Positions 1 to 43,323 of a stretch of 43,323 bases of DNA are shown piece by piece. Below the pieces are notes generated by a model. That model saw nothing but the letters and a program-made list of their open reading frames with translations, searched no databases and was not told the origin of the DNA. A program made the translations under genes and the position numbers. Origin of the DNA: Arenimonas donghaensis DSM 18148 = HO3-R19 (GTDB lineage: Bacteria > Pseudomonadota > Gammaproteobacteria > Xanthomonadales > Xanthomonadaceae); the NCBI RefSeq assembly GCF_000743535.1, contig NZ_AVCJ01000014.1, forward strand, positions 1 through 43,323. The letters run 5' to 3'. Every line of letters starts with the position of its first letter. Positions within the stretch are counted from its first letter, which is position 1.

Positions 1-1
1 C

Positions 2-727
2 GCCGAGGCCCCGGCCGACGAAGCGCCGGCGGCTGCCGACGCGGACGCCGCCGAGGCCACCGGCGAAACGCCGGCCGCTGCCGAAGAGGCCGCCACGACC
101 GAAACCGCCGCTGCCGAAGCCCCGCGCCCGGCGCCGCCGGTCGTGGATCCGGCCAAGGCCCCGCGCCTGGGCACGGACTACGAACCGCTGGCCGAGCCGC
201 AGCCGACCATCGGCAAGGGCGGCATCGAGGTGGCCGAGGTGTTCTCGTACATGTGCATCCACTGCGCCAACCTGCAGCCGCTGCTCAACACCTGGAAGGC
301 CAAGCTGCCGGCGGACGTGCGCTTCGAGTACGTGCCGGGCGTCTTCGGCGGCGTCAGCGACAACTTCGCCCGCGCCTACTACGCGGCCGAGGCGATGAAC
401 CTGGTGGACACGACCCACGACGACCTGTTCAAGGCGACCCTGATCGAGCGCTCCTTCACCACCGCCTCGCCGGAAGAAATCGCCGACTGGTACGGTGCCC
501 GCGGCGCCGACCGCGACGCCTTCCTGTCGACCATGCAGAGCTTCGCGGTGACCGCCAAGCTCAACCGCGCCAAGCAGTTCGCGCTGCGCGGCGGCGTGGA
601 CGCGACCCCGATGATCATCGTCAACGGCAAGTACCGCGCGATGGCCACCGGCGACCGCGGCATGCAGGGCCTGCTCGACACCGTGGATTGGCTGGTCGCG
701 CACGAACGCGCCGGCAGCACGCCCTAA
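2..727 (+). CDS. DsbA-like thiol:disulfide interchange protein (5' end outside window)
   Basis: The frame is open from base 2 to the stop at 725-727, so the gene starts left of the window. The first ~55 visible codons are an Ala/Pro/Glu-rich low-complexity stretch that looks like a flexible periplasmic linker. The thioredoxin-fold part follows: a CIHC redox centre in VFSYMCIHCANL, and the cis-proline loop GVDATPMIIVNGKY near the C-terminus, both typical of the DsbA family. Such proteins oxidise cysteine pairs of exported proteins in the periplasm. The signal peptide cannot be seen. The CIHC pair differs slightly from the E. coli CPHC. The Ala/Glu-rich N-terminal extension is unusual for classical DsbA but occurs in xanthomonad paralogues. 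The family call is firm; which DsbA paralogue this is cannot be told. A good hairpin terminator follows. Confidence 0.88.
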   Translation, partial: AEAPADEAPAAADADAAEATGETPAAAEEAATTETAAAEAPRPAPPVVDPAKAPRLGTDYEPLAEPQPTIGKGGIEVAEVFSYMCIHCANLQPLLNTWKAKLPADVRFEYVPGVFGGVSDNFARAYYAAEAMNLVDTTHDDLFKATLIERSFTTASPEEIADWYGARGADRDAFLSTMQSFAVTAKLNRAKQFALRGGVDATPMIIVNGKYRAMATGDRGMQGLLDTVDWLVAHERAGSTP

Positions 728-752
728 ACGGCAGCCCAGCGAAAGCTGAACG

Positions 753-785
753 AAAAGGGTCGCGCTTGCGGCCCTTTTCCTTTTT
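753..785 (+). terminator. Rho-independent terminator after the dsbA-like gene
   Basis: The 7-bp outer stem aaaaggg (753-759) pairs with ccctttt (772-778). A T-G wobble and the inner stem cgc/gcg (761-763/768-770) close a gctt loop. Five T residues follow at 781-785. It lies 26 bp after the stop codon, as expected for an intrinsic terminator. Confidence 0.8.
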
Positions 786-816
786 CGCCTTGCCGCTGCG
801 CGCGCGGAGGGACACC

Positions 817-1584
817 ATGGCAATCATGTCTGCCGTTCCCAAAGAAGCCGAAAACGACCGCCTGCGCCTGCTCAGCGCCAACATCCAGGCCGGATCGAGC
901 ACGCGCGCCTACCGCGACTACGTCACCCGCAGCTGGTCGCACGTGCTGCCCAACGGCAAGCGCATCAACCTCGATGCCCTGGCCGAGCTGGCCAGCAACT
1001 ACGACCTGGTGGGCCTGCAGGAATCCGACCCCGGCAGCCTGCGCTCGGGCTTCACCAACCAGGCCGACTACCTGGCCGAACGGGCCCACTTTCCGTTCTG
1101 GAGCCACCAGCCCAACCGCCGCATCTCGCGCATCGCCGGCAGCGGCAACGCCCTGCTGAGCCGGGTGGAGCCCACCGAGCTGCTCGACTACGCCCTGCCC
1201 GGCCGCATCGCCGGCCGCGGCGTGCTGGTGGCCAACTTCGGCAAGGGCAAGAAGGCCTGGCAGCTGGCGATCACCCATTTGTCGCTGGGCGTGAAGTCCC
1301 GGCAGCTGCAGCTGGGCTTCCTGGCCGAGTTGCTGTCGGAAGCCCCGCGCCTGGTGCTGATGGGCGACTTCAACTGCGATTTCGATGCGCCGGAAATGCG
1401 GGCGCTGTACCGGACAACTTCGCTGGAGCCGCCGGCCGAACGGGTCTGCACCTTCCCCAGCTGGGGGCCGCAACGCTGCCTCGACCACGTGCTGGTGGGC
1501 GGCTTCGACGTGCTCGACTACAAGGCCGTGCCCGCCGCCGGCTCCGACCACCTGGCCGTGGGCGTCGAACTGCGCCCGAAGTGA
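817..1584 (+). CDS. Endonuclease/exonuclease/phosphatase (EEP) family protein
   Basis: The product has 255 residues. The start at 817 is chosen because a ribosome site (gcggaggg) lies 6-13 bases upstream; an in-frame extension to 253 overlaps the dsbA-like gene and is spurious. The EEP metal-dependent phosphodiesterase fold is shown by its motifs in order: LSANIQ near residue 20, LQES (metal-binding Glu), THLSL, MGDFNCDFD (catalytic Asp/Asn), and SDHLAV (Asp-His) near the C-terminus. The family includes exonuclease III-like enzymes, DNase I, sphingomyelinases and the uncharacterised YafD group, so the substrate is unknown. No signal peptide is evident. It is preceded by a terminator and faces the PKHD hydroxylase gene tail to tail. 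Confidence 0.85.
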   Translation: MAIMSAVPKEAENDRLRLLSANIQAGSSTRAYRDYVTRSWSHVLPNGKRINLDALAELASNYDLVGLQESDPGSLRSGFTNQADYLAERAHFPFWSHQPNRRISRIAGSGNALLSRVEPTELLDYALPGRIAGRGVLVANFGKGKKAWQLAITHLSLGVKSRQLQLGFLAELLSEAPRLVLMGDFNCDFDAPEMRALYRTTSLEPPAERVCTFPSWGPQRCLDHVLVGGFDVLDYKAVPAAGSDHLAVGVELRPK

Positions 1585-1620
1585 TGCCCCGGTCCGGGCA
1601 CGCCGGACGCCGGTGATCGC

Positions 1621-2292
1621 CTAGGGTTCGGCGTGGCGACGTAGCAGGTTGAAGTAGGACTTGTTGATCAGCTCGAGCGCGCGCGACGCGCCTTCCTGGC
1701 CGACCAGCATCTCCCGCGCTTCGGACAGGTCGTGCAGCAATTCGCGCACGGCGGGTTCGCGCACCAGGCTCTGGACCCAGCCGACGACCGCCAGGCGCTC
1801 GCCCTCTTCGACCGGCCGCACGCGGTGCAGTTGGCCGGTGGAATAACAGATGGCCGAACGGGCGGGCAGCTTGAAGGCGGTTTCGCCGCTGCCGGTGTCG
1901 AACGCGAGCTCGCCGCCCTGGTAGGTGTCGGGCTCGTTGAGGAAGAGCGTGAACGATACGTCGCTGCGGACGTGGTTGGGCTCGGCCATGATCGGCGCAT
2001 CGACATGCATGCCGTAGGCCATGCCCGGGCGGTAGCGGCTGACGAGCATGGCGGCGAGGCGCCGGGGCTGGGCGACGCTCATGAAGGCATCGCAGCGCCC
2101 CAGGGCCTGCATGACCAGGCCGGTCACTTCCTTCATGACCGGGTGGTTCCAGGGGATCTGCTGGTTGTTCTTGGCTTTCTGCAGCAGCGCGCCGGCGGTG
2201 GCCTTGCCTTCGGTGAATTCGACGCCGGAGACGAGGCGCTTGATGTGCGCGAGTTCGTCGGGGCTGATCACTTCGGGAAGCGTGAGAATCAT
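1621..2292 (-). CDS. PKHD-type Fe(II)/2-oxoglutarate dioxygenase (PiuC/YbiX-like)
   Basis: The product has 223 residues. The start is the ATG at 2290-2292, giving the family N-terminus MILTLPEVISPDE; an upstream in-frame extension runs through repeat debris and is not credible. The iron ligands are visible as the HVD of YGMHVDAPIM and the distal His of GQLHRVRPVEEGER, followed by the Arg that binds 2-oxoglutarate. This family is often encoded beside TonB-dependent siderophore receptors (piuC next to piuA or fiu), and here a TonB receptor lies upstream on the same strand. A 540-bp gap and a strong terminator separate them, so they are neighbours rather than an operon. The physiological substrate is not established for the family. 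The ribosome site is weak. Confidence 0.88.
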   Translation of the reverse strand: MILTLPEVISPDELAHIKRLVSGVEFTEGKATAGALLQKAKNNQQIPWNHPVMKEVTGLVMQALGRCDAFMSVAQPRRLAAMLVSRYRPGMAYGMHVDAPIMAEPNHVRSDVSFTLFLNEPDTYQGGELAFDTGSGETAFKLPARSAICYSTGQLHRVRPVEEGERLAVVGWVQSLVREPAVRELLHDLSEAREMLVGQEGASRALELINKSYFNLLRRHAEP

Positions 2293-2406
2293 GGTCGGGG
2301 TCCGGGTCCCGGGAGCGGACCTTAGTGTAGTAGCTACCCCTTCGAAAGCAATCTTGGACTTGCCCTTCGGGCAAGCAAGGCTTGGGGTCGTGGTGCCTTC
2401 GCGGGT

Positions 2407-2514
2407 GGAGGCAGCGTGCAGTCGCCCTGGCCGCGACCGCAAGCACCTCCATGTAGGCTCTTCGTCGACGTCCTTGTCTCCGAAGGTCGGCCAGGGCGAC
2501 TGCACGCTACCTCC
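2407..2514. repeat. 26-bp inverted repeat with one mismatch
   Basis: The left arm at 2407-2432 contains gcgtgcagtcgccctggcc and the right arm at 2489-2514 contains its exact reverse complement. Outside this 19-bp core the match runs 7 more bases with one mismatch. The arms are 56 bp apart. It could be a remnant of a small inverted-repeat element or a structured transcript. No transposase is present between the arms. Confidence 0.7.
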
Positions 2515-2738
2515 TCAACAATACGCAGTGGCCGCCAGGAAAGCCGGCCGGAAATCGGCAGGAAAGCAATGCTGCGGCCGACGATTGGCGAAGCCAAAGC
2601 TGTTCGACGCAGAGCGTCGGGCCTGCAACTTGCGGCCCGTGATGAAGTGGGAGCGTCGTCGTGCACGCTATGTCCTCGACGAAGCGGAAGGCAGGATGCC
2701 TGCAGCGTCCGGCCGTGAGCTGGTCGGGGTGGGAAGCT

Positions 2739-2762
2739 TCGCGCCTGAAGGCGCTCCTACAG
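2739..2762. repeat. Degenerate REP-like element
   Basis: The sequence tcgcgcctgaaggcgctcctacag contains the small palindrome cgcc-tga-aggcg and ends in ctcctacag. A shorter related piece, tgtaggagcgcc, sits at 10876-10887 beside a full REP copy. Both look like remains of a second dispersed repeat family. Confidence 0.45.
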
Positions 2763-2774
2763 GGGGTGGCGGGC

Positions 2775-2809
2775 AAAAAAAAAGGGCCGGCGCGTTGGCG
2801 CCGGCCCTT
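2775..2809 (-). terminator. Rho-independent terminator of the TonB receptor gene
   Basis: A perfect 10-bp stem, gggccggcgc (2784-2793) with gcgccggccc (2798-2807), closes a 4-base loop. On the minus strand nine T residues (A tract at 2775-2783) follow it directly. It lies 22 bp past the stop codon of the receptor gene. Confidence 0.9.
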
Positions 2810-2831
2810 GGGTGTTGCGTGGATCGGTGGA

Positions 2832-5726
2832 TCAGAAGGTGATGTCGGCGCGCACGTAGAAGAAGCGGCCACCCGGGATGTCGTAGGTGGACGCGTCGTA
2901 GCCGTTGAGCGAGCACGACAGGCAGATCGGCGGATCTTCGTCGAACACGTTGTTGACGCCGAAGGTCAGGCCCAGGCCCTCGCCATTGCCGAAGCGGTAG
3001 CCCAGCTGCAGGTCGTTGTACGTGGTCGCCGCCAGCACGTTCGTGCTGGTCGCCGGGTTCGAGCAGACCGGGAACGAAACCGCCCGGCCGCAGTTCTCGC
3101 GCAGTTCGCTGATGTGGCGCACGGTCCAGGCCGCATTCCAGCCGGCCAGGGCCCAGCTCAGCGAGAAGTTCGAGGTCCACTCCGGGATCGCGCTGTCGGT
3201 CACTTCGATGCCCGGGCCCTGCGGCTGCACCTGGCCCGCTGCGCCCACGGCCTGGTAGTCACCCACCAGCGTATTGCGCCACGCGGCGGAGAACTGGCCG
3301 ATGTCCGTCACCGGGAACACCCAGAACAGGTCGATGTCCCAGCCGTCGGTTTCGATGGTGCCCAGGTTGGTCAGGCGGTTGTTGAAACCGTTGATGCCGC
3401 CGGTGGAAGCGCGGGAGATGCCGCTGCAGTACAGCGGGGACAGCGTCTGCACGCACAGGTCGAGCTGGGTCTGCGCGTCGATGGCCTGGATCGCGCCTTC
3501 GATTTCGTGGCGGTAGTAGGTGACTTCGAAGTCCACGCGCTCGGCGAACTCCGAATCCTCCAGGAAGGACGGGCTCCAGATGAAGCCGGCCGCGAAGCTG
3601 TCCGAGGACTCCGGATCAAGCTGGTCGTTGCCGCCGGTGGTCACCGAGATCTGCGGGTTCGGCTGCTGGTAGTTGTTGGGAACGCCCAGCGCCGCGCAGT
3701 TGCCGGCCAGGGACGGGTCGAGCAGCGGCGTCGTGCAGGGGTCGTCGAGCTGGGCGTCGAAGCGGCTGGCGGAACCGAACAGCTCGCCGATCGACGGCGC
3801 CCGGAAGCCTTCGCCGTAGCTGGCGCGCAGCACCAGTTCCTCGACCAGCTGGAAGCGCAGGCCGTACTTGGGCGTGAACTGCGAAATGCCGGTCGAATAA
3901 TCCGAGTAGCGGCCGGCGACGGTGAAGTCGAGCTTCTGGCCGATGTCGGTGTTCTCGAACAGCGGGAAGTTGACCTCGAAGAACACCTCGCTGACGTCGT
4001 AGTCACCGGAGGTGGGCAAGGACGGCACGCCGTTGTAATCGCCGGCGACGGTCAGCGGGTCGGGCTGGTACCAGCCTTCCAGGCGACGGTGTTCGAGGCC
4101 GGCGGCGAAGTCCACCGAACCGGCCGGCAGGTCGAACAAGCTGCCGGAGAGGTTGGCCGTGAACAGCGCCAGGTCGTTCTGGCTGCGGTCGCGCACGACC
4201 GGCTGGATCCAGGCCAGCATTGCCGGGGTGATGGTACCCGGGCCGCCGAAGATGTTGAGCGGCGTGCAGCCGGCCACGGCCGCGCAGGCCGCCGGATCGC
4301 CCAGGGCCAGGGCCATGTTGCGGATGTTGTAGCTGCCGTAGTTGGTCTGCTCGGCTTCGTTCTCGCTGAAGGCGATGTTGACGTCCCAGTACAGCGTGCG
4401 GTTGGCGTCGATCACGCCTTCCAGGCCGGCACCCACGTACCAGGTGTCGACGTCCTGTTCGAACACGCGCGCGCCACCTTCGATCGGGCGGCGACCGATC
4501 AGGATGAGGTTGCGGTCGGCCTCGGGCGTGGTGAAACGGCCATCGAGGTCGAATCCGAACGGGTTGAACGGATTGAGCGCCGAAATGAAGATGCCGTCGG
4601 CCTGCGGATTGCCGGTGCCGGCCTCGGGGCCCAGGAACCACGGCTCGGGCGCCGCCTGGTTGGTCGATTCGCGGCGGTTGAGCAGCACCTTGGCGTAACC
4701 GCTGACCGCGTCGGTGAAGTTGAAGCGCACCTGGCCGAAGGCGCCCATGCGCTCGGACGGGGTCAGCAGGAGGTTGTACTGCGAGAAGTTGAAGCGGTCC
4801 GCGGTACCGAAGCAGTGGTAGTCGTCGGTGCGGGTACAGCCGGTCTGCGACGGATCGAAGGTCGGGTCGCTGGCGCCGTTGTTCGGGGTGATGTCGAACA
4901 CTTCGCCGGTATTGGGGTCGACGAAGATGAAGCGGCCGGTCGGGGTGCCCGAGCTGCCGAAGGCGACGCCGGTGCCGGGCACCGGGAAGCTCGACTGGGC
5001 ACGGTCGCGCGAATAGATGACGTCCTGGTCGGTGTAGCTCAGGCCCAGGAAAACGTTGGCGCGGTCGGTGTTCCAGCCCCAGGCCAGGTCCAGTGACTTG
5101 GTGGTGCCGTCGCCTTCGCCGTACTGGCCGACCTGGGCGTTGATCGAAAGGCCGTCGAAATTCTTGCGGGTGATGATGTTGATCACGCCGGCGATGGCAT
5201 CCGAGCCGTACAGCGAGGACGCGCCGTCTTCGAGCACTTCGATGCGGTCGACGATGGCCAGCGGGATGGTGTTGAGGTCGGTCGCGGCGCCGACGCCGGA
5301 CGCCGAGGCCTCGTTGACCCAGCGCACGCCGTCCACCAGCACCAGCACGCGCTTGGATCCCAGGTGGCGCAGGTCGGCCTGCGCGGAACCCGCGCCGACG
5401 CCGCTGCCGTCCGGCGGGAAGCCGAAGTTGCCGCTGGAGTTGAACTTGGTGTTGAGCGCCGAGCCCGAACCGGTGAGCGACTGGACGATGTCGGCGATCG
5501 ACGTCAGGCCGGTGCGGTCGATGTCTTCGCGGGTGATTCGCTGCACGGGCACCAGGCCCTCGGCTTCCGAGGTCTTGATGCGCGTGCCGGTGACCTCGAT
5601 GCGGTCGAGCGTCTTGACGTCGTCTTCAGCGCTGTCGTCCTGTGCAAGGGCCACGGCGGGCATCAGCGCGAACAGCAACGCGCCGCGGACCGCCAGGCTC
5701 AGGCGGGAGTTACGGATGGTCTTCAT
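2832..5726 (-). CDS. TonB-dependent outer membrane receptor
   Basis: The product has 964 residues. A signal peptide (about residues 1-28, cut after ALA) is followed by a short acidic segment with [10 protein letters not shown], then the plug domain (about 50-180, with [10 protein letters not shown] and [12 protein letters not shown]). A long beta-barrel follows, ending in the aromatic RADITF with terminal Phe, as outer membrane barrels do. The plug motifs [19 protein letters not shown] are classic for TonB receptors. Such proteins import siderophores, vitamin B12, sugars or peptides using energy from TonB-ExbBD. The substrate cannot be told from sequence; the subtype resembles the large receptors abundant in Xanthomonadaceae. 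The PKHD hydroxylase gene downstream hints at iron, weakly. Several Cys residues lie in the predicted extracellular loops. Confidence 0.93.
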
Positions 5727-5784
5727 GAAGATTCCCCAAGGTTGGATTCACCCGCGCCTTGCCCCCAATGCGCGGCCCACCCCT

Positions 5785-5813
5785 CTTGTAAAGAAAGCGT
5801 CAAAACGTGACAA
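5785..5813 (-). promoter_or_regulatory. Candidate sigma-70 promoter of the TonB receptor gene
   Basis: On the minus strand TTGTCA (5808-5813, five of six to TTGACA) and TACAAG (5785-5790, four of six to TATAAT) are separated by 17 bases. The -10 lies about 58 bases upstream of the receptor ATG, in an AT-richer patch of otherwise GC-rich DNA. No clear Fur box was seen. Confidence 0.4.
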
Positions 5814-5866
5814 GAATCACTTTTCCTTACCCGGTTAGCGCCTATGGACGTTTTCGGCAGTTCTAT

Positions 5867-6664
5867 TCAGGGAGCGAAAAAAACACTGATGCCGACCAGG
5901 GCCAGGAAGGCGGCGAACACCCGGCGAAGGGCCGGCCCGCTGAGCCGGTGGGCCAGGCGCGTGCCCAGGGGAGCCGCCAGCACCGAGGCCAGCGCGATGC
6001 CGGCGGCCGCCGGCAGGAAAACGAAGCCCCAACTGCCCGGCGGCAGGCCCGCGGGCGCCGACTGCAGGCCGTAGCCCGCGGCCGCGGCCAGGGCGATGGC
6101 GACACCACAGGCGCTGGACGTGCCCACCGCCCGCACGGGCCGGACGCCCCGCCAGACCAGCAGCGGCACGGTCATCGAACCGCCGCCGATGCCCACCAGC
6201 GCCGACATCGCGCCGATGCCGCCGCCAGCCAGCGAATACCCGGGGCCACGCGGCGCATCGGCGCGCTCGCCCCGGGCCCGTGGCCAGTCCAGGGCCATTT
6301 GCGCGGCCGCCAGGCCGCAGTAGCCGGCGATGAGCCATCGCAGCCAATCCCCGTCCAGCCGGACCGCCAGGCCGCTGCCGAGCCACCCCCCCAGCAGCAG
6401 GCCCGGCACCAGCCAGGCCACGGTCGGCCACAGCACGCTGCCGCGCCGGTGATGGGCGCGCGCCGAGGACAGGCCGGTCAGCACGATGCTGGCCAGGGCC
6501 GTGGCCAGGGCCGCGTGCACCGCGTGCTCGGCCGGCACGCCCTGGCCGGGCAGCAGCCAGACCAGGGCCGCCACCAGCACCAGGCCACCGCCGATACCCA
6601 ACAGGCCCGCCAGCAGGCCCGCCAGCGCCCCGAGGGCGAGGTAAACGGCACAGGCGGACATCAT
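5867..6664 (-). CDS. TSUP (TauE/SafE) family membrane exporter
   Basis: The product has 265 residues with about eight hydrophobic segments. The two halves carry the internally repeated Gly-rich motif of the family: GLLAGLLGIGGGLVLV near the N-terminus and SALVGIGGGSMTVPLL at about residue 155. TSUP proteins are inner membrane transporters linked to sulfite, sulfoacetate or other sulfur-compound export; the substrate here is unknown. The gene is divergent from the slt-like gene with 70 bp between. The ATG at 6664 is followed by a second Met, so the start may be one codon later. Confidence 0.88.
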   Translation of the reverse strand: MMSACAVYLALGALAGLLAGLLGIGGGLVLVAALVWLLPGQGVPAEHAVHAALATALASIVLTGLSSARAHHRRGSVLWPTVAWLVPGLLLGGWLGSGLAVRLDGDWLRWLIAGYCGLAAAQMALDWPRARGERADAPRGPGYSLAGGGIGAMSALVGIGGGSMTVPLLVWRGVRPVRAVGTSSACGVAIALAAAAGYGLQSAPAGLPPGSWGFVFLPAAAGIALASVLAAPLGTRLAHRLSGPALRRVFAAFLALVGISVFFAP

Positions 6665-6734
6665 GGGGACAGGCGCCGGGACGGGTCGGTGGGCGACTCG
6701 GGGGACTCAAGGGGCATGGGCTAGACTCTGCGGC

Positions 6735-8708
6735 ATGTCGAGGCGAATTCTTACTTTCCTGGTGGCGGGCCTGCTCGCCGTGAACGCAACGGCGCAGGTG
6801 CGCCCGCCGGACCTTACCGACCAGCGGTCGGCCATCCTGGAAGCGTTCCGGCTGGCGGATCAAGGGCAACTGAGCCTAACCGACCTGGCGCGGGTCGAGG
6901 ACCATCCCCTGCTGCCCTGGGTCGAAGTCACCCAGCTGCGCCGCAAGCTGGCCACCACGCCGACCCGCGAAGTGCGCGCTGCACTGGCGCGCCACGAGGG
7001 CCTGGCCGCCGGCGACTGGCTGCGCACCACCTGGCTGCACCACCTGGCGGCGAACAAGCGCTGGAGCGACTTCCTGGCCGACTACCAGCCTTCGGACTCA
7101 CTGGACCTGCGCTGCGCCCACCTGGCCGCACGCCTGGCCACGGGCGCCACCGACGCGGCCTGGATCGCCGATGGCAAGGCCCTGTGGCTGACCGCCGAGT
7201 CGCTGCCCTCCGCCTGCGACACCCCGTTCAGCTCGCTGCTGGCCCTGGGCCAGATCGACAAGGACCTGCGCTGGCAGCGCATCGAGTTGGCGCTGCTGGC
7301 CGGCCAGACCGGCCTGGCGCGCTTCCTGGCGCGTGACCTGCCGGCGGCCGAAGCCGCCCGCGCCAAGGACTACGCCGACTTCATCGAAACCCCGCATGCA
7401 CGCGCCGCGCAGTGGCCCAAGGATGCGCGCAGTCGCGCCGTCGCCGCCGAAGGCCTGGCCCGGCTGGCGCGCACTTCGCCCGATGCCGCCGAAGTCCAGC
7501 TGGCGACCCTGGACAAGGCCCTGGACCTGGGGGAAACCCAGCGCGGCAAGGTGCTCTACCAGGTCGCGCTGTGGACCGTGGCGTCCTACCTGCCCGGCGC
7601 CCGCGAACGCCTGGCGGCGGTGCCCGCCAGCGCCTACGACGAACGCCTGCACGAGTGGCGGGTGCGCGAAGCGCTGAATCGTCGCGACGATGCCGGCGCC
7701 CTGGACGCGCTCTCGCGCATGCCCGCCGCCCAGCGCAACGACCCGCGCTGGCAATACTTCGAAGCGCGCGTGCGCGAACGCACGGGCCAGAAGGAGGCCG
7801 CCCGCGCCCTGTACGCCAAGGCCGCGGCCACCGCGACCTTCCACGGCTTCCTGGCCGCCGACCGCCTGGGCCAGGCCTATGCCCTGTGCCCGCTGGAACC
7901 GTCGGACGACGCGGCGCTGCGCCGGCGCGTCGCCAACCATCCCGGGCTGGTGCGCGCGCTGGAGCTGCACACCATCGACCGCCGCCTGCCGGCGATCCGC
8001 GAATGGGCGGCGCTGCTGCGCGAGCTCGACGACGACGAACGCAAGGTCGCCATCGAATTCGCGCGCGACGCGAACTGGTACGACCGCGCCGTGTTCACCA
8101 TCGGCGACGCGCCCGAGGACCTGCGTTACTACTCGCTGCGGTTCCCGCTGCATCACGAAAACGTGCTGCGCCGCGAAGCCCGCCGGCACGGCGTCGACCC
8201 GGCCTGGGTGGCCGCGCAGACCCGCGCCGAAAGCGCCTTCATGCCGCGTGCGCGCTCGCATGCCAACGCCATGGGCCTGATGCAGCTGCTGCCCTCCACC
8301 GCCGAGCGCACGGCCCGCCGACTGGGGCTCGCCTGGACCGGCGCGGCCAGCCTCTACAACCCCGAAACGAACATGATCCTGGGCATCGCCCATCTGCGCC
8401 ACGAACTCGACGAGCACGCGGGCATCGCCTACCAGGCCATCGCCGCCTACAATGCCGGTCCGGCGCCGGTACAGCGGTGGAACCGGGACCGTCCCGGCTT
8501 CGATCCCGACCTGTGGATCGAAACCGTCACCTACAAGGAAACCCGCGAGTACATCGCCCGCGTACTCGCCTTCAGCGTCATCTATGACTGGCGGCTCGAC
8601 GGCACCGCGGTGCCCGTGTCCGAGCGCATGCTCGGCCGCACCGTCGCACCTGCCGCCCGCCGCTCGTTCACCTGCCCCCTTTCGCCAGGTCCAGACACTT
8701 CGCCATGA
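6735..8708 (+). CDS. slt: Soluble lytic murein transglycosylase (Slt type)
   Basis: The product has 657 residues, close to the E. coli Slt70 length. The start at 6735 gives a signal peptide, MSRRILTFLVAGLLAVNATA. A long alpha-helical superhelical region (about 25-480) precedes the C-terminal SLT domain. There, QTRAESAF holds the catalytic Glu (residue 499), followed by NAMGLMQLLPSTA and AIAAYNAGPAPVQRW, the standard family motifs. It cleaves the MurNAc-GlcNAc bond of peptidoglycan in the periplasm to give 1,6-anhydro products. The last four bases overlap the next gene (ATGA), so the two are probably translationally coupled. Confidence 0.93.
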   Translation: MSRRILTFLVAGLLAVNATAQVRPPDLTDQRSAILEAFRLADQGQLSLTDLARVEDHPLLPWVEVTQLRRKLATTPTREVRAALARHEGLAAGDWLRTTWLHHLAANKRWSDFLADYQPSDSLDLRCAHLAARLATGATDAAWIADGKALWLTAESLPSACDTPFSSLLALGQIDKDLRWQRIELALLAGQTGLARFLARDLPAAEAARAKDYADFIETPHARAAQWPKDARSRAVAAEGLARLARTSPDAAEVQLATLDKALDLGETQRGKVLYQVALWTVASYLPGARERLAAVPASAYDERLHEWRVREALNRRDDAGALDALSRMPAAQRNDPRWQYFEARVRERTGQKEAARALYAKAAATATFHGFLAADRLGQAYALCPLEPSDDAALRRRVANHPGLVRALELHTIDRRLPAIREWAALLRELDDDERKVAIEFARDANWYDRAVFTIGDAPEDLRYYSLRFPLHHENVLRREARRHGVDPAWVAAQTRAESAFMPRARSHANAMGLMQLLPSTAERTARRLGLAWTGAASLYNPETNMILGIAHLRHELDEHAGIAYQAIAAYNAGPAPVQRWNRDRPGFDPDLWIETVTYKETREYIARVLAFSVIYDWRLDGTAVPVSERMLGRTVAPAARRSFTCPLSPGPDTSP

Positions 8709-9646
8709 CCCCGCTAAAAATCGTCGTCCTGGGTGGTTCCGGTTTCATCGGCCGCCACCTGGTCTCCCGCCTCGCTGCCGACGGCCACGCCGTGACGCTG
8801 CTCAGCCGCAACCTGGGCCCGCACCACGACCGCCTGCTGCCGCCGGGCGTGACGCTGCGCGAAGTGGACGTGTACGACCCGGACGTGCTGCGCGCCTGTT
8901 TCACCGGCAACGACGCGGTGATCAACCTGGTCGGCATCCTCAACGAGAAGGGTGACAACGGCCGGGGCTTCCGCCGTGCGCACGTGGAGCTGACCAAGCT
9001 GGTCATCGCCGCGATGCAGCTGGCCGGCGTGCGCCGCCTGCTGCAGATGAGCTCGCTCAACGCCGGCCGTGGCCGCAGCCATTACCTGAAATCGCGCGGC
9101 GAAGCCGAAGCGGCGGTGAAAGCCTCGGGCCTGGACTGGACCCTCTTCGAACCCTCGGTGGTGTTCGGCGACGGCGACGGCCTGTTCTGCCGCTTCGCCG
9201 GCCTGCTGCGCATCGCGCCGGTCATCCCGCTGGCCCGCGCCAAGGCGAAGTTCGCGCCGGTGTACGTGGGCGACGTGGTCGAGGCGATGCGTCGCTGCCT
9301 GCACCTTCGCGGCAGCCGCGGCGAGGTCTACGAACTCTACGGGCCGGACGTGTTCACGCTGGCGCAGATCGTGCGCATGACCGCCCGCCAGCTGGGCCTG
9401 CGGCGGCTGGTGCTGCCGCTGCCCGACGCCCTGGGCCGGATGCAGGCCCTGGCCTGCGATTTCGTGCCGGGCAAGCCGTTCTCGTCCGACAACTTCCGCT
9501 CGTTGATGACCGACTCGGTCGGCGGCATCGACGGCCTGCACCGCCTGGGCATCCCGGCCACCCGGGTCGCCGACAAGCTGCCGGCCATCCTGGGCCACGT
9601 GGACGAACGCCAGGCCCGCTACCAGCGCTTCCGCGCGGCACGCTGA
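8705..9646 (+). CDS. NAD(P)-binding epimerase-like protein, complex I NDUFA9 subfamily
   Basis: The product has 313 residues. The N-terminal Rossmann motif [11 protein letters not shown] binds the dinucleotide. Next come a [27 protein letters not shown]-type region (only partly quoted in databases as typical of this subfamily) and an active-site region [17 protein letters not shown] lacking the YxxxK of classical SDRs. That is usual for the atypical NDUFA9-like group (COG0702). The start overlaps the slt stop by 4 bp and the next gene, cca, follows after 4 bp, so the three form a likely operon. The bacterial role is not settled; quinone or membrane-lipid related functions have been proposed. 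Confidence 0.82.
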
Positions 9647-9650
9647 GCCG

Positions 9651-10880
9651 ATGCAACGCTTCCTGGTCGGTGGCGCCGTTCGTGACCGGCTGCTCGGCCA
9701 GCCCGTCGGCGACCGCGACTGGGTGGTGGTGGGCAGCACGCCCGAAGCAATGATCCGCGCCGGCTACCTGCCGGTGGGCAAGGATTTCCCCGTCTTCCTG
9801 CATCCGCAGACCAAGGAAGAACACGCGCTGGCGCGCACCGAGCGCAAGACCGCGCCCGGTTACCACGGCTTCGTCTTCCACGCCGCGCCGGACGTCACGC
9901 TCGACCAGGACCTGGCGCGGCGCGATTTCACCATCAACGCCATCGCCGAGGACGAAGACGGCAGCCTGACCGATCCCTTCGGCGGCGTGGCCGATGTCCA
10001 GGCGCGGGTGCTTCGGCATGTGTCGCCGGCTTTCGCCGAAGACCCGGTGCGCATCCTGCGCGCGGCGCGTTTCCTGGCGCGGTTCGCGCCGCTGGGCTTC
10101 ACGGTGGCGCCGGAGACGCTGGCGCTGATGCGCGACATGGTGGCCGCCGGGGAAGTCGACCACCTGGTGCCCGAGCGAGTGTGGCAGGAACTCAAGCGCG
10201 CGCTGGAAATGCCGCGGCCGTCGGCGGCGATCGCGCTGCTGCGCGAGTGCGGCGCGCTGGCCAGGCTGCTGCCGGAGGTGGATGCGCTCTACGGCGTGCC
10301 GCAGCGGCCCGAATACCACCCGGAAGTCGATACCGGCATCCACGTGCAGATGGTGCTGGACATGGCGGCGCGCCTGGCCCCCGGCGACGCGCTCGTGGGC
10401 TTTTGCGCCCTCACCCACGACCTGGGCAAGGCGCTGACCCCGGCCGACAAGCTGCCGCGCCACGTCGGCCACGAACATTCCGGCGTGCGACCGCTGCGGG
10501 CGGTTTGCGCGCGCTACAAGCTGCCGTCCGAATATGCTGCCGTGGCCGAGATCTGCTGCCGCGAACACCTGAACGTGCATCGCCTGGCCGAGCTGCGCCC
10601 CGAAACCGTGCACGAACTGCTGTCGCGCTGCGATGCGTTCCGCAAGCCCGAGCGGGTGCGCCAGCTGGCGCTGGTGTGCGAAGCCGATTCCCGCGGCCGG
10701 CTGGGCCGCGAGGAGGCCGATTACCCGTCCGCGCGCCTGCTGCCCAAGCTGCATGAAGCCGCGGCCGCGGTGTCGGCGGGCCATGCGGTGGCCCAGGGCC
10801 TGTCGGGCCCGGCGGTCGGCGACTGGCTGCGCAAGGCGCGCATCGAAGCGATCCGCAGCGCCAAGGCCGAACTTCTGTAG
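9651..10880 (+). CDS. cca: CCA tRNA nucleotidyltransferase, multifunctional
   Basis: The product has 409 residues, against 412 for the E. coli enzyme. The nucleotidyltransferase head shows [21 protein letters not shown] and [12 protein letters not shown]. The C-terminal HD phosphohydrolase domain shows the metal-binding [13 protein letters not shown] at about residue 250. The enzyme adds or repairs the 3' CCA of tRNAs; proteobacterial forms with the HD domain also have phosphatase and phosphodiesterase activity. It is the last gene of the slt-epimerase-cca run and is followed by a REP palindrome that separates it from the convergent VanZ-like gene. Confidence 0.95.
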
Positions 10881-10890
10881 GAGCGCCCCT

Positions 10891-10940
10891 GTGGGAGGGA
10901 CTTCAGTCCCGAAGCTTTTCGGGACTGAAGTCCCTCCCAC
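10891..10940. repeat. REP palindrome copy 1 (50 bp)
   Basis: The copy starts gtgggagggacttcagtccc and has perfect 23-bp arms around a 4-base centre. It lies between the convergent cca and VanZ-like genes and can form a hairpin in both transcripts. The VanZ-like reading frame runs into it and stops in the distal arm at 10903. Confidence 0.95.
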
Positions 10941-11316
10941 AAAGAATCTTTTCCACCCGCTCGAGCGCGAAGCGCAGCGGCGTGAAGGTCAGCGACAGTC
11001 CCACCGCGACACCCAGCGTGTTGGCGACGGCGTCGCGCACGTCACCCAGGCGCAAGGTGGTCAGGCTGGCCTGGGCGATTTCCATCGCGATGCCCAGGAA
11101 CACCAGCGCCAGCGCCGCCAGCAGGTGCGCCCGGCGCGTTCGGAACAGCCATACCGCCCAGGCCGTCAAAGTGAAATAGGCCAGGAAGTGGCCGATCTTG
11201 TCCGAGCCGGCGGGCCCGGGCAGGTCGGGCGGCGGCACCAGCGACAGCACGATGCACAGCACCCAGCCGGCCAGCCACAGGCCCAGCCAAAGCCGGGGAT
11301 GCACGAAAGCCCGCAT
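10903..11316 (-). CDS. VanZ-like membrane protein with a REP-encoded C-terminus
   Basis: The product has 137 residues with about four transmembrane segments. The family signature is visible in PAGSDKIGHFLAYFTLT and ALVFLGIAMEIAQ followed by RLGDVRDAVANTLG. VanZ-like proteins are small membrane proteins of mostly unknown role; the name comes from teicoplanin resistance, which is not implied here. The final 12 residues, CGRDFSPEKLRD, are read from REP copy 1, so the native stop was replaced when the repeat arrived. The start ATG lies just downstream of the methyltransferase stop (11319), so the two are co-transcribed. Confidence 0.85.
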   Translation of the reverse strand: MRAFVHPRLWLGLWLAGWVLCIVLSLVPPPDLPGPAGSDKIGHFLAYFTLTAWAVWLFRTRRAHLLAALALVFLGIAMEIAQASLTTLRLGDVRDAVANTLGVAVGLSLTFTPLRFALERVEKILCGRDFSPEKLRD

Positions 11317-11318
11317 GC

Positions 11319-12503
11319 CTACAGGCGCCGGCCCAGGTCGCCCCGCGCGAACAGCGGCCGGATCTCGACACCACGCTGGAACGCCATCGCCTGGAAGCGT
11401 TCGCCCATTTCGCCGGGCAGGGTCAGCCGCTTGATCTCGCTGGTGCGCGCCAGCCGCGCCACCGGGTCCTCGATCGCCTCGACCGCCGCCAGCCGCTCGG
11501 GCAGGCCGCAGTTGAGCAGGAAGCTCGACTGCGCGCAGTACCCCGCGAGATCGAAGCCGGCGCCGACGCCGGCCTCGGCCAGCGCGGTGAAATCAACGAA
11601 GGCGGTGATGTCGGTCAGCCCCGGCAGGTCGAAGGGATCGCCGTGGGCGTGGTGCTGGCGATGGCAGACCAGGGTGCCGTCGCTGCGCTCGGGCAGGTAG
11701 TACTCGCGGCGCGGGTAGCCGTAGTCGATGAACAGCATGGCGCCGTCGCGCAGCAGGCCGCCGACCGCCTGGATCCAGTACGGCAGCTGCGGCAGCAGCT
11801 CCGAACGGTAGCCGTCGGCGAATGGCGCCTCGATGTCGCGTTCGACGTGGCGCACCGCGGCGTGCAGCAGGGCGTCGGCGGGCTGGTCGACGCGGGCGAG
11901 GCGGCCCTGGGCGTCCAGCGCCACGTATTCCTCGTAGACCTCGCCGCCGCGCATGGAAAAACGCGGTGTCGGCAGCGCGTCGATGACCTCGTTGGCGAAC
12001 AGGAACCCTTGCCAGGGTTTTTCAGGCGGCCCGTCGAGCCAGCGCACCCGGTTGAAGACCGCATCGGGCAGGGCTGCGCGCAGGCGCTCGAGCTGGCGCT
12101 CGCGCAGGTCGGCGCTGGGTTCGAGGATCAGGTAGTGGGCGGGCAGCGCATCGATTTCCTGCAGCCGGCGCAGCGCGGCCTCGGCGAAAGCGCCGCTGCC
12201 GCCGCCGATCTCGAGGAAATCGGCGCGTCCGTCGAGCTGCCCGAACACCTGGGCGGCGCAGGCCGCCACGCACTCGGCGAAGGTCGGGCCGAGTTCGGGC
12301 GAGGTGATGAAGTCGCCGGCGGCGCCGAACTTGAGCGCACCGGCGCTGTAATAACCCAGGCCGGGCGCATACAGCGCCAGCTCCATGTAGCGGGAGAAGG
12401 GAATCGCGCCGCCCGCCGCGGCCAACTGGTCCCTGACCAGGGCCAGCAGGCGGTCGCTGTGGGCTTGGGCGTCGGCGTCCGGCGCCGGCATGCGTGCACT
12501 CAT
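11319..12503 (-). CDS. SAM-dependent methyltransferase, NDUFAF7/MidA-like (COG1565)
   Basis: The product has 394 residues. The start is the ATG at 12501-12503, giving MSARMPAPDADAQ; an upstream start would need 13 extra residues without support. The family pattern is clear: IPFSRYMELALYAPGLGYYS near the N-terminus, DFITSPELGPTF, and the SAM-binding FLEIGGGSGAFAEA (about residues 90-105). FANEVIDALP and LFIDYGYPRREYY follow. The mitochondrial homologue NDUFAF7 dimethylates an arginine of complex I subunit NDUFS2; the bacterial target is not established. The gene is divergent from the pteridine reductase gene. Confidence 0.9.
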   Translation of the reverse strand: MSARMPAPDADAQAHSDRLLALVRDQLAAAGGAIPFSRYMELALYAPGLGYYSAGALKFGAAGDFITSPELGPTFAECVAACAAQVFGQLDGRADFLEIGGGSGAFAEAALRRLQEIDALPAHYLILEPSADLRERQLERLRAALPDAVFNRVRWLDGPPEKPWQGFLFANEVIDALPTPRFSMRGGEVYEEYVALDAQGRLARVDQPADALLHAAVRHVERDIEAPFADGYRSELLPQLPYWIQAVGGLLRDGAMLFIDYGYPRREYYLPERSDGTLVCHRQHHAHGDPFDLPGLTDITAFVDFTALAEAGVGAGFDLAGYCAQSSFLLNCGLPERLAAVEAIEDPVARLARTSEIKRLTLPGEMGERFQAMAFQRGVEIRPLFARGDLGRRL

Positions 12504-12559
12504 GTTGGAATCTTCATCGGCCAACGCGCAGGATAACGGCAAATCCCCGGAGCCCCTGA

Positions 12560-13300
12560 ATGCCCACCGACCGTCCCGTCGTCCTGGTGACCGGCGCCGC
12601 CAAGCGCATCGGCGCCGTCATCGCCCGCCGCCTGCACGCCGCCGGCTTCGACCTGGCCCTGCACCACCGCCGTTCCGATGCGGAGATGGCGGCGCTGGTG
12701 GCCGAGCTCGAAGCCCTGCGCAAAGGCAGCACCCGGGTGCTGCAGGCCGAACTGGCCGACGACGCCGCGCCGGCGACGATGGTGCAGGCGGTGCAGGACC
12801 ACTTCGGCCGGCTCGATGCGCTGGTGAACAACGCCAGCAGCTTCTGGCCGACGCCGCTGGGCCAGGCGACGCCGGCGGACTGGGACGCGCTGTTCGCCGC
12901 CAATGCCCGCGCGCCGTTTTTCCTCGCCCAGGCGGCGGCACCGCTGCTGCGCGCGGCGGGCGGCGCCATCGTCAACCTGGGCGACATCTACGGCGAGCGC
13001 CCGCTGGCCGGGCATACGATCTACTGCATGGCCAAGGCGGCGCTGCTGATGCTGACCCAGTCGCTGGCGCGCGAGCTGGGGCCCGAGGTGCGCGTGAACG
13101 CCGTGGCGCCCGGCGCGGTGCTGTGGCCGGAGGAAGGCAAGGCCGAAAACGAAAAGCAGGCGATGCTCGCCAGCACCGCGCTCAAGCGCGCCGGCGAGCC
13201 CGACGACGTGGCCGAGGCCGTGCGCTGGCTGATCCAGGACGCGCGCTACACCACCGGCCAGGTCATCCGGGTCGACGGCGGCCGGTCCTTGAACCTCTGA
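12560..13300 (+). CDS. Pteridine reductase-like short-chain dehydrogenase
   Basis: The product has 246 residues. The cofactor motif TGAAKRIG followed by HHRRSDAE is the variant (TGxxxRxG with an NADPH-binding Arg) of PTR1/FolM pteridine reductases, in place of the usual TGxxxGxG. The catalytic Tyr-Lys pair is YCMAK in HTIYCMAKAALL (about residue 154), and NNAS is present. It would reduce dihydropterins or dihydrofolate with NADPH in the cytoplasm. folK and folB lie 1 kb downstream on the other strand, which supports a pterin role. The C-terminus RVDGGRSLNL is typical of the SDR family. Confidence 0.87.
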   Translation: MPTDRPVVLVTGAAKRIGAVIARRLHAAGFDLALHHRRSDAEMAALVAELEALRKGSTRVLQAELADDAAPATMVQAVQDHFGRLDALVNNASSFWPTPLGQATPADWDALFAANARAPFFLAQAAAPLLRAAGGAIVNLGDIYGERPLAGHTIYCMAKAALLMLTQSLARELGPEVRVNAVAPGAVLWPEEGKAENEKQAMLASTALKRAGEPDDVAEAVRWLIQDARYTTGQVIRVDGGRSLNL

Positions 13301-13310
13301 TTGCGCTTTT

Positions 13311-13362
13311 GTGGGAGGGACTTCAGTCCCGAAGGGGCTTTCGGGACTGAAGTCCCTCCCAC
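13311..13362. repeat. REP palindrome copy 2 (52 bp)
   Basis: Perfect 23-bp arms flank the centre ggggct. It sits between the convergent pteridine reductase and DUF6159-like genes. Just after it, cacagggcaat occurs twice (from 13360 and from 13381), a short tandem duplication at the repeat edge. Neither neighbouring reading frame enters the palindrome. Confidence 0.95.
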
Positions 13363-13396
13363 AGGGCAATGCGGCTTACCCACAGGGCAATCCGGC

Positions 13397-14230
13397 CTAT
13401 TTCGGGCGGAAGGCGGCCTGCAGCTCGCCGCCGCTGAAACCCTGCGGCGCCTGGCCATCGACGGCATAGCGATAAACCGCCGCCGAATACACGCCCGACA
13501 GGGCCGCCTGGAACACCGCCACCAGCGCCACCGCGATGACGCCGATCACCGCGACGACGATCGCCAGCTCCGGACCGCCGAGCATCGCCGCGCCCACCAC
13601 CATCGCGACCGCCAGCACCACGACCAGGGTGGTGATGATGCCGAAGGCGAAGTTGATGCCGACGTTGCCGACCACGTTCTCGCCCCAGGTGCGCTTGAGC
13701 AGGGTGACGCTTTCCTTGACCGCGTCGATCGGACCGACGTCGCGGGTGACCAGGATCGGCACCACCAGGAAGGTGGCGAAGGTCCAGGCCATGCCGACCA
13801 GGTTGAGGATGATGCGGCCCAGGAAACCGGCGCGCTCGCCCAAGGCCTTGAGCACGATGCCGACGGTCGCGGCGATCGCCGCGTAACCGAGGATCACGCC
13901 GATCTTCGAGCGCGCGATGCGCAGGCCGTCGGCCACGGTCGGGTCGCCGCCCTCGAGCCGGATCATCGCCGCGCCCACCAGGGCCGTGTTGAAGAAGAAA
14001 ATCACGAAGTACTGCGAGACATAAAACAGGAAGCCGACCACGAAGCCCGCCGGTCCGATCTCGCCGCCTTCGAAGATGCGCAGGCCCAGCACCGGCACCA
14101 GGAAGGTCAGCGCCACCAGCAGGGTGGCGATGCCCGAGATCACCGGGAACAGCAGCAGTTCCTTGTCGGTACGCAGCACACCGGCGCTGGCCTTGACCAG
14201 GTGCCAGCTGCGGGAAATCTTGTCGAACAT
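13397..14230 (-). CDS. DUF6159-like integral membrane protein
   Basis: The product has 277 residues with about six hydrophobic segments. A short cytoplasmic N-terminus, MFDKISRSWHLVKASAGVLR, resembles that of proteins annotated as DUF6159. Motifs include FNTALVGAAMIRLEGGDPTVADGL and TWGENVVGNVGI. No catalytic residues are recognisable and no function is known. It is the last gene of the minus-strand tsaD-folB-folK run, 87 bp after folK, and may be co-transcribed. REP copy 2 follows its 3' end. Confidence 0.7.
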   Translation of the reverse strand: MFDKISRSWHLVKASAGVLRTDKELLLFPVISGIATLLVALTFLVPVLGLRIFEGGEIGPAGFVVGFLFYVSQYFVIFFFNTALVGAAMIRLEGGDPTVADGLRIARSKIGVILGYAAIAATVGIVLKALGERAGFLGRIILNLVGMAWTFATFLVVPILVTRDVGPIDAVKESVTLLKRTWGENVVGNVGINFAFGIITTLVVVLAVAMVVGAAMLGGPELAIVVAVIGVIAVALVAVFQAALSGVYSAAVYRYAVDGQAPQGFSGGELQAAFRPK

Positions 14231-14316
14231 GGTGCGCTCCTCCCGAATGACACCCCGATTATGCGTCCTTGCTGCAATGCCGCAAGGCCGGAAGTCACCC
14301 CTGCCCGGCGCGGGCT

Positions 14317-14817
14317 TCAGGGCGCGGCGGCGAGATCCAGCGCTTCGACGGGCGGCGGGCTGGAGGCTCCGGGGTGCGCCGCCCAGAGTTCGGCCAGCGT
14401 GCGTCCGTCGCCCGGAACCGTGTGCCGCGGGGCGATGTCGGCCAGGGGTTTGAGCACGAAGGCGTGCTGCAGCTCCGGGCGCGGCAGCTTCAGGTTGCCG
14501 GGCCCTTCCAGCACCAGGTCGTCGAAAAAGACGATGTCGATGTCCAGCGGCCGGTTGGAGAAGCGTGGCCCACTGCGGTCGCGGCCGAAGGCCTGTTCGA
14601 GCGCATGCAGCCAGTCGTTGAGTTCAACGGGGGAAAACGACGTGCGGATGATGGCCGCGGCATTGAGGAAATCCGGGCCGTCGAAACCCACCGCCGGCGT
14701 GCGGTACACCGGCGAGAACACCACGTCGCCGAAGGCCTCGCGCAGGGCGCGGGCGGCGCCGGCCAGGTTGGCGGCCGGGTCCAGGTTGCTGCCCAGGCTC
14801 AGCCAGGCGGTGCTCAC
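14317..14817 (-). CDS. folK: 2-amino-4-hydroxy-6-hydroxymethyldihydropteridine diphosphokinase
   Basis: The product has 166 residues. The N-terminus AWLSLGSNLDP and the substrate-loop motif FSNRPLDIDIVFFDD (about residues 85-100) are the HPPK signatures, with the Mg-binding DID present. The enzyme transfers pyrophosphate from ATP to 6-hydroxymethyl-dihydropterin in folate synthesis, directly after FolB. The start overlaps the folB stop by 4 bp, so translation is probably coupled. The C-terminal ~20 residues are Pro/Ala-rich and dispensable-looking. Confidence 0.94.
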   Translation of the reverse strand: MSTAWLSLGSNLDPAANLAGAARALREAFGDVVFSPVYRTPAVGFDGPDFLNAAAIIRTSFSPVELNDWLHALEQAFGRDRSGPRFSNRPLDIDIVFFDDLVLEGPGNLKLPRPELQHAFVLKPLADIAPRHTVPGDGRTLAELWAAHPGASSPPPVEALDLAAAP

Positions 14818-15170
14818 GTTTCGCGCTGGCGCTCGATGATGACGCCCACCGCGCGCGAACCGCGCACGGCGCCGGGCTTGGCCAGCTTCAGGCGCACGTG
14901 TTCGACGTCGAATTCTTCCAGGATGATGGCGGCGCAGCGCTCGGCCAGCGACTCGACCAGGCCGAAGTTGGATTCGGAAACGAACTGGATCAGGCGCTTG
15001 CTGACCGCCTTGTAGTCGAGCGTGTCGGCGATGTCGTCCGAGGCGGCCGGCTTGCGGTTGTCGAACGCCATCTCGATGTCCAGCACCACCGGCTGGCGGA
15101 TCTTGCGCTCCCAGTCATAGATGCCGATGACACATTCGATCTCGAGCGCTTCGATGAAAACCTTGTCCAC
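14814..15170 (-). CDS. folB: Dihydroneopterin aldolase
   Basis: The product has 118 residues. Family motifs are IEALEIECVIGIYDWERK at the N-terminus, the LDYKAVSKRLIQFV helix and the ESLAERCAAIILEEF segment bearing the active-site Glu. FolB splits 7,8-dihydroneopterin into 6-hydroxymethyl-dihydropterin and glycolaldehyde, the substrate of FolK encoded next. It lies 33 bp downstream of the tsaD stop, and REP copy 3 fills the junction. Confidence 0.94.
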   Translation of the reverse strand: MDKVFIEALEIECVIGIYDWERKIRQPVVLDIEMAFDNRKPAASDDIADTLDYKAVSKRLIQFVSESNFGLVESLAERCAAIILEEFDVEHVRLKLAKPGAVRGSRAVGVIIERQRET

Positions 15171-15191
15171 GTGATCTCCCGATTGGTTTCT

Positions 15192-15245
15192 GTGGGAGGG
15201 ACTTCAGTCCCGATTTGACCGAGTCGGGACTGAAGTCCCTCCCAC
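15192..15245. repeat. REP palindrome copy 3 (54 bp), supplying the tsaD 3' end
   Basis: Perfect 22-bp arms flank a 10-base centre. The tsaD frame enters the right arm in phase GTG-GGA-GGG, reads 13 codons and stops at TGA (15204-15206) in the left arm. The longer centre shifts the phase of the second arm, which is why this copy terminates translation although it is entered in the open phase. Confidence 0.95.
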
Positions 15246-16292
15246 AGCGCTCAAGCTTGCCATGTCCCAGCGTGGTGTCACGGTGACGACGGCGGCTTCG
15301 TGCTGGCCGGCCTGCAGGCGCAGGGCACCGGCGAAGGCGATCATGGCGCCGTTGTCGGTGCAAAACGCCGGGCGCGGGAAACACACGCGGGCTGTGGGAG
15401 GGACTCCAGCGCCGGAACGTTTCGGGACTGAAGTCCCTCCCACCACAAGCGTCTGCAGGCGTTCGCGCAGGCGGGTGTTGGCACCGACGCCGCCGGCGAC
15501 CACCAGGGTGCGGGCGCCGGTGGCGTCGAGCGCGCGCTGGCACTTGATCGCCAGGGTCTCGACCACCGCGTCCTCGAAACCGCGGGCGATGTCGGCGCGG
15601 GTTTGCGGGGCCTGGTCCGAGCCCTGCCAGGCCAGCAACACTTGCGTCTTGAGCCCGGAGAAACTGAAATCGAGCCCGGGCCGGTCGGTCATCGGCCGGG
15701 AGAAAGTGAAGACGCCCGGGCGCCCGGATTCGGCCAGCCGGGCCAGTTCGGGACCGCCCGGGTAAGGCAGGCCCATCATCTTGGCGGTCTTGTCGAAGGC
15801 TTCGCCGGCGGCGTCGTCCAGGGTTTCGCCGAGCAGGCGGTAATCGCCCACCGCGGCCACCTCGACCAGCTGGGTGTGGCCCCCCGAGACCAGCAGGGCG
15901 ACGAAGGGCGGTGCCAGGCCCGGGTCTTCGAGCAGCGGCGCCAGCAGGTGGCCTTCCATGTGGTGCACGCCCACCGCCGGCAGGTCCAGGGCCCAGGCCA
16001 GGGCGCGGCCGGCGGCGGCGCCGACCATCAGGGCGCCGACCAGGCCCGGGCCGGCCGTGTAGGCGACGCCGTCGAGATCGGCCGGGGCCAGGCCCGCCTC
16101 GGCCAGGACCTCGCGCACCAGGGGCAGGAGCTTGCGGACGTGGTCGCGGCTGGCCAGCTCGGGCACCACGCCGCCATATTCGGCGTGCAGGGCGATCTGG
16201 CTGAACAGCGCGTGCGCCAACAGGCCGCGGTCGGTGTCGTACACCGCCACGCCGGTTTCGTCACAGCTGGTTTCGATGCCAAGGACGCGCAT
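15204..16292 (-). CDS. tsaD: tRNA N6-threonylcarbamoyltransferase TsaD with REP-encoded insert and tail
   Basis: The product has 362 residues, against 337 in E. coli. The start is the ATG at 16290-16292, giving [14 protein letters not shown], the family N-terminus. The metal-binding [23 protein letters not shown] and [15 protein letters not shown] are all intact. With TsaB and TsaE, TsaD adds the threonylcarbamoyl group to A37 of ANN-decoding tRNAs and is essential in most bacteria. Residues 284-300 ([17 protein letters not shown]) are encoded by REP copy 4 in frame, just before the conserved [14 protein letters not shown]. Residues 350-362 ([13 protein letters not shown]) and the stop are encoded by REP copy 3. 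Relative to E. coli the internal loop is about 13 residues longer. The ORF is otherwise intact, so the protein is presumably functional. It is divergent from rpsU. Confidence 0.95.
15394..15443. repeat. REP palindrome copy 4 (50 bp), inside tsaD
   Basis: The right arm (plus strand) is identical to the other copies. The left arm carries about six substitutions relative to copy 1, so only the outer 12 bp of the stem pair perfectly. Read on the minus strand in the tsaD frame it has no stop and encodes 17 residues. Confidence 0.93.
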
Positions 16293-16347
16293 GTGCCTGT
16301 TTTTCGGGGCCTTTGGGCCCGGATTCAAGGAAGGGACCGGGTCTGGC

Positions 16348-16377
16348 TTGCCTGCCGCCCCGGGACCCGCGTATCAT
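16348..16377 (+). promoter_or_regulatory. Candidate rpsU promoter
   Basis: TTGCCT (16348-16353) and TATCAT (16372-16377, five of six to TATAAT) are 18 bases apart, about 53 bases upstream of the rpsU ATG. The -10 is embedded in a perfect dyad, see the next entry. Confidence 0.5.
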
Positions 16378-16383
16378 ACGCGG
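16367..16383. promoter_or_regulatory. Perfect 7-bp dyad over the rpsU -10 element
   Basis: CCGCGTA (16367-16373), tca, TACGCGG (16377-16383). The symmetric 17-bp site covers the -10 hexamer and could be an operator. It does not resemble the LexA box known upstream of E. coli rpsU-dnaG-rpoD. A chance palindrome is possible. Confidence 0.35.
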
Positions 16384-16429
16384 CTCGCCGGCGTTGCCGT
16401 GCGACTTCCATAGATCCCAGGAACCGAAC

Positions 16430-16645
16430 ATGCCGTCTGTCAAAGTCCGCGAAAACGAGCCGTTTGAGTTTGCGCTGCGTCGCTTCAAGCGCACTTGCGA
16501 AAAGGCCGGCGTCCTCGCCGAAACCCGCAAGCGCGAGTACTACGAGAAGCCGACCCAGGAGCGCAAGCGCAAGGCCGCCGCCGCGGTGAAGCGCCAGCTG
16601 CGCCGCAGCTCGCGCGACGTCACCAAGCGCCAGCGCCTGTACTGA
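16430..16645 (+). CDS. rpsU: 30S ribosomal protein S21
   Basis: The product has 71 residues. The sequence begins [20 protein letters not shown] and has the highly basic C-terminal half ([16 protein letters not shown]) and the RQRLY end typical of gammaproteobacterial S21. S21 binds the small subunit near the anti-Shine-Dalgarno region. AGGAA lies 7 bases before the ATG. It is the first gene of the rpsU-yqeY-dnaG group; a hairpin follows its stop and probably reduces read-through into the following genes. Confidence 0.97.
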
Positions 16646-16663
16646 GCCGCGTTGCTTGCCAGA

Positions 16664-16695
16664 AAGCCGGCACGCGCGAGCGTGGCCGGCTTTTT
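16664..16695 (+). terminator. Hairpin terminator/attenuator after rpsU
   Basis: agccggcacgc (16664-16674) pairs with gcgtggccggct (16679-16690) with one bulged base and a gcga loop, followed by tttt (tract 16690-16694). An attenuating terminator between rpsU and dnaG is known in E. coli and fits the need for much more S21 than primase. Confidence 0.75.
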
Positions 16696-16748
16696 GTGTT
16701 TCTGGCGCCATGCCGGCGCCTTCACTTCCTGACCCCCGGAGAGTCCCG

Positions 16749-17195
16749 ATGAGCCTCAAGACCCAGCTGACCGAAGACATGAAGGCCGCCATGAAGTCGG
16801 GCGAGAAAGACCGCCTGGCCGTGGTCCGGCTCATCCTCGCCGCGATCAAGCAGAAGGAAGTCGACGAGCGCATCGAAATGACCGACCCGCTGGTGCTGGC
16901 CGTGCTGGAGAAGATGGTCAAGCAGCGCAAGGATTCGATCAGCCAGTACGAAGCGGCCGGCCGCGAAGACCTGGCCAAGATCGAGCGCTACGAACTGGGC
17001 ATCATCGAAGCCTACCTGCCGGCCAAGATGTCCGAGGCCGAGGTCCAGGCCGCGGTGGACGCCGCCAAGGCCGAAACCGGCGCCGCCGGCCCGGCCGACA
17101 TGGGCAAGCTGATGGCCGTGCTCAAGCCGCGCCTGGCCGGCCAGGCCGACATGGGCCTGGTGTCCCAGCTGGTCAAGAAGTCCCTCGCCGGCTGA
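16749..17195 (+). CDS. GatB/YqeY domain protein
   Basis: The product has 148 residues. The start at 16749 is preceded by cccggagag. The family pattern is visible as MSLKTQLTEDMKAAMKSGEK, RLILAAIKQKEVDER, and YLPAKMSEAEVQAAVD; the end matches the C-terminal tRNA-interacting helical domain of the GatB amidotransferase subunit (ADMGKLMAVLKPRLAGQADMG region). It stands alone without GatA or GatC, as is common between rpsU and dnaG in this lineage. The role is uncertain; a link to tRNA handling is inferred only from the domain. Confidence 0.9.
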   Translation: MSLKTQLTEDMKAAMKSGEKDRLAVVRLILAAIKQKEVDERIEMTDPLVLAVLEKMVKQRKDSISQYEAAGREDLAKIERYELGIIEAYLPAKMSEAEVQAAVDAAKAETGAAGPADMGKLMAVLKPRLAGQADMGLVSQLVKKSLAG

Positions 17196-17202
17196 GCCCC
17201 GT

Positions 17203-17228
17203 GTGGGAGGGACTTGAGTCCCTCCCAC
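17203..17228. repeat. REP palindrome copy 5, shortened to 26 bp
   Basis: Only the outer parts of the palindrome remain (gtgggagggact, tg, agtccctcccac). The inner ~24 bp are missing. GGGACT occurs in both arms of the full element, so recombination between those copies would give nearly this product. It lies between yqeY and dnaG, 33 bp upstream of the dnaG start. Confidence 0.9.
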
Positions 17229-17261
17229 AGGCTTGGCCTGCAGCGTGGCATCCTTGCGGCC

Positions 17262-18998
17262 ATGGCCCGCATTCCCGACGCCTTCATCGACGACCTGCTC
17301 GCCCGGACGGATATCGTCGAGGTGGTGGGGTCGCGCGTGCCGCTCAAACGGCAGGGGCGGGAGTATTCGGCGCGCTGCCCCTTCCACGACGAGCGCTCGC
17401 CCTCGTTCACGGTGTCGCCGACCAAGCAGTTCTACCACTGCTTCGGCTGCGGGGCGCACGGCACCGCCATCAGCTTCCTGATGAACTACGACCGGCTTGA
17501 GTTCCTCGACGCGGTCGAGGAACTGGCCAAGCGCGTGGGCATGGAGGTGCCGCGCGACACCCGCCAGCGCAATGAATCCGGCGAGTCGCGCGACCTGTAT
17601 TCGGCGGTGGACGCGGCGGCGAAATTCTTCCAGCAGCAGCTGCAGGCCAGCACCAAGGCGCGGGCCTATCTGGAGCGTCGCGGTGTCGACCCGGACAACC
17701 AGGCGCGTTTCGGCATCGGTTATGCGCCCGAGGGCTGGGAAGGCCTGAAGTCCGCGCTGGGCACCGACGAGCGCCGGCTGGCGCTGCTGGAGAAGGTGGG
17801 CCTGTTCTCGCGCAACGACGCCGGCCGCGTCTACGACAAGTTCCGCGACCGGGTGATGTTCCCCATCCACGACCGCCGCGGCCGGGTCATCGCCTTCGGC
17901 GGCCGCGTCATGGAAAAGGACGACGGCCCGAAATACCTCAACTCGCCCGAGACGCCGCTGTTCCACAAGGGCCGCGAACTTTACGGCCTGTGGCAGGTGC
18001 GCCAGGCGCACGCGAAGATCCCGCGGCTGATCGTGGTCGAGGGCTACATGGATGTCGTGGCGCTGTTCCAGTTCGGCGTGAACACCGCCGTCGCCACCCT
18101 GGGCACCGCCACCACGCCCGACCACGCCGAACTGCTGTTCCGCAACGCGGCCGACGTGTACTTCTGCTTCGACGGCGACCGCGCCGGCCGCGGCGCCGCC
18201 TGGAAGGCGCTCGAGTCGGTGCTGCCGCGCATGCGCGACGGCCGCCAGGCGTTTTTCCTGTTCCTGCCCGAGGGCGAAGACCCGGACAGCATCGTCCGCA
18301 AGGAAGGCGCCGCCGGTTTCGATGCCCGCCTGGACCAGGCGACGCCGCTGTCGGAGTTCTTCTTCAACGAACTGTCCAAGGACGTGAACCTGGCCGGCAT
18401 GGAGGGCAAGGCGCGGCTGGCCGAACGCGCCAAGCCGCTGATGGCCGGCATCCCCGATGGCGCGTTCCGCGACCTGATGCTCCAGCGTCTGACCGAACTC
18501 ACCGGCGTCGGCCAGCGGGCGCCGGCGGCCGAACCCAGCCGCCCCACCCCGTCCATGCGCGCCGGCCGCGCCGGCGCCGCGGCGCCGCGCCGAAGCCTCG
18601 TGCGCACCGCCATCGCGCTGCTGCTGCAGAAGCCCGCGCTTGCCGAGGCCATCGAGCCGCCCTACCTGTTCGCGGTGCTGCGCCAGCCGGGCATCGAATT
18701 GCTGGTGGAGCTGCTGGACCTGGTGCGCGCCCGCCCGGGCATCACCACCGGCGCGGTCCTGGAACACTTCGCCGAACGCGAGGAAGAACCTGCGCTGCAG
18801 AAACTCGCGCTGCAGGGTTTCCCGGGCGATGAGTCGGCCTGGCGCCACGAGCTCGTGGACGCACTGGCCCAGCTCGACCGCCAGGTGCGCCAGCAGCGCA
18901 TCGACGAACTGCACCAGCGCATCCGCGAAGTCGGCATGTCGGCCTTGAGCGACACCGAAAAGTCCGAACTGCGGGAACTGCACGCCACCCCACGCTAG
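17262..18998 (+). CDS. dnaG: DNA primase
   Basis: The product has 578 residues (581 in E. coli). The start at 17262 gives MARIPDAFIDDLLARTDIV. The N-terminal CHC2 zinc ribbon has Cys39, His42, Cys60 and Cys63 (CPFH...HCFGCG). The central TOPRIM catalytic core shows VVEGYMDVVALFQFG and CFDGDRAGRGAAW. The C-terminal helicase-binding domain ends in TEKSELRELHATPR. It makes RNA primers at the replication fork. No ribosome site is obvious and the upstream REP hairpin is close. In related genomes rpoD usually follows dnaG; here an mscS-type gene follows after 8 bp instead. Confidence 0.96.
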   Translation: MARIPDAFIDDLLARTDIVEVVGSRVPLKRQGREYSARCPFHDERSPSFTVSPTKQFYHCFGCGAHGTAISFLMNYDRLEFLDAVEELAKRVGMEVPRDTRQRNESGESRDLYSAVDAAAKFFQQQLQASTKARAYLERRGVDPDNQARFGIGYAPEGWEGLKSALGTDERRLALLEKVGLFSRNDAGRVYDKFRDRVMFPIHDRRGRVIAFGGRVMEKDDGPKYLNSPETPLFHKGRELYGLWQVRQAHAKIPRLIVVEGYMDVVALFQFGVNTAVATLGTATTPDHAELLFRNAADVYFCFDGDRAGRGAAWKALESVLPRMRDGRQAFFLFLPEGEDPDSIVRKEGAAGFDARLDQATPLSEFFFNELSKDVNLAGMEGKARLAERAKPLMAGIPDGAFRDLMLQRLTELTGVGQRAPAAEPSRPTPSMRAGRAGAAAPRRSLVRTAIALLLQKPALAEAIEPPYLFAVLRQPGIELLVELLDLVRARPGITTGAVLEHFAEREEEPALQKLALQGFPGDESAWRHELVDALAQLDRQVRQQRIDELHQRIREVGMSALSDTEKSELRELHATPR

Positions 18999-19006
18999 GA
19001 GACCCC

Positions 19007-20026
19007 ATGGCCAGCGACACCGGCACCGCCCAGCTTGCCCCCAGCCTGGAACGGCTGGTGGAGGAGATGAACGCCTGGCTCGCCTACCTGCCGCTGCTGG
19101 GCGTCGCCGTGGTGGTCGTGCTGCTGGCCTGGCTGCTCGGGGGCTGGCTGTCGCGGCGGGCGCTGGTGGGCCGGCTGGCCCGCGGCAACCCGTTCATGCA
19201 GGACCTGGCGCGCACGACGGTGCGCTGGGCCGTGCTGCTGGCCGGGGCCCTGGTCGCGCTCGAGATCCTGGACGCCACCGCGCTGGTCGGCGCCGTGCTC
19301 GGCACCGCCGGCGTGCTCGGCGTGGCGCTGGGTTTTGCGTTCAAGGACATCCTGGAAAACTACCTGGCCGGCCTGCTGATGAGCCTGCGCCAGCCGTTCT
19401 CGCCGCGCGACCACGTGGTGATCGACGGCAACGAAGGCGTCGTCGTCGCGCTGACCTCGCGCGCGACGGTCCTGATGACGCTCGACGGCAACCACCTGCG
19501 GCTGCCCAACGCCCTGGTGTTCCGCGGCGTCACGCTCAACTACACGCGCAACCCGAGCCGGCGCTTCGAGTTCGACGTCGGCGTCGGCGTCAACGAGGAC
19601 CTGGTGCGCGCGCAGTCCCTGGGCGTGGAAACGCTGCGCGGCATCGACGGCCTGCTGGCCGAGCCACCGCCGCGGGCCCAGGTCATGGCCCTGGGCGACT
19701 CGAGCGTGAAGGTCCGCTACTTCGGCTGGGTGGACCAGCGCAGCCACGACTTCGGCACGGTGATGGGCGAGGCGATCCGGCGCGTGAAGGTGGGACTGGA
19801 ACGCGCCGGCGTCGACATGCCCGAGCCGACCTACCGCCTGCAGGTGACCAACAAGGACGCGCCGGCCGCCCGGACGGCGACGCCTCCGGCAGCCGCCGGC
19901 GGGACTGGCGATGCCGAAACCAGCGTCGACACGCGCGCCCGGACCGACATCGACCGCCAGATCGACCGGGAGCAGCGCGACAGCGCCGGCGAGAACCTGC
20001 TCGACCCCAACGCCCCGCGCGAATAG
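19007..20026 (+). CDS. MscS-family mechanosensitive ion channel
   Basis: The product has 339 residues. AGGAGA precedes the ATG. Hydrophobic segments lie at about 27-46, 65-80 and 85-125. The third carries the Gly/Ala-rich pore-lining pattern VLGTAGVLGVALGFAFKDILENYLAG, followed by the beta domain (DHVVIDGNEGVVVALTSRATVL and LRLPNALVF). The C-terminal ~50 residues are charged and low-complexity. Such channels open under membrane tension and release solutes on osmotic downshift. It is 8 bp after dnaG and 42 bp before the S9 peptidase gene, so all three may be read together. Confidence 0.9.
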   Translation: MASDTGTAQLAPSLERLVEEMNAWLAYLPLLGVAVVVVLLAWLLGGWLSRRALVGRLARGNPFMQDLARTTVRWAVLLAGALVALEILDATALVGAVLGTAGVLGVALGFAFKDILENYLAGLLMSLRQPFSPRDHVVIDGNEGVVVALTSRATVLMTLDGNHLRLPNALVFRGVTLNYTRNPSRRFEFDVGVGVNEDLVRAQSLGVETLRGIDGLLAEPPPRAQVMALGDSSVKVRYFGWVDQRSHDFGTVMGEAIRRVKVGLERAGVDMPEPTYRLQVTNKDAPAARTATPPAAAGGTGDAETSVDTRARTDIDRQIDREQRDSAGENLLDPNAPRE

Positions 20027-20068
20027 CTGGGCTATCCTCGGGGTTTCCAAGCCACCGGGGATCCCTGA

Positions 20069-22009
20069 ATGCGCCTGATCACGTTGATGCTCGGCGCGGC
20101 GCTGTTGGCGCCGCCCGCCCTGGCCGACACGGCCACCGTGGAACGAATCGCGTCCGGAAACCGGATCAGCGAGAACCTGCCGGAGGTGCCGGCCGAGCTG
20201 GTCGAACGCCTCAACCGCTACCAGAACACCCGCGGCGCCAGCTTCAACGGCTGGCTGCCCGACGGCAGCCTGGTGATCAGCACGCGGTTTGGCGAAACCA
20301 GCCAGGTGCACCGCGTGCGCGCGCCGCTGGGCATGCGCGAACAGATCACCTTCTACGACGAACCCGTCTCCGCGGTGACGGCCGTGCCCGGCCGCGACGG
20401 TTTCCTGTTCGGCAAGGACGTGGGCGGCTCGGAGTTCTGGCAGCTGTTCTGGTATGACCTGGACCAGCGCGAAGCGACGATGCTCACCGACGGCGGCCGC
20501 AGCCAGAACGCGCGGCCGCTGGTGTCCCACGATGGCAAGCACATGGTCTGGGCCAGCACCGCCCGCAACGGCAAGGACTACGACCTGTGGCTGCGTGACC
20601 TGGCCACCGGGGAATCGCGCATCGTGCTGCAGGAAGGCGGACTCTGGACGGCGACGGACTTCTCGCCCGACGGCAAGCGCCTGCTGGTGATGAAGTACGT
20701 CTCGATCAACGAGGCCTACCCCGGCGAGCTGGACCTGGCCAGCGGCAAGCTGCGTATGTTCCCGGTCGACGGCGACAAGGCGGCGTTCAACGCGTTCCTT
20801 TACGCGCCCGACGGCCGCGGCGTGTATTACGTTTCCGACGAGGAGCGCGAGTTCCTGACCCTGCGCCACCACGACCCGCGCGGCGGCGCGCCGACCCTGG
20901 TCAGCGCCGACATTCCCTGGGACGTGACCGACCTGGTCATCGCCGACGATGGCTCGCACCTGGCCTTCGTCAGCAACGAGGACGGCATCAGCAAGCTGCA
21001 CGTGCGCTCGATGCCCGGCCACGCGGCGGTCGCCCTGCCCGACCTGCCGATCGGCGTCATCGGCGGCCTGGGTTTCTCACCCGACGGCAAGCGCCTGGCG
21101 CTGACACTCAACAGCGCCACCTCGCCCAGCGACGTCTACGTGGTCGACCTGGCCGGCGGCGAACTGGCGCGCTGGACGCAAAGCGAAGTCGGCGGCCTGG
21201 ACGCCAGCCAGTTCCGCGCCCCAGAACTGGTGCGTTACCCGACCTTCGACCAGGTCGACGGCAAACCCCGCACGATTCCCGCCTTCTACTACCGCCCCGA
21301 GGGCGACGGCCCCTTCCCGGTGGTGGTGAGCATCCACGGCGGCCCGGAATCGCAGGCCTTCCCGACCTTCAACCCGAGCACCCAGTTCCTTCTGGAGGAA
21401 CTGAAGGTGGCGGTGCTGGTGCCCAACGTGCGCGGCTCGGCCGGCTACGGCAAGACCTACCTGCAGCTCGACAACGGCCTGCTGCGCAAGGATTCGGTGA
21501 AGGACATCGGCGCCCTGCTCGACTGGATCGCCACCCGCCCCGAGCTCGACGCCGACCGCGTCGGCGTGATGGGCGGCAGCTACGGCGGTTACATGGTGCT
21601 GGCCGCGATGGTGGACTACAGCGACCGCATCCGCGCCGGCATCGACGTGGTCGGCATCTCGGACTTCGGCACGTTCCTCAAGAACACCGAGGACTATCGC
21701 CGCGACCTGCGCCGGGCCGAATACGGCGACGAGCGCATTCCGGAGATCAAGGCCTTCCACGACCGCATCGCGCCGCTCAACAACGCCCATCGCATCACGT
21801 CGCCGCTGTTCGTGGCCCAGGGTTACAACGACCCGCGGGTGCCGTGGACCGAGGCCGAGCAGATCGTGAAGGCGGTGCGCGGCAACGGCGGCGACGTCTG
21901 GTACCTGATGTTCAAGGACGAAGGCCACGGCTTCCGCAAGAAGGGCAACAGCGACTACTTCGGCGCGGCGGCGATGCTGTTCTGGCAGGAGTACCTGCTC
22001 GCCGAGTGA
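20069..22009 (+). CDS. S9 family (prolyl oligopeptidase-type) serine peptidase
   Basis: The product has 646 residues. An N-terminal signal peptide (about 1-20, cut after PALA) indicates export to the periplasm. A beta-propeller with repeated SPDGKRL-type blades occupies about 40-380. The C-terminal alpha/beta hydrolase domain has the nucleophile Ser504 in MGGSYGGYM, Asp588 in YNDPRVP and His620 in DEGHGF, a full catalytic triad. Such enzymes remove dipeptides or cut short peptides. A strong hairpin separates its end from the convergent M56 gene. Confidence 0.93.
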   Translation: MRLITLMLGAALLAPPALADTATVERIASGNRISENLPEVPAELVERLNRYQNTRGASFNGWLPDGSLVISTRFGETSQVHRVRAPLGMREQITFYDEPVSAVTAVPGRDGFLFGKDVGGSEFWQLFWYDLDQREATMLTDGGRSQNARPLVSHDGKHMVWASTARNGKDYDLWLRDLATGESRIVLQEGGLWTATDFSPDGKRLLVMKYVSINEAYPGELDLASGKLRMFPVDGDKAAFNAFLYAPDGRGVYYVSDEEREFLTLRHHDPRGGAPTLVSADIPWDVTDLVIADDGSHLAFVSNEDGISKLHVRSMPGHAAVALPDLPIGVIGGLGFSPDGKRLALTLNSATSPSDVYVVDLAGGELARWTQSEVGGLDASQFRAPELVRYPTFDQVDGKPRTIPAFYYRPEGDGPFPVVVSIHGGPESQAFPTFNPSTQFLLEELKVAVLVPNVRGSAGYGKTYLQLDNGLLRKDSVKDIGALLDWIATRPELDADRVGVMGGSYGGYMVLAAMVDYSDRIRAGIDVVGISDFGTFLKNTEDYRRDLRRAEYGDERIPEIKAFHDRIAPLNNAHRITSPLFVAQGYNDPRVPWTEAEQIVKAVRGNGGDVWYLMFKDEGHGFRKKGNSDYFGAAAMLFWQEYLLAE

Positions 22010-22018
22010 AACCGGTCC

Positions 22019-22047
22019 GGGGACGGGTGCAGGCTGCACCCGTCCCC
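22019..22047. terminator. Bidirectional hairpin between convergent genes
   Basis: ggggacgggtgca (22019-22031) and tgcacccgtcccc (22035-22047) form a perfect 13-bp stem with a ggc loop. It lies 9 bp after the S9 peptidase stop and 7 bp before the end of the M56 gene. There is no strong T tract on either side, so termination strength is uncertain. Confidence 0.65.
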
Positions 22048-22054
22048 GCTCGCC

Positions 22055-23914
22055 TTATTGCCCGGCGACCATCTGCGGCGGAGCCCGGTACTGCGGCCTC
22101 GGGTGGCGCATGGCTTCGGTTTCGAAATTGCTCACCGACGTGCCCTCGAACCAGACCGGCACCAGCACCGTCGACGCTACCGCCTGGCCGCCACTGCGCG
22201 CGGGTTCGAAGCGCCAGCGTTTCACCGCCGCGAGGGCGTTGCGCTCGTACACGCCGCTGAGCTTGCTGTCGAAGACCGCGACGTCGACCGGCGTGCCGGT
22301 GGCGTCGACGCTGACCTGCATCACCATGCCCGAGACCACCAGGCTGTCCGGGTTGACGCTGGCCAGGACCGGCAGCCGGGCCGGCTTGGCCAGGCGGATG
22401 CGCGGCGGCTGGTAGCCGGCGGCGCCGGCACCGGGGCTCCCGTCCGCGATGACCAGCACCTTGGGTTCGGAGACCTGGGCTTCGACCTGGTCCTCCGGCA
22501 TCGGCGGCGGCGGCAGGGGCACGTTGTCGGTGTAGAGGAACCGGCGTTCGGCCACCCGCGGTGACGGCAGCGGTGCGCGCTGCGGGGCATGGCCAGCCCG
22601 CTGCGCGACGGGCGCAGCCGGCGCCACGGCCGGAACCGCGTCGGGGGCCGGCGTCGCTTCCGGGGCCGGCGTGGCAACGGGCCGCGCAGGCGCTGCGACC
22701 GGTGCCACGGCCTCTACGGCCGGTGAGGGGGCCGGCGTGACCACCGGAGCCGGCGAGGGCACGCCGGCGCTGGATGCCTGGGGCGTGGACGGCGCTGCGG
22801 TGGCCGGCGCGAGGACCACCGACGCAGGCGCGACTGGCGCCGGCGCAGCGACCTGTCCTTGCACGGCCAGCGGTGGCAGCGGCGCTGCGGCGGTGGCCAG
22901 GGAAATCGCCGGCAGTGTGACGATGGTGGCGGGTTGTTGCTGCCACAGCGCGGCCGCACCGGCCGAACTGGCGAGCACGGCGAGTCCGGCGCCCAGCATC
23001 AGCCGGGCCGGGCCCGGCATGGGTTTCTTGAGCATGGAAATTCTCCAGGTGAGGGGATGGCTGGACTGCCATGCGCAGCCGACCGGCAGTCCAAGGTCGG
23101 CCAGCTGCGTATTCAGGAGCGCGGTCGCGTAGGCGCGACCGGCGCGGGGATGTCGGGCGAGCACGGCGGCGTCGCAGGCCAGTTCCTGGTCCAGGCGCAG
23201 CTTGGCCGCGGCCAGGTGCACCAGGGGGTTGAACCAGAACAGGCAGCGCAGCACGCAGGCCAGGGCGTTGACCGGCAGGTCGCCCCGGCGCAGGTGCACG
23301 CGTTCGTGCGCCAGCACCAGCTGGCGCTGCTGGGCGTCGTAACGATGGTCGAAGTCCGACGGCACGACGATGCGCGGGCGCAGCAGCCCGATGACCACCG
23401 GACCGATGTCGTCGGCACTGGCCTGCCACAGGGTCGCGTCGCGGCGCTGCAGGCGGCCCAGGCGCCGGCGGAAGCGGCGCTGCTGCACCAGCATCCGGGC
23501 TGCCAGCGCCAAGGCACCCATGGCCCAGGCCAGCACGGCGACGGTGTGCGCGTCGACCTGCGGGAACCGGGCGGCCCCGGGAACCGCTTCCCGGGGGAAG
23601 GAACGGGACGCGGCCGCGGGGGTCGAGGCGGTTGCGCTGATCGCAGCCGGGCCCTGGAAGACGCGGGAGGCTTCGTACGACTGGCCCGCGGGGTTCGCTC
23701 GCTCGGAAAGGGCCACGACAGGCGCGTCCACCACCACCCGCGGACCCGGCATGCTGGTGGCCATCAGCGCGGCGGGCAGCAGCAGGTAGAGCCACAGCAC
23801 GGCGCCGGCGCCGAGCCAGCGCCGCCACAGCGGCCGAAGGACCATCACCAGGACGGCGGCCAGGGCCAGCGCCCAGGCGGAACGCAGAAGCCAGTCGAAG
23901 AGCTCAGCGGCCAT
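22055..23914 (-). CDS. M56 (BlaR1-type) membrane metallopeptidase with C-terminal TonB-like domain
   Basis: The product has 619 residues. Membrane segments at about 8-25, 35-52 and 122-142 surround the M56 protease part. The zinc site is HERVH at residues 203-207 (VLAHERVHLRRGD), with the third ligand in QELACDAAV at about 247. After a further hydrophobic segment (about 305-325) comes a long Pro/Ala/Val-rich linker (about 330-490). A TonB C-terminal domain follows (GMVMQVSVDATGTPVDVAV...ALAAVKRWRFEPA). BlaR1-type proteases sense a signal and trigger loss of the BlaI-type repressor encoded just upstream, whose stop overlaps this start by 11 bp. The TonB-like domain replaces the penicillin-binding sensor of BlaR1, so the signal is probably not a beta-lactam. 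Confidence 0.9.
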   Translation of the reverse strand: MAAELFDWLLRSAWALALAAVLVMVLRPLWRRWLGAGAVLWLYLLLPAALMATSMPGPRVVVDAPVVALSERANPAGQSYEASRVFQGPAAISATASTPAAASRSFPREAVPGAARFPQVDAHTVAVLAWAMGALALAARMLVQQRRFRRRLGRLQRRDATLWQASADDIGPVVIGLLRPRIVVPSDFDHRYDAQQRQLVLAHERVHLRRGDLPVNALACVLRCLFWFNPLVHLAAAKLRLDQELACDAAVLARHPRAGRAYATALLNTQLADLGLPVGCAWQSSHPLTWRISMLKKPMPGPARLMLGAGLAVLASSAGAAALWQQQPATIVTLPAISLATAAAPLPPLAVQGQVAAPAPVAPASVVLAPATAAPSTPQASSAGVPSPAPVVTPAPSPAVEAVAPVAAPARPVATPAPEATPAPDAVPAVAPAAPVAQRAGHAPQRAPLPSPRVAERRFLYTDNVPLPPPPMPEDQVEAQVSEPKVLVIADGSPGAGAAGYQPPRIRLAKPARLPVLASVNPDSLVVSGMVMQVSVDATGTPVDVAVFDSKLSGVYERNALAAVKRWRFEPARSGGQAVASTVLVPVWFEGTSVSNFETEAMRHPRPQYRAPPQMVAGQ

Positions 23915-24281
23915 CGTCGAAGTCCTCGATCAGCTTGCGCAGTTCCTCGATGTCGCGGCGGGTCAGCTTGCCCTGCTCGCCGAAGTGCGCGACCAGGGGC
24001 GCGACGCGGCCACCGAATAGTCGGTCGAGCACTCCCTTGCTCTGTTCGGCCAGCCATTGTTCGTGGCTGAGCACCGGGCGGTAGCGATAGCGTCGCCCTT
24101 CGCGTTCGGCCGACAACGCGCCCTTGGTCAGCAGGCGATTGATCAGGGTGCGTACGGTGGCCTCGGCCCAGCCCTGCGGGCCGGCGACGGCGGCGATCAG
24201 GTCCTCGGCGGTGGCTTCACCGGCCGCCCAGAGCGCCTTCATGACTTCGCTTTCGGCTTCGCTGATGGAGATCCCGGCCAT
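23904..24281 (-). CDS. BlaI/MecI/CopY-family transcriptional repressor
   Basis: The product has 125 residues. The N-terminal winged helix is typical: ISEAESEVMKALW, TVRTLINRLLTKGAL and RYRYRPVLS; the C-terminal part is the dimerisation helix pair. These repressors bind TACA...TGTA-type dyads and are inactivated by proteolysis through the partner M56 protease, here encoded downstream with overlapping ends. A well-formed dyad lies directly upstream (24291-24331), so autoregulation is likely. GGAAAG serves as ribosome site. Confidence 0.92.
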   Translation of the reverse strand: MAGISISEAESEVMKALWAAGEATAEDLIAAVAGPQGWAEATVRTLINRLLTKGALSAEREGRRYRYRPVLSHEQWLAEQSKGVLDRLFGGRVAPLVAHFGEQGKLTRRDIEELRKLIEDFDDGR

Positions 24282-24290
24282 GGACTTTCC

Positions 24291-24331
24291 TTTTACACGC
24301 GTAATTGATGATTCAATTTACGCCTGTAAAA
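24291..24331 (-). promoter_or_regulatory. Dyad operator upstream of the BlaI-type repressor
   Basis: ttttacacgcgtaattga (24291-24308) and tcaatttacgcctgtaaaa (24313-24331) are near-perfect reverse complements with one bulge and one mismatch. The outer TACA/TGTA steps match the half-sites recognised by BlaI/MecI repressors. It is strikingly AT-rich for this genome and starts 10 bp upstream of the ATG, so it likely overlaps the promoter. Confidence 0.65.
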
Positions 24332-24338
24332 CCAAAAG

Positions 24339-25295
24339 TCAAGCCGGCAGGAACTCCAGGGCCTGGACCACGTCCGCGGCGTCGCGCAGCAGCCAGTGGT
24401 CGGCCAGCAGGAAGGCGAACAGGGCCATCAGGTAAACGATGGAGTAGTTGAAGACCTGCATCGCGTAAAGCTCGGACGGCGGGTTGAGCAGGCGGATGGC
24501 GTACCAGAGGAACACCCCGCCCAGCACCAGCGCCCCGCCCAGGTAGAACACCCCGCTCATGCCGGCGACATAGGGCAGCACCGTCACCACCAGCAGCAGC
24601 ACCGTGTAGAACAGGATCTGCCAGCGCGTGTAGGTCACGCCGTAGACCACCGGCAACATCGGGATCAGCGCCTTGGCGTAGTCGTCGCGGCGGAAGATCG
24701 CCAGGGCCCAGAAATGCGGCGGGGTCCAGACGTAGATGATCAGCACCAGCAGCAGCGCGTGGTCGTAGTGCAGCGGCGCGCCGGCCAGGCCCCAGAACGA
24801 CACGCCCGCCGGCCAGCCCTTCACCGCCGCCCAACCCAGGGCCGGCGGCGCGGCGCCGGCGAGGCCGCCGATGACGATGTTCTGCGGCGTCGCGCGCTTG
24901 AGGTAGCCGGTGTAGATGATGGCGTAGCCGATGAGCGAGGCGAAGGTGAGCGCCGCGGTGAAGAGGTTCACGCGCCAGGCCAGGATCGCCATCGACAGCG
25001 CGCCCAGCACCAGCGCGAAGGCGAGCACCTGGCCCGGCCGCAGCGAGCCGGTGGCCAGCGGACGATGCTGGGTGCGCGCCATCAGCACGTCGATGCGCTG
25101 GTCGAGCAGGTGGTTGATGGCCGCCGCCGAGGCCGCCGCCAGCCAGATGCCCAGGGCGCCGAGCACGATGCGCTCCCAGGGCCAGGGCTGGCCGGGCTCG
25201 ATCGCCAGGAACATGCCGATGATCGCGGTGAATACGATCAGCGCCACCACCCGTGGCTTGGTCAGCTCCCAATAGGCGGCCAGGGGCAGGCTCAT
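24339..25295 (-). CDS. cyoE: Protoheme IX farnesyltransferase (heme O synthase)
   Basis: The product has 318 residues with about eight to nine membrane segments. The UbiA-type signatures are [19 protein letters not shown] (Asp-rich substrate loop) and [32 protein letters not shown] is also typical. It attaches farnesyl to heme b, giving heme O for cytochrome oxidase. The start at 25295 overlaps the ctaA stop by 4 bp. It is also called ctaB. Confidence 0.94.
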
Positions 25296-26437
25296 TCCGG
25301 TGCCCGCAGCCGCGCCAGCAGGCCCATGACGGTAAACAGAAGCAGCGCCGCGCCGGCGTTGTGCGCCACCGCCACCCACAGCGGCAGGCCCGCCACGATG
25401 TTGCTGATGCCCAGCGCCACCTGGGCGCACAGCAGCGCCAGCAGCAGGCCGCCGGAATAACGCAGGCCGGTCGAACGGAGCAGTTTGATCGCCACCACCA
25501 GCAGGTGACCGACGACCAGGAGGGCCATCAGGCGATGCGCCATCTGGATGGCCACGCGCGCCGGGCCGTCGAGCACGCCGCCTTCGTAGTCCACGCCGAT
25601 GCCGCGCCAGAGCACGAAACCTTCGCGGTAGTCCTGCGCCGGCCACCACTGGCCCTGGCAGGTCGGGAACTCGGTGCCGCAGGCCAGGGCCGCGTAGTTG
25701 GCGCTGGTCCAGCCGCCCAGGGCGATCTGCAGCACCAGCAGCACCAGGCCGATCCACAGCAATCGGCGCAGCTTGGGCGCCTCGGCGCTGACCAGTGGCC
25801 CCCCGGGCGTGGTCTTCCAGGCCAGCCAGGTCAGCAGCGACAGGGTCAGCAGGCCGCCCATCAGGTGGGCCATGACGATCACCGGCTTCACCAGCCAGAT
25901 CACCGTCCACATGCCCAGTACGGCCTGGAAGATGATGACCATCAGCAGCAAGGTCGACAGGCGGGCGGCGTCCACGTTCGACCAGCGCAGGGCCTGCACC
26001 AGCAGGATCAGCTCGCCGGCCAGCCACAGCGCCACCGACAGCTCGTGGTTGGGCGCCATGCCCACGCCCATGTAGACCGGAATGGAAATGCCGACCAGGG
26101 CCGCGGCCGCGAGCACGCTGCCCACCCCGCCCTTGCGTTTGCGGGCCGCCAGCAGCGCCAGCGTCAGCACCAGCAGGCCCAGCAGCGCGGCGATGTGGCG
26201 ATGGAATTGTTCGCGCCAGGCCTTGGACACTTCGACCACGCGCTCGAAGCCTTCGTTGGCGGCGGCGATTTCGTGGTCCTGGGTCGGCCAGGTGGCCTTG
26301 CCGTAGCACGTGGGCCAGTCCGGGCAGCTCAGCCCGGCGTTGGACAGCCGGACGAAACCGCCGAAGACGATGACGGCCAGGGCGAGCAGCACGCCGGCCC
26401 AGGCCAGGCGATGGAAGTGTTTGGAAGGTGCGTTCAT
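25292..26437 (-). CDS. ctaA: Heme A synthase (COX15/CtaA family)
   Basis: The product has 381 residues with about eight membrane segments. Conserved histidines lie in [32 protein letters not shown] and [11 protein letters not shown], arranged as in COX15. The Cys pairs [11 protein letters not shown] and [11 protein letters not shown] in the external loops are also family features. It oxidises heme O, made by the next gene product, to heme A for the aa3 oxidase encoded downstream in the window. The start is 6 bp after the SCO-like gene stop. Confidence 0.94.
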
Positions 26438-26443
26438 CAGGGC

Positions 26444-27010
26444 CTACTTCAACACACGACCGAGGTCCTTGCGCAGGCTGCCGGGATTGAAGCCCGGGGC
26501 ATAGCGCAGGACGAGGTAGCCATTGGGGTCGGCCAGGTATGCGGGCAGTGCCTGGGCGCTGGCGGTGTCGGGCAGCGCGGCGGCCAGCGCCGGGCTGGCC
26601 TGCATGGGCACCAGGCCGCTGAAGGACGCCGCGCCGGCCGGCACCTCGCCGAACCACAGCACCTTCAGTCGTTCGGCATGGCGGCCTTCGGACAGCCAGA
26701 CGCGATGCAGCGCGTCGTACATCGCCGCGCAGGGCTCACCGCAGCCTTGCGGCGCCACGAACACCACGTGCCAGTTGCGTTCGGCCGGCTGCCACTGCCA
26801 GGCGCTGCCATCGGCGCGGACCAGGTCGAGGCCGCGCAGGTCGGGGTACGGGTCGAGCATCTCGCCGATGTTGCGGGTCTGGCTGGGTTTCCAGCCGCCG
26901 AAGAACAGGCTCGCGGCGATGCCGAAGCTGCCCAGGAAAAACGCCGCCACCAGCAGCAGCTGCAGGCGCGAACGGGTCCTGGACGGAGCGGGATGGGCAG
27001 ATTGGGTCAT
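26444..27010 (-). CDS. SCO/thioredoxin-like cytochrome oxidase assembly protein (hypothetical)
   Basis: The product has 188 residues. The start at 27010 ([11 protein letters not shown]) overlaps the SURF1 stop by 4 bp. One N-terminal membrane anchor (about 18-40) precedes a periplasmic thioredoxin-like domain. CGEPC in [19 protein letters not shown] aligns with the CxxxC copper site of SCO proteins, and [12 protein letters not shown] with their IDPxG motif. The His that completes the copper site in true SCO proteins is not evident. The location between SURF1 and ctaA is the usual place of this uncharacterised family. A role in oxidase maturation is inferred from context. Confidence 0.75.
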
Positions 27011-27708
27011 GGGCGTTTCCGGAACCACAGCAAAAGGATGACCACCAGGGTGGCGATGGCCAGGCCAAACCACTGGATGGCGTAGCCGCGATGTTTCTCA
27101 GGCGGCAGGGTATTGGCCAGCACCTCAAGATCGCGTTCATGCCCCAGCGGCAGCGACGGATCCAGGCGCAACACCCTGGGTGCCAGGGCCGACAGGCCCC
27201 AGGCCCGGGCGACGTTGGCCGGCTCCAGGTGCAGGGCCAGCCAGCGCTGGCCGCCGTCGCGCGATTGCAGGCCTTCGCCCAGCTTCAGGCCGACGGCCGG
27301 CGGCGGCGACAACAAACCCGCCAGCTGCGCCTCGCCCCGGGGGCAGGCTTCGCGCGGCAGTTTGCGATCGCCGGGCAACGGCAGCCAGCCCAGGTCGACC
27401 AGCAGCGCCGGGCCGCTGTGCGGCTGGAAGGCGCAATACAGTCGCACGCCCACGCGGGCACCACGGCGCTGGTTGTCCAGCCACAGCGGCGGCGTGTCCA
27501 GGAAGCGGCCTTGGCCGGCCGCACGATTCACGCCCTCGCCGCTTGCCGCCGCCGACAGCGGCCAGGGCGCTTCGGCGCGCGCAACCACCGCGGCCTCGAG
27601 CATGGCCTGTTTCTCCAGGCCGCGGTTCCACTGCCAGCGGCCCAATGCCGAAAAACCCAGCACCAGGCACAGTCCGAAAACCGCGAGCAGGACGCGGCGT
27701 TTCACCAC
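27007..27708 (-). CDS. SURF1 family cytochrome oxidase biogenesis protein
   Basis: The product has 233 residues if translation starts at the GTG at 27706-27708 (a second GTG follows directly). No ATG lies between there and the frame's upstream part, which overlaps the twin-TM gene. SURF1 architecture is clear: an N-terminal membrane segment with LGRWQWNRGLEKQ, a periplasmic beta domain (PPLWLDNQRRGARVGVRLY), and a C-terminal GYAIQWFGLAIATLVVILL anchor. SURF1 helps insert heme A into subunit I. The start codon is uncertain because no good ribosome site is seen. Confidence 0.85.
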   Translation of the reverse strand: MVKRRVLLAVFGLCLVLGFSALGRWQWNRGLEKQAMLEAAVVARAEAPWPLSAAASGEGVNRAAGQGRFLDTPPLWLDNQRRGARVGVRLYCAFQPHSGPALLVDLGWLPLPGDRKLPREACPRGEAQLAGLLSPPPAVGLKLGEGLQSRDGGQRWLALHLEPANVARAWGLSALAPRVLRLDPSLPLGHERDLEVLANTLPPEKHRGYAIQWFGLAIATLVVILLLWFRKRP

Positions 27709-27762
27709 CGGCGGGCCCGGGAGGGGGATAATGCGCGACAGACTTCGCCACCGGCCCTTTGC

Positions 27763-27987
27763 ATGAGCAGTGAACTCAAGACCCTGGTCGTCATCGCGTT
27801 CTTCATCTTCATCCTGTGGAACCTGGGCGCCGGCCTGTACTACATGATGGTGGACAAGGGCCGCAGCAAGCGCACCGTGAATTCGTTGACCTGGCGCATC
27901 GGACTGTCGGTGGCGCTGATCGCACTGGTGATCATCGGCATCGCCACCGGCCTGGTCGAGCCGCACGGCATCGGCCGCCAGCCCTGA
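27763..27987 (+). CDS. Twin transmembrane protein (DUF2909-like)
   Basis: The product has 74 residues with two membrane segments (about 7-28 and 45-65) joined by the basic loop VDKGRSKRTVNSLTWRIGLS. This matches small proteins of the cytochrome oxidase cluster annotated as DUF2909 or twin transmembrane. The gene runs opposite to the rest of the cluster, divergent from SURF1 (54 bp) and convergent with coxC. Its function is unknown; a role in oxidase assembly is inferred only from position. Confidence 0.8.
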   Translation: MSSELKTLVVIAFFIFILWNLGAGLYYMMVDKGRSKRTVNSLTWRIGLSVALIALVIIGIATGLVEPHGIGRQP

Positions 27988-27994
27988 AAACAGC

Positions 27995-28015
27995 GGGCCG
28001 GCGCAAGGCCGGCCC
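27995..28015 (+). terminator. Possible hairpin terminator after the twin-TM gene
   Basis: gggccggc (27995-28002) pairs perfectly with gccggccc (28008-28015) around a gcaag loop, 8 bp after the stop. No T tract follows, so it may instead work together with REP copy 6 just downstream. Confidence 0.4.
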
Positions 28016-28043
28016 CTGGGTATCCAACGTGGGATCGCCTTGA

Positions 28044-28093
28044 GTGGGAGGGACTTCAGTCCCGAACGGCATCGGGACTGAAGTCCCTCCCAC
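28044..28093. repeat. REP palindrome copy 6 (50 bp)
   Basis: Perfect 22-bp arms flank the centre acggca. It lies between the convergent twin-TM gene and coxC, outside both frames, 25 bp past the coxC stop. Confidence 0.95.
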
Positions 28094-28117
28094 AGAAGGC
28101 GTTTCCCACCTGCCTCG

Positions 28118-28993
28118 TCAGAGCACGTAGACGAAGACGAACAGGCCCAGCCAGACCACGTCGACGAAGTGCCAGTACCAGGCCACGGCCTCGAAGCCGA
28201 AGTGGTGGTCGGGGCTGAAATGACCCCGCAGGCAGCGCAGCCAGATGATGGTGAGCATGATCGTGCCCAGCATCACGTGCATGCCGTGGAAGCCGGTGAG
28301 CATGAAGAAGGTCGAGCCGTAGATGCCCGAGCCCAGGGTCAGGCCGAGTTCGGCGTAGGCGTGGTAGTACTCGTAGCCCTGCACGCCCATGAAGATCGCG
28401 CCCAGCGCGATGGTCGCGCCCAGCCAGAACAGCAGCGAGCCGCGCTTGTTGGCCTTGAGCGCATGGTGGGCGATGGTGAGCGTCACGCCCGAGCTGAGCA
28501 GCAGCAGGGTGTTGACCAGCGGCAGGCCCCAGGCCGAGATGGTCTGGAACGAACCGCCGATGGCGGCCGGGCCGTTGGCCGGCCAGCCGGCGCTGTAGCC
28601 CGCCCACAGGAACTGGTTGGTCAGCGAGCCATCGCCTTCACCCGACAGCCAGGGCAGCGCGAACTGGCGCGCATAGAACAGGGCGCCGAAGAAGGCCGCG
28701 AAGAACATCACTTCCGAGAAGATGAACCACATCATGCCCATGCGGAAGGAGGCATCGACCCGGTCGTTGTACTTGCCCGACACCGATTCGGCGATGACGT
28801 TGCCGAACCAGCCGAACAGCACCGCCAGCGTGGCGATCAGGCCGATGTAGAACACCGGCTGGCCCCAGGCGTGGCCGTTGAACCAGTTCGCGACGCCGAC
28901 CATGGCGGTGAACAGCGTGATCGAGCCGACAAAGGGCCAGGGGCTGTGGTGCGGGACGTAATAGATGTTCGGGTCGTCGTGGGTGTGTGCCAT
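28118..28993 (-). CDS. coxC: Cytochrome c oxidase subunit III
   Basis: The product has 291 residues and seven membrane segments. MAHTHDDPNIYYVPHHSPWP is the family N-terminus. Conserved features are MGMMWFIFSEVMFFAAFFGALFY-type helix III, TIAHHALK, YGSTFFMLTGFHGMHV and EAVAWYWHFVDVVWLGLF at the C-terminus, including the conserved Glu residues. Subunit III stabilises subunit I and proton uptake in the aa3 oxidase. The start ATG is at 28991-28993, 32 bp after ctaG; longer in-frame starts run through ctaG and are not used. Confidence 0.96.
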   Translation of the reverse strand: MAHTHDDPNIYYVPHHSPWPFVGSITLFTAMVGVANWFNGHAWGQPVFYIGLIATLAVLFGWFGNVIAESVSGKYNDRVDASFRMGMMWFIFSEVMFFAAFFGALFYARQFALPWLSGEGDGSLTNQFLWAGYSAGWPANGPAAIGGSFQTISAWGLPLVNTLLLLSSGVTLTIAHHALKANKRGSLLFWLGATIALGAIFMGVQGYEYYHAYAELGLTLGSGIYGSTFFMLTGFHGMHVMLGTIMLTIIWLRCLRGHFSPDHHFGFEAVAWYWHFVDVVWLGLFVFVYVL

Positions 28994-29025
28994 GGGGTTC
29001 CCCGGTATTCCTGATGGGCTTTGGG

Positions 29026-29610
29026 TCACGGCGCCGTGCGGGCGGTGGCGGGGACGACGTGCGCGCCCTCGCCGACCCGGGCCGTGGCCGCGTCGTTGCT
29101 GAAGAAAGTGTAGGACAGGGTGAGCGTCTGCACGTTGTCCGGCAGCGCCGGGTCGACGATGAAACGCACCGGCATCAGGCGCTCTTCGCCCGCGGCCAGC
29201 AGCTGTTCGGTGAAACAGAAGCACTCGGTCTTGTTGAAGTAGGTGGACGCCGTGGACGGCGCCACCGACGGCGCAGCATTGCCGACGATCGCGTGGTCGG
29301 ACAGGTTGCGGGCGGTGTAGTTCATCTCGTACATCTTGCCCGGGTGCACCTGCATGCTGAGCTGGGTCGGCTTGAACGCCCAGGGCAGCTTGGAGTTCAC
29401 CGTGGCGTCGAACTCGATGGTGACGGTGCGCGACTCGTCCACCTGCAGCCCGGCCACCTGCGCCTCGCCGGCGGGGCCCTGCTCGAGCTTGATGCCGAAG
29501 ACCTTTTCGCAGGCGATGCGGTACAGCGGCACCAGCGAGAAGGCGAACACGAACGACGCCGCCGACACCAGCGCGATGGTCTTGAAGGTCTTGAGCGAAC
29601 GCGCGTTCAC
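29026..29610 (-). CDS. ctaG: Cytochrome c oxidase assembly protein CtaG (Cox11), CuB chaperone
   Basis: The product has 194 residues. A single N-terminal membrane helix (about 10-28) is followed by Cys34 and the immunoglobulin-like periplasmic domain. The copper motif is CFCF (Cys130, Cys132) in [13 protein letters not shown], and FFSND near the C-terminus is also conserved. It delivers copper to the CuB centre of subunit I. Translation starts at a GTG that overlaps the stop of the 42-residue gene upstream (GTGA), showing translational coupling. Confidence 0.95.
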
Positions 29611-29735
29611 GGGACCACCGCCGTCAGCAGGAAGGCCACGAAAATACCGACGGCCACCAGCCCGAGCGCCAGCGCCGTGCGGCGGGCGTTGCGGCGGCGG
29701 ATATCGTCGGTTTTTTGCGGACGGGTCGTGTTCAT
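29607..29735 (-). CDS. 42-residue single-span membrane peptide in the cox cluster
   Basis: The peptide starts [20 protein letters not shown] and continues as one hydrophobic helix (about residues 21-41) ending in TAVVP. The basic N-terminal half followed by a membrane span predicts an N-in orientation. The stop TGA overlaps the GTG start of ctaG, and the ATG is 39 bp past coxA, so it is well embedded in the operon. Small proteins of this shape between coxA and ctaG are common in gammaproteobacterial cox operons, but their role is not known to me. The coding claim rests on the overlap and composition. Confidence 0.72.
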
Positions 29736-29774
29736 GCCGGACTGGCGGCGCCCCGGGCGGGGCGCCTGCGCTCC

Positions 29775-31406
29775 TTAGTGGGTGATGTCGCCGTGGGCCA
29801 GGTCACCGTCCTTGATGACCGGCGGCAGGGTGAAGGTGTGGTGCGGGGCCGGCGAGGCCACCGTCCACTCCAGGCCCTTGGCGCCTTCCCAGACGCGCGC
29901 CTCGGCCTTGACGCCGCCACGGGCGGCCGACCAGACGATGTAGGCGAACAGCAGCTGGCTCAGGCCGAAACCGAAGCCGCCGATGGACGACCACAGGTTG
30001 AAGTCGGCGAAGGCCATGTTGTAGTCGGGCACGCGGCGCTGCATGCCGGCCAGGCCCAGGAAATGCTGCGGGAAGAACAGCAGGTTCACGAAGATGGTGG
30101 ACAGCCAGAAGTGCAGCTTGCCCAGCTTCTCGTTGTACATATGGCCGGTCCACTTGGGCAGCCAGTAGTACACGCCGGCCATGATGCCGAACACGGCGCC
30201 GGTGACCAGCACGTAGTGGAAGTGCGCCACCACGAAGTAGGTGTCGTGGTACTGGAAGTCGGCCGGGACGATGGCCAGCATCAGGCCCGAGAAGCCGCCG
30301 ATGGTGAACATGATCACGAAGCCCAGGGCGAACAGCATCGGAGTCTCGAAGGTCATCGAGCCGCGCCACATGGTGGTGACCCAGTTGAACACCTTCACGC
30401 CGGTCGGGATGGCGATGAGCATGGTCGCGTACATGAAGTACAGCTCGCCGCCCACGGGCATGCCCACGGTGAACATGTGGTGGGCCCAGACGATGAACGA
30501 CAGGAAGGCGATCGACGCGGTGGCGTAGACCATGGCCTGGTAACCGAACAGCGGCTTGCGGGCGAAGGTCGGGATGATCTCCGACACGATGCCGAAGGCC
30601 GGCAGGATCATGATGTAGACCTCGGGGTGACCGAAGAACCAGAAGATGTGCTGGAACATCACCGGGTCACCGCCGCCGGCGGCGTTGAAGAAGCTGGTCT
30701 CGAAGAACTTGTCGGTCAGCAGCATGGTGACCGCGCCGGCCAGCACCGGCATCACCGCGATCAGCAGGAAGGCGGTGATCAGCCAGGTCCAGCAGAAGAT
30801 CGGCATCTTCAGCAGGTCGACGCCCGGGGCGCGCATGTTGAGGATGGTGGCGATGACGTTGATCGCACCCATGATCGAGCTGATGCCCATCAGGTGGATG
30901 GCGAAGATGGTGAACGCGGTGCTGTTGCCGCCCTGCAGCGACAGCGGCGGGTAGAGCGTCCAGCCACCGGCCGGGCCGCCGCCGCCGACGCCGAACACGA
31001 TCTGCAGGATCAGCGGCATCAGCAGCAGGGTGAAGGCGAAGGGCAGGATCCAGAACGACCAGTTGTTCATGCGCGGCAGCGCCATGTCCGGCGCGCCGAT
31101 CTGCAGCGGGATCATCCAGTTGGCCAGGCCGACGAAGGCCGGCATGACCGCGCCGAAGATCATCACCAGCGCATGCATGGTGGTCATCTGGTTGAAGAAC
31201 TCGGGCTCGACCAGCTGCAGGCCGGGCTGGAAGAGCTCGGCGCGGATGACCAGGGCCATCGAGCCGCCAATGAAGAACATCACCAGCGCGAACACCAGGT
31301 ACAGGGTACCGATGTCCTTGTGGTTGGTGGAGTAGAGCCAGCGCTGGACGAAGCCCTGCTTGTGCTCGCCGTGGTGGTCGGCGGCGTGGGCGTCAGTGTG
31401 TGCCAT
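29775..31406 (-). CDS. coxA: Cytochrome c oxidase subunit I (aa3 type)
   Basis: The product has 543 residues and twelve membrane helices. Heme a ligands are the His of [10 protein letters not shown] and of the HFHYVL motif. CuB ligands are in [11 protein letters not shown] (with the cross-linked Tyr) and WAHHMFTVG. The heme a3 ligand lies in [19 protein letters not shown] identifies an A-type heme-copper oxidase with a full K channel. It reduces O2 to water with electrons from cytochrome c via subunit II. It lies between coxB and the 42-residue gene. Confidence 0.97.
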
Positions 31407-31432
31407 GGTCTTGTGCCTCTCTCAGGTTCTGC

Positions 31433-32317
31433 TCAGCCCTCGCCGCCCGCGTTCGCGGGGGCGTTGGCTACGATGCGGGCGGCTTCGGCGAGGTCGCCGG
31501 CCTTCTGGGCGGCCAGCCAGGCCTCGTACTCGGCGCGCGGCACGGCCTTGACCACGATCGGCATGAAGCCGTGGTCCTTGCCGCACAGCTCGGCGCAAAC
31601 GCCGCGGTAGGTGCCGGGCTCGCGGATTTCCGTCCAGGCCTCGTTGATGATCCCGGGGATGGCGTCCTGCTTCCAGCCCAGCGCCGGCACCCACCAGGCG
31701 TGGATGACGTCGTCGGCGGTGACCACGAAACGGATCTTGGTGTCGGTGGGCAGCACCAGCGGACGATCGACGTCACGCAGGTAATGCGGCACCACGTCGC
31801 TCTCGGGGCGCTCGCCGGACTGGCGGATGCGGTCGGATTCGCGGTCGAGGCGGGAGATGAAGTTCACGTCCTCGCCGACGATCTCGTAGCGCCACATCCA
31901 CTGGTAGCCGGTGACCTTCACCGTCATTTCGTGGCCCTTGGCGTCGTACTGCTGGATCACCATCGAGGTGGCCGGCACGGCCATCACGACCAGGATGACG
32001 ATGGGGATGACGGTCCAGAGGATCTCGAGCTTGGTCGAGTGGGTGAAGTCCACGTCCGGCTTGGCGCCCTTGGACTTGCGGAACTTGAACATCGCCACCG
32101 CCATGGCACCGAAGACCACGATGCCGATGGCAACGCAGATCCAGAGCATCAGCATGTGCATGAAGTAGGCGTTTTCCGCCGTCTGGGTGACGCCCTCGGG
32201 CATGTTCAGCTGCCAGCGGACCGGCTCACTGTCGGCCCAGGCCGAGACACTGGCCAGCGCGGCCAGCAGGCCGGTGGCGGCCTTGGCGACGATGGCGCTT
32301 GCTTTCTTCGCTTTCAT
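31433..32317 (-). CDS. coxB: Cytochrome c oxidase subunit II
   Basis: The product has 294 residues from the ATG at 32315-32317; a longer frame opening with TTG is not used. A signal-like hydrophobic segment (about 8-27, ending SAWA) and two membrane helices (about 55-75 and 97-117) precede the periplasmic cupredoxin domain. The CuA site is complete: His in DVIHAWWVP and the CAELCGKDHGFM motif near residue 245. The aromatic electron entry patch is VTGYQWMWRYE. There is no C-terminal heme c domain. coxB is the first gene of the coxB-coxA-42aa-ctaG-coxC operon. Confidence 0.96.
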   Translation of the reverse strand: MKAKKASAIVAKAATGLLAALASVSAWADSEPVRWQLNMPEGVTQTAENAYFMHMLMLWICVAIGIVVFGAMAVAMFKFRKSKGAKPDVDFTHSTKLEILWTVIPIVILVVMAVPATSMVIQQYDAKGHEMTVKVTGYQWMWRYEIVGEDVNFISRLDRESDRIRQSGERPESDVVPHYLRDVDRPLVLPTDTKIRFVVTADDVIHAWWVPALGWKQDAIPGIINEAWTEIREPGTYRGVCAELCGKDHGFMPIVVKAVPRAEYEAWLAAQKAGDLAEAARIVANAPANAGGEG

Positions 32318-32421
32318 CCGAACATACCCCAACGTGTGGTCTTGGCTCCGCCCGGCTCCCGGACGCCACCAGCCGCCACGGGGCGGCCAGCGCAGGAAAC
32401 GCAGGACAGGAGAACTGGCGG

Positions 32422-32451
32422 ATTTTAGCTACCCCCGCGACAGGGGGGCAA
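32422..32451 (-). promoter_or_regulatory. Candidate coxB promoter
   Basis: On the minus strand TTGCCC (32446-32451) and TAAAAT (32422-32427, five of six to TATAAT) are 18 bases apart. The -10 lies about 105 bases before the coxB ATG, leaving a leader of roughly 95 bases. Confidence 0.4.
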
Positions 32452-32566
32452 GCCAAACCGGAGGCCCGTTGTCCGGAAAGGTGAACGGGGACGGCTTCCG
32501 GCCCCCCCGGCCGCGGCCGTAGAATCCGCTTTCACGCGCAGCCCGCGCCGAACACCACGGACCTTT

Positions 32567-35500
32567 GTGAGCCCGATCCTGAGCCCTGAACTGCCCGACG
32601 CGCCGTCGGACCTGCGCGCCCGGATCACCGCGGCGTTCCACCGCGACGAGGCCGAACACCTGGCCGGCCTGCTGGAAATGGCCCGGCTGCCCGAAGACGA
32701 GCAAGCCGCCGTGCAGGCCGCCGCCGTCGGCCTGGTGCAGCGTACCCGGGTGCGCGGCGCCGACCCGGGCATGGTCGAGGCCTTCATGCGCCAGTACGAC
32801 CTGTCCAGCGAGGAAGGCGTGCTGCTGATGTGCGTGGCCGAGGCCCTGCTGCGGGTGCCCGACCGGGCCACCACCGACAAGCTGATCCGCGACAAGCTCG
32901 GCGACGCCGACTGGGACAAGCACATGGGCCGGTCGAGCTCGGTGCTGGTCAATGCCTCGACCTGGGGCCTGATGCTCACCGGCCGCATGGTCAACCTGGC
33001 CGATGAAACCCGCCGCAATGCCGTCGGCGCCTTCCGCCGGCTGGTCGGCCGCGCCGGCGAGCCGGCGATCCGCCTGGCCGTGCGCCAGGCGATGAGGATC
33101 ATGGGCCACCAGTTCGTGATGGGTGAAACCATCGCCGACGCGCTCGAGCGCAGCCGCAAGGGCGAGGCGGCCAGCTACCTGTATTCGTTCGACATGCTCG
33201 GCGAAGCCGCCTTCACCCAGGCCGACGCCGACCGCTACCTGCAGGCCTATCGCGACGCCATCACCGCCATCGGCGCCGGCGGGCCGTTCAAGGACGTGCT
33301 CCTGGCGCCGTCGATCTCGGTGAAGCTCTCCGCCCTGCACCCGCGCTACGAACTGGCCCAGCGCGCCCGCGTGCAGGCCGAACTGACGCCGCGGGTGCTG
33401 GAACTGGCGCGGCTGGCCAAGGCCCAGGGCATCGGCTTCACCATCGACGCCGAAGAGTCCGAGCGCCTGGAGCTGAGCCTGGACGTCATCGCCGGCGCCT
33501 ATGAAGACGCCTCGCTCGATGGCTGGGAAGGTTACGGGCTGGCCGTGCAGGCCTACCAGAAGCGCGCGCCCTACGTGATCGACTACCTCGTCGACCTGGC
33601 CCGCCGCACCGGCCGCCGCATGCCGATGCGCCTGGTCAAGGGCGCGTACTGGGACAGCGAGGTCAAGAAGGCCCAGGCCGACGGCTACCCGGGCTTCCCG
33701 GTGTTCACGCGCAAGGTGAACACCGACGTCAGCTACCTGGCCTGCGCGCGGCAGATGCTGGCGGCGACGGACGCGATCTACCCGATGTTCGCCACGCACA
33801 ACGCGCATACCATCGCCGCCATCCACCACTACGCCCAGGGCGCGCGCTTCGAGTACCAGAAGCTGCACGGCATGGGCGACGACCTGTATGCCGAGGTGGT
33901 GCCGGCCGACAAGCTGGGCGTGCCCTGCCGGGTGTACGCGCCGGTGGGGTCGCACGAGGACCTGCTGCCCTACCTGGTGCGCCGCCTGCTGGAAAACGGC
34001 GCCAACTCCAGCTTCGTCAACCGCATCACCGACGAATCCCTGCCGGCCGCCGACCTGGTGGCCGACCCGGTCGCCGTGGCCAGCGCCTACGAAAGCAAGC
34101 CTCATCCCCGCATTCCCCTGCCGCGCGCGCTGTTCCGGGCCGCCGGCGAAGACAGGACCAACTCCATGGGCGCCAACCTCGCCAACGACGACACCCTTGC
34201 CACCCTCGCCCGCGATATCAACGCCGCGCTCGCCCCGGTTTCGGCCACGCCGCTGGTGCCGGGCGCCACGATTTCCGGCGACAAGGTGAAGGTGACCAAC
34301 CCCGCCGACCGGCGCGAACAGGTGGGCGAATACGTCAACGCCGACGCCGCCACGGTCGAACGTGCCATCGCCAACGCGGTGGCCGCCCAGCCGGCCTGGG
34401 ACAAGATGCCGGCCGCCAGCCGCGCCCGCATCCTGGAGCACGCCGCCGACCTGCTCGAACAGCGCATGGGCGCGTTCATGGCGATCTGCGTGAAGGAAGC
34501 CGGCAAGTCCATCGCCTCGTCGGTGGGTGAAGTCCGCGAGGCCGTGGACTTCCTGCGTTATTACGCCATGCAGTCGCGCAAGCTGTTCGGTGCGCCGGAG
34601 AAGCTGCCCGGCCCCACCGGCGAAACCAACGAACTGTGGCTGCACGGCAAGGGCGTGTTCGCCTGCATCAGCCCCTGGAACTTCCCGCTGGCGATCTACC
34701 TGGGCCAGGTGGCCGCGGCGCTGGCCTCGGGCAATACCGTGGTCGCCAAGCCGGCCGAACAGACGTCGCTGACCGCCTACCTGGCGACCCAGCTGCTGCA
34801 CGAGGCGGGCGTTCCCAAGGACGTGCTGCAGTTCGTGCCGGGCGACGGCGCCACCGTCGGCGTGGCCCTGACCAAGGATCCGCGCATCGCCGGCGTGTGT
34901 TTCACCGGCTCGACCGAAACCGCCTGGGCGATCAACCGCGCCCTGGCCGCCCGCAAGGCGCCGATCGCGGCGCTGATCGCCGAAACCGGCGGCCAGAACG
35001 CCCTTATCGCCGACTCCTCGGCCCTGCCCGAGCAGCTGGTGAAGGACGCCATGGTGTCGTCCTTCGATTCGGCCGGGCAGCGCTGTTCGGCGGCGCGCGT
35101 GCTGTTCGTGCAGTCCGACATCGCCGACAAGGTGATCACCATGCTCTCGGGTGCGATGGATGAACTGCGCGTGGGCGACCCGGCGCTGCTGAGCACCGAC
35201 GTCGGCCCGGTGATCGACGAAGACGCGCGCCAGGTGCTCGAGGACCACGCCAAGCGCATGGACCGCGAGGCGACGCTGATCAACCAGGTGAAACTGCCGG
35301 AGGAAACCGCCAACGGCTGCTTCTTCGCGCCGCGGGCTTATGAACTCAAGAGCCTCTCGCAGCTCGAACGCGAGGTGTTCGGCCCGGTGCTGCACGTGTT
35401 GCGCTACGAGGCCAGCGACCTGGACAAGGTGATGGCCGACATCAACGCCACCGGCTACGGCCTGACCCTGGGCATCCACTCGCGCATCGACGCGACGGTG

Positions 35501-35722
35501 GAGAAGATCGCCAACACCGTCCGGGTCGGCAACTGCTACGTCAATCGCAACCAGGTCGGCGCCGTGGTCGGCGTGCAGCCCTTCGGCGGCGAAGGCCTGT
35601 CCGGCACCGGCCCCAAGGCCGGCGGCCCGCACTACCTGCTGCGCTTCGCCACCGAGCGCGTGCTGACCGTGAACACCACGGCGGCCGGTGGCAATGCCTC
35701 GCTGCTGACCCTGGACGACTGA
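32567..35722 (+). CDS. putA: Bifunctional proline dehydrogenase / L-glutamate gamma-semialdehyde dehydrogenase
   Basis: The product has 1051 residues from a GTG start. The N-terminal ribbon-helix-helix DNA-binding domain of E. coli PutA (1320 residues) is absent, so this form cannot repress its own gene that way. The proline dehydrogenase barrel (about 170-480) has the FAD/proline motif MRLVKGAYWDSEVKKAQ (about 355-370) and ends in a YLVRRLLENGANSSF region. The aldehyde dehydrogenase half (about 540-1030) has SPWNFPLAIYLGQ, the general base Glu in AETGGQNA (about 806) and the catalytic Cys in SAGQRCSAARV (about 840). It oxidises proline to glutamate at the membrane, feeding electrons to quinone. 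The promoter may use TAGAAT at 32520-32525. Confidence 0.97.
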   Translation: MSPILSPELPDAPSDLRARITAAFHRDEAEHLAGLLEMARLPEDEQAAVQAAAVGLVQRTRVRGADPGMVEAFMRQYDLSSEEGVLLMCVAEALLRVPDRATTDKLIRDKLGDADWDKHMGRSSSVLVNASTWGLMLTGRMVNLADETRRNAVGAFRRLVGRAGEPAIRLAVRQAMRIMGHQFVMGETIADALERSRKGEAASYLYSFDMLGEAAFTQADADRYLQAYRDAITAIGAGGPFKDVLLAPSISVKLSALHPRYELAQRARVQAELTPRVLELARLAKAQGIGFTIDAEESERLELSLDVIAGAYEDASLDGWEGYGLAVQAYQKRAPYVIDYLVDLARRTGRRMPMRLVKGAYWDSEVKKAQADGYPGFPVFTRKVNTDVSYLACARQMLAATDAIYPMFATHNAHTIAAIHHYAQGARFEYQKLHGMGDDLYAEVVPADKLGVPCRVYAPVGSHEDLLPYLVRRLLENGANSSFVNRITDESLPAADLVADPVAVASAYESKPHPRIPLPRALFRAAGEDRTNSMGANLANDDTLATLARDINAALAPVSATPLVPGATISGDKVKVTNPADRREQVGEYVNADAATVERAIANAVAAQPAWDKMPAASRARILEHAADLLEQRMGAFMAICVKEAGKSIASSVGEVREAVDFLRYYAMQSRKLFGAPEKLPGPTGETNELWLHGKGVFACISPWNFPLAIYLGQVAAALASGNTVVAKPAEQTSLTAYLATQLLHEAGVPKDVLQFVPGDGATVGVALTKDPRIAGVCFTGSTETAWAINRALAARKAPIAALIAETGGQNALIADSSALPEQLVKDAMVSSFDSAGQRCSAARVLFVQSDIADKVITMLSGAMDELRVGDPALLSTDVGPVIDEDARQVLEDHAKRMDREATLINQVKLPEETANGCFFAPRAYELKSLSQLEREVFGPVLHVLRYEASDLDKVMADINATGYGLTLGIHSRIDATVEKIANTVRVGNCYVNRNQVGAVVGVQPFGGEGLSGTGPKAGGPHYLLRFATERVLTVNTTAAGGNASLLTLDD

Positions 35723-35739
35723 GCGGGTGGACTGCACCT

Positions 35740-35789
35740 GTGGGAGGGACTTCAGTCCCGAAGCTTCTCGGGACTGAAGTCCCTCCCAC
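35740..35789. repeat. REP palindrome copy 7 (50 bp)
   Basis: This is the same palindrome as copy 1, differing near the centre (gaagcttctc), with an AAGCTT core. It lies 17 bp after the putA stop, between convergent genes, followed by a separate terminator hairpin. Confidence 0.95.
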
Positions 35790-35802
35790 AAGATGACGAG
35801 GA

Positions 35803-35832
35803 CAAGGCCCTCCGGGAGGAGGGCCTTGTTCC
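35803..35832 (+). terminator. Terminator hairpin after putA
   Basis: caaggccctcc (35803-35813) and ggagggccttg (35818-35828) form a perfect 11-bp stem with a ggga loop, followed by ttcctt. It may serve both putA and the convergent Cys-rich gene (stop at 35841). Confidence 0.75.
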
Positions 35833-35840
35833 TTGCGGGC

Positions 35841-36452
35841 TCAGCTCGGGTCGGGCTGGCGCTCGACGACGTACACGCAGGTGCAGGTGGAACCGGCGCC
35901 GCAGAGGCCGCTGCGGTAGTGCGCGCTCATGCCGATGGACGCGCACTCTTCCAGGCAGGCGTTCTGCCGGCCTTTCTCGGCGTTCATGCAGCTGTCGAAA
36001 ATCATCCAGACGATCAGCGGGCCAAGGCCGCCACCGCCGCGCATCGCCGTGCGCCGCGGCGGATCGCCGGGACGGCGGCTGCGGCGGTTTTCCAGGTCGA
36101 CGCCGTTTTCGTAGTAGTAGTCGAGGATCAGGTTGACCCGGGTCTCTTCCGACAGCGTCAACAGGCGCGGACGTGGCGGGTATTGCCGCATCGGCTGATC
36201 CGGCAGGTACAGGCGCATGCTGCCGTCGGCCGCGATTTCGGCCTTGCTGCGGCGGCCCAGGCTGTCTTCCCAGACCAGGTGGGTGCTGCCGTCGTCGGGA
36301 AAGGCAGTGGCCTCGGGCACGGCCGAGTGCACGGTGAGCAGCGCCGTGCCCGGCGGGCGTTCAATGGTTTCGTCGCCCGAGCCGGGGCCGGCCCAGGCGC
36401 AGGCAGCGGCCGCCCACAGGGCAGCGATGGTGAAACAACGGGTCAGGATCAT
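35841..36452 (-). CDS. Hypothetical exported protein with Cys-rich C-terminus
   Basis: The product has 203 residues. The start at 36452 is supported by GGAGGAGA six bases upstream. A signal peptide, MILTRCFTIAALWAAAACAWA, is followed by a polar, probably beta-rich domain (about 25-110) with DDGSTHLVWEDSLGRRS. An Arg/Pro/Gly-rich stretch comes next, then a hydrophobic segment LGPLIVWMIFDSC. The last 45 residues hold seven Cys (C-x9-C-x3-C, then C-x5-C-x-C). The cysteines suggest disulfides or metal binding outside the cytoplasm. I do not recognise the family. A Cys in the signal region is not in a lipobox context that I would trust. Confidence 0.7.
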   Translation of the reverse strand: MILTRCFTIAALWAAAACAWAGPGSGDETIERPPGTALLTVHSAVPEATAFPDDGSTHLVWEDSLGRRSKAEIAADGSMRLYLPDQPMRQYPPRPRLLTLSEETRVNLILDYYYENGVDLENRRSRRPGDPPRRTAMRGGGGLGPLIVWMIFDSCMNAEKGRQNACLEECASIGMSAHYRSGLCGAGSTCTCVYVVERQPDPS

Positions 36453-36652
36453 CGGTGTCTCCTCCGCGCCGGGATGGCGCAGGGACAGCGTCCGCCCGTC
36501 GCCACGGCCGCGAATCGGCACTAGCCCGGCGCGCCGGTAGGCAAGCGGTGGCGATGGCGCGAAGAAAGCGGCCCGCCGCGGACCGGAATCGGCCGGTTCC
36601 TGCCCGCGTGGCCGGCGTGGCATGCTGGGCGCCCCTTTCGCACGGAAGACGC

Positions 36653-38263
36653 ATGTATCTCGAGCACTACGGTTTGCAGGAGCCGCCGTACTCGATCACG
36701 CCCGACCCGCGCTTCGTTTATTTGAGCGAACGCCACCGGGACGCGCTCGCGCACCTGCTGTTCGGCATCGGCCAGGGCGGCGGCGGCGGCTTCGTGCAGC
36801 TCACCGGCGAAGTCGGCACCGGCAAGACCACGCTGTGCCGCCTGCTGCTCGAACAGCTGCCCGAAAACGTGCGCGTGGCCCTGGTGCTCAACCCGCGCCT
36901 GGACCCGGTGGAGCTGCTGGAGACGATCTGCGAAGAACTGCGCATCGACGTGGCCGGCAAGCGCGGCAGCCTCAAGGGCCTGGTGGACGCGCTCAACCAT
37001 TTCCTGCTCGACGCCTACGCGCAGGGCCTGCGGGTGGTGCTGATCATCGACGAGGCGCAGAACCTGAGTGCCGAAGCACTGGAACAGGTGCGCCTGCTGA
37101 CCAACCTGGAAACCCCGACCCAGAAGCTGCTGCAGATCCTGCTGCTGGGCCAGCCCGAGCTGCGCGACATGCTGGCGCGCCCGGACCTGCGCCAGCTGGC
37201 GCAGCGCGTCACCGCGCGCTTCCACCTCACGCCGATGGACGCCACCGAAACCGAGGCCTACCTGCGGCACCGGTTCGCGGTGGCCGGCGGTACGCGGTTC
37301 CCCTTCACCAAGCTGGCGGTCAAGCGCATCCACCACCACGCCAGCGGCGTGCCGCGACTGGTGAACATCATCGCCGAGCGCGCCCTGCTGGCCGGCTATG
37401 CCCACGATGAAGTGCAGGTGAGCGAAAACTGGGTGGATCGTGCCGCCCGCGAAGCAATGGCGCCGCGCCTGTCCAAGCTGCCGAAGTTCAACCTCGCCTG
37501 GGCCGTGGCCGTGGTGCTGGCGGTGCTGGTGCTGATGCTGGCGCTGCACGAGCCGGACCCGGTCGTGGATACGGCCGCCGATGAAGCCAACGCGCCGGCG
37601 CCGCCGCCGGTGACCGTGGCGGTGGTGCCCTACCTGCCCGGCGACCAGTTGCCCGACCGGATCCGCCTGGCCGCCAGCCAGTCGCAGGCGGCATGGGGAC
37701 AACTGCTGGGCCTGTGGACGGTGCGCGCCAGCGAAACCACGGTGGACCGCGCCCAGGCCTGCCCGCCGGTCCTGGCGCCGGGTCTTTATTGCCTGCGCGG
37801 CCGCGGCAGCCTGGACAAGCTGGCGGCGCTGGGCAGGCCGGCGCTGATGCGCCTGCGCCTGGGCGAAGACGAAGCCTGGGCGCTGCTGCTGGGCGCCGAC
37901 GCGCTGCGGGTGCGCCTGTGGCTGGGCGGCGGCCGTTTCGATACCGACCGGCTGGCGCTCGAACGCGCCTGGAACGGCGACTACGCCACGCTCTGGCGCG
38001 GCCCGGACTTCCTCTGGCCGGCACCGGTGGCGGGCGAAAGCGGCCCAGCGGTGGACTGGATCCACGACCGCCTGCGCGACCGCGCCGGCCTGCAGTCGCA
38101 CGAAGCCGGCCCGGCCGTGCTCGATGCCGACAGCCTGGCGGCGGTGCGCCGCCTGCAGGATGCCCATGGCCTGGCGGCCGACGGCGTGGTCGGCCCGGAA
38201 ACCCTGATGGCCCTGTCGGCCCGCGAAAACGAGGGCCCGCGCCTGCGCCGGGTGCTGGACTGA
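36653..38263 (+). CDS. ExeA/GspA-like AAA ATPase with peptidoglycan-binding domain
   Basis: The product has 536 residues. The start MYLEHYGLQEPPYSITPDPRF-type N-terminus (residues 1-21) is typical of ExeA. Walker A is GEVGTGKTT (52-60) and Walker B LIIDEAQNLS (about 129-138); GVPRLVNIIAERAL is the AAA sensor region. One membrane span (about 283-303) leads to a periplasmic part ending in a PG_binding_1 fold, with VRRLQDAHGLAADGVVGPETL (partly quoted; about 500-520). With GspB it uses ATP and wall binding to help place the type II secretion pore through peptidoglycan. gspB overlaps the stop (TGATG). Confidence 0.9.
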   Translation: MYLEHYGLQEPPYSITPDPRFVYLSERHRDALAHLLFGIGQGGGGGFVQLTGEVGTGKTTLCRLLLEQLPENVRVALVLNPRLDPVELLETICEELRIDVAGKRGSLKGLVDALNHFLLDAYAQGLRVVLIIDEAQNLSAEALEQVRLLTNLETPTQKLLQILLLGQPELRDMLARPDLRQLAQRVTARFHLTPMDATETEAYLRHRFAVAGGTRFPFTKLAVKRIHHHASGVPRLVNIIAERALLAGYAHDEVQVSENWVDRAAREAMAPRLSKLPKFNLAWAVAVVLAVLVLMLALHEPDPVVDTAADEANAPAPPPVTVAVVPYLPGDQLPDRIRLAASQSQAAWGQLLGLWTVRASETTVDRAQACPPVLAPGLYCLRGRGSLDKLAALGRPALMRLRLGEDEAWALLLGADALRVRLWLGGGRFDTDRLALERAWNGDYATLWRGPDFLWPAPVAGESGPAVDWIHDRLRDRAGLQSHEAGPAVLDADSLAAVRRLQDAHGLAADGVVGPETLMALSARENEGPRLRRVLD

Positions 38264-39012
38264 TGTCGCTGATCCTGGAAGCCCTGAAGAAGTCCGAAGC
38301 CGAGCGTCAGCGCGGCAAGGCCCCGGGCCTGTTCGTCGAACAGGCCGTGTTGGCGCCGCGCCGGCCGCGCGGCACGCCGGCGTGGGTGTTTGCCCTGGGC
38401 GCGCTGTTGGTCGTCTTCGCCGCCGCGGCAGTTTGGTGGGGCTGGTCACGCGGGGCCTCGATGGCCGAGGCCGATGGCGCGCCTGTGTCGTCGACGACTC
38501 CGTCGGTTCCGCCCGCAAACGAAGAGGTCGCGACCGTCCCTGCATCGATGGCCATGGAGGCGCCCCCGCCCGCGTCAGTCGGCCGGGGAGAATCGATCCG
38601 CGCATCCGACGCGCGCCCGCTGCCTGTCACCACGCCGCCGCCCGCCAGTCCGGCTCCGACGTCGGCACCCCGGCCAGTCGTGGCGCCGACACCCGTGCCT
38701 GCGCGACCCGCCGCGCGTCCTTCGGCCCCGCCCGAACCGGTCGCGCCCCCTGCCGAGACCGAGTCCGCGGCGTACGCCGACGCCCTTCCCCGCCTCGCCG
38801 ACCTGCCGGCCGCCGAACGCAACGCGCTGCCGCCGCTGAACATCACCATGCACGTGTTCACCGAGGAGCCGGCGCAACGTTTCGTCATCCTCGACGGACG
38901 TCGCCACGGCGAAGGTGCGACACCCACCGCCGGCCTGGTCATCCGGGAGATCCGCCGCGACGGCCTGGTGATTTCGTTCAACGGCCGCGACGTACTGGTG
39001 CCGAGGCCCTGA
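38263..39012 (+). CDS. General secretion pathway protein B (ExeB/GspB-like)
   Basis: The product has 249 residues. The N-terminus MSLILEALKKSEAERQRG is characteristic. A single membrane span (about 42-63, with a Trp-rich end WWGWS) is followed by a long Pro/Ala/Ser linker (about 70-175). The C-terminal domain has NITMHVFTEEPAQRFVILDG and RDGLVISFNGRDVLVP, matching GspB C-terminal domains. It partners the ATPase encoded upstream. No other type II secretion genes are present in the window. Confidence 0.9.
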   Translation: MSLILEALKKSEAERQRGKAPGLFVEQAVLAPRRPRGTPAWVFALGALLVVFAAAAVWWGWSRGASMAEADGAPVSSTTPSVPPANEEVATVPASMAMEAPPPASVGRGESIRASDARPLPVTTPPPASPAPTSAPRPVVAPTPVPARPAARPSAPPEPVAPPAETESAAYADALPRLADLPAAERNALPPLNITMHVFTEEPAQRFVILDGRRHGEGATPTAGLVIREIRRDGLVISFNGRDVLVPRP

Positions 39013-39015
39013 CCG

Positions 39016-39693
39016 GTGTTCGTTGACCTGCCCACCCGCCGCAAGGCGCACTGGCGCTGGGCCACGCCGCTGCTGGCGGCGCTGATGGTCGGTGCCTACA
39101 TCTGGATCTTCCTGCTGCCCGACGACGCCGCCTGGCGTTCGACCCTGCTGCGCTGGGGCACGCTGTCGGGCAGCGTCACGGAATGGCGCGCGGCCATGCG
39201 CGACGTGCGGCTGCTGACCCTGCTGACGGCGCTGTTCATCCACGCCGGTCCGGTGCACCTGGTGGGTAACCTGCTGTTCCTGCTGATCTTCGGCTTGCCG
39301 TCCGAACGCACCATGGGGCCGTGGCGTTTCCTGCTGCTGTTCCTGGCCGGCGGCGCCCTGGCCAACCTGGCGGCAGCGGTACTGATGGGCACGCCGGCGC
39401 GGGCGATCATCGGCGCCAGCGGCGGCGTGTCGGCGGTCATCGGCGCCTACCTCGCGCTGTTCCCGCGGGCGCGCCTGGGCGTGGTGGTGCCGCTGGGCCT
39501 GTGGCTGGAGTTCATCAAGGTGCCGGCGGCGCTGCTGATCGGCCTGTGGGCGACGCTGCAGCTGATCTTCACCTTCACCGGCCCCAGCTTCGGCGCGGTG
39601 GCGTGGTGGGCGCACCTGGCCGGCTTCGTGGTCGGGCTGCTGTATGCGCTGGCGCTGAAGCCGGCGCTGGCGCGGCGCAAGCGCGGCGTCTGA
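39016..39693 (+). CDS. Rhomboid family intramembrane serine protease
   Basis: The product has 225 residues from a GTG start 3 bp after the gspB stop. About six membrane helices are seen. The active site is Ser135 in GASGGVSA and His200 in WWAHLAGF. The HLVGNLLFL motif (His81, Asn85) contributes to the oxyanion site. Rhomboids cut single-span membrane proteins within the bilayer. The substrate is unknown, and co-transcription with exeA-gspB does not prove a link. Confidence 0.92.
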   Translation: MFVDLPTRRKAHWRWATPLLAALMVGAYIWIFLLPDDAAWRSTLLRWGTLSGSVTEWRAAMRDVRLLTLLTALFIHAGPVHLVGNLLFLLIFGLPSERTMGPWRFLLLFLAGGALANLAAAVLMGTPARAIIGASGGVSAVIGAYLALFPRARLGVVVPLGLWLEFIKVPAALLIGLWATLQLIFTFTGPSFGAVAWWAHLAGFVVGLLYALALKPALARRKRGV

Positions 39694-39738
39694 AGCGCGG
39701 GCAGGACTTCACGGCCGCCGCGGCTTAGAATCGCCGGC

Positions 39739-40062
39739 ATGAGCAACCGCATCCTCTACAAGGTGACCTTCCTCAACGCCGGCAAGGTGTACGAGCTGTA
39801 CGCGCGCCGGGTGGCGGCGAGTTCGCTGTGGGGGTTCACCGAGGTGGCCGACCTGGTGTTCGATGCCAAGGAAGGCGTGGTGGTCGACCCCACCGAGGAA
39901 CGCCTGCGCGACGAGTTCGCCAGCACACGCGTGCTGCACCTGCCGATGCAGAGCGTGGTGCGGGTCGAGGAAGTCGACCGCAAGGGCCAGCTGAGCATCC
40001 GCGACGCGAGCACCGGCGAGAAGGTGGTGACGCCGTTCCCGCTGCCCGCCAAGCCTCGCTGA
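39739..40062 (+). CDS. DUF1820 family protein
   Basis: The product has 107 residues. The sequence starts MSNRILYKVTFLNAGKVYEL and contains SSLWGFTEVADLVFD and LPMQSVVRVEEVDRKG, the pattern of the small DUF1820 proteins of gammaproteobacteria. It is soluble, with no signal peptide. The function is unknown. It lies 45 bp after the rhomboid gene and 4 bp before the glycosyltransferase gene, so these are probably one transcript. Confidence 0.87.
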   Translation: MSNRILYKVTFLNAGKVYELYARRVAASSLWGFTEVADLVFDAKEGVVVDPTEERLRDEFASTRVLHLPMQSVVRVEEVDRKGQLSIRDASTGEKVVTPFPLPAKPR

Positions 40063-40066
40063 CTCC

Positions 40067-41908
40067 ATGATGCCGCCGGCTGCCTCGCCCGAGGTGCTGT
40101 TCGTCCAGGCCACGCAGGCTTTCCGGCAAGGCCAAGCGGCAACGGCATGGCGCCTGGTGCAGGCGCTGCTGGCGCGCTCGCCACGCCACGCCGACGGCTG
40201 GAACCTGGCCGGCATCCTGGCGCAGACGCGTGGCGACGTGCCCCAGGCGCTTGAGTGTTTCAAGCGCGCCTTGGCGGCTGGCGCATCCCCGGGGGTGCTG
40301 GTGAACGTCGGCTTCGCACACCAGAAGCTGGGCGACAACGACGCCGCCATGACGGCCTACCGGCAGGCGGTACGCGCCCAGCCGGGCCTGGCGATCGCCT
40401 GGCAGAAGCTGGGCGGTCTGAACGAGGCCAAAGGCGAAACCACGCACGCCCTGGCGGCCTACCGTCGCGCCGTGCAGGCGGATCGTGATGACCTCAGGAG
40501 CCTCTGCGATGGCCTGTACCTGCGACGTCACCTGGGCGACTGGGCTGCCGATCCGGTATTGGATCCGCAGACCCTGCTGGCCGCCTTCGCGCGCGCGAAA
40601 CGCAGCGATGGCTCGCCTTCGATCCTGCTGTCCTTGCCTGAAGCCTCGCCCCGGGCGCAGCGTGAGGCGGCGGCGCTGTTCGCGCGTTCACAGTGGGGCC
40701 CCCTGCTGGACGCTCCCCCGCTTGCCGTCAACGCCCGGCCCGGTGACCGGCGCCTGCGCATCGGTTACCTGTCGGCGGACTTCAGCAACCATGCGGTGAG
40801 CTACCTGGTTGCCGAGGTGCTGGCCGCACACGACCGCGAGGCCGTGGAGGTCTTCGCCTATGGCTATCGCGCACCGGCGCCGGGCGACCCGTGGCGCACG
40901 CGCATCCGTGCCGCGGTGGATACGTTCGTGGACATTGACGCGATGGACGACGCCGCGGCCGCCAGCCGTATCCACGCCGACGGCATCGACGTCCTGGTGG
41001 ACCTGACCGGCTACACGCAGGGCGGCCGCCCTGGCATCAACGCGCGCCGGCCCGCGCCGGTGATCGCGCAGTGGATCGGCTACATCGGCACCCTGGGCGA
41101 ACCGCGGCTGGCCGACTACGTGATTGGCGATGCCGTGGCGATCCCGACGTCGCTGGAGCCGGCGTTCAGCGAGGCGGTGGCACGGCTGCCGGGTTGTTTC
41201 CAGCCCAATGGCGCCCTCGCCCCGGTGCCGGCGCCGCCTTCGCGCGCGGACGCCGGCTTGCCCGGGGAGGGCGTCGTGTTCTGCAGCTTCAACCAGACCT
41301 ACAAGATGAACCCTGCCGTCTGGGATGACTGGTGTGCGGTGCTTGCTGCGGTCCCGGGCAGCGTGCTTTGGCTGGCGACGGGGCGGCATGCGTCCGCCCA
41401 TGCCCACCTCAGGGCCGAAGCCGAGCGTAGGGGCATTGATGGCGGGCGGCTGGTTTTCGCACCGCAACTCTCGCGCGAGGCGCACCTGGCGCGCCTGGCC
41501 CTGGCCGACCTGGCGCTGGACACCTACCCCTACAATTCCGGCACCACCGCCAGCGATGCGCTGCGCATGGGCGTGCCGGTACTGAGCTTCGCCGGCGACA
41601 CGTTCGTGAGCCGCATGGCCGCCAGCCTGTTGCACGCCGCCGGCCTGGAAGACTGCCTGGCGAAGGATCGCGCCGGCCTGGTGGCGCTGGCGATCCGCCT
41701 GGGCCTGGATGACACCGCGCGCATGGAACTGAAAACGCGTCTTCGCGCCCGTTTGGACCAGGGGCGCCTGTTCGACCCGGCCGGCTTCGCCCGCGACCTG
41801 GAACGCCTGCTGGCGACCATGCATGCGCAGGCGCTGGCCGGAACGCGTGAATCCTTCACGCTGGCGGCCGATCCAGCGGACTGCGGACCCCGCCTGCGCC
41901 GCGATTGA
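40067..41908 (+). CDS. SPINDLY/OGT-type O-linked glycosyltransferase (GT41) with TPR repeats
   Basis: The product has 613 residues. About four TPR repeats occupy the first ~150 residues (for example AWRLVQALLARSPRHADGWN and AMTAYRQAVRAQPG). The catalytic GT41 part begins near residue 225 with LRIGYLSADFSNHAVSYLV and continues with DVLVDLTGYTQGGRPG, QWIGYIGTLGEP, CSFNQTYKMNP and LDTYPYNSGTTASDALRMGVP, close to SPINDLY-type enzymes. Such enzymes add GlcNAc or other sugars to Ser/Thr of proteins; targets in bacteria are rarely known. The last 17 codons overlap intI on the other strand, so the C-terminus may have been altered when the integron became fixed here. The start could be the second Met. 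Confidence 0.9.
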   Translation: MMPPAASPEVLFVQATQAFRQGQAATAWRLVQALLARSPRHADGWNLAGILAQTRGDVPQALECFKRALAAGASPGVLVNVGFAHQKLGDNDAAMTAYRQAVRAQPGLAIAWQKLGGLNEAKGETTHALAAYRRAVQADRDDLRSLCDGLYLRRHLGDWAADPVLDPQTLLAAFARAKRSDGSPSILLSLPEASPRAQREAAALFARSQWGPLLDAPPLAVNARPGDRRLRIGYLSADFSNHAVSYLVAEVLAAHDREAVEVFAYGYRAPAPGDPWRTRIRAAVDTFVDIDAMDDAAAASRIHADGIDVLVDLTGYTQGGRPGINARRPAPVIAQWIGYIGTLGEPRLADYVIGDAVAIPTSLEPAFSEAVARLPGCFQPNGALAPVPAPPSRADAGLPGEGVVFCSFNQTYKMNPAVWDDWCAVLAAVPGSVLWLATGRHASAHAHLRAEAERRGIDGGRLVFAPQLSREAHLARLALADLALDTYPYNSGTTASDALRMGVPVLSFAGDTFVSRMAASLLHAAGLEDCLAKDRAGLVALAIRLGLDDTARMELKTRLRARLDQGRLFDPAGFARDLERLLATMHAQALAGTRESFTLAADPADCGPRLRRD

Positions 41909-42842
41909 GCACATGCGTGTAGATCTGGGTCGTCGCCACGTCCTTGTGACCCAACAGTTCCTGCACCGTGCGGATGTCGTAGCCCGCCTCCAGCAGGTGG
42001 GTGGCGAAGCTGTGCCGCAGCGTGTGGGCCGTGACGTGCCGGGCCAGGCCGGCGCGACGGCACGCCTGCTTCAGGGCGCGCGACAGCACCTGGTCGTCCA
42101 GGTGGTGGCGGCGTTCGCAGCCGTCGCGCGGATCGCGCGAGCGTCGCTCGGCGGGGAACAGATACTGCCAGCCGGTCTCCCGGTCGGCCTGGGGATATTT
42201 CTTCGCCAAGGCGAATGGCAGCCACACGCGGCCAAAGCCTTCGCGCAGGTCGGCGGCGTGAACGGAACACGCATGCTCGCGCTGCCGCTGCAGTGGCGCG
42301 GCCAGGGCATCGGGCAGGAGGGTGCGCCGGTCCTTGGCCCCCTTGCCTTCGCGCACGGTGATCTCGCGGCGGCTGAAGTCCAGGTCCTTGATGCGCAGGC
42401 GCAGCGCCTCGGTGATCCGCATGCCCGTGCCGTAGAGCAGGCTGGCCAGCAGCCAGGTGCGCCCATCCATCGCTGCCAGCAGCGCCTGCACTTCCTGGTG
42501 GCCGAGCACCGTCGGCAACCGCTCAGGCTTCTTCGCCCGCACCACCTTTTCCATCCAGGGCAATTCCTGCCCCAGCACTTCGCGATACAAGAAAAGCAGG
42601 GCCGCCAAGGCCTGGTTCTGCGTACTTGCCGACACCCGCCCCCGCACCGCCAGGTTCGACAGGAAGGCCTCGACTTCGCGCCGGCCCATCTCACGCGGAT
42701 GGCGTTTGCCGTAGGCCAGGATGAAGCGCCGGATCCAACCCACGTAGGCCTGCTCGGTACGCAGGCTGTAATGCCGCGCCCTGAGCCGCTGCCGGACCTG
42801 TTCAAGGAGACGCGGCCCCGTCCCGACGCGCTCAGGCGCCAT
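41856..42842 (-). CDS. intI: Integron integrase (tyrosine recombinase, IntI family)
   Basis: The product has 328 residues. The start at 42842 gives MAPERVGTGPRLLEQVRQRL, matching other IntI N-termini. Tyrosine recombinase residues are all present: Arg142 (GTGMRITEAL), Lys170, His273 and Arg276 (HTLRHSFATH), His299 (LLGHKDV) and Tyr308 (QIYTHV). The integron-specific extra helix segment lies at about 228-262 (FPAERRSRDPRDGCERRHHLDD and following), and the end GAGGVRSPLD is characteristic. This separates it from XerC/D and phage integrases. IntI inserts and removes gene cassettes by recombining attI with folded single-strand attC sites. Cassettes lie to the right. A GTG at 42879-42881 is an alternative start. 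Confidence 0.95.
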   Translation of the reverse strand: MAPERVGTGPRLLEQVRQRLRARHYSLRTEQAYVGWIRRFILAYGKRHPREMGRREVEAFLSNLAVRGRVSASTQNQALAALLFLYREVLGQELPWMEKVVRAKKPERLPTVLGHQEVQALLAAMDGRTWLLASLLYGTGMRITEALRLRIKDLDFSRREITVREGKGAKDRRTLLPDALAAPLQRQREHACSVHAADLREGFGRVWLPFALAKKYPQADRETGWQYLFPAERRSRDPRDGCERRHHLDDQVLSRALKQACRRAGLARHVTAHTLRHSFATHLLEAGYDIRTVQELLGHKDVATTQIYTHVLNRGAGGVRSPLDRPPA

Positions 42843-43087
42843 CAAGCCCCATCCCGCCGGACTCCGCCCCACCGGCCCCACTTGCCCCCTGCAACCGGGT
42901 TACGCCCCCAGTTCCGCTCCGATAAATGCCTATGCTTCGCTTCCCATCCATAAGCGAGGATGCTGAATTACGCGAAGCCCCGAAAAAATCAGCCAACCCG
43001 TTGGCTATGGGTAAGAATTCTCTCTTGACCACCCCCGAGTCCTACCGCAACGTAGGCACATCGCCTCGAATTTGGGGCTGAATAGGT
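42843..43087. other. attI-side leader region of the integron
   Basis: This 245-bp non-coding stretch between intI and the recombination core should hold the intI promoter, the cassette promoter and attI. Seen are an inverted repeat gcttcgc/gcgaagc (42934-42940/42972-42978), a hairpin (42991-43006), a possible -35 TTGACC (43025-43030) pointing into the cassettes, and a 5-bp dyad cctac/gtagg (43041-43045/43052-43056). A convincing -10 was not found. No clear LexA box is visible. Confidence 0.6.
42984..43006 (-). terminator. Possible terminator facing intI
   Basis: Read on the minus strand, the hairpin agccaa-cggg-ttggct is followed by gatttttt (A tract at 42983-42988). This would stop transcripts that come leftward from the cassettes before they enter intI. 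The stem is only 6 bp. Confidence 0.4.
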
Positions 43088-43094
43088 GTTAGGT
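43088..43094 (+). other. Integron recombination core GTTAGGT (attI / first cassette junction)
   Basis: GTTAGGT fits the GTTRRRY core consensus at which IntI cuts. It lies 246 bp from the intI start and 6 bp before a cassette ORF. No RYYYAAC partner with attC-like spacing was found to its left, so it is read as the attI core and not as an attC. The inserted cassette begins within this core. Confidence 0.7.
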
Positions 43095-43100
43095 GCCTCG

Positions 43101-43323
43101 ATGAAGCGCGTCGCCACTCTGGCTCTAATGATCTCGCTGCCGGCCTACGCCGGAGCTATTGACCTCCCATGCCCAGAGAACATTCAGACCTCTCAGTCGA
43201 TCGAATCCGACCATCCAGGCTGGCACGCAGCTAGCTCCAATATTCGCGCCAAGAACGGGATCTCGACCCACCTTGGACGGCCGGTCGGCTTCAGTAGCGG
43301 CCCCGCCCGAGAGGGCGCCCTCC
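43101..43323 (+). CDS. First integron cassette gene, small exported protein (STY0301-like), 3' end outside window
   Basis: The frame is open from the ATG at 43101 to the right edge, with 74 codons visible. A signal peptide (MKRVATLALMISLPAYAG) is followed by IDLPCPENIQTSQS, GWHAA and PVGFSSGPAREGAL. The CPE motif after the signal peptide, the following Gln-rich strand, a GW and the PxxGxL-like end resemble STY0301-family proteins, which are uncharacterised and exported. The seven bases between the AGG of the recombination core and the ATG make the core itself the best ribosome site. Codon use and GC content are lower than in the rest of the window, as expected of a cassette. The family call is tentative. 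Confidence 0.6.
   Translation, partial: MKRVATLALMISLPAYAGAIDLPCPENIQTSQSIESDHPGWHAASSNIRAKNGISTHLGRPVGFSSGPAREGAL

Follow-up and report, generated by a model that had tools for sequence, protein, structure and literature searches.

The window, by which we mean the whole 43,323-nucleotide stretch of the Arenimonas donghaensis contig analyzed here, carries tsaD on its minus strand and several copies of a REP family (Table 1). One REP pair lies wholly within the tsaD ORF: the minus-strand frame is open, without a stop, through 15394-15443, as an earlier note made from the sequence alone had claimed, and translation agrees with that note in assigning the insert-encoded peptide to residues 284-300 of the 362 in TsaD. 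The earlier note described a single REP of 50 bp. Although an element does occupy that interval, it consists of two inverted REPs (a head-to-head dimer, or REPIN), and alignment with 21 REP-free tsaD genes of the genus defines an inserted block of 55 nt, with an uncertainty of ~1 base at its right edge.

Table 1. Positions of tsaD, its insert and related REP elements in the window
Feature	Position	Strand	Evidence
tsaD, 362 aa with insert and REP-derived C-terminus	15204..16292	-	TIGR03723 418.8 bits, PF00814 312.3 bits
Inserted block, head-to-head REP pair, GTGG-tagged, replacing ~16 native nt	15393..15447	-	Sequence and alignment
CT dinucleotide immediately upstream of the tsaD insert (minus-strand sense)	15448..15449	-	Sequence
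Second REP pair, giving the final tsaD residues and stop codon	15191..15246	-	Sequence, relatives
Stop codon of tsaD, within the second REP pair	15204-15206	-	
REP pair, same family as the tsaD element	10890..10941		
REP pair, same family as the tsaD element	13310..13363		
Single REP, immediately ahead of the 17214 ORF (presumably primase DnaG)	17202..17226	+	
REP pair, same family as the tsaD element	28043..28094		
REP pair, same family as the tsaD element	35739..35790		

In near relatives with a REP-free tsaD, the native stretch between CT and GGC CGC is 16 nt long (for example, GGCGGAAAAGCGCCGC) and supplies the codons for AEKRR. In its place, this genome (G000) has 55 nt (+39), and two other members of the genus have 64 nt (G017, +48) and 76 nt (G007, +60), in frame in all three. 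The first 12 nt of the G007 insert resemble a diverged duplicate of the REP's own start (VAGP-VGGP), and the inserted peptides differ among carriers (VGGPSGPKLFAKGFGPEGPPT, compared to a different 17-residue peptide in G000). All three inserts are predicted to fold as RNA into the long hairpins of inverted REP pairs, with energies of -40.1 (G000, z -7.5), -55.8 and -61.9 kcal/mol (z -7.5 to -11.3). The C-terminal ~12 residues of TsaD and its stop codon derive from the second REP pair, again read in the VG frame, whereas the proteins of REP-free close relatives end in ...MASLPPV or similar. Thus, the earlier statement that TsaD is otherwise intact is not quite right.

The inserted element belongs to a large family. 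We found at least 83 matches to it in the genome, on both strands and 81 of them elsewhere (40 of 126 candidates scored), and its exact core, GGAGGGACTTCAGTCCCG, occurs 176 times, compared to 0 for the reversed control, well outside what chance would give. The stretches examined contain 52 REP pairs, of which 31 are 52 nt long including tags. With a tag (GTGG in G000, GTAG in G007 and G017) next to a hairpin, these elements fall within the GTAG superfamily of REPs.

A candidate mover is also present. The genome has three matches to PF01797 (C8, C1 and C12), and the one covered by our scan for REP-associated tyrosine transposases (RAYTs), at C8, scored 120 bits against NF047646 (cut-off 80) and is flanked on both sides by ACT-type REPs, such that a RAYT sits beside the same REPs; the match at C1:111662 lies, by coordinates, between GCG-type REPs. 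At the two positions ahead of GTGG, 95 of the 138 half-sites in the stretches examined have C at the first and 123 have T at the second. In the tsaD insert, one T separates CT from GTGG, which puts CT one base farther away than is usual here. Passages of PMC8266576 describe cleavage by TnpA-REP at a CT beside the REP in other systems. We infer that the tsaD REPIN was most likely spread by a RAYT of this genome. Around the RAYT gene at C8 (L161:10210-11024), seven REP halves occur within ~800 nt.

In bacteria, tsaD is generally essential. TsaD with its insert scored 418.8 bits against the TIGR03723 equivalog, well above the cut-off of 296.1, and its nearest named TsaD among the matches listed is that of Lysobacter selenitireducens (79%). 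Both HHMEGH (H110-H115) and CTDN (C311-N314) show no variation across 32 aligned sequences; the insert ends ~10 residues ahead of CTDN, whose Asp we take to be a metal ligand. The aligned part comprises 349 residues, compared to 336 in the E. coli and Salmonella proteins, which is the gain of 13 residues over E. coli that had been estimated earlier. In the AlphaFold model built from 32 sequences (mean pLDDT 85.8), pLDDT falls below 50 at residues 288-297, in the insert, and at 352-362, in the REP-derived tail, while the helix before the insert (273-285) and the strand after it (302-304) are preserved; TM scores, normalized by query length, are 0.88-0.90 to 3zet, 4ydu and 6z81. The model, a check that the earlier note had proposed, therefore predicts a retained fold with a disordered insert. 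The core dN/dS was 0.16 for the G000 gene relative to three relatives and 0.105 between the other two carriers (G007 and G017), both inside the range of 0.05-0.22 seen over the 11 tsaD pairs tried; thus, the gene is under purifying selection. The peptide of the insert is probably translated and retained in TsaD and would be nearly neutral for the protein.

These results bear on two other explanations. The insert might be an assembly error or a mark of a pseudogene, given that REPs are repeats and that the assembly is in 51 contigs; however, the 55-nt element is probably shorter than a read and is located inside a contig, and inserts at the same place and in frame are found in two other assemblies. 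Moreover, a core dN/dS far below 1 does not fit a pseudogene, nor does the copy number: the search of the genome, rated 100% complete, gave, besides the tsaD of the window, a single 29-bit stretch at C22, taken as the paralogue tsaB, but no second tsaD. The idea that a second tsaD covers for a broken copy was accordingly rejected, and we give an artifact or a dead gene hardly any credence. Alternatively, the new loop might have been co-opted for TsaD function, by contacting tRNA, TsaB or TsaE or in regulation, as might be suggested by its persistence in three species and by the basic pair KR that is kept in G000 where relatives have KRR or similar. Against this, the insert is predicted to be disordered, its sequence differs among the carriers, it is missing from 21 of the 24 full-length tsaD genes of the genus, and nearly the same peptide appears in unrelated enzymes. 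We regard co-option as very improbable.

Among relatives, the insert is found at the same tsaD site in 3 of the 24 full-length genes of the genus (G000, G007 and G017); outside these 24 are G012, in which the gene is split and contains unknown bases, and G018 and G021, which had no match and are rated 85% and 81% complete. We measured the distance from AGGVGAN to DNGAM in 102 motif-bearing loci, of which 26 are from the genus (two of them overlap within a single genome) and 76 belong to a wider TsaD set of 80; in 98 loci it amounts to 39 residues. The three carriers, at 52, 55 and 59 residues, are the only longer loci among the 102, and one locus is shorter (35 residues); four loci without a motif match likewise have 39. 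We also searched 395 genomes of the family with the G017 insert peptide and obtained matches in 388. The three carriers came out on top (E 8e-34 to 2e-21), followed by a next best match at 3e-11, and the nine loci ranking after them each have a loop of 39 residues; loop length was checked at these 12 loci, and an insert of an unrelated REP could escape a query of this kind. Thus, a naturally long loop in relatives, which the earlier note had named as grounds for refutation, was rejected, as none of the REP-free TsaD proteins examined has a loop of the insert's length.

A separate observation concerns G009, whose tsaD loop has the native length and carries at the insertion place a stretch of 16 nt, TGTGGGCGGGGCCCGC, that encodes VGGAR and starts with TGTGGGCGGG, resembling a REP tag. 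We considered whether this could be a scar left by a REP and rejected it: the best 18-mer has 8 mismatches to a REP half, and the likeness is limited to the first ten bases. Because the whole stretch fails to match a REP half, the scar is a guess.

The tsaD insert does not stand alone, as at least ten genes of G000 supported by family models have an in-frame REP: tsaD and genes for an IcmF-type mutase, a molybdopterin oxidoreductase, metG, dsbD, mannose-1-phosphate guanylyltransferase/isomerase (GMP-PMI), dihydrolipoyl dehydrogenase, murL, an ABC-F protein and indolepyruvate oxidoreductase. We called an element in frame if, in the stretches around the listed REPs, one stop-free coding frame continued on both sides of it. 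Of 137 elements screened, a sample of the REPs in the genome with 2 left unevaluated at stretch ends, 14 were flagged, and 9 of these were kept. The other five (L143, L145, L156, L159 and L258) were rejected as coding because of a low coding score on at least one side, and the four of them that were scanned (all except L143) had no family match; they read VG (L156 and L258), WEGLQSR (L159) or, as single arms, SGLKSLPQ (L143 and L145). The ABC-F element (L186) was missed by this screen and flagged by a looser one; we retained it, as its ORF plainly encodes an ABC-F protein and reads VGGTEAPPT in frame.

The palindrome is read with a frame bias. The tagged arm reads VG(G/A)x(S/P) in nine of the ten genes, and in the tenth, encoding the ABC-F protein, whose element has its two arms fused, it reads VGGTE, in the same phase but outside the pattern; a CGRDFSP or WEGLQSR reading is absent from all ten kept genes. 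Much the same REP-derived peptide is thus present in unrelated enzymes of G000. For comparison, 100 other two-arm elements are crossed by 325 open frames, and VG(G/A)x(S/P) is the reading in 155 of them (0.477), so that nine of nine would have a probability of 0.477^9, or ~0.0013; this value is a guide only, since the bias was spotted prior to its test, the result depends on the choice to drop five elements, and the null comes from two-arm elements, yet three of the nine cases have one recognizable arm.

Comparison of the orthologous loops in 12 genomes of the genus revealed that REPs recur at the same places across species. In the MurL loop, a REP pair lies with its tags inside (tail-to-tail) in G000, G001, G009 and G014 and with its tags outside (head-to-head) in G007, G017 and G023, and none was seen in G003, G005, G011, G015 and G026. 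The MetG linker has a REP in G000, G003, G007, G017 and, in decayed form, G009. In the GMP-PMI loop, G000, G003, G007 and G017 have a REP pair; G001 has one arm only, an exact GCG-type copy in frame, as does G009 with one mismatch to a REP arm. Pairs at shared loops read VGGxS or VGAPS, the decayed G009 MetG copy reads AGATS in the same phase, and the single GMP-PMI arms read PEGAP (G001) and PEGPP, which is the phase of the GTEVPPT arm. At the GMP-PMI loop of G007 (L224), the pair is a hybrid of a GGG-CC arm and an ACT arm, in frame. By coordinates, the matches to metG of G003 (L219/L222) fall in two frames, and the change of frame comes shortly before the REP; this frameshift is perhaps a sequencing error in a single-contig assembly.

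The stem types of these REPs differ among the genomes. Exact half-REPs of the ACTTCAGT type number 176 in G000, 153 in G007, 98 in G017, 104 in G023 and 12 in G003, with 0 in G001, G005, G009 and G014. The GGG-CC type is found 117 times in G007, 27 in G009, 17 in G014, 11 in G001, 10 in G023, 9 in G017, 7 in G003, 5 in G005 and 0 in G000, and the GCG type 114 times in G000, 68 in G009, 59 in G001, 54 in G005, 47 in G014, 3 in G007, 1 in G017 and 0 in G003 and G023. The four species that share the unusual tail-to-tail layout in MurL have different stems there: ACT in G000, GGG-CC in G014 and GCG in G001 and G009. Each of these types recurs at other places of the genome concerned and, G014 apart, is the commonest counted type in it. 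Likewise, the tsaD stems of the sisters G017 (ACT) and G007 (GGG-CC) differ in their bases with pairing kept, and GGG-CC is the second commonest type of G007. This pattern suggests that REP stems have been rewritten in place at the MurL and tsaD sites; repeated insertion at one spot is an alternative.

The palindrome itself might be what is kept, for a role of the DNA or RNA hairpin in mRNA stability, pausing or topology, with the peptide a by-product. The very strong folds of the tsaD inserts, the retained pairing between the differing G017 and G007 stems, and the match between the MurL stem subtype in four species and one found in each one's own genome would all fit such a role. On the other hand, one arm has been lost (GMP-PMI in G001 and G009) or has decayed at some sites while the ORF is still open, and the frame bias points to the level of the peptide. 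We therefore consider a hairpin role unlikely. A bolder reading, to which we give somewhat less than even weight, is that some loops are standing docking sites for REPs, hit independently across lineages and tolerating one benign frame, in which the palindrome is rewritten in place toward the REP types of the host, by gene conversion or RAYT replacement, while the gene stays open. If true, a population of mobile elements would edit coding sequence continuously.

The history of the tsaD insert was assessed with trees. In a four-gene tree (5811 columns; 12 of 27 genus genomes), G000 groups with G001, G009, G005 and G014, while G007 and G017 are in the other clade, and monophyly of the three carriers is rejected (AU P = 7e-68). 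Two independent insertions are therefore the likeliest and simplest reading of the sequences. The competing scenario is a single insertion, either ancestral or spread by homologous recombination between species, that was then lost in most lineages. The replaced stretch and the reading frame are identical in G000, G007 and G017, which is easier to reconcile with one event, ancestral or transferred, than with two free insertions, and the tsaD core alone speaks only weakly against union of the carriers (AU P = 0.033). However, no FastTree run on tsaD or its flanks joined the three carriers, with G000 always apart, although the flank trees are mutually discordant, and losses would have had to recreate the native-like codons (AEKRR, AAKRG and others) that are present in the insert-free relatives, except G009. 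Furthermore, the MurL layouts are opposite in the two clades, which indicates that repeat visits to one loop do happen. The argument from the shared stretch lapses if targeting to CT and the limits of the loop fix the ends of the insert, and we ascribe the shared stretch to entry after the same CT together with those limits. Thus, a single origin seems doubtful, although transfer of the insert between species is possible.

We think it highly probable that a GTGG-tagged REPIN, probably spread by a RAYT, entered the TsaD loop and was tolerated there. On this account, the element would have landed just after CT in the loop that joins helix RLRERLQ to strand RVCFPRP. It would have displaced about five native codons (AEKRR in near relatives), either at the same time or in connected steps, and the frame would thereby have been preserved. 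It would then be translated as a flexible loop of Gly, Pro, Ser and Thr that TsaD tolerates. The same process, filtered by what loops permit, would have placed REPs in at least nine further genes of this genome and, repeatedly, in the same loops of related species: selection would purge any insertion that brings a stop, a frameshift or misfolding, leaving permissive loops and the one benign frame of the palindrome.

The earlier note knew of no such case for REPs of Xanthomonadaceae, a view overtaken by Di Nocera et al. (2013; PMC3733652), who, in the sections consulted, report in-frame REPs within genes for known proteins. These include recB of Xanthomonas campestris and X. oryzae, where differing REPs lie at approximately the same site, X. 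oryzae genes for tRNA synthetases and, in S. maltophilia, those for tRNA pseudouridine synthases A and B; more than half of the intragenic REPs there are dimers or groups, with 20-30 aa encoded. The elements described here resemble those GTAG/CGTC REPs in being in-frame singletons or dimers in known genes, in having REP ends that provide stop codons and, as in recB, in the presence of different REPs at a shared site in related species. In contrast, the single-frame bias and the turnover of stems at shared sites are found only here, relative to the parts of that paper examined, and its main text does not name tsaD, gcp or ygjD, although its supplementary list might include tsaD. Thus, in-frame REPs are already known, in Xanthomonas and Stenotrophomonas genes included, and the tsaD case is one with a better resolved history than in those parts of the paper. 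Our literature search for TsaD with a palindromic REP insertion yielded, among the matches listed, one E. coli CRISPRi screen holding all the terms, and a search on intragenic REPs in Xanthomonas by combined terms had no match.

Two other systems are comparable, as far as the passages considered here go. Rickettsia palindromic elements (RPE) are translated in frame within genes, including dnaE (PMC3733652; PMC10969869), and share with the tsaD element a palindromic repeat in frame inside a gene, but they belong to other sequence families and to another bacterial class, and some are longer (~150 bp). The intragenic CGTC repeats of R. conorii correspond to RPE-4 and RPE-6 (PMC3733652), whereas the tsaD inserts are GTGG/GTAG-tagged. 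With REPIN/RAYT systems (PMC3116915; PMC8266576; PMC3686654), the tsaD case shares inverted REP pairs with a GTAG or GTGG tag, a RAYT beside the same REPs and CT near the tag, but the passages on those systems leave REPs within genes untreated.

The tsaD insert is a clean and readily checked example of how mobile DNA can add protein sequence to a reputedly essential gene, for which REP-free sister species serve as controls. Because REPs recur at the same loops, it can also be tested whether intragenic palindromes are under peptide constraint or act as DNA elements, and whether REP populations homogenize in place.

Two minor features of the window deserve mention. The plus-strand ORF at 13301-14839 starts within a REP and overlaps real-looking minus-strand ORFs; it is probably spurious, a trap for gene callers. 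A half-REP of the GCG subtype, the second subtype of this genome, lies at 2740-2757.
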